NCBI RefSeq assembly: GCF_918797505.1
Contig: NC_092802.1
Location: 13,845,480-13,909,479, forward strand
Source of the DNA: Bemisia tabaci
Taxonomy: Eukaryota; Arthropoda; Insecta; Hemiptera; Aleyrodidae
Length of the DNA stretch: 64,000 nucleotides
Direction of reading: 5' to 3'
Shown here piece after piece: positions 1 through 64,000 of this stretch; position 1 is the first letter of the stretch; each line of letters opens with the position of its first letter. Made by a program: the position numbers and the translations under genes. The notes beneath the pieces were generated by a model. It was given only the letters and a program-made list of their open reading frames with translations, made no database searches and had not been told where the DNA came from.

Positions 1-261
1 GTAGATATTCATAATTCTGCTGATGGAAAGCCGTACTGTCTTGCTGGATTGTGATGTTACTTTTTGTACAAAGAGGAGATACAAAATGTGTTATTTTACA
101 CTGTTGCTAACTGGTAAACAACATCTGATATTACAAGAGGGCCAAAATTCCTCCTTGAAAGCTGAGCCCTCCTAATTGACTAGTTTTGAGAAAATTGCTC
201 TTGATAATCAGTTAAGGTGATTGGAGGAATGAGAAGTAATACTGCTAAAAGAAACATGAGA

Positions 262-697
262 ATGGGTCTGTTGGACAGATCACAGAATAGTGTTTTGATG
301 CTTCATTCTTGCAGGTTAGCTAAAATAATAGGATCCGTTCAAACAGCAACTTTCTACGTTCAATATTCATCAAGATATTACTTTTTGAAAAATTCGGTAT
401 ATAACTTCATCCACCGCAGTAGTAACACCCTTGGTTTCTTCCACCTTGCTTTCATGAATCAGTGAGACACACATTTGCACTGGTTACTCAACATAAAACT
501 TGGATGCGAGCAAGGTAGAAGAAACCAAGGGTGTCACTATCATGGTGGGTGACATAAACCGAATTTTTCAAAGCGCAATATCTCAGTTAATATTGAACGT
601 AGAAAGATGCTGTTTGGACGATCATATTATTCTTAGCGAATCTACAAGAATCAAGCATCAGAGTACAATTCTGTGTCCAGCGCAACTGACCCTTTAT
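262..697. repeat. Foldback (inverted-repeat) element
   Basis: The two arms, about 262-465 and 500-697, are diverged reverse complements over almost their whole length. For example, the stretch around ACACCCTTGGTTTCTTC at 425 is mirrored around GAAACCAAGGGTGT at 519. The outer end begins GGGTCTGTTG, resembling the TGGGCCTGTTGCA ends of other foldbacks in this window. The element lies beyond the last visible CCDC102A exon. It has no coding capacity that I believe. Confidence 0.7.
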
Positions 698-720
698 TGA
701 CTGTTGGAGAAGAGATATAC

Positions 721-7560
<6,840 letters not shown>

Positions 7561-7567
7561 TCGTATA

Positions 7568-7818
7568 TCGATGGTGAAACTGCAGAAATGCGTAACTCGG
7601 TTTGCGGCGTTGCAGACTCCCTGTCAAATTTAATTTTCTACATGGCAAACTGCGGAACGTCATTTTTTTCCCCCAAATTTTCAGTGATTTGATTATTTTT
7701 TTAAAGAATATTCCGTGAAAATTTCAAGCTATGATGTTGGTTCAGTCTCCTTTTAAAAAATTAAACAGGAGCAGATATTGCGGTACACCGAAACTGAGTT
7801 ACGCATTTTCACCGTAAA
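7568..7818. mobile_element. Degenerate MITE related to the CGACGG family
   Basis: The left end CGATGGTGAAACTGCAGAAA and right end ACGCATTTTCACCGT are inverted, and the interior keeps the family landmarks (AACTCGGTTTGCGGCG, then a CTGTCAAA stretch, then a CCGTGAAAATTTCAAG centre). It is a diverged relative of the better-preserved copies at 24469, 25506, 31627 and 37440. No target duplication is visible. Confidence 0.55.
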
Positions 7819-7847
7819 AATGTGGAATTTGAACGCTGCGCAGCGAG

Positions 7848-8336
7848 AATGGAAATGTTGCATGTGTGAGGAATTTGCGATTTGACTGTTGTTTCTTATG
7901 TAAAAGTTTGCGAGAAACACGATGGTGCCACTGGTTTTCTCTGAAATCAACTCCCAAGCTCAAAAAAAGCTCTCAAGTTGAGGCCAAAATGGAGGAAATG
8001 TCCCACGCTATCCTGAGAGTCCAACTCTACATCAAGACCAACTCTCCATGCAAAGATCCCTATCTTACAGGAGCAAATACATTGATAGGGCTGCCACTTT
8101 ATTTGGGGACTTTAAAACTGAGAACACGGCAACCCTGCTAATGTATTTGCTCCCTATCTTTGCATGGAGAGTTTGTCTTGATGTAGAGGTGGACTCTCAG
8201 GATAGCGTGGATAGCTTTTTTTGAGCTTGGGAGTTGATTTCAGAGGAAACCAGTGGCAACATCGTGTTTCTCGCGAACTTTTACATAAAAGTCAACAGTC
8301 AAATCGCAAATTCCTCACACATGCAACACCGCCATT
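7848..8336. mobile_element. About 490-bp foldback MITE, copy 1 of family with ATGTTGCATGTGTGAGG ends
   Basis: The left arm starts AATGGAAATGTTGCATGTG and the right arm ends CACATGCAACACCGCCATT. The arms mirror each other through landmarks such as AACTCTCCATGCAAAGAT and ATCTTTGCATGGAGAGTTT, with a short unique centre near 8100. A second copy with the same organisation is at 52409-52909, so this is a dispersed family and not a chance palindrome. Confidence 0.85.
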
Positions 8337-9646
8337 CCTGTGGGTAATGCAAATTACTCCTGAAAAAAATTCTTGCGGAAAGAACGATAGTGGCCTTAAA
8401 AAATTCCGTCAATGCTCCAAAAAAGCTTCAGAAAGTTTTCGAGCTTCTGATCGGCTCTGCTGAATATGACGTCAGTGGGCGGTACTCCGAATGTCAAGAT
8501 GGCAATCAACCTTAAGGTCATCAATGTGTCGCGAAGAAAAAAGTGTATACTTGCGTGTGAAGGTCATACGCCGTCACCATGTTCGAAATGTTTTTTGGTA
8601 ATCAAGTGAGTACGTGCGACATGGAACATAATTTTTTACTTTGAAAATGTGTAAATCCTCTGGCAGGCATAAAGAATCAAATTGGTGGGGTAGGACGACC
8701 GACGACGCACAATTTTAGTCACCCGTGTGTTTCAGCCGTGAAATTTAGTTTTCGTGAATCGTTTTATAACTCTACAAACAGCTTTAATTTCGAAAACTTG
8801 GTCGGAAATCGTCTTTTCATATTATCAATAAGAGACCGAGAATGGCTCAGTTTTAAGCCGAAAAGTCTCTGTGTTTGATTGTGTATTTTTTAGTCTTGTT
8901 TCCAGTTTCCCCCTTGTCTTATCGTTTGATCAATAAGTGATACTGATATTCAAGGTGATATTTAAGTACATCCAAGATGTTGCTTTCAATTTATTTCCCA
9001 CTGATGTAAACATCAGTATCGGATTATTTTGCACTAAAAATAATTTGATCTAGAGCAACTGTTTCATAAAGATTCCTCTTTTTATGATTATTTAGTTTTT
9101 TTTTTTTTATTTATTTATTTTTTATTTTTTTTTGTAAATCATAAGATCAGTACTTACGGAGTGTTTTAAATGTCGAGACAGTGTTTTCCTGATTCCAATA
9201 GGAAGATACAGACTTTTCTGAAACTGGTGAGAACGTCTTGTGCTGTCCTAGTCGCGGGAGCCAATTTATGTGCCTCTTTAAAAATTAGAATTTTACCAGG
9301 ACAGTGGTTGATTACTCTTCAACCATCAAAGATGTGAGGACTCAGAGAAGAAAGGTGAGTTTAAAGCGAAAAAAGCTGACTCAATTTGAGTTTGTTCATT
9401 TTAACGATATAATTTTTAGACTATCTTTCATATTTGTTACGTCAAACAGGATCCTGGGCGTGCTCATAAACGAACAAGTGTTTTTTTAAATATTTTATTG
9501 AGAGGGAAGAAAAATCGAATACATTCAATGAACCATTCAAAAGTTGTAAGTATAGTTCGAGGTTTTGCTGTTAACCAGGGAGCTTAAGGAGGGGATTACA
9601 CCAAAAAGTCCGCCGTATTCGGGCATCTTATGAGCACATGGTATGT
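8337..9646. other. Spacer, no gene seen
   Basis: AT-rich sequence with poly-T/A-rich runs around 9099-9134. No frame here looks coding, and I find no repeat shared with the rest of the window. Confidence 0.3.
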
Positions 9647-9901
9647 CGACGGCGTAAGTCCGCAATCACATATCTCGTTTGCAGTGTCTGAAAATCTCCG
9701 CCACTATGTTATTTTTTTAAAGGATAACAAATTGACATCGTTCCTCGAAGTTTATGCAGAATTTTCTTCGCACAGAGAAGAAAAATCACGGCAGTTTTAA
9801 AGAATTACCGTTGAGTAGTTTTCCGTTTAAAAATAAAGTATGACATGGAGTTTTCCACGTCGCAAACCGTGTCATGTCGTGATTGCCGACTTACGCCGTC
9901 G
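9647..9901. mobile_element. CGACGG-family MITE (255 bp)
   Basis: The ends are CGACGGCGTAAGTCCGCAAT and ATTGCCGACTTACGCCGTCG, an inverted pair. The interior carries the family signature: AACGAGATATG-type boxes, a TTTAAAGGATAACA segment and the CGTCGCAAACC box. The 4-bp flanks (ATGT and ATAA) do not match, so this copy is older or rearranged. Confidence 0.8.
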
Positions 9902-10976
9902 ATAAACTGCATACTATCTCAGAAAAGTGGGATCATATCTTACGAGGAATGTACATGCTTGGCATTTACAATTTTTACTGGCTACTGCGGAAGCTACTTG
10001 ATTCGCTTGAAAGTCATGGTTTACAAATTCCTGGAAAAGAGAAAATTATATGAAAACAGATTATGCTCTACGTGGGTGAAATGATCTCGATCTCGCCGAA
10101 ACAGTGTAAAATTATACGATTTTGACTTCCATATCTATAGAAATTTTAGTGAAAAGAAGACTTGGAGAGCAAGACACACATCAGACGTCAGAAGTCACTT
10201 ACAGATGCTAATAAATTGTTTCTGCAAATTTTTAATAGTCATTATTGTAATAATTAGGAACGAAGTAGGAATCCGGGTTAACTTATTGTCAGCTCAAATT
10301 GACACGGTTTCGATTTGCAGCTTCGCTGCGCGGGGGAAGAATCGAGTCCCGCTTGCTGACGTCACTATTCTCTACATACACCTCCCCCCCAAACAAAAAA
10401 CCAGTCTGTATCTCTTCATCATATTACAGGGTTGATTAGCGCGTGCCCTCTAAATTATTACACATTTCGCACAAGATAAATATGTTTATTTACCAAAATG
10501 ATTTTACGAACACATAATATGATGCTTTATACATTTTGGACCGATTTAATACTAGTGGGTTTTCATCTTTAGAGTATAAAATGTTCATTTAGTTCGAATT
10601 TTGCAAAGAAAGGCTACTACAAGCCTAAAAATAAATAGTTATACCTAAAAATAATCTAAGTACGACGAAAAACAAACGAAAAAACAAATGCAATCGGCAG
10701 TTACAATTCAATCAACTCTGATACTTACAGCTAAGTAAAAAAGTACAAAAAACGGTTAATTTTAGCATAGTACTAATAGGTGCTCATGATCAATATTCTC
10801 TTGAATTTTCCATTTACAATTAATTTTTTGTGTCATTTTTTTACGTATAACGTGTGAGGTAAAAATGCCTTATAAATCGTTTTCTTAGGGTACTTGGTCT
10901 CCTCATTGCGAATAAAACATTATAAGTGATATGAATGTGACAATGATAATTAAAAAATGCAGTTTGGAGACATCAC
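9902..10976. other. Spacer, no gene seen
   Basis: Low-complexity AT-rich sequence with one C-rich patch near 10381. No exon-like frame or recognisable repeat. Confidence 0.3.
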
Positions 10977-11190
10977 TGAAAAAAAATTGAAGTTAATTTA
11001 ACATTCTGGATGTAAAAAAAGTGTGCGAGAACTTACTCAATGCTGATTTAACTGCTACAGCAGTTACTTTAGCAATGTCAAGATGTAAAACTAACTGCCG
11101 TAGCGGATAATTTAGCATTTAGTGAGTTCTCGCACACTTTACTTACATCCAGAATGTTGGATCAACTTCACTTTTTTTTTCGGTGATGCC
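10977..11190. repeat. Foldback element, about 215 bp
   Basis: The arms read AACATTCTGGATGTAA ... GTGTGCGAGAACT on the left and AGTTCTCGCACAC ... TTACATCCAGAATGTT on the right, joined through a CTGCTACAGCAG centre. It has the form of a small MITE. I see no second full copy in the window and no clear target duplication. Confidence 0.7.
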
Positions 11191-12471
11191 ATCTTGTTTT
11201 TACCCATCACATTATAGTATCTCATTTTTTTTCAAATCCTGAGGGAGGCAGGTGATTATAATTTTTTAGTCTTGAAAAATGAGGTCAAGGAAAAGGATTT
11301 TGGAATAAAGGACTTGGTGCGTTTTCAGACTAAAGTTACTGCAAAATAATTGAATTACCAATGCTAAGCCTTTTCTGCCACTCTATAAATAGTCTATACT
11401 ATCTACATAGAAACATGACTTATGGACTTTTAATATTTCCTAAGAAAGTCTCAGTATACAATGTTTCAAAAATGTTCACCACTGCTGGCGTTGTAAAAAC
11501 ATCGAAACAAACGCTCATGCATATTGTCTTAAAAGAAAATATAACTTAAGAACAATACTATTGTGGCAATTTGCGTTTAGCGGAATTTTTTGACGATAAT
11601 TATCAATTATCAGGCAGTGACCTGGTGTGACGTTTGCATTAGCGGTTTTTGGAACGTCCGCCGACGAAAATATTATCGTCTCATATTCTTACCAGGAAAC
11701 CCCCCCCCCCCCCTCTACTACCAGCAGCAAAATTCATTAATTATGGGTATTAAGGTCGAAAAATATATGTAATTTTAGAAAAAAAAACTGCCACACCTAA
11801 GAAATTATCCGTAGAACTTTTGGGTAAAATTCCAAAAGCGCGAATATAGATTTGACGTGAATATATTTTCTCTGTACAAGCTGTGGATCCTACCTCACGA
11901 GGTTCTGACTGATCTTAGATTTATGCATATTTCTGAAAAAAAATTTTAATGCTCTTTCGCAAAAACAAATAAGTTAGGATACGCGCTTAAACATTTGTTC
12001 TCGAAGTGTTCCTAGGTCAGGCAGCCCACACTTAAGACGGGCAACGTAAAGGTGTGGAATAAACTAGCAAAGCAACGCGCACCAGGCTAATTTCATTACA
12101 ACGCCGAGCTCCACGGATGCGGATGTCCGTGTTGCATAAGCATCCTGAATGACGGAGCCCCTTCAATTCTTCGTTTATACTCAAAAGATATCCGCTGCAC
12201 ACGAATAGATGCAAGCATGCGTACGGACGTGAGTAGGTTTGTGTTTCAGTTCCGATAGTGATGTGCTGAGCATGATTTGTAGAGCAACTATTCGTGCTTA
12301 AGAGGTATAAATTTGTAGCATAAATGAAGAATTGAAGGCCCCTGTTATTTTGGATACTTGCAGCGCAGCTTTGCTCAGTGGCTAAGGCGGTGAGTGTCTG
12401 TAGAGCTAAAACGCCTTCACTTCAGTGCGTATGCAAGGAGGACATCAGTGGAGCCCGAAGATTTGTATCCA
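11191..12471. other. Spacer, no gene seen
   Basis: No supported coding frame. A run of 14 C lies at about 11700-11713. Apart from that I see nothing structured. Confidence 0.3.
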
Positions 12472-12757
12472 GCAGCCTGATGGTTGAAATTTTGTGTTTG
12501 TCGGGTCGACATAGATGACGTAGGTTATAATGGGGAGCGTGATTGGTCGGCTATGTCTTATCGCTGCTTTGTCGTGCCTATGACAGGTTGAACTCACGAC
12601 AAGCTAACGGCCCTTACGTTTTCGACAGTATGTCGTCCATTCCATCTGGCAAAGGCACGATAAAGCAGCGATAAGACGTATCCGACCAATGCTCCGCCTT
12701 TTAACCTATGTCATCTATGTCGACCAGACAAACAAAAAATTTCAACAAACAGGCTGC
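12472..12757. repeat. Foldback element, 286 bp, moderately GC-rich
   Basis: The left end GCAGCCTG...GTTGAAATTTT is mirrored by AAATTTCAAC...CAGGCTGC. The long matching inner arms include GTCGACATAGATGAC against GTCATCTATGTCGAC and TCTTATCGCTGCTTT against AAAGCAGCGATAAGA. The centre is near 12610. The form is that of a non-autonomous foldback transposon; the family is unknown to me. Confidence 0.75.
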
Positions 12758-13784
12758 AGGAGTTATAATGAAATTCGTTAAGTGTTCATCGCATGCAATA
12801 CTTACTGAGAGTGCTAACGCTGTCTCTCATACACCTCTGCTTAATTTCAGTGTCGCATAATTGTACCGATGAAATAAACTATGAGTTACTTACATGTGCG
12901 CCACTTCACTGGTTTCAAGAGACTTGAAATGAGAAAATCGGTATTTAATGTACAGTCGTGCTCTTCTATGAGTTGCATTTCTATTTGAGGAGTAGACATG
13001 CAATCGACTGAGATTTCCACACCGATTGTCATATCACTAAGCGTCTAAAATATGGTCGGTGCGCATTTTTCAATTTATTCGCAGAGGGTACGTCACTCAT
13101 TTTACCCATAGTTAAAAATGTAGTCGCTGTTCTCACGAAAACATGGGTTTCAGATTCCATCCGTTAAAATCTACATACTATAATACGCAAAAAACTTTAA
13201 GATGTCCTGGAAGTAAAAACCAATAATTCATTAAACTTCAGTCAAGATTTTTAGGTGCATTTCATATCGACCATGTTTAAAGGGAAATTTGTAGTAAAAA
13301 ATATATTTAATTTATTTCTGAAAAATTAGCGTCAGCTTTTAGCAAAATAATGTCAAGATTGATGAGAAAGGTTACCGCTATGCTTGTTTAATGCACTACA
13401 ACAAATTCTGGTCCCAAATAATTGGAAGAGAGAAACAAAAAAGAGAAAGATTGAGCAGGAAAAGGGTTGCAAGACCCCTTCATCGACTTAAACCTACTCC
13501 TTGATCATTTTTAAGCCGTCAACAAAAAAGGAGAAATCTTGCTAATAGGTCATATATACCTAAAATATATCAGTAATCACTTTCAGGACATTTGGTGAAG
13601 CCACATATTTTAAGGAGCGATAAAGAACAAAACGACCAAACTGGGTAGTTATCCTTACCTTGATACGCACATGGTGCAAACTGTACGAAGAGGACTTGGC
13701 ATTTACGGCTAAAATATAGCCACTCCGAAGCACTATCTTATGTCACGTTCATGCTTAGGTTATTTACAATTAAGTGAAATGCGA
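12758..13784. other. Downstream flank of the PGQ gene, no gene seen
   Basis: This stretch follows the stop codon of the minus-strand PGQ-repeat gene and should contain its 3' UTR. I do not see a decisive polyadenylation signal, and nothing else in it looks coding. Confidence 0.3.
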
Positions 13785-16700
13785 TTATTTACAAGGAGGT
13801 CCATCATTATTGATAACATGGTTGGGCTTGCAGATCTTTGTCCGGCCGTTCGACCCGTTGATGATGGAACACGTGAAAGTGAAGTACCCGCAGGTCGAGG
13901 ACTTGGTGTAGTAAGTATGAGCATATTTATTCGCAGCATCACTTTCCGCCGTCTTGCCTTTCAACTGCCCCGTTTCGCTTTTCGTGACCGTCACGAAAGT
14001 ATCTCCCCTTAAGTCGTTAGGGCTGGATTTCTGATCGTCCTTACCCGCTGTAGAGTACCGACTGAAGTACCGCGGCTGAACATAGCTACTTCTGTCGTAC
14101 ACCTTTTTTACGCCACTCTTATCAACGACGGTCACATTTCCATTCGTTCCCCTGGACACAACTACAGTCTGGGATTGTGCTTGGCTGCCAGGCGAGGCTG
14201 TAGCTAAAGTCTTGGTGCCCGCTGCAGAGGCGACTTTGTTCCCGTAGCCTTGAGCAACATCATTAGGTCTCGGAAAGGGTGCTTGAGACCTTTCATTCTT
14301 CCCATCGTCGGATGCCCTTATGATATGTGTATCATGATTTCCGTTCAATGTAAGCACGACGTTTTGTGACTGAGTCTGAGTTTGGGTGGAATTCGGACGA
14401 GATGTAGGACCAGGCAGCGACGAGCTCCTGTTTTTAAACTCTTCGCTCTTGGTCGCACCTTTCAGTAGACGGAAATCGGCCTCATCCCCCAAGTCATTAT
14501 CGATATCATCAATTTCTTCGTCATATACGTCCTCTTTTTCTTCAGAGTATTCATCGTCAGCCTCTTTGCCCAGGGGTATTTTGGACGGAGGGATAAATAA
14601 TTTAGTTTTAGTGGATTTAGATGAAGCCTCCGTTGTAGGTTGCGAAGGTTTTAGGGTGACAGGTTTTAAGGGCTGCACGGAAGAGCGGGTTGAACTTTCA
14701 ACCGGTTCTAGCTGGTTGACGTCAATTTCCGTCACGTTCGGTTTTACAATCGTTTGGAATTTATCGTGACTTGACTCTTGAGCGTTCGAATCGATGGGTG
14801 GACTCGAGATGCTCTGAGGTGTTGGCGTCGCTGAGATTTCAGGCACTACGTAGCTTGCGTTGAACGGAATAGGTTTCAAGTTATTAGCTGAAGGCCCTGT
14901 GCCTGCTTGAGCTGCACCGGTATAGGAAATTCCAAACTTGAACGAGCCTTGAATTTGGGTTTGAGATTGCCCCGAGTGTTTATTCGTTTGAGAGGACGCT
15001 GCACCACCTCCTTTGAATGGCGATGTTTGATTGTTGGTCGCCGAGCTATTTTGATAGGGTGAGAATCCGATTTGAGCCTGACTAGACGTGCTGCCTTGTC
15101 CTTTAGCCTGAGCATCAGCCATCCCACCTCGAATACCTGCTTGAACTTGAGTATTTGTACCATAGTTGAAACCGCTGCTCTGAGTCTCAGCCAAAGTGGC
15201 ACCCGTTTCACCGTTGACGGTAACTTGGGATTGAGTTTGCCCCTTCCCGGCTGTGCCTTGTGCTAAGCTCGTAGTTCCATTCGCTCCACCGGTAATTTGG
15301 CTATTGGCTCGTTTCAAATCGTCGCCGGTTTGAGCTTGTGCCGAAAAAGCTCCGGTCCCGGCGTATGATCCGGATACTTGAGCCTGAGCCACTTCATTCC
15401 CTACCTTCCCTTGAGACGAAGCTAAAGCTTTGGTATTGTTACCTTCGACGAAAACGCTTGTCTCAGCCTGAGCATCTCCCGTGACATTCTCGTGCCGATA
15501 ATCAATCCTGTCTTCGGAGGTACCTACGTTCGTACCAGGACCATGAATGACAGTTCCATTTGGATAAACAACTGTCCCATTCTGAAGGATCGCGGGACCT
15601 GTAGATGTAGTTCCAGGTATGCTTGCAGACTCCGACCCCCCGGTAACTGCAGGTGGAGCGCTGCCTCCAGGAATACCAGGAATGGCTGGTTGTCCCGGAG
15701 AATATCCTGGTTGGGCCGGTCTAAGGGGACCTCCCGACAGATAACCTCCCTGATTTGAAGAGACGTCCGACGATCCGACCTGTCCGGTGGATATGGTCCC
15801 TTGACTTGGCAGCCCTGGTTGTCCTGGAGGAAACACCTGAAGACGTGACTTGACCCGGAAGAAACGAAGTCTGACCCGGTGGGTATCCTGGCTGGCCTGG
15901 AGCTTGGACAGGAGTGTAGCCACCACTTCCTGTAGGGCCCACAGCTGGTATCGAGCCTGGTTGACCTAAAGCATAGACGGATTTACCTGGCACAGAACCA
16001 TCGTATCCACCTTGTCCGGGTGAGAGACTTGACTGACCTGGATGAAAAACAGTCTGTCCTGGATACGCCCCTTCTTGTCGTGGTGTGAAACCTGTTTGGC
16101 CTGGGATGAATATTGGCTGTCCTGGAGAAGATCCACCTTGTGGAGGTGTGTAACTTGTTTGCCCAGGTATGAAACCACTTTGTCCAGGAGGACCAACACC
16201 TGGTGCGTAACCTTGTCCAGGGATAACGCTCGTCTGGCCTGGAATGGAACCGGTTTGAGTCGGTGAGTATCCTGGAATAACACCTCCGGGCTGCGCAGGG
16301 CCACCAACTTGCACGGGAGTGTAGCCAGTCTGTCCAGGATGAAGTCCAGCTTGTCCTGGATACTGGCCTGCTTGACCTAGGACACTAGATTGCCCTGTTG
16401 TTGAAACTGTTGAGCTAGCCTGTCCAGGAGCAAAACCTGGAATAGCACCTCCAGAACCACTTGATCCTGGTATGAAGCTACCTTGCCCTGTCGGTGAAAT
16501 ATTTTGTCCTGGCTGATAACCTGCAACTCCCGAGGTCACGCCTGTGCTTCCAACCGTTCCAATTTGTCCACCTCCGTAACCTTGCTGGCTTGGAACATAG
16601 CCGGTTTGTCCTGGTAGGATACCCGTTTGTCCTGGTAGGATACCCGTTTGTCCTGGTAGAATACCTGTTTGTCCTGGTAGGATACCTGTTTGTCCTGGTA

Positions 16701-19700
16701 GGACACCTGTTTGTCCTGGTAAGATTCCTCCTTGTCCTGATGGAAAACCTGTTTGTCCTGATGGATAACCTGTTTGTCCTGATGGGAAACCTGTTTGTCC
16801 TGATGGGAAACCTGATAGTCCCGGAGCGAGTCCACCTGAGCTTGGTGTAACCACCAGTCCGGGTACGCTGCCTATTTGTCCGGGTTGGTATCCTCCTTGG
16901 CCTGGGAAAGAATCAATTCTTCCCGGAGCATATCCCGTCGGACTTGGTAGTAAGCCTTGGCCTGAAGTAGCACGCGTTTGTCCTGGCACTTGCCCATCCA
17001 GTCCTGGAAACAGTGAAGTCTGTCCAGGGCGTGAGGGTCCAGTCGGTCCTATTCCTGTGGTATCATATCCTCCCTGTCCTGGTCTAAAACCTGGCAGTGG
17101 CGCTGAGATACCAGAATCTTGGCCGGGAATAATTTGATGCGGGTACTGAGGAGGGCCCGATCCCCCTTGACTAATCCAGGTTTGTTGAGAAGGATTGAAT
17201 TGATTCACTATTCCTATTTGTTGTCCTGGATATCCGACCGGCCCACTGCCTGTTGAAGTATATCCTGGATACGCACCAAATTGGGGACCTGAAAGCTGAC
17301 TTGGATAGCCTGCTTGACCGCTTGGATAACCCACTTGGCCGTGGAGATCTCTCCCAGCTCCTGGCAAAATTTGTCCTGTTGCACCCGAAGGGATACCTGG
17401 GAGCCCTGCTTGGCCGGGCACTCTCACTAAAGATCCTGGGTAGCCTGTCTGTACTTGTGTACCAGTCTGGCTAGGAGGATAACCTCCAGGCACGGTACCT
17501 ACACCTGCATATTCTGGAAAACCTCTTTGGCTTGAGGGATATCCGATCGAAGGGAAAGTTCCACCTCCTGGATACGAGGACTGACCGGGAGTATGTAAAC
17601 CTCCCAGTGATGTGCCTTGCCCAGTTGTGTACCCTCTTTGTCCATCGTCGGGGTAAGAAACTCCTTGGCCACTCGGGTATCCGACCACTCCCGGAACACG
17701 TCCCTTTCCATCGGGTTGCAGAGATTGTGACTGGATCCCGGGAAAGCCACCTTGGCTGGAAGGATAGCTACCTCCAACCTGCCCGCCAGTATAGCCAGTT
17801 TGACCCTGGGAATAAATATTTTGATCTGGCGTTCTCACTGAACCACTGGGATATTGGGTTTGACCCGGGCCTTGTGCCCCTCCACCAGGATAGCCTATTT
17901 GCCCTGGAATAGAGGGTCCCCCGGTGAAAGTTCCAGGCTGAATAGATGTCGTTCCTTGACTAAAACCTGGGACAAAACTCGGAACACCGGGATATCTGGT
18001 TCCTCCTCCAGGAATTCCAACTTGTCCGGGTTGTGAAAATTGACCTCCAGGGTATCCAGTAATCTGGGGAGTCGTCCCAACGCCACTTGGAACTCCGACT
18101 TGTCCCGGAAGTAATATTTGACCACCAGATGCTCCAGTTGAACCACTTGGGTATCCAGGAATTTGCGGAGACGTCCCAACAGTACCTGGAATTACACCTT
18201 GCCCGGGAAGTATTGTTTGACCACCAGGAGTGCCAACCGGACCACCAGGATACCCAGTAATCTGCGGAGACGTTCCAACACTCCCTGGAACTGCACCTTG
18301 CCCGGGAAGTATTGTTTGACCACCCGGAGTGCCAGCTGGACCACCAGGGTACCTAGTAATTTGCGGAGACGTCCCAATACTCCCTGGAATTGCACCTTGC
18401 CCGGGAAGCATCGTTTGACCACCAGGATACCCAGTAATCTGTGGAGACGTCCCAACACTCCCTGGAATTGCACCTTGCCCGGGAAGCATCGTTTGACCAC
18501 CGGGATACACAGTAATCTGTGGAGACGTCCCGACACTCCCTGGGATTGCACCTTGCCCGGGTAGTATCGTTTGACCACCGGGATACCCAGTAATCTGTGG
18601 AGACGTCCCAACACTCCCTGGAATTGCACCTTGCCCGGGAAGTATCGTTTGACCACCGGGATACCCAGTAATCTGTGGAGACGTCCCAATACTCCCTGGA
18701 ACTGTTACTTGTCCTGGAAACGATGTTTGACGACCAGGAGCTTCACCCGGACCACCAGGATATCCAGTCTGAGGAGGGGCCCCAACACTTCCTACAACTC
18801 CACTTTGTCCTGGAATTGTAGCCGAACCACCGGGGTATCCAGAGCCACCAGGACCGCCGGGTAGACCACCTGGATATCCTGGAGTCTGATAAGGCGTTCC
18901 AACACTTCCTGGAGATGTAATTTGTCCCGGTCGTGCAGTCTGAGCTCCAGGATAATCAGCTGTTTGGTCTGGTATTCCATGATGTACACCAGGAGTTCCA
19001 GATTGCTTACCAGCATCAGATACCCCAGCTCGACCATCGTTCAGATTTGTGCCTGGTTTGACGCCTCCCCCTCTCTGATCTGTGGGTGAATTGCAATAAT
19101 CACAGTCATCGCCTGAAGCAGATTGACTTTGCGCCTGACCCATACCTTGAGTGCCGCCTAAAACGCAAAAAAAAGCATCTACTACTTGGAAGTTGAATTC
19201 AGGCAGTTTAAATTGTTTACATTCACTTTGCCATCGCGTTGCACCAGCAGGATTTTTCATCAGGTGACTCCTTATGAAGCAGGATTAGGTTAACTGCATT
19301 TGGACTACATTTTGCAATTTGAAGCTATAAATTTTAGCCCGGATTAAAAACAACGTATGTGCCATTAGTTTCCCTATGCACATAAGTGTTTCTACAGTTG
19401 AGCCAGAAATTTTAGTTCCTAAATGCAACATGCAGTCCATTTAATCTCGCACTGTTGCCTTTCAGATATTATTTGTTAACCAAAATGTAAAGTTAATATT
19501 CAACAAATTAGGCAATAAAATGCGGGCAGTGGCAAGAAATGTTCTTATCTTCTTTATTAATTTTGGAAAATACTCATGTTTCTACAATGACACTAGGAAC
19601 CATCTCAATGAACGCGCTATAATGCTTTACATCCTGCATCACTACAAGTCCCTGGTAAAAATTTGCAGTAGAATCTGTGTTCCTAAATACGATAGACTTA

Positions 19701-20939
19701 CAGGCGGCTGTAAGATTTCCAATAGATTTTATAGCCGGCTACACAGTTTCTTATAGCCTTTAATAGCCAACGGCGATTAAGCAACAGCCAGGCGATAAAG
19801 TGTACGCTAAACGTTACTAATTACGGATGCTAGGACTTAGTGAGTTTTTGGACTACTGCTCTCTTTTTGGGCCGTAGTATCTTTGATTTATTTTTCGAGG
19901 AAAGCTCCGTACTTTTCATGGATGCCTGCCATTCCTAATATGTTAGAGCGCCTTCAGTTTCGTATGATACTATGCAATACCTCTGGTGTGAAATAGTTGC
20001 TTCAAGCGCCGTGGCACGCTGCGGTGCGGCAGGCGGGCAGCCAGTGCGAAACGCGCATTGGCGCCTACAAACCTAACAGGGATACTTCACGCGTTGCGCA
20101 ATGCGTGAAGTATCCCTGTTAGGTTTATAGGCGCCATGCGCCAGTGCGTCGCCGCTCCGCTTTGCGTTAGGCTCTAATATTCAATCTGGCGGAGTCAGCG
20201 TTATTCAACTCATGATTTTGAAATGTTTGCACATTCTGTGTGGATTATTCTCATTTTAATTGATGAAAAAAAAAATATGTATTAAAGGAAAATATAATGT
20301 GTGTTTTTTTAATATGAAGGTGGTTCCGTGTCAAACTTAATGATTTCTAAGGCACACGAATTTCTCCACAATTTCTTTTAGCCTTTTGTAATTGATGGCG
20401 AAAAAGCAAGCCTTGAGGCAATCCGGCAGACATGAGTAAATCTCCAGAATTTTTCTTAGCACCTTTTACTTGTGCCACGTCTGTTAGTTTCTCAAATTTT
20501 ACCAAAATTGAAAATTAAAATAAGCCAGACACTTACTGACAGTAGCTCTTGACATATCTGGCTGAGCGATCGCTTCAGCAGTTCCGCTGTTTGTGCCATC
20601 TTTGCCCCCGCCAAAAGCTATGAACTGGGTCTGTACTTGGCCTCTGTACCGCGACTTCCGGTCCGTTTCCCGTTTAGTCCTCCGTTTGATACGGCTCTTC
20701 GTCTCAGAATGGACCGAGGCAGCGTCCACACTATCCTCGTTGAGAATCAGAACCTCGCTGGAGCTGGTTAGAGAACGCTGCTTCCGTAATATTGGAGCGT
20801 CGGGTTGAATCTTCGACTGATGGCTGGAAGATAGAACGTGATGGCTCGGTGAATTGGGCACTGGCGGTCTGGAGTGGAGAAGCTTGATTTGCATCCCGTT
20901 GCAAAATTCAACAATTTTGGGGCCCCATAGCTGTCTCGC
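13785..20939 (-). CDS. Giant Pro/Gly/Gln-rich (PGQ repeat) secreted-type structural protein, 5' exon(s) missing, one frameshift
   Basis: Two exons read on the minus strand: 20939-20537 (acceptor TTCCAG, donor GTAAGT) and 19157-13785 (acceptor TTTTAG, stop TAA). The phases agree: A|GC makes the Ser in ATVSGTQGMGQAQSQ. The first exon holds a basic run, RIKRRTKRE, that looks like a proprotein-convertase site, and then YRGQVQTQFIAFGGG. The long exon begins with a Cys pair (GDDCDYC). It then has over 1,000 residues of GYPGGQ/PGQ repeats: 26-residue units (QTILPGQGAIPGSVGTSPQI type) at about 18060-18740 and 8-residue PGQTGILP units at about 16600-16830. After these come an Ala/Gln/Ser domain (AQAQ, QTQSQV), an acidic stretch (DEEIDDIDNDLGDE) and a four-Cys C-terminus (TCGYFTFTCSI...KICKP...PPCK). 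The reading frame shifts by one base near 15,830-15,850. I do not recognise a named family. It resembles extracellular elastomeric, silk or cuticle-type proteins by composition only. The signal peptide should lie in an upstream exon that I did not find. Confidence 0.8.
16600..16830 (-). repeat. 24-bp coding tandem repeats (PGQTGILP/PSGQTGFP)
   Basis: Within the long exon, about ten tandem units of 24 bp encode PGQTGILP and its variant PSGQTGFP. Neighbouring units are nearly identical in DNA, which suggests recent slippage or unequal exchange. The unit keeps frame exactly (8 codons), so selection for an open frame is plausible. Confidence 0.85.
18060..18740 (-). repeat. 78- and 96-bp coding tandem repeats (26/32-residue units)
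   Basis: The box GTGGAGACGTCCC recurs at 78-bp spacing (around 18440, 18518, 18596 and 18674). Longer 96-bp versions at 18140-18370 add a GGPAGTPG-type insert. All unit lengths are multiples of three. Each unit encodes GYPGGQTILPGQGAIPGSVGTSPQIT-like peptide (26 residues), with both PGQ and GYPGG turns. Confidence 0.85.
19301..19439. mobile_element. 139-bp short foldback, TGGACTACATTTTGC ends (copy 1)
   Basis: The left end TGGACTACATTTTGCAATTT and right end AAATGCAACATGCAGTCCA are inverted. A copy of the same length with its interior in the opposite orientation is at 33351-33489. It lies just upstream of the long PGQ exon, inside the intron. Confidence 0.7.
20056..20145. repeat. Near-perfect 90-bp palindrome
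   Basis: The left arm GCGCATTGGCGCC...CTAACAGGGATACTTCACGC is mirrored by GCGTGAAGTATCCCTGTTAG...GGCGCCATGCGC with only a few bases at the centre. The motif GCAATGCGTGAAGTATCC is the same one that is tandemly repeated inside the hAT elements at 28 and 54 kb. It lies in the intron of the PGQ gene, in a locally GC-rich patch (about 20000-20180). Confidence 0.8.
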
Positions 20940-21047
20940 CTGGAACCGGAAATGAGAGAGAAAAATTATCTAAGTATAATTCTAATTGAAACTAGGATCA
21001 GAAAGACGCCTGGAACCATTTTTTTCAACTTCAAGAGAAATTTAAAA

Positions 21048-22856
21048 CAAGTTGGTTTTTGCAATCGCTAGCGATAGCAATATTCGTCATGGGAACTTTT
21101 GCTTCTGGGATATGAAAATGTTATACAGTTCGTTTGCAATATCTTCAGAATTGAAGGGGCTATGTAATTTTGTGTCGACATCTCTTTTTTAACATTTTTA
21201 ATTTTTTTTCTTTGCATACAAGAAAACTGTTATTTACCAATTATTTATTTTCGTTGGATTATGTATGGTTTTCGGAAGTTAACGCATTTAACTTTCAGTT
21301 TCGTTTTTTCGGCGTAAAGTATGATATTTTTACTCTACGCATATGCCCGAATACGCATCATAAGTGACCTATGTGCTTCCTAAGTTGCCATTTTTTCATT
21401 CAAATAGATGTAACTGAAATGTTAGATGTGTACTACCTATACTACTTTCATGTCATTGCTTTATTTATTTATTTATTTATTTATTTACTTTTTGCGTAGG
21501 TATAAATTGTTATTTTTTGCTGAATTTTGGAGAAAATATTGCTTTAAGAACGTGGAATGTAAATTAATTTTATTGAAAAAAGAAAATACCATCATTAATT
21601 TGGGCGAACAGAGAAAATATACATCAATATTTGGGTCAACATCTCCCTGATTATATAAAGGATGAATATATTAGTATTTCTGTATCAAAAAATTTAGCTT
21701 TTGTCTTCAGAGATACAATGATTCTAGTCCCAGCCAATTTGTTTTATTGAAAAAACAAAAAAACAAAAAAAAAATAAAAAAAAAACAACTGAAATGTTAG
21801 ACATACCATTTTCATGTCTTTCTATTTGTATCAATAGGTACTTTTTGCTTAACTTACGAACGTTGAATGCAAATTAACTTTATTGAAAAAAGAAAATAAC
21901 GTCATTAATTTGGGGGAACATGTGGCTGATTATATGAAGGAGGTATATTCCAGTATTTTTGTTTAACATATTAACTCACGAGAAAATGTTCGCACCGTTA
22001 TCATCTACTATTAATTATTTTTTGATGATTAGTCTAAAACAATCAATACAACCATTAAAAAGTAGTTCCCATCGTCGGGTATCGAACTCCCGATCGCCGG
22101 GTGCCCGCACCTAATCAAAAATACGAGGCGGTTTAGTCAACTAGGCTATAACGGATCCACGTGGTCGAGAGTAAAAATAGCATTTAAAAGACTCGGGCAA
22201 TGGGCGGGACTTATCACAAGAGACCTTGACTGCTTTTGAAGCGCATTGCTGTAGGAGCCATGGTTCGCACTGTTTTCATGTCTCTCAAGGTTCATCTCAG
22301 CATGCATTTGCCATCGCGGCAGTTAGCTGAGGCGATATTTGTGTATCCATGAATTAAATCAATCAATCGAGCTCTGATTTTGACTTCTTTGTCCGTAACG
22401 AGTCCTCCAGAACAATTTTCCACCTTGTACGATGGTTATTATTTCTTTACTTCTATTTTTCAAATTTGAGGTGGGATAATGGCGGCTTCTCAAGAGCACC
22501 GAGGTAGGCGATCTTTTGCACCAACGAACAGAAAACTGATGGCGAAAAATAACCAATCAGAACCTCCCAAAATAAAGAATTGCCCAAAATCGGAACTTCG
22601 TGGTTCTGCGCAGATTTACCAGTCAGACACGACATCTCAAAGGTGGAAAAAAACTCGCTGAAAGCGAATTTTAGAAATCAACACAACTTGACGTAGAGAC
22701 ATGATTGGCTAAAAAATACAACGGTTTTTGATTCATCGGAAAATCAACCAAAAATCGAAGACTGGGCGAAACGCTCAAGGTCGCAGAGGTATAGGGAATC
22801 CCATAGCGATAGCAACGGAACGATTGTAATATCATGGGGAACTCCGTTCCCATGAC
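21048..22856. mobile_element. Composite non-autonomous repeat, copy 1
   Basis: It begins CAAGTTGGTTTTTGCAATCG and ends ACTCCGTTCCCATGAC. The same sequence runs from 37121 to 40020, where both ends abut an otherwise contiguous Penelope reading frame, so the boundaries are well supported. The motif TAGCGATAGCAA occurs near both ends. GTCATGGGAAC (left, 38 bp in) and GTTCCCATGAC (right end) are inverted. It contains a tRNA-like block at 22069-22157. I cannot assign it to a superfamily. Confidence 0.75.
22069..22157 (-). repeat. tRNA-like (SINE-derived) block in composite repeat copy 1
   Basis: On the minus strand this reads TAGCCTAGTTGACTAAACCG (pol III A box form) and then GGGAGTTCGATACCCGAC (B box form), with tRNA-like spacing. 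There is no good 7-bp acceptor stem, so I call it a tRNA-derived repeat and not a tRNA gene. Matching blocks lie at 23238-23327 and 39211-39299. Confidence 0.6.
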
Positions 22857-23195
22857 AAAAAAGAAGAAGAAAAAAGGAACCAGCCCGCAAAAGTTTGTAA
22901 AGAGGAGAGTTGCGCAGTAAGAATGATAGCATCGGGACTATGATGTCATGTCTCATATTTTCTCAGTCTTGTGCGTGCTCAGAGAAATTTCTCAGGCACG
23001 CATTTTCAAACAATGTCAAATTAATGACACCGGTAGGCTGGTTTACACCCTGAACCCAGACTGTTTCGAAATTCATTCGAAATTTGACGCGCAAACCTCA
23101 GTATGTTTCAGTCTCGAGTAACGCTATGAAGTTTTTACAGATTTTCCTTCTCTTGCTCGAAATTTGACGCACAAACCTCAGTATGTTTCAGTCTC

Positions 23196-24067
23196 GATTG
23201 GTCTAAAACATTCAATACAACCATTAAAAATTAACTCCCATCGCCGGGTATCGAACTCCCGATCACCTATTGCCCGCACCTAATCAAAAAAATGGGGCGC
23301 CTCAGTCAACTAGGCTATCACGGATCCGCGGTATCTCGAGAAAAAATAGCATGTAAAAGACTCGGACGATGGGCGGGACTTATCACAAGAGTTGTCCTTG
23401 AGCGATTCGCGTCTTCGTAGCCTTCTGAGATATGAGAGAAATGAGCTAAGCGCCTTCCTCTGTGAGACATTGTTTGCCTATGCTATCATGTGTCTCAAGG
23501 TTCATCTCAGCATGCATTTGCGTATCGCGGCAGTAAGCTGAGGCAATATTTCTGTATTCATGGAATAAATCAATCAATCGAGTTCCAATTTTGGCTCATA
23601 TATCCGTAACGGGTCCTCCAGAGCAGTTTTCCACCTTGCACAATAGTTATAATTTCTTTATTTCTATTTGTAAAATTTGAGGTGGGATAATGGCGGCTTC
23701 TCAAGAGCAACGAGGTAGGCGATCTTTTGCACCAACGAACAGAAAACTGATGGCGAAAAATAACCAATCAGAACCTCCCAAAAAAAAGAATTTGCCCAAA
23801 ATCGGAACTTCGTGGTTCTGCGCAGATTTACCAGTCAGACACGACATCTCAAGGTGGAAAAAAACTCGCTGAAAGCGAATTTTAGAAATCAACACAACTT
23901 GACGTAGAGACATGATTGGCTAAAAAATACAACGGTTTTTGATACATCGGAAAATCAACCAAAAATCGAAGACTGGGCGAAACGCTCAAGGTCGCAGAGG
24001 CATAGGGAATCCCATAGCGATAGCAACGGAACGATTGTAATATCATAGGGAACTCCGTTCCCATGAC
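23196..24067. mobile_element. Composite non-autonomous repeat, copy 2 (left part missing)
   Basis: This copy starts in the middle of the family (GGTCTAAAACATTCAATACA), contains the tRNA-like block at 23238-23327, and ends CTCCGTTCCCATGAC like copies 1 and 3. It lacks the left 1 kb. Just upstream, a 40-bp sequence (AATTTGACGC.CAAACCTCAG) occurs twice, at about 23080 and 23160. Confidence 0.75.
23238..23327 (-). repeat. tRNA-like block in composite repeat copy 2
   Basis: The minus strand has TAGCCTAGTTGACTGAGGCG and GGGAGTTCGATACCCGGCG at the spacing of pol III A and B boxes. It is more decayed than the other two copies, with an altered anticodon-arm region. Confidence 0.55.
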
Positions 24068-24468
24068 AAAAAACTGTTCTTGCATAATGCATTTTATCGA
24101 GCTAAAGTTCAAATTTTAGCTGAGGGCCTACGTGATTAGACAGTTTTAAAAGTCAAAGCCGAAATAATGGAGACTTTATGCAAAAAAAAAAAAAAAAATC
24201 GCTTCATTTGAGTTTGTTTAGTGAGATAAGTGTGCAATATCTTCTATGACTTTTTTCTGACATCTTGAAAAATTTTAAAAAGATACAGTTCAAAATTGAA
24301 ATAAAATTGAATTTAAAAAGGATAAAAAATTGAATTAAAAAGTTCCCGATGAACTGGTGCAAGAGACGAACAGAGGTTATTATTTAATTCAGAAGTCCAA
24401 AATACACAGGAAAATATAAGTGCCAGCTTGTGACATCATCAGGGGACACTTATCATGTAAACACTTAT

Positions 24469-24722
24469 CGACGGTGTAAGTCGGCCATCACATAACTCGG
24501 TTTGCGACGTCGTAGACTTCCTGTCATACTTCATTTTTTAAACGGAAAACTACTCAACGGAAATTCTTTAAAACTGCTGTGATTTTTTTTCTCTGTGCGA
24601 AGAAAATTCTGCAAAAAATGTGAAGGAATAATGTCAATTTGTTCTCCTTTAAAAAAATAACATAGAGGCGGAGATTTCCAAACACCGCAAACGAGATATG
24701 TGATTGCCGACTTACACCGTCG
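24469..24722. mobile_element. CGACGG-family MITE (254 bp)
   Basis: The ends are CGACGGTGTAAGTCGGCCAT and GATTGCCGACTTACACCGTCG. The flanks are TTAT and ATAT, three of four bases matching the 4-bp duplication seen at better copies. The interior holds AACTCGGTTTGCGACGTCG near the left end, and CCGCAAACGAGATATGTG near the right. Confidence 0.85.
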
Positions 24723-24921
24723 ATATATTTTAGCAGACTACGTGAATCATCATGTCATTTATCCTTCTTGCCGCTGAGACCGTCAGCAACGTAGGTTTTT
24801 TTCTCTCCAAATAAAAACGATTCTTCCAGAGATGCTTACTTTTAACCCTTGCAATATTTTTTTTTTTTGAAAAATTGCTTTTTCAAAAACTTGGTGGCTT
24901 GTGAAAAAAAAACTAAGGGTA

Positions 24922-25252
24922 TTTTTTGCTTTAACAGCAAAATGTGAGTGGGTCCGCCGTTACATATCTGAATTAAATAATGTTCCCATTCTTTCATGAT
25001 GAGATACAAACAAGTCAATTTTTCATTGGGTTACGGTTACAAGGGAAGGGCGAATTATTCCATTTGACCGGAAAAATCTCGTTTAAAAAAAGCTGCAGCT
25101 ACTTTTTGCTTTAACAGCAAAATGTAAGAGGATCCGCCATTACACATCTGAATTAAATAATTTTCCCATTTTTTCATGATGAAATACAAACCAGCCAATT
25201 TTCCATCGGGTTACAAGGGCGGATTATGCCATTCGACCGGAAAAATCTCGTT
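24922..25252 (+). repeat. Tandem duplication, two units of about 180 bp
   Basis: The unit TTTTTGCTTTAACAGCAAAATG ... GACCGGAAAAATCTCGTT occurs at 24922-25083 and again at 25102-25252 in the same direction, about 85-90 percent alike by eye. No open frame runs through both units. Confidence 0.75.
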
Positions 25253-25505
25253 ACCGGACACAGTGATGAGAATTTTTTAGGTGTATGGCATCCATTTCTG
25301 TGTATCCTAGGCTGTTGAGTCAGAGAATGACCTTGGTTTTCCTTACCAATTTCCCACAACATTGAATTGTTTTTGGGAACATCCGGTTTTTTCCAGAAAA
25401 ATCTCGATTTGCCGAAAAATTGGTGATGAAAGGATAAAATCGAGGCCTTTTTTTGACTCAACTCTAATTATTGCGCTCACGGCAATCAAGGCATAAAACA
25501 AAATT

Positions 25506-25758
25506 CGACGGTGTAGGTCGGCAATCATATAACTCGGTTTGCGACGTCGCAGACTTCCTGTGATATTTTATTTTTTAAACGGAAAACTACTCAACGACAA
25601 TTCTTTAAAACTGCCGTAATTTTTCTCCTCTGTGTGAAGAAAATTCAGCATAAACTTCAAGGAATGATGTCAATTCGTTTTCCTTTAAAAAAATAACACA
25701 GAGGCGGAGATTTTCAGACACCGTAAACGAGATATTTGATTGCGGACCTACGCCGTCG
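25506..25758. mobile_element. CGACGG-family MITE (253 bp)
   Basis: The ends are CGACGGTGTAGGTCGGCAAT and CGGACCTACGCCGTCG. The flanks are AATT and AGTT (three of four match). The interior order is the same as in the copies at 24469 and 9647. Confidence 0.85.
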
Positions 25759-26981
25759 AGTTGCCTTTTGCTGAGCCTGAGTTGTTTCCATTGAAAACAC
25801 GAAATTCATAAAATTTCAGACGTATGCATATTCTAAATTACGCAGCTTTCCTAGAAGGGAAGTTTTCAGACAGAAAAAAAATGAAAAATATGGCATTTTT
25901 GATTTGGACTGTTTTCAGTATTCACAATCAAAATAACATCATGCTTTTTTGGCCTAACATTATTTGTATTACTTCAGACCTTTTTTGGAGGACAGATATT
26001 ATTGTCGAAGGAGGAAAATTATAAACTTTTTTTTAAAAATCTTTAAAAACATTTTATTTTTTAGTCTCAGTTATTTTTTCTATCACTTCAAAATTTCGGC
26101 AGTCTTTCGTCAAACTTTAAAACGTACTTTGTCAATTTATTTTCACTTCTGTGAATGTTTGTTAGACATCACTATTTATCGAATCTACGGTTTTAGTTTC
26201 GTCGCAAAAATGCCTGATAGGCTTTAATTAAGACTAAGTCCTCGGGAAAGGGGCCTTATAGTCCACTCCCCCCCCCCCATTGAGTCATTATCGTCACAGC
26301 ATGAAGGAATAAAGGAGTTATTCACTAATATTTTGAAGCAAACGACTTCCTACATCGTATTTAACTAAACCAGAGTTGTGGTGGATTTTTGGGTGGAACT
26401 TTCCGGTTCAAGCAAAATCATTTCGCATGGAAAAACATTTTAAGATTCCATTTTTCCAGGATAGATTCTGGCTTGAGCCACGAAATTTTCAGATTAAAAT
26501 ACAAATTTGCGCCCTCAGTTGGCACAAAAATGAGGTGACGTGCTTAAAACATGTTTTTTTAACTGCTACAGAATGTTTTTGGTTGTAATATCAAAATCCA
26601 ATCTTCGTAACAAACACGACGAAAAGTGGTCTACGCGAGATTTTGCCTCCGTGTTGTGAAGGCCCTGCGTAAATGAACGATCATATTTAAAGGTAAAACG
26701 GTGAGTGGCAAAAAACAAAAGCAAATGATAATCGAACAATTTTAATTGAGTTCATTTTTTATTAAATGGGATGGTGCGCGGAGCAATATCATATAAAACT
26801 TACTGCGTCACGCAAGTAAAACGCAATTTGCGTGCAGTAGACGCAAAAACCAAATTAATCTGCTCAAAAGTTCAAGTGACACCAGTTGCTGCTTTAAAGC
26901 AGCTTACGTTGCCAGCTCATGGTATTGAAAGCAAGTTGGTCAGAATGAAGACAACACGCTAATTATCGAATTACTTTACAT
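25759..26981. other. Spacer, no gene seen
   Basis: AT-rich sequence. The small open frames at 25824-26227 and 26771-26962 lack splice signals and a protein-like composition I would trust. A 10-C run lies at about 26269-26278. Confidence 0.3.
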
Positions 26982-27499
26982 ATCGATGGGCAAAGGGCGA
27001 AACCACACATCTCCATTTCAGTATTTCAAAATATCCGCTTCTGTTTTATTTATTTATTTATTATTTTTTTTTTGAGGAGAAATGAGCCAACATTATAGTT
27101 CAATATTTTTAAAGAATATTCTTCCTAGGGAGAAGAAAAATCCAGGATGTTTACAATGAATAACGTTGAATAGTTTTTAAAAAAAACTATGAAGTATGAC
27201 AAGAAGTCTAGGACGTCGGAAATCAGGGTCGGATTTACCTACTTTCCGCCCATGGGCCGCTAGTATTTTGCCGCCTCCTTTTCATTCATTTTGAAACATC
27301 AATGAAAACCATCAAATGAACGTGCAAGATGGGGAGGGGTGCATAAGACGCGTTTACTGGTGTTGAACACATTTTTTTGCGAAAGCCCTGTCAACACTAG
27401 TAGCAAAAGTTCACGGAACTTTGCGCGAAAGTTAAGTTTCGTAAACCTATCTCTGTGTGTACAAGGCCTTCCATTTATAAGAAATGAACGAAAAAATTA

Positions 27500-28166
27500 G
27501 AAAAGATGTCAGTCGGAGGTGCTCAGCAAAGCATAGTCCTGGAGGATGGTCAACATATAGAAAGTTGCGAACAATACAAGTACCTGGGGGTGAACCTGAC
27601 TTCGGATGGGAAGCTGGATCAGGCCATTCGGGACCGTAATCTTCTAGGAAGGAAAGCCATCGCCATGCTTAATGGGATCCTTTGGGACCAAAGGATTTCC
27701 AAAGACAACAAGAAGAGGATTTATAACTCGGTTGTCAAGCCTATTATCACCTATGGCAGTGAAGTGCGGCAGTTGAAGAAGCGGACCCAAGAAATGCTCA
27801 AGGCGACCGAGATGGATTTCTGGCGAAGATCGGCTGGAATCTCGAGGAGAGAACGTGTCAGGAATGAACGTGTCCGAGAGATAATGGGCGTTGAGGGGAC
27901 GATTGTGCACGATATCATGACCAAGCAATTGGTATGGTATGGGCATGTGCAGAGAATGGCTGATGCCAGGTTGCCGAAGAAGGTGTTGGAGTGGGTCCCC
28001 CCAGGTAGGCGACGGAGAGGGCGTCCAGCCAAACGGTGGGTAGAGGGCATCCATGAAGAGATGGAGAGATGCCACCTTCCGGAGGATCTCTACCATGACA
28101 GATTCCTGTGGAGAATAGGCGTCGCAGAGCGCCCTAGCGCGCCGTAAAAGCGGCTCATACATACAT
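27500..28166 (+). mobile_element. 5'-truncated RTE-like non-LTR retrotransposon with 12-bp target duplication
   Basis: The open frame 27506-28147 encodes the end of a reverse transcriptase: YLGVNLTSDGKLDQAIRDR, IYNSVVKPIITYGSE, RNERVREIMG, KQLVWYGHVQRMADARLPK and PGRRRRGRPAKRW. These are the thumb and C-terminal signature I associate with RTE-type LINEs. The catalytic YADD region is absent, so this is a dead 5' truncation. It ends in a CATA repeat tail. The 12-bp duplication ACGAAAAAATTA flanks it at 27488-27499 and 28167-28178, and the paralogous hAT copies at 47.7 and 53.8 kb have the empty site. Confidence 0.9.
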
Positions 28167-28218
28167 ACGAAAAAATTATGAAAGAACAACTATAAATGTG
28201 CATTAATGATTTTAACTT

Positions 28219-28520
28219 CCGCCGCCGCGCCTCGCAGACCGCACTGTGTTTGACGCAATGTGTGAAGTATTCACGCAGTCTTGTAGGCACTATGCGTCTC
28301 ACGCTGATCGCACTGTGTTTGCTGCAATGCGTGAGGTATTCATGCATTCTGGTAGGCGCTATCCATTTCACGCTTTCCGCAATGACCGCACTGTGTTTGA
28401 TGCAATGCGTGAGGTATTCATGCATTCTGGTAGGCGCTATCCATTTCACGCTTTCCGCAATGACCGCACTGTGTTTGATGCAATGAGTGAAGTATTCGTG
28501 CAGTCTTGTAGGCGCTAATA
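28219..28520 (+). repeat. Four tandem units of 70-78 bp inside hAT element 1
   Basis: Each unit starts CGCACTGTGTTTG and contains GCAATG.GTGA.GTATTC and TGTAGGCGCTA or a variant. Units 2 and 3 are almost identical (78 bp); units 1 and 4 are diverged. Fewer units occur in the hAT copies at 47.75 kb (one) and 53.9-54.12 kb (three). Confidence 0.85.
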
Positions 28521-29355
28521 TGTGTTACACGCCGATCGCCGCGCCGAGGGCTTCTCCTTTTCATCTCAAGTCCTCGTCATCATTTCTCTCTAGGTAAGTC
28601 GCGCCGTGCCAGGCCTAATTACGTGTTTGGTCTCTCTCTTAACTCGACTAATTAAAGGTGCTGTCTCTTGTATCACTAAAAGACGACAAAAGTAGAAATT
28701 ACTATACTCTCAGAAAATTAGAGATTTTGTCGCCTTTTCTCGTTTGTATTTTTTTTTTCTAAATCCGATTTTTTTATATCTACATTTAAAAAATTGCAAA
28801 ATTTTCCACCCCCTATAGATTTACCGCCATGGGCAGTGGCCCATGTGGCCACCCCCTTAACCCGGCCCTGTCGGAAATGGAGATACGTGGTTTTGAACTT
28901 TTGCCATAGACATGTATCACGTGCATTACGATGGCGTAACTGCAGGAATGCGTATCTCGGCGTGTGACATTGCATACCTCCTGTTTAACATCATTTTTTA
29001 CTCAAAGTCACCTCTTGGAAGCTTTCTTACTTATTTTCCACCGTGTTTGAAGAATATTACGTAAAAATTTTAAACAAAAGCGTTGGTTTGTACTTCTTTG
29101 ATAAAATAAAATGGGTGCTGAGATTTTGAATATTAGCAAAATCGGACGCGAGTCTTTGCAATTACAAATTCCATAAGCCCACCGATAACTTGCTTCACGA
29201 AAGTTTTTGCTGGGTCAACAAAAATTCCTATTCATTATTTCCGGATGAGGATTCTAGTTGGTTCAACACGAAACTCCTTGTTTCAAGTGGTGTTTCTTCT
29301 CTTTCAACAATACGTCCTGTCACTTTAAAGAGATTTATGGGTGGAATCGACGAAA

Positions 29356-30960
29356 ATGGGCCCGTTGCACCGATTTTTTTTATTGCTTAAATCGAAAGAG
29401 CTAAGGCTCCTGATATCACAGGAATTTTCCTGGAGTTTTTTGATCACCGGAAACCCCCAAAAAATCAACTTAAAAACGCCTCAGAATTTGGATTTTCAAA
29501 ACGGTCGTTTCGGGTCCGCCATACTTGTGACGTGAAATGATATGACAGACCTGGTTTCTTCATCACTTACAATGTATTTTCCCGTAAGGAAATGGCAGCC
29601 GCTTTTCAAATGCAAATATCGAGTCAATCGATAATTTTTTGATCAAAATGGAAAGCAGGAATGGATTCCTCGTACGTTTAAATGGTTCAAACCTTCATTA
29701 GATAAATAAGAACCGACGGGATAAACCCTATTTTGAAGGAAGACTGTAGTCAATGGGCGATTGTTTACATCTGCTTAGTGATAACAGACATGGACATTAG
29801 CTCAATATTTGGCCATTTTCATGAGTTTTTACTTTTTCGTCACTATTTGAAGGTAAGTTTATTTTGTAAATCAATTGTTTAGTGCCTTAGGATCATGTTA
29901 AAAGCTGTAAAGGTATACTTTGTTACTTATTAATTCAGATCACACTCCGGCAGTCCAGCGCTCAAACCATGGATGTTCTCTTAATGCGTGTAAATCATTC
30001 TTAACTCTTCAACAAACATCTCAATAACATTCAGAACGTTCCCACGTTTTATTAACTTATGTTATTTTAAAATCCTGTGTGTTTTAAATGTAACACTATA
30101 CAGAAAAATTTATCGATAAAGTCTGGTAACCGAAGAAGGATCCTACGTCTACTTTCCTTGCCTCCAGCTTAAACATACCGGTCTCCTCATCTCATCAGTA
30201 TTGTCAAAGGTAAGTTTTTTTAATCATCAATGATTGATACTATCATTTTGGTGTCTTCAGTGAAGCATTAAAGGGTGAAATAGTAAGCAGTAACAACTGA
30301 CTTGCTACATCCAGGTTTGAGCGTTGGACTGCCGGAGTGTGATCTGAATTAATAAGTAACAAAGTATACCTTTACAGCTTTTAACATGATCCTAAGGCAC
30401 TAAACAATTGATTTACAAAATAAACTTACCTTCAAATAGTGACGAAAAAGTAAAAACTCATGAAAATGGCCAAATATTGAGCTAGTGTCCATGTCTGTTA
30501 TCACTAAGCAGATGTAAACAATCGCCCATTGACTACAGTCTTCCTTCAAAATAGGGTTTATCCCGTCGGTTCTTATTTATCTAATGAAGGTTTTAACCAT
30601 TTAAACGTACGAGGAATCCATTCCTGCTTTCCATTTTGATCAAAAAATTATCGATTGACTCGATATTTGCATTTGAAAAGCGGCTGCCATTTCCTTACGG
30701 GAAAATACATTGTAAGTGATGAAGAAACCAGGTCTGTCATATCATTTCACGTCACAAGCACAGAATACATATGGCTCCACCAATCACAAGTGTGGCGGTT
30801 GAAAAACAACCGTTTTGAATGGGTCGGTTCCAAAAACAGCTTTTTTTGAGTTTGAGAGGTCATTTCAAGGTTTTTTAGTAGCGCCATCGTTCTTTTCGTA
30901 AAATTTGCCATAAGAATCAGCCATCAATTTGCAAATCCCCGCACCTTGCAACAGGCCCAT
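29356..30960. mobile_element. 1.6-kb foldback element with TGGGCCCGTTGCA ends and 430-bp inner arms
   Basis: The ends are ATGGGCCCGTTGCACCG and CCTTGCAACAGGCCCAT. The inner arms, about 29535-29970 and 30318-30765, are near-identical reverse complements (for instance GGTATACTTTGTTACTTATT against AATAAGTAACAAAGTATACC). The unique loop is 29990-30300. A half copy of the same element lies at 41593-42287. Confidence 0.85.
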
Positions 30961-31626
30961 TCTCATAAGGGAATTCAGCCGTGCCAAGGAAGAACGCCGT
31001 ATGAACATTCGAGAGTTGCCAAATTTCCTCCGATAAAATGTTCATTTTTAAAGAAAGTTATCAACATTTTTCCGTGAAATTTTTACACTATTTGGATCCA
31101 ATTACGAAAGAAATTCTTTCATTACATATACATTTCTCTGATGTTTCTGTTTTATTCTCTCCGATTGCATAAGTAGTTATGTCCTCATTTCATTTCCTTC
31201 CCCTTTCATTCTTTCTTCTTTGGTAGCATCTGTATCCATTTACAATTATTATTTTAAAATAGTTTTCCCTTGCATACATTTGAAGCTTCAAACGGAACCT
31301 ATTTGTTTTAATGATATTTCCCGCTAAATCATGGCTTTTCCCATGAAGGCAGCCTTTCGTCCTTCCCAGACTTTACCTTTGCCAGATAAGTTCCTTTTTC
31401 ACGACTTTTTCCAGTTTAAATCCAAGAAAAATATTCCCAGTAATAGCACAATCAGGCAACCCCACGAGTGAAATTGAAAAAGGAGGAATCGCTAAAAAGT
31501 GAGATCCTTCGAAGTTTATATTAATGAGATTAATGAGATGATGTTGCCTCATATTTTTCTCGACGTTGCCATATACTACAGAAAATTATTTGTACGGCAA
31601 CGATAGTCGGAAAAACTACCACAAAT

Positions 31627-31884
31627 CGACGGTGAAACAACCAAACCACGTATCTCGGTTTGCGACGTCGCAGACTTCGCCTGTCATACTTTTTTTTTTT
31701 TTAAATGAAAAACTACTTAACATCCAGTCTTGACAATTTCTGTAATTTTTCCTCTTTGTGCGGAGAAAATTCCGTGAAAATTTCAAGGAATGATATTTAT
31801 TTGGTCTACCTCAAAAAAATAAAATGTGAGCGTAGATTTTTAAACACCGCAAACGAGATACGTGGTTTGGTAGTTTCGCCGTCG
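31627..31884. mobile_element. CGACGG-family MITE with perfect 4-bp duplication (258 bp)
   Basis: The ends are CGACGGTGAAACAACCAAAC and TTTGGTAGTTTCGCCGTCG. It is flanked on both sides by AAAT (31623-31626 and 31885-31888). The interior includes ACGTATCTCGGTTTGCGACG and CACCGCAAACGAGATACGTG, inverted with respect to each other. Confidence 0.9.
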
Positions 31885-31888
31885 AAAT

Positions 31889-33350
31889 GTACTTTGTGCG
31901 GAAAAGGTAGTCAACCGAGCCAGGAATCGCAGCTTCTAATTGCAAAACGAGGTTCTTGTGAAAGTGGCTTTTTTACTATTGTGCCCCGTATGATTTGGCA
32001 ACAGCTGATTTTCCTCGGTTACTTTCAAGAATTACAGCTCATTTATTGGATAGAGAACCATAGCCGGAGAAACCGCCAGACGTAAGGTCGAGAGACTGAC
32101 AAAAGGATTAGAGGCCAAATAAAAATTTCAAAAAAAAAAAAGGTCGGGAGACGACACGAATTTTCAGAAAAAAGATGTCAACTGCCAACGGGACGGTAGG
32201 AAGCTAAAAATAAAATGCGTTTTTCTCCGAGTCTCCAACCGCAATTTGTTTCATTCGTCATGAAATCTCGGTGCTCGTTCCATTGCGCGACGCTACGCTT
32301 GAGCAATTTTTCCAAAAAGCCAAAATACGTCAAAGTAGAAAGCTATATGTAGTGCTTCATGTGCGCGCCCTTATGTGGTGGTTTAGTTTTCAGATAGAGA
32401 CCAAGTTGCGTTGTGCTCAGCAGTGTTTCCCCGAACCATCTTGTTTTTCTGACATTTTTTGTTTGCCAGTACCTGATGTTGTTGAACTATCGTAAAACTT
32501 GTCCTTTTTTATCCAGCACTCTTTATTTGATAAACCTGCGACTCTTGCCGGAAGTGTTATCTTAATCTAAATATATGATGTACGCATTATATTATAAGGC
32601 TCCACAATCATATATATTGTAACATTTGATGAATAAACTATCTTAATTTTATTGGTGCTATTGACACTCAGTCATTTGGAATTTATAAGAAACCGAATAT
32701 ATGAATCCATTTTTTACCCTCCTGGAACTTTACCCGTACAATAAATATAGAAAAAGGTTCTAGAAACTACGAAAAATAAATTTTTGTCCATTTCAGTTTT
32801 GTGTACCATGAAGTGTCCGACTGTTACAAAAGTTTTCATATTTTTTCTGGAAATCACTTCTTATCAACGCACGGGTTCGTATTATCTCTTACTTCTTTTC
32901 TACCTTTGTATGATAAACAAGTCAAATTTTTACAGTTGTGCCCACCCTAATAAATCCATAAAACGAGACTCGTTGAATTTTAAAGGACTCAGAGGAATCA
33001 TTACACAAAAAAGGGAGAAACATTTACTTAAATTTAATCGCTGAAAGTCTCTAATACATTCAATGTGAGTGCAAGGAAGTTTTCTGTCATTGTGTTGCTG
33101 AATGTATAAAATGACAGTAACCGTAAAAATGCCGAGAAAATTTTTTTTGGGACTTTAAATCGAGGACGTCCCGTAAAGGGATGGTGGCAGGGCGTTGACG
33201 AGGGGATGCTGCAGTGTCAGTTGCACGATAATCTCTGGGAATGATGGACATAATATGTGACGCTTTTGTGTCTCAGAACGCCAGAGTGCGTTGTAGGAGT
33301 GACTTCATACAATACATTAATTGAAGCGATCCCTTTGAATCGGGATAATA
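31889..33350. other. Spacer, no gene seen
   Basis: The open frames here (for example 32271-32495 and 32784-33044) look random. A segment at about 32780-32900 (TTTTTCTGGAAATCACTTCT...GGGTTCGTATTATC) has a diverged relative at about 46850-46960, so it is probably an old dispersed repeat. Confidence 0.35.
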
Positions 33351-33489
33351 TGGACTGCATTTTGCAATTTGGAACTATAAATTCTGGCTCCTCTGTAAAA
33401 ACACTTATGTGCGTAGGGAAACTAATGACGCATACGTTGTTTTTAAACCGGGCGAGAATTTGTAGTTATGAATTGCAAAATGTAGTCCA
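33351..33489. mobile_element. 139-bp short foldback, TGGACTGCATTTTGC ends (copy 2)
   Basis: The ends are TGGACTGCATTTTGCAATTT and AATTGCAAAATGTAGTCCA. It has the same length as the copy at 19301-19439, but the interior runs the other way. It abuts the 3' end of the Penelope-like element. Confidence 0.75.
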
Positions 33490-33493
33490 TATG

Positions 33494-33728
33494 ATAAAAG
33501 AACAACTTAATTTGGGGAAAAGGCTGCAAATAAAGAAAAAGGAATAAACAAAACCCGGGACGTTTCAAAATAATAACAATTTCATTATCAACCGGAAAAT
33601 AAATTAAAAACAAAAACGAGCCGTCGCTCCGCTGTAATTGCGAGACCGAGACTGATTACCAGGTAAACAGACTCGGCACAGTGCAGCAAAATCAAAGCAC
33701 ACAAGACAAAGATTACAAAAAAGGATGG
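33494..33728 (-). repeat. Penelope terminal repeat (PLTR), downstream copy
   Basis: About 235 bp are repeated almost exactly at 36652-36880 in the same direction, and again in reverse at about 41040-41284. Here it begins just after the reverse-transcriptase stop codon. Direct terminal repeats of this kind (PLTRs) are typical of Penelope-like elements. Confidence 0.8.
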
Positions 33729-33732
33729 AAAT

Positions 33733-36261
33733 TTAATCACCAGCTCCCTCTGGGAGGAAAAACTGGTGATAAGAGGCACAGAGACCATCAACATCAGCGC
33801 GGTAATTACAAAGTTTGTTCCTGCGCTTCAAGATATTCATCATTTCGAGGAGAAGACGCGGAAAATAACGCTTTTCGGAGGCTAAAATTTTAGCCCCCCC
33901 GAAGTCAAAGCGATGCACCTCTGCATCTTGGTGGTGCTGCAAGGCAGTCTTCTCCCCTTTCCCATATCGATGTTGAGAAAGCCTCTTTTTTAGTACCTGG
34001 GATGTCTGTCCTACGTACCCGACTTCACAATCCTGACACTGTACGTAGTAAACGACGCCAGCCACCAAGTCATTAGTTCTTTTTGATTTCAAATTGGACA
34101 TTAAAAAACCGAGATCGTTATATTTGGTATGCACAACAGAAAATCCATACTTTTTTAAAACATTTGCTAAGCTTTCCGACAAAAGGGGCACATATGGCAA
34201 AGAAATCAGTTTGTCAAATTTTATTTGACCCTTTTTACAACCATAATTTTGGTGTTTTCCACTTCCTTTTTCCCTCAACACTTTTGAGAATTCCCGATCA
34301 ACAAGAGTGCTAGGGTAACAATTTTCGAGCAACAATCTCTTCCCTATCTTTATAGTTTCTGAGAGAAACTGATGGTCGGTAAGACGCACAATTCGCTGCG
34401 CTAAATTGGTGACAACATTTTTCTTGTAAATTTCAGGCTGCACAGAAAGGTAATTTAAATAACGCCCTGATGAAGTTGGCTTCTGGTACCATTGGCAAAC
34501 AGCTAAATTACCCTCACGATGGACCGACAGATCAAGAAAATTAATTTTGCCATCAATTTCCTCTTCCAGAGAAAATTGAATGGCAGGATTTCTAGAATTG
34601 CAAAATTCAAGAATAAGTCCCGTATGCTGTTTGCAAACCATAGAAAAACTGTCATCAACATATCTTTTATAATTCAAAATAGGGAAAGGTATGTTAGCGT
34701 GCAAATCATCATCAAAAAATTCCATAACAATTTCAGCCAACACCGAAGAGACACTGCCACCCATAGCAAGGCCACTAACTTGTTGGTAAAAGGTGGAATC
34801 AAATTGAAAAACAGTTGAATTTATGCACACTTTTAAACCATATAGAAACTGCTCTTTTGGAATGGAGCAATGCTCTTGAATTTCATTCCACCGGCGCTCA
34901 ACACATTCAAGGGCTAGATCAGAAGAAATATTGGTGTACATAGATTCAACATCTAAAGAAATAAAAATGTAGCCATCGGGCACTTCCATCCTGTTGATGA
35001 AGTTGTAAAATTCAAAAGAATTGGCAATGTGAAAATTTGATTTACCCACGATATTGACCAAAATTGACGAGTACATTTTTGAAAGAGTGTAAAAAGGGCA
35101 TCCAACGGAGCTAACAATGGGGCGCATTGGATTATTTGGCTTATGCAGTTTTATCAAACCGTATATCCGTGACACCATGGCACCTGAGACTTTAAGTGAA
35201 TTAGCTAGATGTTCAGAGATGTAACCTGCCGCATACCAGGATTTTGCCAAATAATTATTTTTGGCGGACTGCGAGGGCACTAGTGAAGTGTTGATTTGTT
35301 TATACGTTGTACGATCGTCCAACAACGTTTGCATCTTAGTATTGTAGTCAACACTATTCATGATAACGGTTTTATTGGTTTTGTCAGCTAAAATAATTTT
35401 AATTTGAGGATTGTCTTTGATGAACCAAAAAGTGTGAATGATGTCACTTTTCAGGGAGCGCATATAAAAACATTCCTTAAAACGCCTGTTGGAACTAACA
35501 TTGATATTTTCATGGCCTGAAACTCTCTTCGCCAAATAGATGTAATTTCTAATGACATGACAAACTTTACCTCTGATGATGTCAATAAACGGAGGATGAA
35601 ATCTTAGCGTATTTTCGATGTTAGCAATGATGCGATCTAAAGGCACAGGTCGAAAAATAGATTTTTCACTCGGAAATTTGAAAAACGGAATGCAAAATTT
35701 AGGCCCAAGACATAGAACCCTCATTGCAAAATCCGGTATTTGAGTATCAGACAGATTCTCCACCCACGCGTCCTTTTTGTTGAAGAAAGGCTGGAAAGTT
35801 TGATGATACTTTTTTAAAGAATTACCTTTTAATACATTAAATTTCTTAGCAAGATTTTTATTGACTCTTCTCCACAGCTTTTGGTTTCTGAGAGTTAAAT
35901 TATGTAAGAAATCAACAATAACAACCTCGGGCAGTGTTGTTTTTAGAAAATAAATAATTTGATTAAGATGCCTTGATATGTTACTAATCAAAGCATGGAC
36001 ATCGTCTATACACAGTTGTAAAAAATCATGCTTGAATTTTTCTACCAACATGCATGCCTTGTTTTTCCGAGCAGTTAGTAAATCGGTCATATGTTCATGT
36101 TTAACCTGAATGAAGGAGGGTACAAGCTGAAATTTTCTACAGGAAAGCAGAAAAATCTTCCTGCAATTTGCCAAAACCAACTTTTTACTTGCATTATTCA
36201 GTTCCTTCAAGGCACGGACTGTTTTTTGCCCATGGCACCTTAAAACAAATTGATAAAACAT
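33733..36261 (-). CDS. Penelope-like element reverse transcriptase with C-terminal GIY-YIG endonuclease
   Basis: One intact 842-codon frame. Reverse transcriptase motifs appear in order: GLIKLHKPNNPMRPIVSS (about residue 365), FISLDVESMYTN with the first catalytic Asp (about 430), SGLAMGGSVSS (about 495), YKRYVDDSFSM with the YVDD catalytic pair (about 530) and INFLDLSV (about 565). The C-terminus carries VVYYVQCQDCEVGYVGQT (about 735), then LKKRLSQHRYG and the Glu-bearing RLLLEMMNILKR, which form a GIY-YIG nuclease. This domain pair defines Penelope-like retroelements, which copy themselves by target-primed reverse transcription. All catalytic residues that I can place are present, and there are no internal stops. 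The N-terminal 280 residues are Lys-rich and not recognised. Direct PLTRs flank the unit at 33494 and 36652. It could be a recently active copy. Confidence 0.95.
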   Translation of the reverse strand: MFYQFVLRCHGQKTVRALKELNNASKKLVLANCRKIFLLSCRKFQLVPSFIQVKHEHMTDLLTARKNKACMLVEKFKHDFLQLCIDDVHALISNISRHLNQIIYFLKTTLPEVVIVDFLHNLTLRNQKLWRRVNKNLAKKFNVLKGNSLKKYHQTFQPFFNKKDAWVENLSDTQIPDFAMRVLCLGPKFCIPFFKFPSEKSIFRPVPLDRIIANIENTLRFHPPFIDIIRGKVCHVIRNYIYLAKRVSGHENINVSSNRRFKECFYMRSLKSDIIHTFWFIKDNPQIKIILADKTNKTVIMNSVDYNTKMQTLLDDRTTYKQINTSLVPSQSAKNNYLAKSWYAAGYISEHLANSLKVSGAMVSRIYGLIKLHKPNNPMRPIVSSVGCPFYTLSKMYSSILVNIVGKSNFHIANSFEFYNFINRMEVPDGYIFISLDVESMYTNISSDLALECVERRWNEIQEHCSIPKEQFLYGLKVCINSTVFQFDSTFYQQVSGLAMGGSVSSVLAEIVMEFFDDDLHANIPFPILNYKRYVDDSFSMVCKQHTGLILEFCNSRNPAIQFSLEEEIDGKINFLDLSVHREGNLAVCQWYQKPTSSGRYLNYLSVQPEIYKKNVVTNLAQRIVRLTDHQFLSETIKIGKRLLLENCYPSTLVDREFSKVLREKGSGKHQNYGCKKGQIKFDKLISLPYVPLLSESLANVLKKYGFSVVHTKYNDLGFLMSNLKSKRTNDLVAGVVYYVQCQDCEVGYVGQTSQVLKKRLSQHRYGKGEKTALQHHQDAEVHRFDFGGAKILASEKRYFPRLLLEMMNILKRRNKLCNYRADVDGLCASYHQFFLPEGAGD

Positions 36262-36651
36262 TACGGCCTAGAGAAACAAATTTACAACCTAGAAACAGGA
36301 AAATCTGTCAAAATTTAAGCATTTGAATTGAAATCCGATTTTTAAAAAAATATTGAATAGAAGTCTAATTAAAGTAAAAGGTGCGACAGTCAAGATATAA
36401 AATCAGCAATTAAAAATTATATGAGAGACATGGAGAATAAAATGATGCAAAAGGTTACGAACCGACAACGTCAGATAATACATACGTATTGAAAAGTGCA
36501 AAATCAAACTGATCGAAACAACCTGATAACAAATGACGCGATATCCACGTATGCAACGCGACGACATAGAGACATAGAGGAAACAAAGAAATGAAGTAAA
36601 CGACCCAACTATACAGAATGAGAAACAACTTAATCAGCCAAAATACACGTA

Positions 36652-36880
36652 ATAAAAGAACAACTTAATTTGGGGAAAAGGCTGCAAATAAAGAAAAAGG
36701 AATAAACAAAACCCGGGACGTTTCAAAATAATAACAATTTCATTATCAACCGGAAAATAAATTAAAAACAAAAACGAGCCGTCGCTCCGCTGTAATTGCG
36801 AGACCGAGACTGATTACCAGGTAAACAGACTCGGCACAGTGCAACAAAATCAAAGCACACAAGACAAAGAGTACAAGTAG
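36652..36880 (-). repeat. Penelope terminal repeat (PLTR), upstream copy
   Basis: A near-identical direct copy of 33494-33728, placed 5' of the reverse-transcriptase gene with about 390 bp of leader between. Its outer edge (AAGAGTACAAGTAG) directly joins an inverted, 5'-truncated second Penelope copy that starts at about 36884. Confidence 0.8.
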
Positions 36881-37439
36881 TTGTTACCCTAGCACTCTTG
36901 TTGATCGGGAATTCTCAAAAGTGTTGAGGGAAAAAGGAAGTGGAAAACACCAAAATTATGGTTGTAAAAAGGGTCAAATAAAATTTGACAAACTGATTTC
37001 TTTGCCATATGTGCCCCTTTTGTCGGAAAGCTTAGCAAATGTTTTAAAAAAGTATGGATTTTCTGTTGTGCATACCAAATATAACGATCTCGGTTTCTTA
37101 ATGTCCAATTTGAAATCAAACAAGTTGGTTTTTGCAATCGCTAGCGATAGCAATATTCGTCATGGGAACTTTTGCTTCTGGGATATGAAAATTTTAAGGT
37201 ACAGTTCGTTTGTAGTATCTTCAGAATTGAAGGGGCTATGTAATTTTGTGTCGACATCTCTTTTTTAACATTTTTAATTTTTTTTCTTTGCATACAAGAA
37301 AGCTGTTATTTACCAATTATTTATTTTCGTTGGATTATGTATGGTTTTTGGAAGTTAACGCATTTAACTTTCAGTTTCGTTTTTTCGGCGTAAAGTATGA
37401 TATTTTTACTCTACGCATATGCCCGAATACGCATCATAA

Positions 37440-37692
37440 CGACGGTGAAACTACCAAACCACGTATCTCGTTTGCGGTGTTTAAAAATCTCCGCTCACAT
37501 TTTATTTTTTTGAAGTAGACCAAATCAATATCATTCCTTGAAATTTTCTCAGAATTTTCTCCGCACGAAGAGGAAAAATCACGGAAATTTTCAAGACTGG
37601 ACGTTAAGTAGCTTTTCATTTAAAAAATAAAGTATGACAGAAAGTCTGCGACGTCGCAAACCGAGATACGTGGTTTGGTAGTTTCACCGTCG
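37440..37692. mobile_element. CGACGG-family MITE with 4-bp duplication and an empty-site paralogue
   Basis: The ends are CGACGGTGAAACTACCAAAC and TTTGGTAGTTTCACCGTCG. It is flanked by ATAA on both sides (37436-37439 and 37693-37696). In composite copy 1 the same place (near 21360) reads GCATCATAAGTGACC with a single ATAA and no element, which is direct evidence of insertion. Confidence 0.95.
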
Positions 37693-38334
37693 ATAAGTGA
37701 CCTATGTGCTTCCTAAGTTGCCATTTTTTTCATTCAAATAGATGTAACCGAAATGTTAGATGTGTACTACCTATACTACTTTCATGTCATTGCTTTATTT
37801 ATTTATTTACTTTTTGCGTAGGTATAAATTGTTATTTTTTGCTGAATTTTGGAGAAAATATTGCTTTAAGAACGAGGAATGTAAATTAATTTTATTGAAA
37901 AAAGATAATACCATCATTAATTTGGGCGAACAGAGAAAATATACATCAATATTTGGGTCAACATCTCCCTGATTATATAAAGGATGAATATATTAGTATT
38001 TCTGTATCAAAAAACTTAGCTTTTGTCTTCAGAGATACGATGATTCTAGTCCCAGTCAATTTGTTTTATTGAAAAAACAAAAAAAACAAAAAATAAATAA
38101 AAAAAAAAAAAAAAACTGAAATGTTAGACATACTATTTTCATGTCTTTCTATTTGTATCAATAGGTACTTTTTGCTTAACTTACGAACGTTGAATGCAAA
38201 TTTGATTATATGAAGGAGGTATATTCCAGTACTTTTGTTTAACATATTAACTCACGAGAAAATGTTCGTACATTTATCATCTACTATTAATTATTTTTTG
38301 ATGATTAGTCTAAAACATTCAATACAACCATTAA

Positions 38335-39196
38335 ACAAGCAGGAAGCTCCAACGCATTGGCGTCGGAGAGCGGCTCTGGGGGCAGTAGTTGTAGTCAAGA
38401 ATGAGGGCCTAGACACATTTTGTCATTGATGTACAATCCGACAACTGTCGATTCATGTTTTGTAACTTAGCAGATTTACGTAGCCGGTGTATAAATGTGT
38501 ATTGGGCTTTGATATGGCGAATACATGGCATTATCACTTGTTGTATACTTTTAATTTTGAAAGCTCTTTGGAGGTCCGCTTCCTAAAAAATCTCTGGTTG
38601 ATAAGTCGTTTAGCGAGGCTGCAAAAAATTTGCATTTTTATATCTGAAAGTGTAGGTATTGGTTGCAAAAAATCAAAACAATATCGAATTGCGATATATT
38701 ACACAGTTAAGATAGGGCTATGTCCTGTCGTAAGCGGCGACATACAGTCGATATCATTTCAATAATCGCCCCAATGGCCACGATAGTTGTTAGACGTTTA
38801 CGGTTTCCCTGGTAACCTTTGTTTGCTATCAGCTGATATCGAGTAAATGACTAGGAAGCTCCAACCCAGTGGTTAAAGCTTCCTTAACCGCGAAAACTTT
38901 AAAATTCAAATTTTCAAATTTTGAACGTAAAGTACATTTTTTCCATCACGAGATAAAAGCACAAACAAGTTTTGAATTGTTGACTGTATCACCATGATTC
39001 CAAAAATACAATACAAAACATAGCATTGACTAACAATAAAACAGTATGCAATAAAATAAAGTCATGACAAGGAACATAGCCGAAAATGGCGCCGATTCCC
39101 ATCAACCAACGCGCGGTCTCTACAATGTAACATGCTGCATTGATACTCCCCAGCTGGGACCGTCCGGAATAGCAGCTCTAGTGCAAGCACCAGAGC
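38335..39196. mobile_element. 862-bp insertion in composite copy 3, type unknown
   Basis: Copy 1 reads ACCATTAAAAAGTAGTTCCC without a break; copy 3 has 862 extra bases between CCATTAAA and AAGTAGTACC. The insert starts CAAGCAGGAAGCTCCAACGC, close to the CAAGCAGTGAACTCCAAC end of a repeat at 63866, and repeats AGGAAGCTCCAAC internally near 38851. I see no terminal inverted repeats and no coding frame that I trust. Confidence 0.5.
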
Positions 39197-39210
39197 CGCT
39201 AAAAGTAGTA

Positions 39211-39299
39211 CCTAACGACGGGTATCGAACTCACGAGCGCCGGGTGCCCGCACCTGATCACAAATACGAGGCGGATTAGTCAACTAGGCTATGACGGAT
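39211..39299 (-). repeat. tRNA-like block in composite repeat copy 3
   Basis: The minus strand has CATAGCCTAGTTGACTAATC (A box form) and GTGAGTTCGATACCCGTCG (B box form). It is the third copy of the tRNA-derived block at 22069 and 23238. Confidence 0.6.
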
Positions 39300-40092
39300 T
39301 CACGTGAGCGTCTTTTAAATGCTATTTTTAAAAATAGCATTTAAAAGACTCGGGCAATGGGCGGGACTTATCACAAGAGACCTCGACGCTTTGTTGCTGA
39401 GAAAGCGCATTGCTGTAGGAGCCATGGTTCGCACTCTTTTAATGCGTCTCGAGGTCCATCCCAGCACGCATTCCGATCGCGGCAGTTGAGCTAAGGCAAT
39501 ATTTGCGTATCCATGAATTAAATCAATCAATCGAGCTCTGATTTTGACTTCTTTATCCGTAACGAGTCCTCCAGAACAATTTTCCACCTTGTACGATGGT
39601 TATTATTTCTTTACTTCTATTTTTCAAATTTGAGGTGGGATAATGGCGGCTTCTCAAGAACACCGAGGTAGGCGATCTTTTGCACCAACGAACAGAAAAC
39701 TGATGGCGAAAAATAACCAATCAGAACCTCCCAAAAAAAAGAATTTGCCTAAAAACGGAACTTCGTGGTTCTGCGCAGATTTACCAGTCAGACACGACAT
39801 CTCAATGTGGAAAAAAACTCGCTGAAAGCGAATTTTAGCAATCAACACAACTTGACGTAGAGACATGATTGGCTAAAAAATACAACGGTTTTTGATACAT
39901 CGGAAAATCAACCAAAAATCGGAGACTGGGCGAAACGCTCAAGGTCGCAGAGGTATAGGGAATCCCATAGCGAAAGCAACGGAACGATTCTAATATCATG
40001 GGGAACTCCGTTCCCATGACAAAAGAACTAATGACTTGGTGGCTGGCGTCGTTTACTACGTACAGTGTCAGGATTGTGAAGTCGGGTACGTA

Positions 40093-40755
40093 TACTAGGG
40101 CCCACGAACGATGATCCCTGAGCCGCGGGTATTTCTTGCAAACACTGGCAACAGCGACACCCCGGCCCGAACCGAGTCTCGAGTTCGGGGACAATGCCGA
40201 GCCGAGCCACAATCGAACCCTAATTACTTACGCGTAATTTACAATTTCACCCTCCCGCTAGAAAAAACCAAAATTTGTTGAAAGTTGTGTAACATTTTTT
40301 TAGCAAGTGTTTCGTTACTCTCCTTTAAAACACGAGTAAAAAGAGGCCTCGTTTATAAAAATCGGTCAAATAGCAGCAAAGTTACAGTTCGAGATACGAT
40401 GTTATAAATAAAAATTGGACTTCGCTTCAAAAAGGAAAAAGAAGGAAAAAATAAAAATTGTATATAACAATTATATATGATTTAGCTCAGAATTTTACGA
40501 GCAATCCAACCATGTAATGGACGAAGAGATTGGGGCAAAATTACAAGAAATTGATCTTTTACGAAAGGGCTTCCTATGAAGAATTTTGACCTGAAGATAG
40601 GGGTAGAATAGCAGCAGTTTGCATACAATAGCTTTTCGCGTTCACAATACCCGGTCTCGTCGATGTGCGTGCTCGACCCTGCAGCGTTGTCATTTACATG
40701 GTCCGTGCGTTTATTCGCCCGATTTTTCAGGGATCATCGTTCGTGGGCCCTAGTA
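40093..40755. mobile_element. 663-bp MITE with 29-bp perfect terminal inverted repeats, TA target
   Basis: The left end TACTAGGGCCCACGAACGAT continues to CCCTGA, and the right end is its exact reverse complement for 29 bases. TA flanks both ends (40091-40092 and 40756-40757), as in Tc1/mariner-like elements. It interrupts Penelope codons GYV|GQT. Parts of its interior recur at 45330-45510, 48640-48830 and 50260-50300. Confidence 0.8.
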
Positions 40756-41592
40756 TAGGTCAGACATCCCAGGTACTAAAAAAGAGGCTTTCTCAACATC
40801 GATATGGGAAAGGGGAGAAAACTGCCTTGCAGCACTACCAAGATGCAGAGGTGCATCGCTTTGACTTCGGGGGGGCTAAAATTTTAGCCTCCGAAAAGCG
40901 TTATTTTCCGCGTCTTCTCCTCGAAATGATGAATATCTTGAAGCGCAGGAACAAACTTTGTAATTACCGCGCTGATGTTGATGGTCTCTGTGCCTCTTAT
41001 CACCAGTTTTTCCTCCCAGAGGGAGCTGGTGATTAAATTTCCATCCTTTTTTGTAATCTTTGTCTTGTGTGCTTTGATTTTGCTGCACTGTGCCGAGTCT
41101 GTTTACCTGGTAATCAGTCTCGGTCTCGCAATTACAGCGGAGCGACGGCTCGTTTTTGTTTTTAATTTATTTTCCGGTTGATAATGAAATTGTTATTATT
41201 TTGAAACGTTCCGGGTTTTGTTTATTCCTTTTTCTTTATTTGCAGCCTTTTCCCCAAATTAAGTTGTTCTTTTATTATGTGTATTTTGGCTGATTAAGTT
41301 GTTTCTCATTCTGTGTAGTCCATATGTACTTCTGCGCTTTTCAATCAGATAAAGTAAAGTAGCAATCTTTTTGAAACCAACGGGTTTGCGAGCGATTTCT
41401 TTTGTTAGTTTTTAAAACGACGAAATCCCAAATATCCGCATGATTACTGCATTTTGAGCGCGATTCTGGGGTCGAACCGTGGTAAACTTTTTGTATTTAT
41501 TCAGGAACTACGGCGGATCAAGAGACGTTACTTGGGTCATTAAAGAGAATATAAAGGAGTGGAAGAGAGTAAGCACAATGAGAGGACTTATC

Positions 41593-42287
41593 GATTAATT
41601 TTTCTGTACCTATAGTGTTACATTGAAAACACACAGGAATTTGAAGTAACATAAGTTTATAAAACGTGGGAACGTTCTGAATGATATTGAGATGTTTGTT
41701 GAAGAGTTAAGAATGATTTACACGCATTGAAAGAACATTCATGGTTTGAGCGTTGGACTGCCGGAGTGTGTTCTGAATTAATAAGTAACAAAGTATACCT
41801 TTACAGCTTTTAACATGATCCTAAGGCACTAAACAATTGATTTACAAAAGAAACTAACCCTCAAATAGTCATGACAAAAAAGTAAAAACTCATGAAAATG
41901 GCTAAATATTGAGCTAAATGTCCATGTCTGTTATCACTAAGCAGATGTAAATAATCGCCCATTGACTACAGTCTTCCCTAAAAATAGGGTTTATCCTGTC
42001 GGTTCTTATTTATCTAATGAAGGTTTTAACCACCCATTTAAACGTACGAGGAATCCATTTCTGAATTCCACTTTGTTCAAAAAATCATAGATCGACTCGA
42101 TATTTGCATTTGAAAAGGGGCTGCCAATTACTTACGGGAAAATAAATTAGGTTTTGAAAATCCAAAATTTGAGGCGTTTTTAAGTTGATTTTTTGGGGGT
42201 TTCCGGTGATCAAAAAACTTCGAGAAAATTCCTGTGACATCAGGAGCCTTACCTCTTTCGATTAAAGTAATAGTGCAACAGGCCCAT
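41593..42287. mobile_element. Half copy of the 1.6-kb foldback element
   Basis: This is homologous to one arm plus the loop of 29356-30960, down to the terminal GTGCAACAGGCCCAT. The other arm is missing. The landmarks GGACTGCCGGAGTGTG and AATAAGTAACAAAGTATACC are shared with the full copy. Confidence 0.75.
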
Positions 42288-42433
42288 TGTTTGGCAACAC
42301 TGGAAATTAATGTGGAGAAAGTTAATATACACTCACCGGTAGAAGTATCGCTGCTGATGGAATGTGCGATCAGAAGCGATCATTGGAATTGGAAAAGATT
42401 GTGCCCCACGTCCCGCGACACTCGTGTAAATAA

Positions 42434-42598
42434 CAGTGGCGTGGCGTGAACTGCGATATATCGATTGTCATGCCATTCAAACTGATGGAAAAGGATCGAT
42501 TAACAGGGTGTTCGCAGCGAACACCTTCATAATCGATTCTTTATCATAGGTTTCAATAGCGTAACAATCGATACATCGCAATTCACGCCACGCCACTG
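42434..42598. mobile_element. 165-bp hAT-type MITE
   Basis: The ends are CAGTGGCGTGGCGTGAACTG and CAATTCACGCCACGCCACTG. The 8-bp flanks GTAAATAA (42426-42433) and GTAAAAAA (42599-42606) match at seven positions, as expected for hAT. A short sequence just outside (GTGCCCC.CGTC.CGCGACACTCG) occurs at 42402 and again at 42657. Confidence 0.85.
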
Positions 42599-42606
42599 GT
42601 AAAAAA

Positions 42607-44128
42607 GTTTTAAAAAATTCGAATACTTAAATTGACAAAAGGATTTCGGGGTGTAAAGTGCCCCCCGTCACGCGACACTCGAGTAAAAAAAAAGTTCGGA
42701 ACTCTTCATGTATAGGTTTTTTCTTTTCTTTTTTTTTTTTTTTTAAATTCGAAGAAAAGTCTAGCAAAACACCGACACTTAAATTTTTTTGCCTTGAAAT
42801 CTGTAGCCCACGTTTTTTATGTACCATAAACAATTTTCTCTGGTTTTTGGCATGCACGTGTATGAATTCCGCAAGCTTTCCGCCTCGGCGTTTTGGTCTC
42901 GGATTTCTTTGCGAGGATAATTGACCCGATTTTTAATAAATGTGATTTTGATGAAGGTCTCTGTTTGGGTCTCTTTCAGTGCTTGCGCCACTGAAAGCGA
43001 AGAGGGATGCGCTTGATAGAACTCGGCGTTGTTCGACCTGTGAGACCTTTCTGCCCCGTTCGTTGCTCTCGGTTGATCGAAGGGAGGTCGAGCCTACCAG
43101 TCGGGGGGAAACATTGGTAGGACGATGTATGTTTCCGTAACGTAGGTCGAAAAACTGGTGGGGCCTCAGGTGATTTTATAGACATTAGGTCGAGGTACCC
43201 ATTTATAGCTTCACAAGGTGGAAGGTACGCTAAGCCAAAAAAATAATTTAAACCATTTACCAATTTTTGAAGCTGGGTCCAAGTACTCACGCAACAAACA
43301 TTTATCACCCTGAATATGCCTGAATCAGCTTTGTGCGAAATGAAAGCTGCAACAAATTATCAAAAAATCGAAAATCGCTTTCGCAGCCTCGTGTGCTACC
43401 GATTCAAAATCTCTACACCTTGTTGCTACATTCCCTCGAAAATACAAAATTTTCAATTTCTGGCGCAGTACAGGTCGCGCGATTTTTGGCCAGTTTGCGA
43501 TCTTACCCTACCTGACTTTACCTAATCAAACGGACATGTCCTGACGTGAACTGACCTAATCTAACTGTACGTGACCCTACACGAAATTATCTAATTTTAC
43601 TCGTAAGGAAGATATTTTTCTGTTTGTTGACACCATGATCGTAGACACCATTCTCAGGGCCCTTTTTTGCGTTTTGCTGCCTGAGCACGACGTCAGCAAT
43701 CGTTGACTCCATGATCAGATTTTGGGTTTGTTGACACTATGCAACGTCACCATTTTTCTATTCAAAGATACGAGTACCCACATAGTTAAATTCGTCACGT
43801 TTTCCCCTGAAGTTAGTTTTAAGCCTCTAATGCATGGACCAAAACCAAATATGGGGGAAGAGAAACAAACCTACCACAGTAATTGAAATTAAGTACAACG
43901 TGTGCGTCAATCAGCGCAAAATCTGCATTAGTGCCGTTGATATATGTCGCTTTACACAGCTCTCGACCAAAAAGAAAAAAAAAATATCGGGAAAGCTCTT
44001 ATACGTGGCTGTTAAAAGTGCTCAGCGGTCGGCACAATTTTAATGAGTTACAGCTTTAATTTACTTTCTATTACCTGCGTATGTTTAACTTTGCAATAGT
44101 AAAATTAAGTATAGTTTTCAACATTATA
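42607..44128. other. Spacer, no gene seen
   Basis: Contains a poly-T run at about 42728-42743 and a patch of short ACCTAA/ACCTGA-like words at 43505-43580. No exon-like frame is supported. Confidence 0.3.
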
Positions 44129-44440
44129 CACGGAGAAAAAAACTTCGTGTGTGGGACCCGAAGTTGGGGTCATATGGATCTCTGAAGTTCTCGGATCACG
44201 TATCTAAAAACTAGAGGTCCAGCTGCCGAAGTTCGGGTCAGACATCTGAAGGACTTCGATGTATACCGAAGGGCTCGGGCTACACATCATCTGAAGTACT
44301 CCGGTACACACCGAGGTGCTTCGATGTCTGACCTGAACTTTGGCAGCTCGACCTCAAGTTTTCGGATGCGTGATCAGAAAACTTCAGAGATCCATATGAC
44401 CTCAACTTCGGGTCCCATGCACGAAGTTTTTTTCTCCGTG
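44129..44440. mobile_element. 312-bp foldback MITE, CACGGAGAAAAAAACTTCG ends
   Basis: The left end CACGGAGAAAAAAACTTCGTG and right end CACGAAGTTTTTTTCTCCGTG mirror each other. The arms pair almost to the centre (GTCAGACATC.GAAG against CTTCGATGTCTGAC). The copy looks young. No clear target duplication is visible. Confidence 0.85.
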
Positions 44441-44520
44441 GAAATATAACAGGAAGTTATAACGTCGCAAACCGAGATATGTGGTCTGGTAGTTCCACCG
44501 TCATCATGCAAGTGCAAGTG

Positions 44521-44646
44521 TTAATTGGACGTATTTCTGTCAAACGGAACTATATGCATTAAGGCGTGAGCCCTGTTATGAATATATTCTTATGGGTCTC
44601 ATGTCAAAATGCACGTAGTTCCGTTTGGCAGAAATACGTCCAATTA
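44521..44646. mobile_element. 126-bp foldback MITE
   Basis: The left arm TTAATTGGACGTATTTCTGTC is mirrored by CAGAAATACGTCCAATTA, and the next bases AAACGGAACTA against TAGTTCCGTTT extend the pairing. It lies directly after a fragment of a CGACGG MITE right end (44462-44501, ACCGAGATATGTGGTCTGG). Confidence 0.75.
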
Positions 44647-44694
44647 GGGAATTACGTTTTCCGAAAGAGCCCGTATTCTATATAATGAAGAATG

Positions 44695-46328
44695 TTACTT
44701 TGATGGATTCACTGTGGTTTTATTACTTTTTATGGCTTCCCAACGCCTATTCTTAAAAAGCTTACCATGATGCTCGCCTCCGCGTGGATTGTGGATAAAA
44801 TAATATTGCTGCTGATGTATTGTTACCCAGTCAATAATTTTAAGATCAATCGTGAATAAATTGGAGTCAAGGAGAGATTCGTCTCTAACAATTTTTTTTA
44901 AGAGTGCCAGTAGGGCTCGCTTTTTGAAATCATTCGGATGTACCATAGTGCATAACACACTGATAAACCAATGATATTCAACGGGCCGTCCAAATATTTT
45001 TTTCCTCGGACCCGTTTCCTGTCTTTGAACCATTATACTGCCAAGCCCTGATAGTCTTTTACCAAAAAACCGAATGAGCTGCTAACTGGAAACCCTTGAG
45101 AACATTTTCCTGTCAAAACCGTATTATCTCATTTGACAGAAACCTCATAAAAGCTTTTCTACGCTCGGAGGACCCAACTTTAGATGCTTTTTTCGCGCCA
45201 AAACTTTTAGCCAATGAGCGTCTTCCGCTGTAAGCGCAATCTGTGATGAGCCTCGTGACTCATTATACCATGTGCTAACCGTGGCCCACTGCTGTTATCT
45301 CCCGATATAGCTTTGAGTGTCCGGTTTCGAGCAAGGGAAATTTATCTTTCACGCCCGATTAACCATTCACCTTGACGCCAGGATCCACCAAATTTTCTCA
45401 AAAATTGTTTTCCGTCTATTTAGCGAGTGCTTCTTTACTCTCCGTTAAAATACAAATTTAAAGAGACCTCATTTGTAAAAATCGGCTGAATAGGAGAGAA
45501 GTTACAGTTCGAAATCCAAAGAGATTAACTTGACGCGATTTCGATGCACGGCAGTTCGGCGAAATTGCGGTAGTGCGTAAATGCCGCATATCAGCTTAAA
45601 ATCAAGATAATTGGACGGAATCTTTAAAATTAATTTACATTTAACGTTCATGAATCCATATTTTCTCCCTAATTTAGCAAAAAGTACCAATTAATACAAA
45701 TAGCAAAGACGTGAAAATAGTTTTCAACATATTCATGTTGGATTTTTCTCCTTCAAAATTTCGAATAATCAAAGCCCCTCCAAGGTATTTGAAAATGATA
45801 AATAGCAGCAATAAAATTCGATTAAAATAATTTCTAATGGACAAAATCAAGCATACACGTAAAGAGTTCGGTCAAATTTACCAGAAATATAATTTATCCA
45901 AAAATTGCAACGATATCGTAATTTAGTGATCCAAAAGTGAGAGATGATGTGCCATCAAATCTTGATCTTCATGTTATGAGAACATTTCCTATTTGATCCA
46001 GAAATTTGACAGTTGTTTTAAAGTCATAAGTAAAGCCCAGAAGAATTACTTTGTTTATTTTTTGATGATAATACTCGTGTCATTTAAACTATTCATTTTG
46101 AGATATATATATAGTGGACTTTAATGAGGGAAAGTTTGGCAGTCTTTCTCGAAGGGAGCCAAGTGACATTACCTGTTGGCAAATTTCAGTGGGAAATTTA
46201 TTTTTTATGAAGGAACGATGTTCCTCTTTTCTCTTGGACATTTCAAGATAGTTACTGTGCGACATAGAGAAAATCTCCTGACATTTTCGCAAGCACTGGT
46301 ACAACAGTCCAGTAACCTCTACGAGGGT
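44695..46328 (-). CDS. Unrecognised gene: one internal exon and a last exon
   Basis: The exon 46328-46173 has acceptor CTGTCACAG and donor GTAATG and encodes 52 residues (TLVEVTGLLYQCLRKCQEIF then SNYLEMSKRKEEHRSF). The last exon, 45047-44695, has acceptor ACTATCAG and ends in TAA. It encodes about 117 residues, including GRPVEYHWFISVLCTMVHPN, FKKRALLALLKKIVRDESLL and DWVTIHQQQYYFIHN. The helix-like Leu spacing and clean splice sites make both look real, and both other frames of the first exon have stops. The phases do not join directly (0 against 1), so at least one exon between them is missing or they belong to different genes. I do not recognise the family. Confidence 0.5.
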
Positions 46329-47401
46329 CTGTGACAGCATGAAAAATTAGAAAAAAAAAATCACTCATTATCGCTGGGGAAAAGCTAAAACTAAAAAAGA
46401 AACATGAAATATTTCCATCTCTAGGGTTCCGCCTTCAATCTTTTTGAAGCATAAATGCCAAAACGTCAGCTACAAGGTTGAGCATTTTAGCAACACATTC
46501 ACATTTACTTGAAAAGCAATACATGCGTCAATATAAAAAGGAGAAAATGGATGCCATGCGCAATCCCCTTTTATTTCCAGTTTCAGAGCAGACACCAAGA
46601 GGTGTTGTGCTCAGTAATATCACTCTACTTTTATTTGTTACCCAAATGTTTTATGCTTACATCGGTCTTTTAATTCTTCTCCTATTTTCACAGTTTCGTA
46701 TAACACCTATTCCCGAGTAAAAAAAGTGAAACGCATTTGTGAATCTTCTTTTTGAGGTTGACCAATTATTTTGATGTTGTTGCGACTTGTGGCATTTTAT
46801 TTCCTTTTGCGTGCAAAAATCCTGTAAAATTCAAAAAAATTATATCCATTTCTAGTTCTTTGTGCCATGACGCATCCTATTCTTACGATTACTATCATAG
46901 TTTTTCTGGAAAGTACCTCTTGTCAAGTGATGGGTTCGTACTATCATTTCTTTCTTTTTACTCTTTTTTCAAAGGGATGTACCTTACGTGCAATATTAGT
47001 CTAGTAATTCTCATAAACGAGACATTCCATTCTTAGAAGGAGCATATATATCAGCCGATCCAAGCAGAAGAGGAAGAACAATTATGGAAATTCGAACAGG
47101 GACACTGATAAGGAATCATCCTTGGTAACGAAAAACTGCGAATAGTGACCATATGTCAGGGAAAATAGATACTATTGTTTTACGATTTTGCTTTCTTCTT
47201 TTATGAACAAAAATGGTTTCTTTTATGGTTCAACTTCTTTTATGGTTTTTTTTTATATCGCGTGGTAAAGTTACGTATTCTCCCATTAAAACAATGTATT
47301 TTTTTATTATTGGCCACAGTTCGTTTGAGCTTTCTCCTAGGCCGATTTTCATGATTTTTGCGGCTATTATCAGGTGACAGTTCTTAGATGAGCCCGCTGT
47401 A
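46329..47401. other. Spacer upstream of the unrecognised gene, nothing certain
   Basis: Open frames at 46478-46720 and 46752-47036 lack clear splice context. The stretch 46850-46960 is a diverged relative of 32780-32900. Confidence 0.3.
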
Positions 47402-48022
47402 CAGGGCCGGATTTACCTACTTGCCGCCCATGGGCCGCCTGTATTTTGCCCCTTCTCATTCGTTTTGAAACATCAATAAAAACCATCAAGTGAACGTGCC
47501 GCAGGGGGAGGGGTACATAAGACGCGTTTACCTACTCGTGTTTGATACATTTTTTGCGAAAGCTCTGTCAACATTACTAGCAAAATTTCACGCATCTTTG
47601 CGCAAAAGTTAAGTTCCGTAAACCTGTCTCTGCGTGGACAAGGTCCTCCATTAATAAGAAATGAACCAAAAAATTATGAAAGAACAAACATACATGTGGT
47701 TTAATAATTATTTTAACTTCTGCCGCGCCGCGCTTCGCACTATGTTTGGCGCAATGCGTGAAGCATTCTTGCAGTCTTGTAGGCGCTAATATGTGTTTTA
47801 TGCCGACCGCCGCGCCAAGGGCTTGCCCTTTTCATCTCAAGTCCTCGTCATCATTCCTCTCTGCGCTGAGCTCCAGGCCAAATTGCGTGATTAGTTCGTC
47901 TCTTGACTCGACTAATTAAAGACGCTGTCTCTTGTAGCACCAAAAAACTACAAAATTAGAAATTACTATACTCTCAGGAAAGGGAGATTTTTCCCCCTTT
48001 TCTCGTTGATATTTTTTGGCGC

Positions 48023-50434
48023 GTATACGTAGTATACCGCCTTTGCGATCGTTTCGACCCCCCCCTCGATACAATAACCGAGTCCCCTAGTTCCTTACCG
48101 AAAAGTGACTACCGCGAACTTCTGAGATTTTCCAAAGCGTGTAAAAAGTTTACTAATCCGTCAATAATAATGATTAAAATTTGTTTCTCATTCTGGGGCT
48201 CGCTAGTTTATGTGTAATGAATACCAAGAGTCTACGTTTCTTGGTTTTTTTTAAAAAAACCTTAGAATGGGGCGCGCTGATTTAAAATATGCATATATAA
48301 GCGGAAGCAAGCGAACTGATTCGAGGATGGCTGACCAGTTCGGCACTCCTTGAATGAGAATTTCACTCACTCCGTTTTGTTCACAACGTTGCTTTGACAT
48401 ATCTCCACAACACTGTTATCCTTTTCAAAAGTTGGTACTCCTTGCTCTGATAGCCGGGGCCACCAGGATAGTGGTAAGTGCAATCTGTGATGAGCCTCGA
48501 GACTCATTAGACCATTTGCTAAACGTGGCTCATACAGGAGTCCACTAAGCCCTCTCGTCCCCACGCTCCTGATCACTGCGTCGGCGTCACGAAGAACAAT
48601 GGGCCTTGGGTCCCAACGCGGCCGATACCCGTACCCCAATTACTCACGCTTCATTAACCATTTCACCGTCACGCTAGGATTCATCCAATTTTCAAAAAAA
48701 ATTGTTTCGCATGTATTTAGCAATTTTTTCCTTACTCTCCGTTAAAACACAAATAAAAAGAGACCTCATTCATAAAAATCGGCCGAATAGAAGAGAAGTT
48801 ACAGTAATCGAAATCCGAAGAAATCAACAAAACCTCGACTCCTCGATACGAAAAATAAAATGAAGGGGAAAAAAAGAAAGTATAAATTACAATTAAATAT
48901 AATTGACCTCAAAATTTGACAAACAATTCATTTATATACCTAACGCTGAAAAAACTGGGAGAAATTACAAAAAATTTGCCTCTTGCAAGGGGCTTCTCTG
49001 TAAGAATTTTGACCTGAAGACAACGGTCGAATAACAGCAGTACTCCATACAATACACGGTGTGCCTGAACGAGTTAAACATTTTCATACGTCCAAATCGA
49101 AAAATCTTTATATTTTTAACTACAATGTTTCTTGAATCGTTTAAGCAAAAAAAAAAAAAAAAAAAAATTCCGTCGAGATTCTGGAACGCAAAGGCGCTTT
49201 AAAAGTATTCTGGGGCTATAATAGCTAAATCACCGGTAGTAAATTCGTTATATTATTAAAAAGAAATTGACTCCATAGTTTAATTCCTTAGTTTCTTGAA
49301 TACGATTATTTTAAGCACTTAAACATTTATACCACCAATTTTAGCCATGGGGTGATTTCCTGAGAGCCGATAATATCACGAATTTCTCATAGAACCCCTC
49401 AACAGTGGCTTGCTTTTTTGGCAGCCGATTCGGCCATCGAACCGGAGTTTAAATGGAAGCTGATAATAACCCAAAGCTCTGAGAAAAATTTTGAGATGAG
49501 TATAAGAACGGTTTGTTGTAAGTAGCGAGGAGAGGCGGGCAAAGCGGCTAAAATCCTATCTAATTTTTACAGTTTTTCTGTTGAATTAATGTTGCCGCGG
49601 GCTTCTGACTGTCCACACATAGTTCTGTTCAGCATATCGATACATAAGTATTTACATTTTACATACGTAGAATCTAATTTTCACGTCGGGGAGTTGACAT
49701 ATTTTGATTTTTTCGATTTTATACGGAAAATTGATGGTTTTTCGGGATTGAAATTATTATTGTTTCATGAAAAATAAATGCACCCAAAATGACTATAGCA
49801 TATTGATTCTTACACATTTGCACTCACAAAATTGGTTGGTAAATTCAACGAGTGGGTGCATCGACCTGGTATATCAAGTTTCTGCAATTTTTTACGGCAA
49901 ATCAGTAGATTTTCGGGATGTAGATTGCTTACTTTCAATTCATGAATGAATAAAGCAACGACATGGTTGAACTTCTTTGCATGGAAAGACGTTTAAAATA
50001 ACAAAATCAAGACGTATTTAATGCAATTGCATTTATATCGAGTCAATTTCTTTTCAATAATATAACGGGATTTTTACTACCGGTGATTTGGGTATTTTAG
50101 CCCCAAAATACCTTTAAATCGACTTTATCTTCTAGGAGTTCGACAGAATTTTTCCTTTCTTCGCTTAAATTATTCCGTAGCACTTTTCTTCAAGAATCTG
50201 ATAAGATTTTGCTTAAGGCAGATCAAAAAACTTAAATTCGATCGAATAGCTTTCTACTTTCACAATACACGGTCTCGTCAAGGTGCGTCTTTGACCTCGC
50301 AGTGTTGGATCGTGAATTCTCTTTTTATGCTGTTTGCCTATTTTGAAATCTCTGTAAATGAAAACTAAAGGGGTTGATATGTGCGAGTTAATGACGCGCC
50401 TTATCAACACATTGTGTTGGAGTTCACTGCTTGT
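48023..50434. mobile_element. 2.4-kb insertion inside hAT element 2
   Basis: Absent from hAT element 1 at the equivalent point. Its right end (CGCGCCTTATCAACACATTG...GGAGTTCACTGCTTG) recurs inverted at 63866-64000. The part at 48640-48830 is related to the MITE at 40093, and 49140-50175 forms its own foldback. No protein-coding frame is convincing. Confidence 0.55.
49140..50175. repeat. Foldback with about 130-bp arms and 760-bp loop
   Basis: The left arm, about 49160-49280 (ATCACCGGTAGTAAA, TATTATTAAAAAGAAATTGAC), is mirrored by about 50040-50170 (GTCAATTTCTTTTCAATAAT, TTTACTACCGGTGAT). It lies within the insertion in hAT element 2. Confidence 0.7.
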
Positions 50435-50560
50435 TTTTTTTTTTTTTTGAGTTCGATTTTTTTCTACTTACATTTAAAATAAATGCAAAATTTGCCGCCC
50501 CCTACATTTGCCGCCATGCGGCCCATGTGGCCACCCCCTTAATCCAGACCTGCCACTGTA

Positions 50561-51183
50561 ATCAGATTTTGGAAACAGGAACTAGGTTTTTTTTATGTAA
50601 GAGTTGACCAGGGAGCTTTGAAAGGGGGGAAGAATTTAGCGGAAATGTTGAATCTTGGTCTGTAAGTAGGGTAAGGTAAGTGATTGAAGGTATGTTTCCT
50701 TACTACAGACCGTTCAAAAGCGACGAAACGCTGTGTGCCGTTCGTTTCGTTCCGTTTTAGTTTTCACGGGAAGTTTAAAATTAATCCCGATTTTTCTGAT
50801 TCTTATTAGTCCAAACCCTTCCGGCCAGAAGAAGATTTAATAATTGAGAGTCGGATCAGAAAATCTTGTAATTTTTTTTTTTTGTCGTTCTTTTGTCGAA
50901 GTGGGCCTAAGAGAGCGCGAAGCGCCAACTGGAGGTTGGGCTGCGTAGCGGCCAGGGGGCATACCCCCTGATAATATTTTAAACAGGTAGATTCTTACTT
51001 CACTTCAAGAATTTTCCTAACGTCACGGAAGCAATACCTTGAAACTTTCAAAAAAATCTACTCATCTGATCTGTAAAGAAATAAATTGTCCAATAAAATT
51101 TGAAAACGGCGAATATGACTTGGTCCCTCTCTGCTTAATGCGATCCGATGATTGCGTGAGAAATATAGATGATCGAGATGAGA
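50561..51183. other. Spacer, no gene seen
   Basis: Contains a T run near 50872-50883 and no supported frame. The short GC-richer patch at 50906-50975 (GAGAGCGCGAAGCGCC) is not explained. Confidence 0.3.
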
Positions 51184-51810
51184 ATGGGCCTGTTGCATGC
51201 AAGAGATACAGCCGCGCGAATAGACTTTTTAGAGGTTAAATGAAACGAAAATTACGATGGTCACATTAAAAAAGTCTGAAATACACTCCTTACTGCGCAA
51301 TTTGCGTTGTTAGGAACGTGCTTTTTCAAATTTCCCGCGTCTAGGGGCAGTTTTCTAATCACCGGAAACGAGCAAACGGCGGGCTTCGGTGATTTCCGGA
51401 AGATGCCGAGTCGTTGTTGTTGTTGTTGTTATTTTTTCCTTCAGTTTGTTTCCAACCCAACGTGATCTCTCATAGTGGTCCATATACGCGTTATGTGGTA
51501 ACCAAATCGATCAACTTTTAAATATCCAACGCAATCCTTTACATTTCATTTCACGATTTCACGAGCTCCGATTTTTAGGTTATGTTGTCAGTTTTAGTTG
51601 ACCGGAAATAGCCTTGAGTTACCGTTAATTGTTTCCGTTAGAAAACTGCCCCCAGACGCGGGAAATTTGAAAAAGCGCGTTCCAAACAATGCAAATTGCG
51701 CAGTAAGGAGTCTATTTCAGACTTTTTTGATGTGACCATCGTAATTTTCGTGTCATTAGACCTCTAAAAAGTCTATTCGCACGGCTGTATCTCTTGCATG
51801 CAACAGGCAT
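51184..51810. mobile_element. Foldback MITE with TGGGCCTGTTGCATGCAAGAG ends
   Basis: The left end ATGGGCCTGTTGCATGCAAG is mirrored at the right by CTTGCATGCAACAGGCAT. The inner arms share CGCGTC.GGGGCAGTTTTCTAA and its reverse. The arms resemble the elements at 52919 and 63445 and share terminal bases with 3646 and 29356. A short TTG repeat lies at 51414-51430. Confidence 0.85.
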
Positions 51811-52194
51811 TGTGAACTGCGAGTTTACCATCCGCGGTAGAACCTAGAGCCCACCGCATCTTAAATTTCACCTATGAAAATCATCTCCCAAACAAGATTT
51901 AGCAGCTTACAATAAAATTATCATTCGACAGATAGTAAAAGTACACATGACATCATTTGTTTTCTCCGTATTTTATTTAATTTGTGTTAAAAGAATGGTA
52001 ATTATTTTTTTCAGGAGTTGATTTTCTGAGCTTCCCGTTTTGTGAATCGCTTTCTACACGTAAAATTTTGAAGAGAAAATTTGTGACGGGTTCGTCTACT
52101 TCATAAGCCTTGTCTAGTGGCTCATTGCAAAATTCGGTCCACTACTGTGTTGTACCTTACCAATTTGTTTCAATCTTCTTTTCTCTTTTCGCAG

Positions 52195-52362
52195 GGCAAG
52201 TCAAGAAACAACGGCCAGGTTGGTGCTCAATAGCGTGCTTCCGTCCGCAAGAGTATCCCGTATACTCGCCCCCATCTTACCATTCGCCCCCCAACACGCA
52301 AGTAGGGAGGTTTGGGGGAAATGGAAATGGGAATGGGAATGGAAATGGAAATGGATCTCAAG
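52195..52362 (+). CDS. Isolated exon, Asn-Gly repeat, gene unrecognised
   Basis: A strong acceptor (TTCTCTTTTCGCAG) and a donor (CTCAAG|GTATTT) bound 168 nt in phase 1-1, with an open frame: GQVKKQRPGWCSIACFRPQE, then YPVYSPPSYHSPPN, then GRFGG and seven Asn-Gly pairs. The Pro/Tyr and Gly-rich composition is that of a secreted structural protein, but I find no partner exon. The NG repeat comes from a GGAAAT/GGGAAT microsatellite, so it could be chance. Confidence 0.35.
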
Positions 52363-52408
52363 GTATTTCTTTGTTAGCGTTTCAGTAAGACTTTGTAACT
52401 TTTAAAAA

Positions 52409-52909
52409 GGAGATGTTGCATGTGTGAGGAATTTGCGATTTGACTGCAAATTCTTAGGTAAAAGTTTGCGAGAAACACGATGGTGCCACTGGTTTTCTCT
52501 GAAATCAACTCCCAAACTCAAAAAAAGCTCTCAAGATGAGGCCAAAATGGAAGGGATATCCCAGGCTATCCTGAGAGTCTACATCTACATCAAAACAAAC
52601 TCTCCATGCAAAGATACGGAGCAAATACATTAGCAGGGTTGGCGTGTTTTCAGTTTTAGAGTCCCCAAATAAAATGGCAGCCCTGTCAATGTATTTGCTC
52701 CCTATCTTTGCATGGAGAGTTTGTCTTGATGTAGAGGTGGACTCTCAGGATAGCGTGGGATATCCCCTCCATTTTTGCCTCAACTTGAGTACTTTTTTGA
52801 CCCTGGGAGTTGATTTCAGAGAAAAACAGTGACACCATCGTGTTTCTCGCGAACTTTTACACAAGAATCACCAGTCAAATCGCAAATTCCTCACACATGC
52901 AACATCTCC
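52409..52909. mobile_element. About 500-bp foldback MITE, copy 2 of family with ATGTTGCATGTGTGAGG ends
   Basis: The left end GGAGATGTTGCATGTGTGAG and right end CTCACACATGCAACATCTCC form an inverted pair. The same internal order is found at 7848-8336. It lies immediately next to the foldback starting at 52919. Confidence 0.9.
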
Positions 52910-53319
52910 ATTTCCTAAATGGGTCTATTGCAAGCAAGAGATACAGCCAACTAAATACACTTTATAGGGGGAAATTCGCTTGAATACACGTTAGGCCCAA
53001 CAAAAACGTCTGAAATCTGCTCCTTAGCGCGCAATCTGCTTAGTTTGTGCAGCGCTTTTTCAAATTTACCGCGTATGCGGGCACTTCTTCTTGGTAGCCG
53101 GTAGTCAGGTTTGCCCAAAGAAACCTAACCTAAATACAGAAACAATCTTGCGAACTGTTATAAACTCTTCTTGCGGAAGATTTCAATCGATTCAAAGCTT
53201 TCGTTTCAGCAAAATAAAGAAAGGAAAAGGAAACAAATGCTTCAAAACAAATGAAATTATAGAAAAGAAAAGTTAGTAAATCGTTTGTTGACTTTGGGTA
53301 GTTCTTCCATACTCCTCTG

Positions 53320-54220
53320 CAGGGCCGGATTTACCTATATGCTGCCCGTGGGCCGCCTGTATTTCTCCGCCCCCTGCTCATTTGTTTTGAAACATCAATA
53401 GATCGTATTTGACAGTGGTTCGATGTATCGTTTGGTTCAAAACAATAGAACATAACCTCAAACGAAAATTTTAGGATTTAATTTGGAAAAGCTGGAAATG
53501 AGAAAATTACTGACAATTTCACTTCTCATTGCCATTTGGTGCTCGAGAGAATAAAAATTCGATCACATGAGACCCGTTACCTCAGATTTCTAAATTGACT
53601 TTTGAGGCTTTGGTTACACTTTGAACCAATCGATATCAATATAATCTCACCTGAGTGATCTGTCGAATACGATCTAAAAAAACCATCAAGTGAACGTGCC
53701 GGTTGGGGAGGGGTGCATAAGACGCGTTTACTCGTGTTGGGCACATGTTTTTTAAAAGCCGTGTCAACACTAACAAAATTTCAGTTCCGTAAACCCATTC
53801 CTGTTTGGACAAGGCCTTTCATTTATAAAAAAGAACGAAAAAATTATGAAAGAACAAACATAAATGTGGTTAAAAATTTTAACTTCCACCGCCGCGCCGA
53901 CCGCACTATATGTTGGCGCAATGCGTGAGGTATTCATGCAGTCTTGCAGGCGCTATGCGTTTCACGCCTACCGATGCTGACCTCACTGTTTTAACGCAAA
54001 GCGCGAAGTATTCATGTAGTCTTGTAGGCGCTATGCGTTTCAAGCTGACTGCTGCTGACCGCAGTGTGTTTGACGCAATGCGTGAAGTATCCATGCAGTC
54101 TTGTAGGCGCTATATGTTTCATGCCGACCGCCGCGCGCACCAATCCGTTCCAGGTCTAATCGGGTGTTTGGTTTCTCTCTTAACTCGACTTTTTAAAGGT
54201 TTTGTCTCTTGTATCACCCG
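53320..54220. mobile_element. hAT element 3, right end lost, with a mariner-type MITE inside
   Basis: The left end CAGGGCCGGATTTACC and the following several hundred bases are colinear with elements 1 and 2, including three tandem GCAATGCGTGA units at 53915-54120. The right terminus is missing, so no target duplication can be scored. A 274-bp element interrupts it at 53401. Confidence 0.75.
53401..53674. mobile_element. 274-bp Tc1/mariner-type MITE with TA duplication
   Basis: The ends are GATCGTATTTGACAG and CTGTCGAATACGATC (one mismatch), flanked by TA at 53399-53400 and 53675-53676. The two other hAT copies read straight through this point (CATCAATAAAAACCATCAAG), giving an empty site. Confidence 0.9.
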
Positions 54221-54382
54221 CAGAAGCGGGAAACTGAAGTAAAACGTGTTACAAACTACGCAGAATGCGCACTAATGAATAAATTTCAGACTTTTTTGAC
54301 GTGCCCACGTGATTTTCTTGCGATTTAACCTGTGCGTACAGTGAATATTCATTTTCGTATGTTTTGCGTGTACTAGATCCAT

Positions 54383-56628
54383 TGTACTAAAAAAGCGCAA
54401 AGGCCTCATTTTGAAAGCTTCCGAGACGTTTCAAATCTCCTACTTCAAATGAACCACTAGACAAGGTACGGATTTCAGCATTCTGATACATGTTTGTTCC
54501 AATTAACCAAAATTAATTAACCAAAAATTTCACGTACAACACGATGCGCACAACGAAAATTACCGATATCAACTCCTTACGAAGATATTTAATGATTCTT
54601 GTTGCGTAAATGAAAACCACCCGCTCATGAAAACTCAATGCTGTGTACGTGATTCACAGCGCGCGCTAAACGTTAACATGATAGTGTCTGCGATTTAAAA
54701 ATCTGGCAACCTCAATTTTGACGCTTTGGCTCAGCTATAGCAAATTGCTTATAGTGTGAACAATACATGGTGGGAAATGAACATTGCTCAATTGAGAAGC
54801 TTGCTACCGTTGCGGTACCGTAACGGTTTGAAACCTTCGTAGTGACCACAATTTGACTTACGTAGAGCAATGAGTTTCTTGTGAGCGGGCAGTTCAAATT
54901 TCTCGTAACCAATGTGAAATAAAATACGTTAATATCTTCGTTAGGAGTTAGTTTCAGTAATATTTGTTGCGCTAATCGTGTTTTACGTGAAATTCTGATT
55001 AAAACACATGTATCAGATTGCTTAAATTCGTACTTTGTCTAGTGGTCCATTATAAGGATATGTCTTGTAGGAGTCTCACTCTGATCATGTCTATAATGGT
55101 TTATTATCTTGTTTACCGCAGACTTGGAGACTAAACGCACCGAATAGAACTAGGGACAGAAAAGATCGGACAAATGCCACTTTAGTAAATGGCGCTATTT
55201 TAACAGAAATTTAAGTGTTAAACAAAAGGCTAACTGCTAATTGATGCATATTGGCTGATGTGACTTTTGTCAAATCTTTTCTTTCCTCAGTTCTAACAAT
55301 TTCGGACAGCCGAGATGAAAAATTTGAGGAAAGTAGCATTTTCAACTTTCGGATCGGTAGATCGGTGAGTCCATCAGGGATGCGTAATTGCTCTGCTAAG
55401 GAAAAACACCGTTTAAACATTTGACAGTCGTCAAATTTCTTCCCATAAATGTCTATTTTTTGGGAAAAAACATTAATATTTTTTCTCAATATCTTCAGAC
55501 ACTTTCGGAGAGATTGGGAGCACAATTATTCGAAAAATTGCAGTTTCATTTAAAATATCTAAAACTTTCATGGACATATAAGCTTCCTTCCAAAATAAAC
55601 ATTTTAGCGAAGGAGATTTGGCAACTCTCGAATGTTCATATGGCGTTTTTCCTTCACGGAAAAAAAAATGCTGAAGTAACATACTGAATGTTAAAAATCT
55701 GCACGACACCTCTGAATATTATTATTAACACTCCGGCCGTTCATTTAACATCCTAGCAACATTGAATTCACAATCGTAGCGGTCGTATCATCATTCAAGA
55801 TTTGTCGGTTTTCACGGAGATTTGTAACATCCAGAATGTTATAACATTTTGGATAGTCGGTTCATTCAACCGAGCTTCATCGTTAATTCTGTTCGATTTG
55901 AATACTCGTTCGCATGAACCGATGTTACGGCTCCCAGAACCGAGAGAGCGGTTACAAGAACCGAGCAATACGGCCGATATTGAACACCGAACATACGGTT
56001 CATACGACCGAAGTTTTTTTTCTCGGTCTTTTTTTCGGCCATTTTTTATTTTCTCCACGGCACGGCAGAGAGGAGCTGTCGACACGGCAGTCTCACCGTC
56101 GCACAGTGCGGCCCTCTGTGGACAAAAGTCCAAAATTCACAATTCGATATTTGAATATTTTTTTGGATGTTTGTCATCTTCATGATATTACTGACTCAAA
56201 ATGATGGTTCCTCATCTAAGTTTTCGCTCAAAACTACTTAAAATTTGGCGAGAAAGTGGGCGGAAAAAGGGTCGAGAATCACTGGTCCATTGGAAATACA
56301 CGGGAAAAAAACGCCAACTTCAAATGAAGATTTCTCGCTTGAAACGCAAAATGCTCCGGGTGGTTGACATTTTCTCAATCTTCGTATATCCAACTTCACT
56401 TCTACGAAAGAGATCTTGCGAATTTTTGCGACTATCAGAGATATTTGAAGTTAAAGTTTGGATGTTTTACGTTGCTTTTACATTGTTAACATACGGCTAA
56501 TTCCAGGTTGTCAATTGAGAATGAGCTTTTCTCGAAAAATACGCTAAAAATCCTGAGATATGATATTTTCTTATTCCTCAAGTGTTTTACTTTGATAGTG
56601 CCAAAGGGTTTTCTATGTTGGTGCTACT
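54383..56628. other. Spacer, no gene seen
   Basis: Several open frames (such as 55211-55525 minus and 55802-56185 plus) lack splice context. Repeated ACCGA/CGGTT words at 55840-56010 give a weakly palindromic patch. Nothing is firmly identified. Confidence 0.3.
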
Positions 56629-56780
56629 CATAGAGTACATAGAGTCGTAATGTAAATGGGAGAGCTGGCGCCATGTTCTGCTCGACGAATTCCGAGCCGG
56701 TGTGCGCCGAGTTCGGGTCGCTTTTCGATACATTTCGATCCAAAATGGCGGTGTGGAATACGTGGTACTTCCTATCTCCT

Positions 56781-56853
<73 letters not shown>

Positions 56854-57004
56854 CATCGGATGCCGGATACCCGTGTATCGCAAACAATCGATATGTATCG
56901 AAAAAGTGACCGGCGTCACACAGGAGTCTCGAATTCGGGACATGGAAAATGCTTAGAAGTGGCGCCAGCTCTCCCACTTACATTACGACTCTATGTACTC
57001 TATG
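56629..57004. mobile_element. TIR element containing a TTG microsatellite
   Basis: The ends CATAGAGTACATAGAGTCGT...GAGAGCTGGCGCCA and TGGCGCCAGCTCTC...ACGACTCTATGTACTCTATG are inverted for about 45 bp. Inside, 56781-56853 is about 24 copies of TTG. The mirrored inner words ACGAATTCCGAG and CTCGAATTCGGG show that the arms run further in. Confidence 0.8.
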
Positions 57005-57529
57005 TGTATCTTCATTATTTAAATTTACGTGTCTTTTATCGATTTTTGTCCGCATCGTCCATAAGGAGGCTGCACTGTGCGTCGGTAGAAGAGGGAGACT
57101 CCCCCTGGAATAATGTTTTAATTTCAATCAATTTTGTGGAAAATTTAGGAAGCAGCCCCCCGTCAATACCAGGATCAATTGTGTACTATACCCGCGGGCC
57201 GGATCTAGAGGAGTTCAAGCAAAAGTACCCACACAATGCTGCCGCAATTTCAATGCCTTATGGTGATCCAGGAGCCAGTTCGTCCTCAGGCCCGAAAGTT
57301 TCATCCCCAAGGCGCCCCAGACTCAGCCTCAGCGGTAGCTTTGGCAGCTTCTCCCCAAGAAGAAGCCCTGGCCGTGAGTATATAACACGGTTCTCAAACA
57401 TTCTTTAACATTTTGAACATCCTTAACATTTCTTAAACATTCCGATCGTCTGAGGCAAAATGGCTAAATTTTATGAGATTTTAAACCGCGAGGTACTTCA
57501 CAGACAAAAAAGAGATGGTGCTGACGACA

Positions 57530-57692
57530 GAACTTTCTGTTCACAGGGCTCCTGCAGTTTCTTTGTTACATTTACAGAATTTCTCTATTGTGAGAACAGA
57601 ACTTCGGTCGTGGGAACAGAGTACTCTGTCCTCAAAACGAAAGCTTCTGTGACTGTTACAAAAGAAGTGCAGGAGCCCTGTGAACAGAAGTA
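57530..57692. repeat. Small foldback in the intron (CTGTTCACAGGGCTCCTGCA arms)
   Basis: The left arm CTGTTCACAGGGCTCCTGCA is mirrored by TGCAGGAGCCCTGTGAACAG. A diverged relative lies at about 58190-58350 in the same intron. Confidence 0.75.
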
Positions 57693-57810
57693 TTTTTTTA
57701 AATTAGTATATAGTATATAGTATATAGTATATTAGTATTAAGTATATTTCTGAAAATTACGAAATAGGATTTAAATATACAATTTGTTTGCGGTGGACGC
57801 ACGGGCCGTG

Positions 57811-58052
57811 AGTATGTTGGAGTTTTTTTCGCCAACGTGCGTTAAAAATTCAGCATTAAGCTGAAATTCTCATTACATGAAGGGCCCCTTCATTGAAGAG
57901 GCCCCTTAAAGGGGCGAAACTAGTGTTGCTTCAAACAGCATATCTCTTTCAGGGAAATCAGTGCCCTGATGAGCTTTTCCCTCTGTAATGAGAATTTCAG
58001 CATAATGTGGAATTTTTAAGGCACGTGTTGGCGAAAAAAACTCCAACGTATG
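57811..58052. repeat. Foldback in the intron (GTTGGAGTTTTTTTCGCCAAC arms)
   Basis: The left arm GTTGGAGTTTTTTTCGCCAAC and further AGCTGAAATTCTCATTAC are mirrored by GTAATGAGAATTTCAGC and GTTGGCGAAAAAAACTCCAAC. Confidence 0.75.
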
Positions 58053-58404
58053 ATTTAAATATGTTTCAAATTATCTGTATCAGCTAAATACTAAATAGTT
58101 ATCACAACTCTGTCAATATTTTTTTAGCAACATTAGTTCGTCGTCTCCCGGACAGTGTGGGTTGGTTCCTCTCTGCAATGAGAAAAATAGTTCTGTTCAT
58201 AGAGCTCCTGCTCTTTCTTCGTCACAGCTACAGAATTTTCCGTATCGAGGACAGAGCGCACTGTACTCACGACCGAAGCTCTGTTCTCACGACAAAAAAG
58301 TTCTGTAAGCATAACAAAGAAAGTGTAGAAGCCTTGCAGGGGGCTCTGTCATCAACACCGGCTGTTTTTTTTTTTTTTTTTTTTTTTTTTTGAGTGTGAT
58401 AACT

Positions 58405-58662
58405 TGGATTGCATTTTGCAAAAAGGAACCACTAGCATTGCAATGTTGCTAAGATTGTGCAACTTCTTCTGTCTTGGAGGAAAAACCCGATTATCCATTA
58501 ATAGTTTCTATTTTACTCGCTAAAAACTGTGAATTTAAGACAAAAATTACCATCTAAATTTCATAGTTTTTCACGATTTCCGCAATTTTATTGCAAAAGA
58601 TGAAATTGCAAATCTTAGCATCATTGCAATACTAGTGGTTCCTTATTGCAAAATGCAATCCA
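58405..58662. mobile_element. 258-bp foldback, TGGATTGCATTTTGCAA ends
   Basis: The left arm TGGATTGCATTTTGCAAAAA with GGAACCACTAG is mirrored by CTAGTGGTTCC and TTGCAAAATGCAATCCA. The terminal bases resemble those of the 139-bp elements at 19301 and 33351. A poly-T run of about 23 bases precedes it. Confidence 0.8.
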
Positions 58663-59394
58663 CTTGGTCCAAATGAAGCTTAAATTGGGTGGTTTTGCAT
58701 ATCTTGAATATGCCTAAGGTCTGATGAAAAATAGGTTTTGCCTCTAATGAATGTATCCTTTTTTTTATCATTCCTCAGCCGAATATGACAGGCAACTGTG
58801 GGATTGCTGGAACGATTGCATCTTGTACCATGGTTACTTCAGGAAGCACACTTTTTTAAACCAATCAGGCCAGACAATGAAGCGGATAGCGGATCCGAAA
58901 TTGGTGCCGGCGTCAGCAGCTCTCTCTCGGAATCTGAGTTTTGGGACTCTCAAGATCACCTCTCCTTTTCAGGGTAGTGGCGAATTCCTCCCAAAAGCAG
59001 GGAGAGGGGGAGGGGGAGGGGAGGCACAACATCTAGGAGTGATTCTTCCAAAGAATCGTCCCCTCGGTTCCCAACCCCCAGGGCCGATCCCCAGAATAAA
59101 AGTAATTGGAAATGCTATTGCAAACTTTCCGAAGATTTGCTTGAAGTTCTGAAGGACTACAAAAAAGACGTCAGATCATTCGTGAAGAACAACAGACTCC
59201 TGGAGGAAGAGCTCAAACAATTCCTCGAGAAACATAAGTATGAGATCATCCCTTACTATCAACTCGGGCAAACAGCAGAGGAAAGTCTGCTTGGCAACAA
59301 TGTGCAAACTATTTGAGGTGGCGAAGACTTTGAATTCAGTGGAAGTAGAGTACCTTTACAGGGAGAGTATGTACAACTCGAAAACTTGGAGGTT

Positions 59395-59644
59395 GCCGGC
59401 CAGGTTGGCCTAGTGGTCAGCGCGTCTGACTCTAGGCCAATAGGTCCCGGGTTCGAATCCCGGTGGTGGCGACAAATTTTCATGGAACTGACGAGTGGAT
59501 CTGCAGAAACAGATTCCACTCGGCCTTAATCCCTGAAAATTTGAAAGCCTGGAGCATGGATGTGCCTAAATCCCATGATGTCTAAGGACAATAAAAACTG
59601 TCTATCGATGGCTGTAGGTTCCAACGGAATATAAGCCACTAAAC

Positions 59645-59692
<48 letters not shown>
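59395..59692 (+). mobile_element. tRNA-derived SINE with 9-bp target duplication
   Basis: The head has an A box (TGGCCTAGTGGTCAGCGCG) and a B box (GGTTCGAATCCC) at tRNA spacing. The body, GACAAATTTTCATGGAACTG... onward, runs to a 44-base poly-A at 59649-59692. TTGGAGGTT flanks it at 59386-59394 and 59693-59701. The acceptor-stem halves pair poorly, so it is a SINE and not a functional tRNA. A second copy is at about 62799-63054. Confidence 0.9.
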
Positions 59693-59695
<3 letters not shown>

Positions 59696-59719
59696 GAGGT
59701 TAGTTTTGATCAGGTCATG

Positions 59720-60038
59720 TAGAGTCCCTTTACACTGAGAGCCAAGATGAAGGGAATTCATTTCTGATCGGTTCCCGTATTTCAAGCCTCCCACAGTGTC
59801 ACAAACGGGAATAAAAATTACATTTTCACCGATTGCAAAGATTATAATGTAGTATGGACCGGGGAATAACGGGTTCGACAAGGAACAAACGGAATGAGAG
59901 AAGGAACGGAGAAAGGCATTTGAGAATGAGCCGATCAAAGATTACGAAAAACTGCCAATTTGTGTAATTATATGTATTATTCCCGAATGTGACTCCATCA
60001 AGGAGGTTTGTCTTGACTCTCAGTATAAATGGACTCTA
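59720..60038. repeat. Foldback with TAGAGTCCCTTTACACTGAGAG ends
   Basis: The left end TAGAGTCCCTTTACACTGAG is mirrored by CTCAGTATAAATGGACTCTA. Related words occur at 59347 (TAGAGTACCTTTACAGGGAG) and 60357 (CTCCCTATAAAGGCACTCTA), so several elements of this kind may overlap between 59.3 and 60.4 kb. Confidence 0.65.
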
Positions 60039-61428
60039 AGGTGATGTAGCTCTTGGGGCCCCAAAGGGGAGCCAACGTATGAACTCGAATTATCCTGTGA
60101 TACTAATTTTCATAATTCTTACTACCCGTCGTTTCGTAACTGATCAACAATTATAAAAGGACGTAAAAAACTTTGATTTCGTTTACATTTTCTTAGTTTC
60201 AAAGTTTTGATCCTTAAAGACGCTTGTTTGTTATGCGTTGTCGGTCATACTGAGTGATCTTCCAAATGCAAAGGTTGGCAGCGGCACTTTTCTAGGGATT
60301 TTCGTTTTCCACGTTGTCGCCCTTTTAGGCCCTAAGAGCTACATTGACCGAGCTGTCCAGACTCTCCCTATAAAGGCACTCTAAGTGGAAAGACACGAGT
60401 TAATTTTAATAAAGAAAAACACCCTAAGAAACTTGGCCCGAATTGTTTGTAACCAGATGGTAAAATAGTGCTAGATGGACCCGAACGTTATCCACAGATC
60501 TCTCGGCGTGACCTCAGCTTAATATTCCAATAGAATGTGATTTAGTGGCTACGTCATTCGATATAGTATCGAACCCTTGGTTCGAGTGTAAACAAACGCA
60601 GAACCTTGTTTCTGATTCGTGCCCGTTGCACCAGGGTTGTAAAAAGCGTCCAAGTGTTTCTTACAATCGAAAGTTCTCGTATTTGAATAGTCTTTGATTG
60701 ATTTATGACCGATCAATGACTGAATTTTAGTAAATTAACATAATTAACTCATGAAGAATCCGCGCATAAGGTTATGTTACTTATTGTTTTGGTTTGAACC
60801 AAGAGCCCAAGAGAGGATATTATCGTAGTCACTAAATCAGTTTACTCATCTGCCTGAGCTGAACACTGTCCCCCCCCCCTTTTCCCTCTCAGTCTTGTAC
60901 TGATACTCATTAGAGCTCAAAGTTGTTGACTCTAATTGAAGATTTTGAACTTTTTTGGCCTTGTTTTCCCCAAAAAATAGCGTGGGCACAGTACTATTTT
61001 ACCACCGTGTTTATTTCAATCTTATGGTTCATAATGTATACAATTTTATGCGTAGAAAGAAGGCGAATAACCACCTTCAACTATCTCAATCGGAAAACCG
61101 TACACGGTGACATTTTGGTGCTTACTGATTGGCTCTCTTCAGAAAAAGCATGAAAGGTTGAAAATACCAACGTAGGGATCAGTATCAAAACCCGGTCGTC
61201 GCCAACCATAGGATTGCCAAAATGTTTAAACATTTGACAACTCCTGCCATAATCTTTTTTTAATGTCAAGTGTGCCGACACCTGTAGATCACTGAGCTAA
61301 TCGGAACCAATTTGGCTGTATAATAAATCTTGTTTACCAATAACGTGATTTTTTGTTTTTATATCTTGGACTTGGACCAATTAAACAATGCTTATAAAAG
61401 CACACTACAAGCGTGGCATCTGTAAGCA
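60039..61428. other. Spacer, no gene supported
   Basis: The frame 60923-61153 has a hydrophobic stretch (FTTVFISILWFIMYTILC) but no Kozak or splice support. A 9-C run lies at 60870-60879. Confidence 0.3.
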
Positions 61429-61618
61429 CAGTCGTATCTTGTTACAACGTTTCCCGAAACAACTTTGCTCGAAATAAAATTTTTCTCGGGGACAGTGTTC
61501 CTTTTATCAAGTCCAGGCCAGTTACTTCTCATTGGACCATTGGTCGAAATAATGTTTCTCTGGAAATAACGCTCTACTTTTGATGCCCCCTCAAAAACGT
61601 TATAAAGAGATACGACTG
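61429..61618. mobile_element. 190-bp MITE, CAGTCGTATCT ends
   Basis: The ends CAGTCGTATCTTGTTACAACG and CGTTATAAAGAGATACGACTG are inverted with a few mismatches, and TA follows the right end. The form is that of a mariner-type MITE; the left TA is not preserved. Confidence 0.65.
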
Positions 61619-62798
61619 TATGAGTTTATACCCATTTCATAGCATGACAGCTATTAATTTCGGCAATATTACCATACTACAAATCCATAATTATTCCAGG
61701 GGAAGGAAATAAAAAATGAGTTATTTTGGTGCAAAGTTCAGGTTCCTATCCTTTTATTTAAAAATGGCAGCCGGTCAAAGTTCAAAATGACCAGAAACAG
61801 CATCTTCCCAACTTGCGAGCTGTACCTCAAACCTGATAGCCTGGGCGTTTTCGACGTTGAATACATTCCATGCTATTTTCTCAAAATACTCTGTCTTTTT
61901 TAAAATGACGAGAAAGAATGATTCGTTTTTGGTTATTTACTTTATGCTTGGTATCCGCAGATTTTCTCAAGACACCGAGCAGGAGTTTTCCGACTCTATT
62001 TTTTTCAAAAGTCAATCTCAGAGGTGATGGTTGCAATTTGGCATCGGGGTTTTTTCTTTATATAAATTTGTGTTGAAGTGGGGCACCCTGTCTCGCCTAG
62101 AATCGATATATTCAATGGATTCCAATTGAGTATCCAATCGGTGCCAACATGCTGAAATCGCCACTGCTCGACCCTTTCCAAAATAATGGTTCCAGATGGT
62201 ACTTTGCGTGATGAACGTCACGTCATCATTAAGGATAAGTCCGCGGTTGCGTTAGGAAGGGGGAGGGGGGTCAAAATGCCGGAAAAAGGCGTTACGTAAT
62301 TTACGGCGTTACGTTGTCTACAGTCAGAGAAAGAATATCCTGAGTACTAGAGAGAGGGTTTTCACTCCACAAAATGACGCTAAAATATCACTCAGGAAAG
62401 CACAGTATGCTCTGCAGTAGAAGATATTTTACGAAAGTTGGATTTTTTCCCCTCTTTTTTTAGAATATTTTTTTAGGTGATTCATCCTGTTTCGATATTG
62501 CAACTTAGAGGTAAAATTCTCGTGCGTAACGTCTGACGCTGAATAAAAAAAAAAAAACTGTTCCATTAAAAGGCTTCCAGTGTAAAGTTGCCAAATTATT
62601 CAGGAAAATACTTTCAGACCATTTCGGTGAAATTTGGCAACTTTGTCTCGTTCAATTTTCTATCTCTCCTGGAAATACACTCCGTGGATGCTCTGATGAA
62701 AACAATGTCTTTCTGTCAATTATTTTCCAGGAACCTAGACAATAGAGTCAGCTGCAAACTTCAGGTAGAGCGAAAACAAGATGTGTCACCTTGCGTTT
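61619..62798. other. Spacer, no gene seen
   Basis: No supported frame. The words TTACGTAATTTACGGCGTTACG at 62290-62312 and AAATTACGTAACG at 63667 look like the same dispersed repeat. Confidence 0.3.
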
Positions 62799-63054
62799 TT
62801 TTTATTTTTTTTCTTTTTTAAAAAAAAGTTTTTTGAGGTTTATAATCCATTCGCGGATTCCGCAACCATGAATGAGCATCGGGTTTGGGTTAGTTCACAT
62901 CCATGCATCAAAGCGTTCCAATTTTCAGGGTTTAAGGCCGAGTGGAATCTGTTTCTGCAGATCCATTCGTCAGTTCCATGAAAATTTGTCGCCACCACCG
63001 AGATTCTATTGACTTAGAGTCTGACGCGCTGACAACTAGGCCAACCTGGCCGAC
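62799..63054 (-). mobile_element. tRNA-derived SINE, second copy
   Basis: The minus-strand head GTCGGCCAGGTTGGCCTAGT and the body (GACAAATTTTCATGGAACTG, AACAGATTCCACTCGGCC) match the copy at 59395. The B box is damaged and part is deleted. The A-rich tail corresponds to the T-rich run near 62797-62821. No clear target duplication is visible. Confidence 0.8.
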
Positions 63055-63218
63055 GACTAACTTAAAAGCGCTAAATAATACCAATAAGCGCATTGGCAAG
63101 TTTCATCCGTGAGCTCAGAGCTCGCAGTCTGCGTAATAAATTTGGGTTTTTGTGAGCCTCCCGCTCCAAGTACACCACGACTTTACAATAAACTGTATTA
63201 TGATAGCAGCAATGTAAA

Positions 63219-63429
63219 CAGGGTGATTCAAAAGTCACGCACCACTGGCCATAACTTTAGTTCTAATTATGATATCGACTTGCGGTTTCAGACGTTTTTC
63301 TTCATATCGAGGAGGAAACTTTTTTAGGTACTTTCCAGTTTTTGATCCCCTCGGGGCGGGGGGCAACTCGAAAATTTCAAACGGCCACCCCCCTCATGGC
63401 CAATGGTGCGTGACTTTTGAATAACCCTG
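63219..63429. mobile_element. 211-bp TIR element, CAGGGTGATTCAAAAGTCACG ends
   Basis: The left end CAGGGTGATTCAAAAGTCAC with GCACCACTGGCCAT is mirrored by ATGGCCAATGGTGC and GTGACTTTTGAATAACCCTG. It sits between two fragments of TGGGCC-type foldbacks (63060-63190 and 63445-63863). Confidence 0.8.
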
Positions 63430-63444
63430 TATGATAGTTGTTCA

Positions 63445-63863
63445 TAGTGAGTCTGTTGTACGCAAGATACACAATCAAGTGAACAGACTTTTCTAGGATA
63501 AAATCGCATAAAAATCCGGGTAAAGGCACATCTAAAAAGCCTGAAATTAATCTAATAGTGGTGCGCATTCAAGATATTTTGAAACACGCTTTTTCAGGTT
63601 TTCCGGATCCGTGGATAATTTTGCTCAGTCACTGGCAACTAGAGGAGGAGTAAGAGGGGCTGTCCTTAAATTACGTAACGTGCATTATCGGCATTTTTGA
63701 AACCCCACCGCCCTTGCAGTGCTTTTGTACAAAGCGTAGTACAAACTGCGCGTAATGCGCTGAAGAGTAGTTTTTAGACATTTTGATGTGCCCGACGTGA
63801 TATTCGTGCGAATTTGCCTCTCCTTTCACTTGGCTAAGTCTCTTGCGTGCAATAAACCCATTA
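63445..63863. mobile_element. Diverged TGGGCC-type foldback
   Basis: The left end TAGTGAGTCTGTTGTACGCAAG resembles the reverse of the right end CTCTTGCGTGCAATAAACCCAT. The interior shares the words CTGAAATTAATCT and TTTGATGTGCCCGACGTGATATTC-like text with the elements at 51184 and 52919. Confidence 0.55.
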
Positions 63864-63865
63864 CA

Positions 63866-64000
63866 ATACAAAACAAGCAGTGAACTCCAACACAATGTGT
63901 TGATAAGGCGCGTCATTAACTCGCACATATCAACCCCTTTAGTTTTCATTTACAGAGATTTCAAAATAGGCAAGAAGCACAACAAGAGAATTCATACGAT
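63866..64000 (-). repeat. End of a dispersed repeat, runs off the window
   Basis: The sequence CAAGCAGTGAACTCCAACAC ... CCTTTAGTTTTCATTTACAG is the reverse complement of about 50300-50434, the right end of the insertion in hAT element 2. The rest lies beyond base 64000. Confidence 0.8.

Follow-up and report, generated by a model that had tools for sequence, protein, structure and literature searches.

The window analysed here, a 64,000-nucleotide stretch of the Bemisia tabaci genome, carries on its minus strand a gene that comparison of sequences identifies, with high confidence, as the hemipteran orthologue of Drosophila pericardin (Prc). Our overall account, in which this orthologue is a BRICHOS-chaperoned, cleaved and disulphide-linked matrix protein of the heart, is quite probably correct, its individual steps carrying different weights. 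The original prediction of a large, repeat-rich extracellular matrix protein that bears terminal cysteines and a basic site of the proprotein type was borne out, secretion being probable; its further suggestion that the family is an unnamed one was not, the Drosophila member being Pericardin.

Two exons of the gene lie within the window (20939-20537 and 19157-13785), together comprising about 1,920 codons. The internal exon (20537..20939), delimited by its ag/gt borders and a profile match, encodes the last part of a BRICHOS domain, a linker, a basic cleavage-like site and the motif RGQVQTQF. An ag precedes position 20939, the intron (19158..20536) has gt...ag borders, and 20537 and 19157 join in frame to give the spliced product SRATVSGTQGMGQAQSQS. 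This predicted junction agrees with the relatives: among 122 in which 15 or more residues precede a GMGQAQS-type motif, 113 show the same kind of motif pair, uninterrupted, as that created by splicing, and of the other nine, seven have S for A, one (P0164) is more diverged and one (P0034) has no preceding motif. The intron also contains a palindromic element with 39-base arms. The large exon (13785..19157), which includes the stop codon, falls into two minus-strand open frames, one of 1187 aa (15721-19284) and the other of 726 aa (13785-15965), with a change between them at about 15831-15837. The predicted succession of basic site, Cys pair, PGQ repeats, Ala/Gln domain, acidic patch and four-Cys tail is present; the large exon is not the single frame it had been taken to be. 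The gene signal exceeds chance: the largest ORF elsewhere in the window, at 844 aa, belongs to a transposon, and database searching retrieved 68 homologous proteins, those named being all from insects, with E-values reaching 7e-104. A second, overlapping search with a full-length query matched 168 proteins, the best 120 of which were listed. Searches of the window for tRNAs and, at gathering score, for Rfam families were negative, three pieces of the window protein had no Pfam match at cut-off, and the C-terminal frame matched PDB sequences at chance level (best E 0.079).

The link to Pericardin is seen at the C-terminus. The family spans eight insect orders and includes Drosophila Prc; D. melanogaster Prc itself is absent from the matches listed. 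The four-Cys tail (CGYFTFTC...KIC...PPCK; 13788..13892, minus strand) is the family's conserved C-terminal element and is nearly universal: CGYF occurs in 176 of 179 relatives, and from CGYF onward 166 have four cysteines, nine have six and one has three. Alignment of the window sequence AHTYYTKSSTCGYFTFTC with the Drosophila sequence NFQSTYYTKSSTCGYFTFSC matches both this tail and the Prc peptide region ahead of it. The peptide NFQSTYYTK, described as the Prc antigen (PMC5936059), is found in all six tail-bearing Drosophila matches (P0064-P0067, P0069, P0071), just ahead of SSTCGYF, a sequence common to the window and the Drosophila proteins. The Pfam family Pericardin_rpt (PF07054; cut-off 24.4) scores 81 bits in P0064 and 188 bits in P0066; it has no match in the window repeat protein, nor in the four other relatives scanned (two cockroach proteins, one from an ant and one from a wasp), and is therefore a marker of repeats of the Drosophila type, not of the family. 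Near its C-terminus the window protein also contains an RGD tripeptide (14001..14009, minus strand). Prc is reported to have an RGD in this location (PMC5936059), and RGD has been proposed as its anchor; in the D. simulans protein (P0069), too, the sole RGD lies close to the C-terminus. Only two of 176 tail-bearing relatives have one, so the tripeptide is not family-defining, and we reject it as a conserved anchor.

At the other end, the visible coding sequence begins within a BRICHOS domain. Its C-terminal segment (20874..20939, minus strand), recognised by alignment to relatives, reads ARQLWGPKIVEFCNGMQIKLL and aligns with AWRLAGGRIVDFCNGRNILLLQ of relatives having the entire domain; the second hallmark Cys (20903-20901) stands in a conserved context, LWGPKIVEFCNG in the window and LAGGRIVDFCNG in relatives. 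The exon yields no Pfam call for BRICHOS; against a profile of the N-termini of 66 relatives it scores 53.5 bits (E 3.3e-15), a match spanning the BRICHOS end, linker and start motif jointly. As predicted, the 5' part of the gene is missing: profiles compared with six-frame translations and donor-ended peptides detected neither a signal peptide nor the rest of BRICHOS on the minus strand of 20940-64000, and opposite-strand control peptides scored above the candidates (best 9.8 against 5.2 bits). One set of these profiles also held the linker and start motif; another was cut earlier.

Among relatives, BRICHOS precedes the conserved basic site in six of the eight orders (weakly so in Hemiptera). 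PF04089 reaches 25.5 bits in Diploptera (cut-off 25) and 31.4 bits in a Timema segment, with 11 of 13 segments matching at E <=1, and precomputed annotation places BRICHOS in Timema, Vespula, Polistes, Vespa and Cryptolaemus relatives. The residues completely conserved in the superfamily are D144, C160 and C219 (PMC2751770); all 26 aligned N-termini of relatives keep both cysteines and 24 of them keep the Asp, the Timema spacing being 16 residues from Asp to Cys and 57 from Cys to Cys. In a Foldseek search the top six rows were all chains of 2YAD, the proSP-C BRICHOS. The 13 segments were picked from the 26, leaving two rows without the Asp outside, and each was cut at a basic site, so that the invariant R-x-x-R of that alignment is partly there by construction; hallmark and basic-site counts instead rest on all 26 N-termini and on 119 uncut proteins, respectively. 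The latter are relatives with the RGQTQSQ motif and at least 12 residues ahead of it, and all 119 have R-x-x-R within 30 residues upstream (111 by the stricter [RK]x[KR]R). In the window the predicted basic site is indeed present as KSRIKRRTKRE (20667..20699), a proprotein-convertase-like motif kept in relatives; it precedes the conserved RGQVQTQF (20622..20645), the putative start of the mature protein.

Downstream of the junction, the motif GMGQAQSQS is accompanied by a conserved CxxC pair (together 19093..19146, with CDYC at 19104-19093); among 179 relatives examined, 94 hold G[MI]GQ[AS]QS, and in all 94 a CxxC lies no more than 25 residues away. The Ala/Gln domain (14892..15479) has 51-65% identity with orthologues from six genera, and 51% with D. 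subobscura; the best identity among the matches is 68%, none being near-identical. AlphaFold2 models this block as all-beta, with 14 strands (pLDDT 75-95), and for the conserved core the prediction is a flat beta-sheet in which Ala and Gln alternate. QxQ occurs there nine times against 3.1 in shuffled sequences, a count equalled in 2 of 1000 shuffles. The acidic patch (14475..14564) likewise has a counterpart in relatives.

Between the Cys pair and this core lies the region of PGQ/GYPGGQ repeats (15651..18978, borders set by eye), with 44 PGQ in the 1047 residues of its repeat part. Self-similarity is maximal at 7, 26 and 33 residues and sums thereof, corresponding to tandem DNA periods of 21, 78 and 99 bases; of the unit lengths originally proposed, 26 is retained, and 8 and 32 are replaced by the measured 7 and 33. 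Turn-rich PGQ repeats resemble those of elastic and silk-like proteins. The elastomer-like character proposed earlier would still be an extrapolation for the repeats, the least conserved part of the protein. Drosophila Prc has been labelled in print a collagen IV-like, triple-helical protein, and the repeats of the D. subobscura protein (P0066) do show an excess of Gly-X-Y: their triplets in runs outnumber those of every one of 300 shuffles, and a stretch of eight is reached in 13 of these. P0066 is, however, the only one of 13 repeat regions tested whose longest run is rare (<5% of shuffles). Two others (P0012, P0114) exceed shuffles in short-run totals (6/300 and 0/300), with longest runs of just 5 and 3, and the D. 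guanche region (P0064) shows zero excess. In the window, 158 of 300 shuffles equal the longest run, five; the commonest Gly spacing is 7 rather than 3, and no collagen or NC1 Pfam match occurs in the three protein pieces. The label "collagen-like" does not fit, because the core is a predicted flat beta-sheet and the window repeats lack a Gly-X-Y excess; we reject collagen identity for the window protein and regard such a reading of the family as improbable.

A slightly poorer case can be made for a cuticle, silk or saliva-sheath protein confined to one lineage, which the general likeness of PGQ repeats to elastic and silk-like proteins might suggest. Lineage specificity was not upheld: named relatives among the matches listed span eight insect orders, and the Ala/Gln-domain tree mirrors those orders, placing the window in a 14-row set (support 100/98) in which every named row is an aphid, one of their kin or a psyllid, its exact position having weak support (66/9). 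Many insect orders having relatives make no saliva sheath, in Drosophila the family member belongs to the heart matrix, and cuticle or saliva-sheath roles gained no support from sequence searches; we consider this alternative very unlikely.

The repeat and C-terminal frames are in different register, and both sides of the break (approximately 15831..15837) are coding-like. The likely cause is a mistake in the assembly or a single-indel allele, and the break was left unmended in all analyses; a small intron was rejected, as by eye every normal-size gt-ag pair would remove repeat codons. That the break marks a decaying pericardin pseudogene is equally improbable, given about 1,920 codons with no stop apart from the register change and, downstream of it, an Ala/Gln domain as similar to orthologues as given above and all four tail cysteines.

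For the pericardin orthologue the following course is envisaged. The gene would encode a secreted proprotein opening with a signal-peptide-like segment and BRICHOS, as in relatives of several orders (only the last part being visible in the window). BRICHOS may serve as a built-in chaperone that shields the Ala/Gln sheet, with its predicted Ala face and Gln face, during secretion, a role to which we give somewhat under even odds. A proprotein convertase likely cuts at the basic site, just ahead of RGQTQSQ, judging from the motif. Disulphide bonds of the CxxC pair and the four-Cys tail would then join mature chains into multimers, which is reasonably probable by analogy with Prc, the choice of cysteines being our own; Prc is reported to be glycosylated and to form multimers in a redox-dependent way, and its C-terminal GFP fusion does not rescue (PMC5936059). 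The long PGQ spacer, variable in sequence and length among orders, could equally well confer extensibility or not. Finally, the polymer would help tie together heart tube, pericardial cells and alary muscles, as does Drosophila Prc, a tethering role that orthology makes likely.

At the family level, the new elements are BRICHOS in relatives, a predicted beta-sheet core, and a tail that is conserved where RGD is not. The BRICHOS start in relatives of several orders suggests that a heart-matrix protein is made as a chaperoned, cut-to-release precursor; none of the papers in the collection searched pairs BRICHOS with pericardin. A gene whose relatives carry database labels such as mucin-19-like, hornerin-like, PE-PGRS54 or collagen-like thereby gains a name and a testable role, and the insect heart matrix is linked to the BRICHOS chaperones, which are investigated in connection with lung disease and dementia. 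Two printed ideas on Drosophila Prc are also questioned, its collagen-like nature and RGD as the element that a C-terminal tag disturbs. More speculatively, Pericardin may be the insect member of the BRICHOS proproteins, not a collagen, whose single-layer sheet, an Ala/Gln ladder, polymerises into heart-matrix fibres, kept soluble by its own BRICHOS while being secreted and locked by Cys-tail disulphides, the chaperone having later been lost in fruit flies. If this tentative scheme were true, most insects would have their heart suspended by an amyloid- or silk-like polymer that is kept under control.

With resilin, elastin, silk and glutenin-type repeat proteins the window protein shares Pro-Gly turn repeats as a spacer; it has no Pfam domain in common with them. 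With collagen IV it would share a matrix role, that of the Drosophila orthologue, and it differs in the Gly-X-Y and Pfam features described above. Drosophila Prc shares with it the RGQTQSQ start motif and preceding basic site, GMGQAQS with CxxC, long Gly/Pro/Gln repeats, the Ala/Gln domain, the acidic patch and the four-Cys tail; the Drosophila proteins read here differ in lacking BRICHOS and in their repeats, with PF07054 in P0064 and P0066. A B. tabaci gene, Bta04938, is named Pericardin in a table of PMC9727895, so that a hemipteran gene already bears this name. Of the 13 BRICHOS groups described (PMC9627735), Pericardin could belong to group I or II, and is not named in the passages of that text consulted. 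Like the BRICHOS proproteins (proSP-C, ITM2/Bri, gastrokines, chondromodulin, tenomodulin and marine antimicrobial-peptide precursors), relatives of the window protein combine a D...C...C pro-region, a basic site and a beta-prone region; unlike them, the family has a start resembling a signal peptide, and its client runs to about 1,000 residues or more.

The minus-strand PGQ/GYPGGQ-repeat gene of the window is a new member of Pericardin (Prc) and, as judged from sequence comparison, belongs to an insect family. Searches using its non-repeat C-terminal part, a full-length query and the N-terminal part of a Timema protein matched 68, 168 (best 120 of 168 listed) and 41 proteins, respectively, the first two with scoring confined to the approximately 8,000 candidates sharing most words; combined, the matches listed include at least 186 different proteins, a figure not equivalent to species, since many entries are isoforms or fragments. 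Named members occur in eight orders (Odonata, Phasmatodea, Blattodea, including a termite, Hemiptera, Hymenoptera, Coleoptera, Lepidoptera and Diptera), and none outside insects appeared among the matches listed, from searches not aimed at crustaceans or springtails. One family gene of the phylloxera Daktulosphaira is represented by at least 26 predicted isoforms, numbered up to X50 (P0138-P0143, P0146, P0149, P0150, P0169-P0182 and P0187-P0189), some of them labelled homeobox protein or kinase, at odds with their sequence.

The order of features, from N to C terminus, comprises a signal peptide-like start, BRICHOS (in six orders), a basic site, the motif RGQTQSQ, GMGQAQS with CxxC, variable repeats, the Ala/Gln domain, an acidic stretch and a four-Cys tail. 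R-x-x-R lies within 30 residues upstream of RGQTQSQ in all 119 judgeable relatives (the stricter [RK]x[KR]R in 111), and CxxC follows GMGQAQS in 94 of 94. The tail begins with CGYF in 176 of 179 relatives (all except P0148, P0167 and P0168), and contains four Cys in 166 of these, six in nine and three in one. In local alignments of the window protein with six orthologues, identity was 51-65% for the Ala/Gln domain, 50-64% for the region of the start motif and CxxC, 41-67% for the tail and 34-41% for the repeats, much of the last possibly reflecting shared composition alone.

Within the window, a gt-ag intron separates an internal exon (20939-20537) from the large last exon (19157-13785). Of the approximately 1,920 codons that the two exons supply, 134 lie in the first and one spans the junction; the repeat frame accounts for 1,106 and the C-terminal frame for 681. 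The junction 20537/19157, part of the original prediction, is borne out because its spliced product, SRATVSG..GMGQAQSQS, presents a motif order found uninterrupted in relatives, 113 of 122 by a strict pattern; of the other nine, seven have S for A, one (P0164) is more diverged and one (P0034) lacks the motif. The repeat and C-terminal frames, in different registers, overlap and meet at about 15831-15837, and since both look coding the break is probably an indel, either introduced during assembly or carried by this allele.

The intron also holds a palindrome (20059-20136; 39-base arms, 95% complementary, no spacer) that looks like a small foldback element. Its core resembles that of two tandem arrays of 78-base units (28240-28517 and 53899-54130), whose common core, AATGCGTGAAGTATTCATGCA, has eight matches in the window at three or fewer mismatches, one outside the arrays (47753), and none in 100 shuffles. 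A dispersed repeat with GGGAACGGAGTTCCC has exact copies at 22837-22851, 24048-24062 and 40001-40015 (three versus 0.02 expected). An 844-residue minus-strand ORF (33733-36267), matching reverse transcriptase below and GIY-YIG above the Pfam cut-off, is with two plus-strand ORFs repeating parts of its sequence (36825-37268 and 40632-41036) presumably a Penelope-like retroelement.

The D. melanogaster Pericardin sequence is absent among the matches listed. The Drosophila member is identified as Pericardin by three features: the peptide NFQSTYYTK, which the published description (PMC5936059) places at the C-terminal end of that protein and which occurs in six of the 186 matches listed, all Drosophila; the Pfam Pericardin repeat, matched by the D. 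guanche (P0064) and D. subobscura (P0066) proteins and not by that of D. simulans (P0069), whose gene model lacks repeats; and the one RGD of P0069, near its C-terminus, in agreement with the description of Prc. By its title, a publication concerns Pericardin and Lonely heart (Loh) in Anopheles gambiae; a honey bee expression study lists pericardin, Bta04938 bears the name Pericardin in a table of whitefly expression, and Loh is reported to recruit Prc to the matrix (PMC3708815).

The repeats in the window are not collagen: the longest Gly-X-Y run, five triplets, is reached by 158 of 300 shuffles, and Gly spacing has its maximum at 7. Among 13 repeat regions tested, a clear Gly-X-Y excess marks that of D. 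subobscura (run of eight, 13/300 shuffles; triplet total, 0/300); triplet totals exceed shuffles in Blattella P0012 (6/300) and pea aphid P0114 (0/300), with longest runs of at most five and three, and D. guanche P0064 shows no excess. Thus, "collagen IV-like" at best fits some Drosophila repeats.

AlphaFold2, using 30 sequences, predicts 14 strands in the Ala/Gln domain (15479-14892; model residues 16 to 208, block pLDDT 75-95), then a disordered stretch and a weakly predicted tail. Gln in this domain shows a tendency to alternate: QxQ occurs nine times versus 3.1 expected (reached by 2 of 1000 shuffles) and QQ is absent, as in 26 of 1000 shuffles; in seven orthologues tested, the QxQ count was met by 0 to 6 of 300 shuffles. 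Such alternation places Ala, Gly and Ser on one sheet face and Gln and Thr on the opposite face, as expected of a sheet able to stack or polymerise, and the domain may do so.

Drosophila Prc with C-terminal GFP reportedly gave no rescue, and the authors of that study consider an effect on RGD access likely (PMC5936059). Besides the window itself, RGD lies near the tail in D. simulans and one further relative, two of the 176 in all; the window RGD (14009-14001, minus strand) has almost the same place as in D. simulans, a match we ascribe to chance or convergence, and nearly all other relatives lack it. The conserved C-terminal element is the four-Cys tail, a putative crosslinking site given the published redox dependence of Prc multimers.

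To the family, architecture and conservation documented here we add a proposed mechanism in which the precursor would be cleaved, BRICHOS would chaperone the Ala/Gln domain, disulphides would mediate assembly, the spacer would supply extensibility and the heart would be the site of the product in this species. The BRICHOS-bearing form is a variant of Pericardin. The literature searched, which covers few subscription papers, yielded no description of such a form as Pericardin, no publications on BRICHOS together with pericardin or on "pericardin-like", and, judged by title, none about a Pericardin link among those on BRICHOS and insects or BRICHOS, arthropods and extracellular matrix. The domain itself counts as already annotated, because UniRef calls some orthologues "BRICHOS domain-containing protein"; what that literature did not yield is the link between these proteins and Pericardin. 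A published suggestion is that BRICHOS domains protect a part of the same proprotein that is prone to form amyloid, and that proteolysis releases them (PMC9627735); this guard-and-release scheme fits the layout of the present family.
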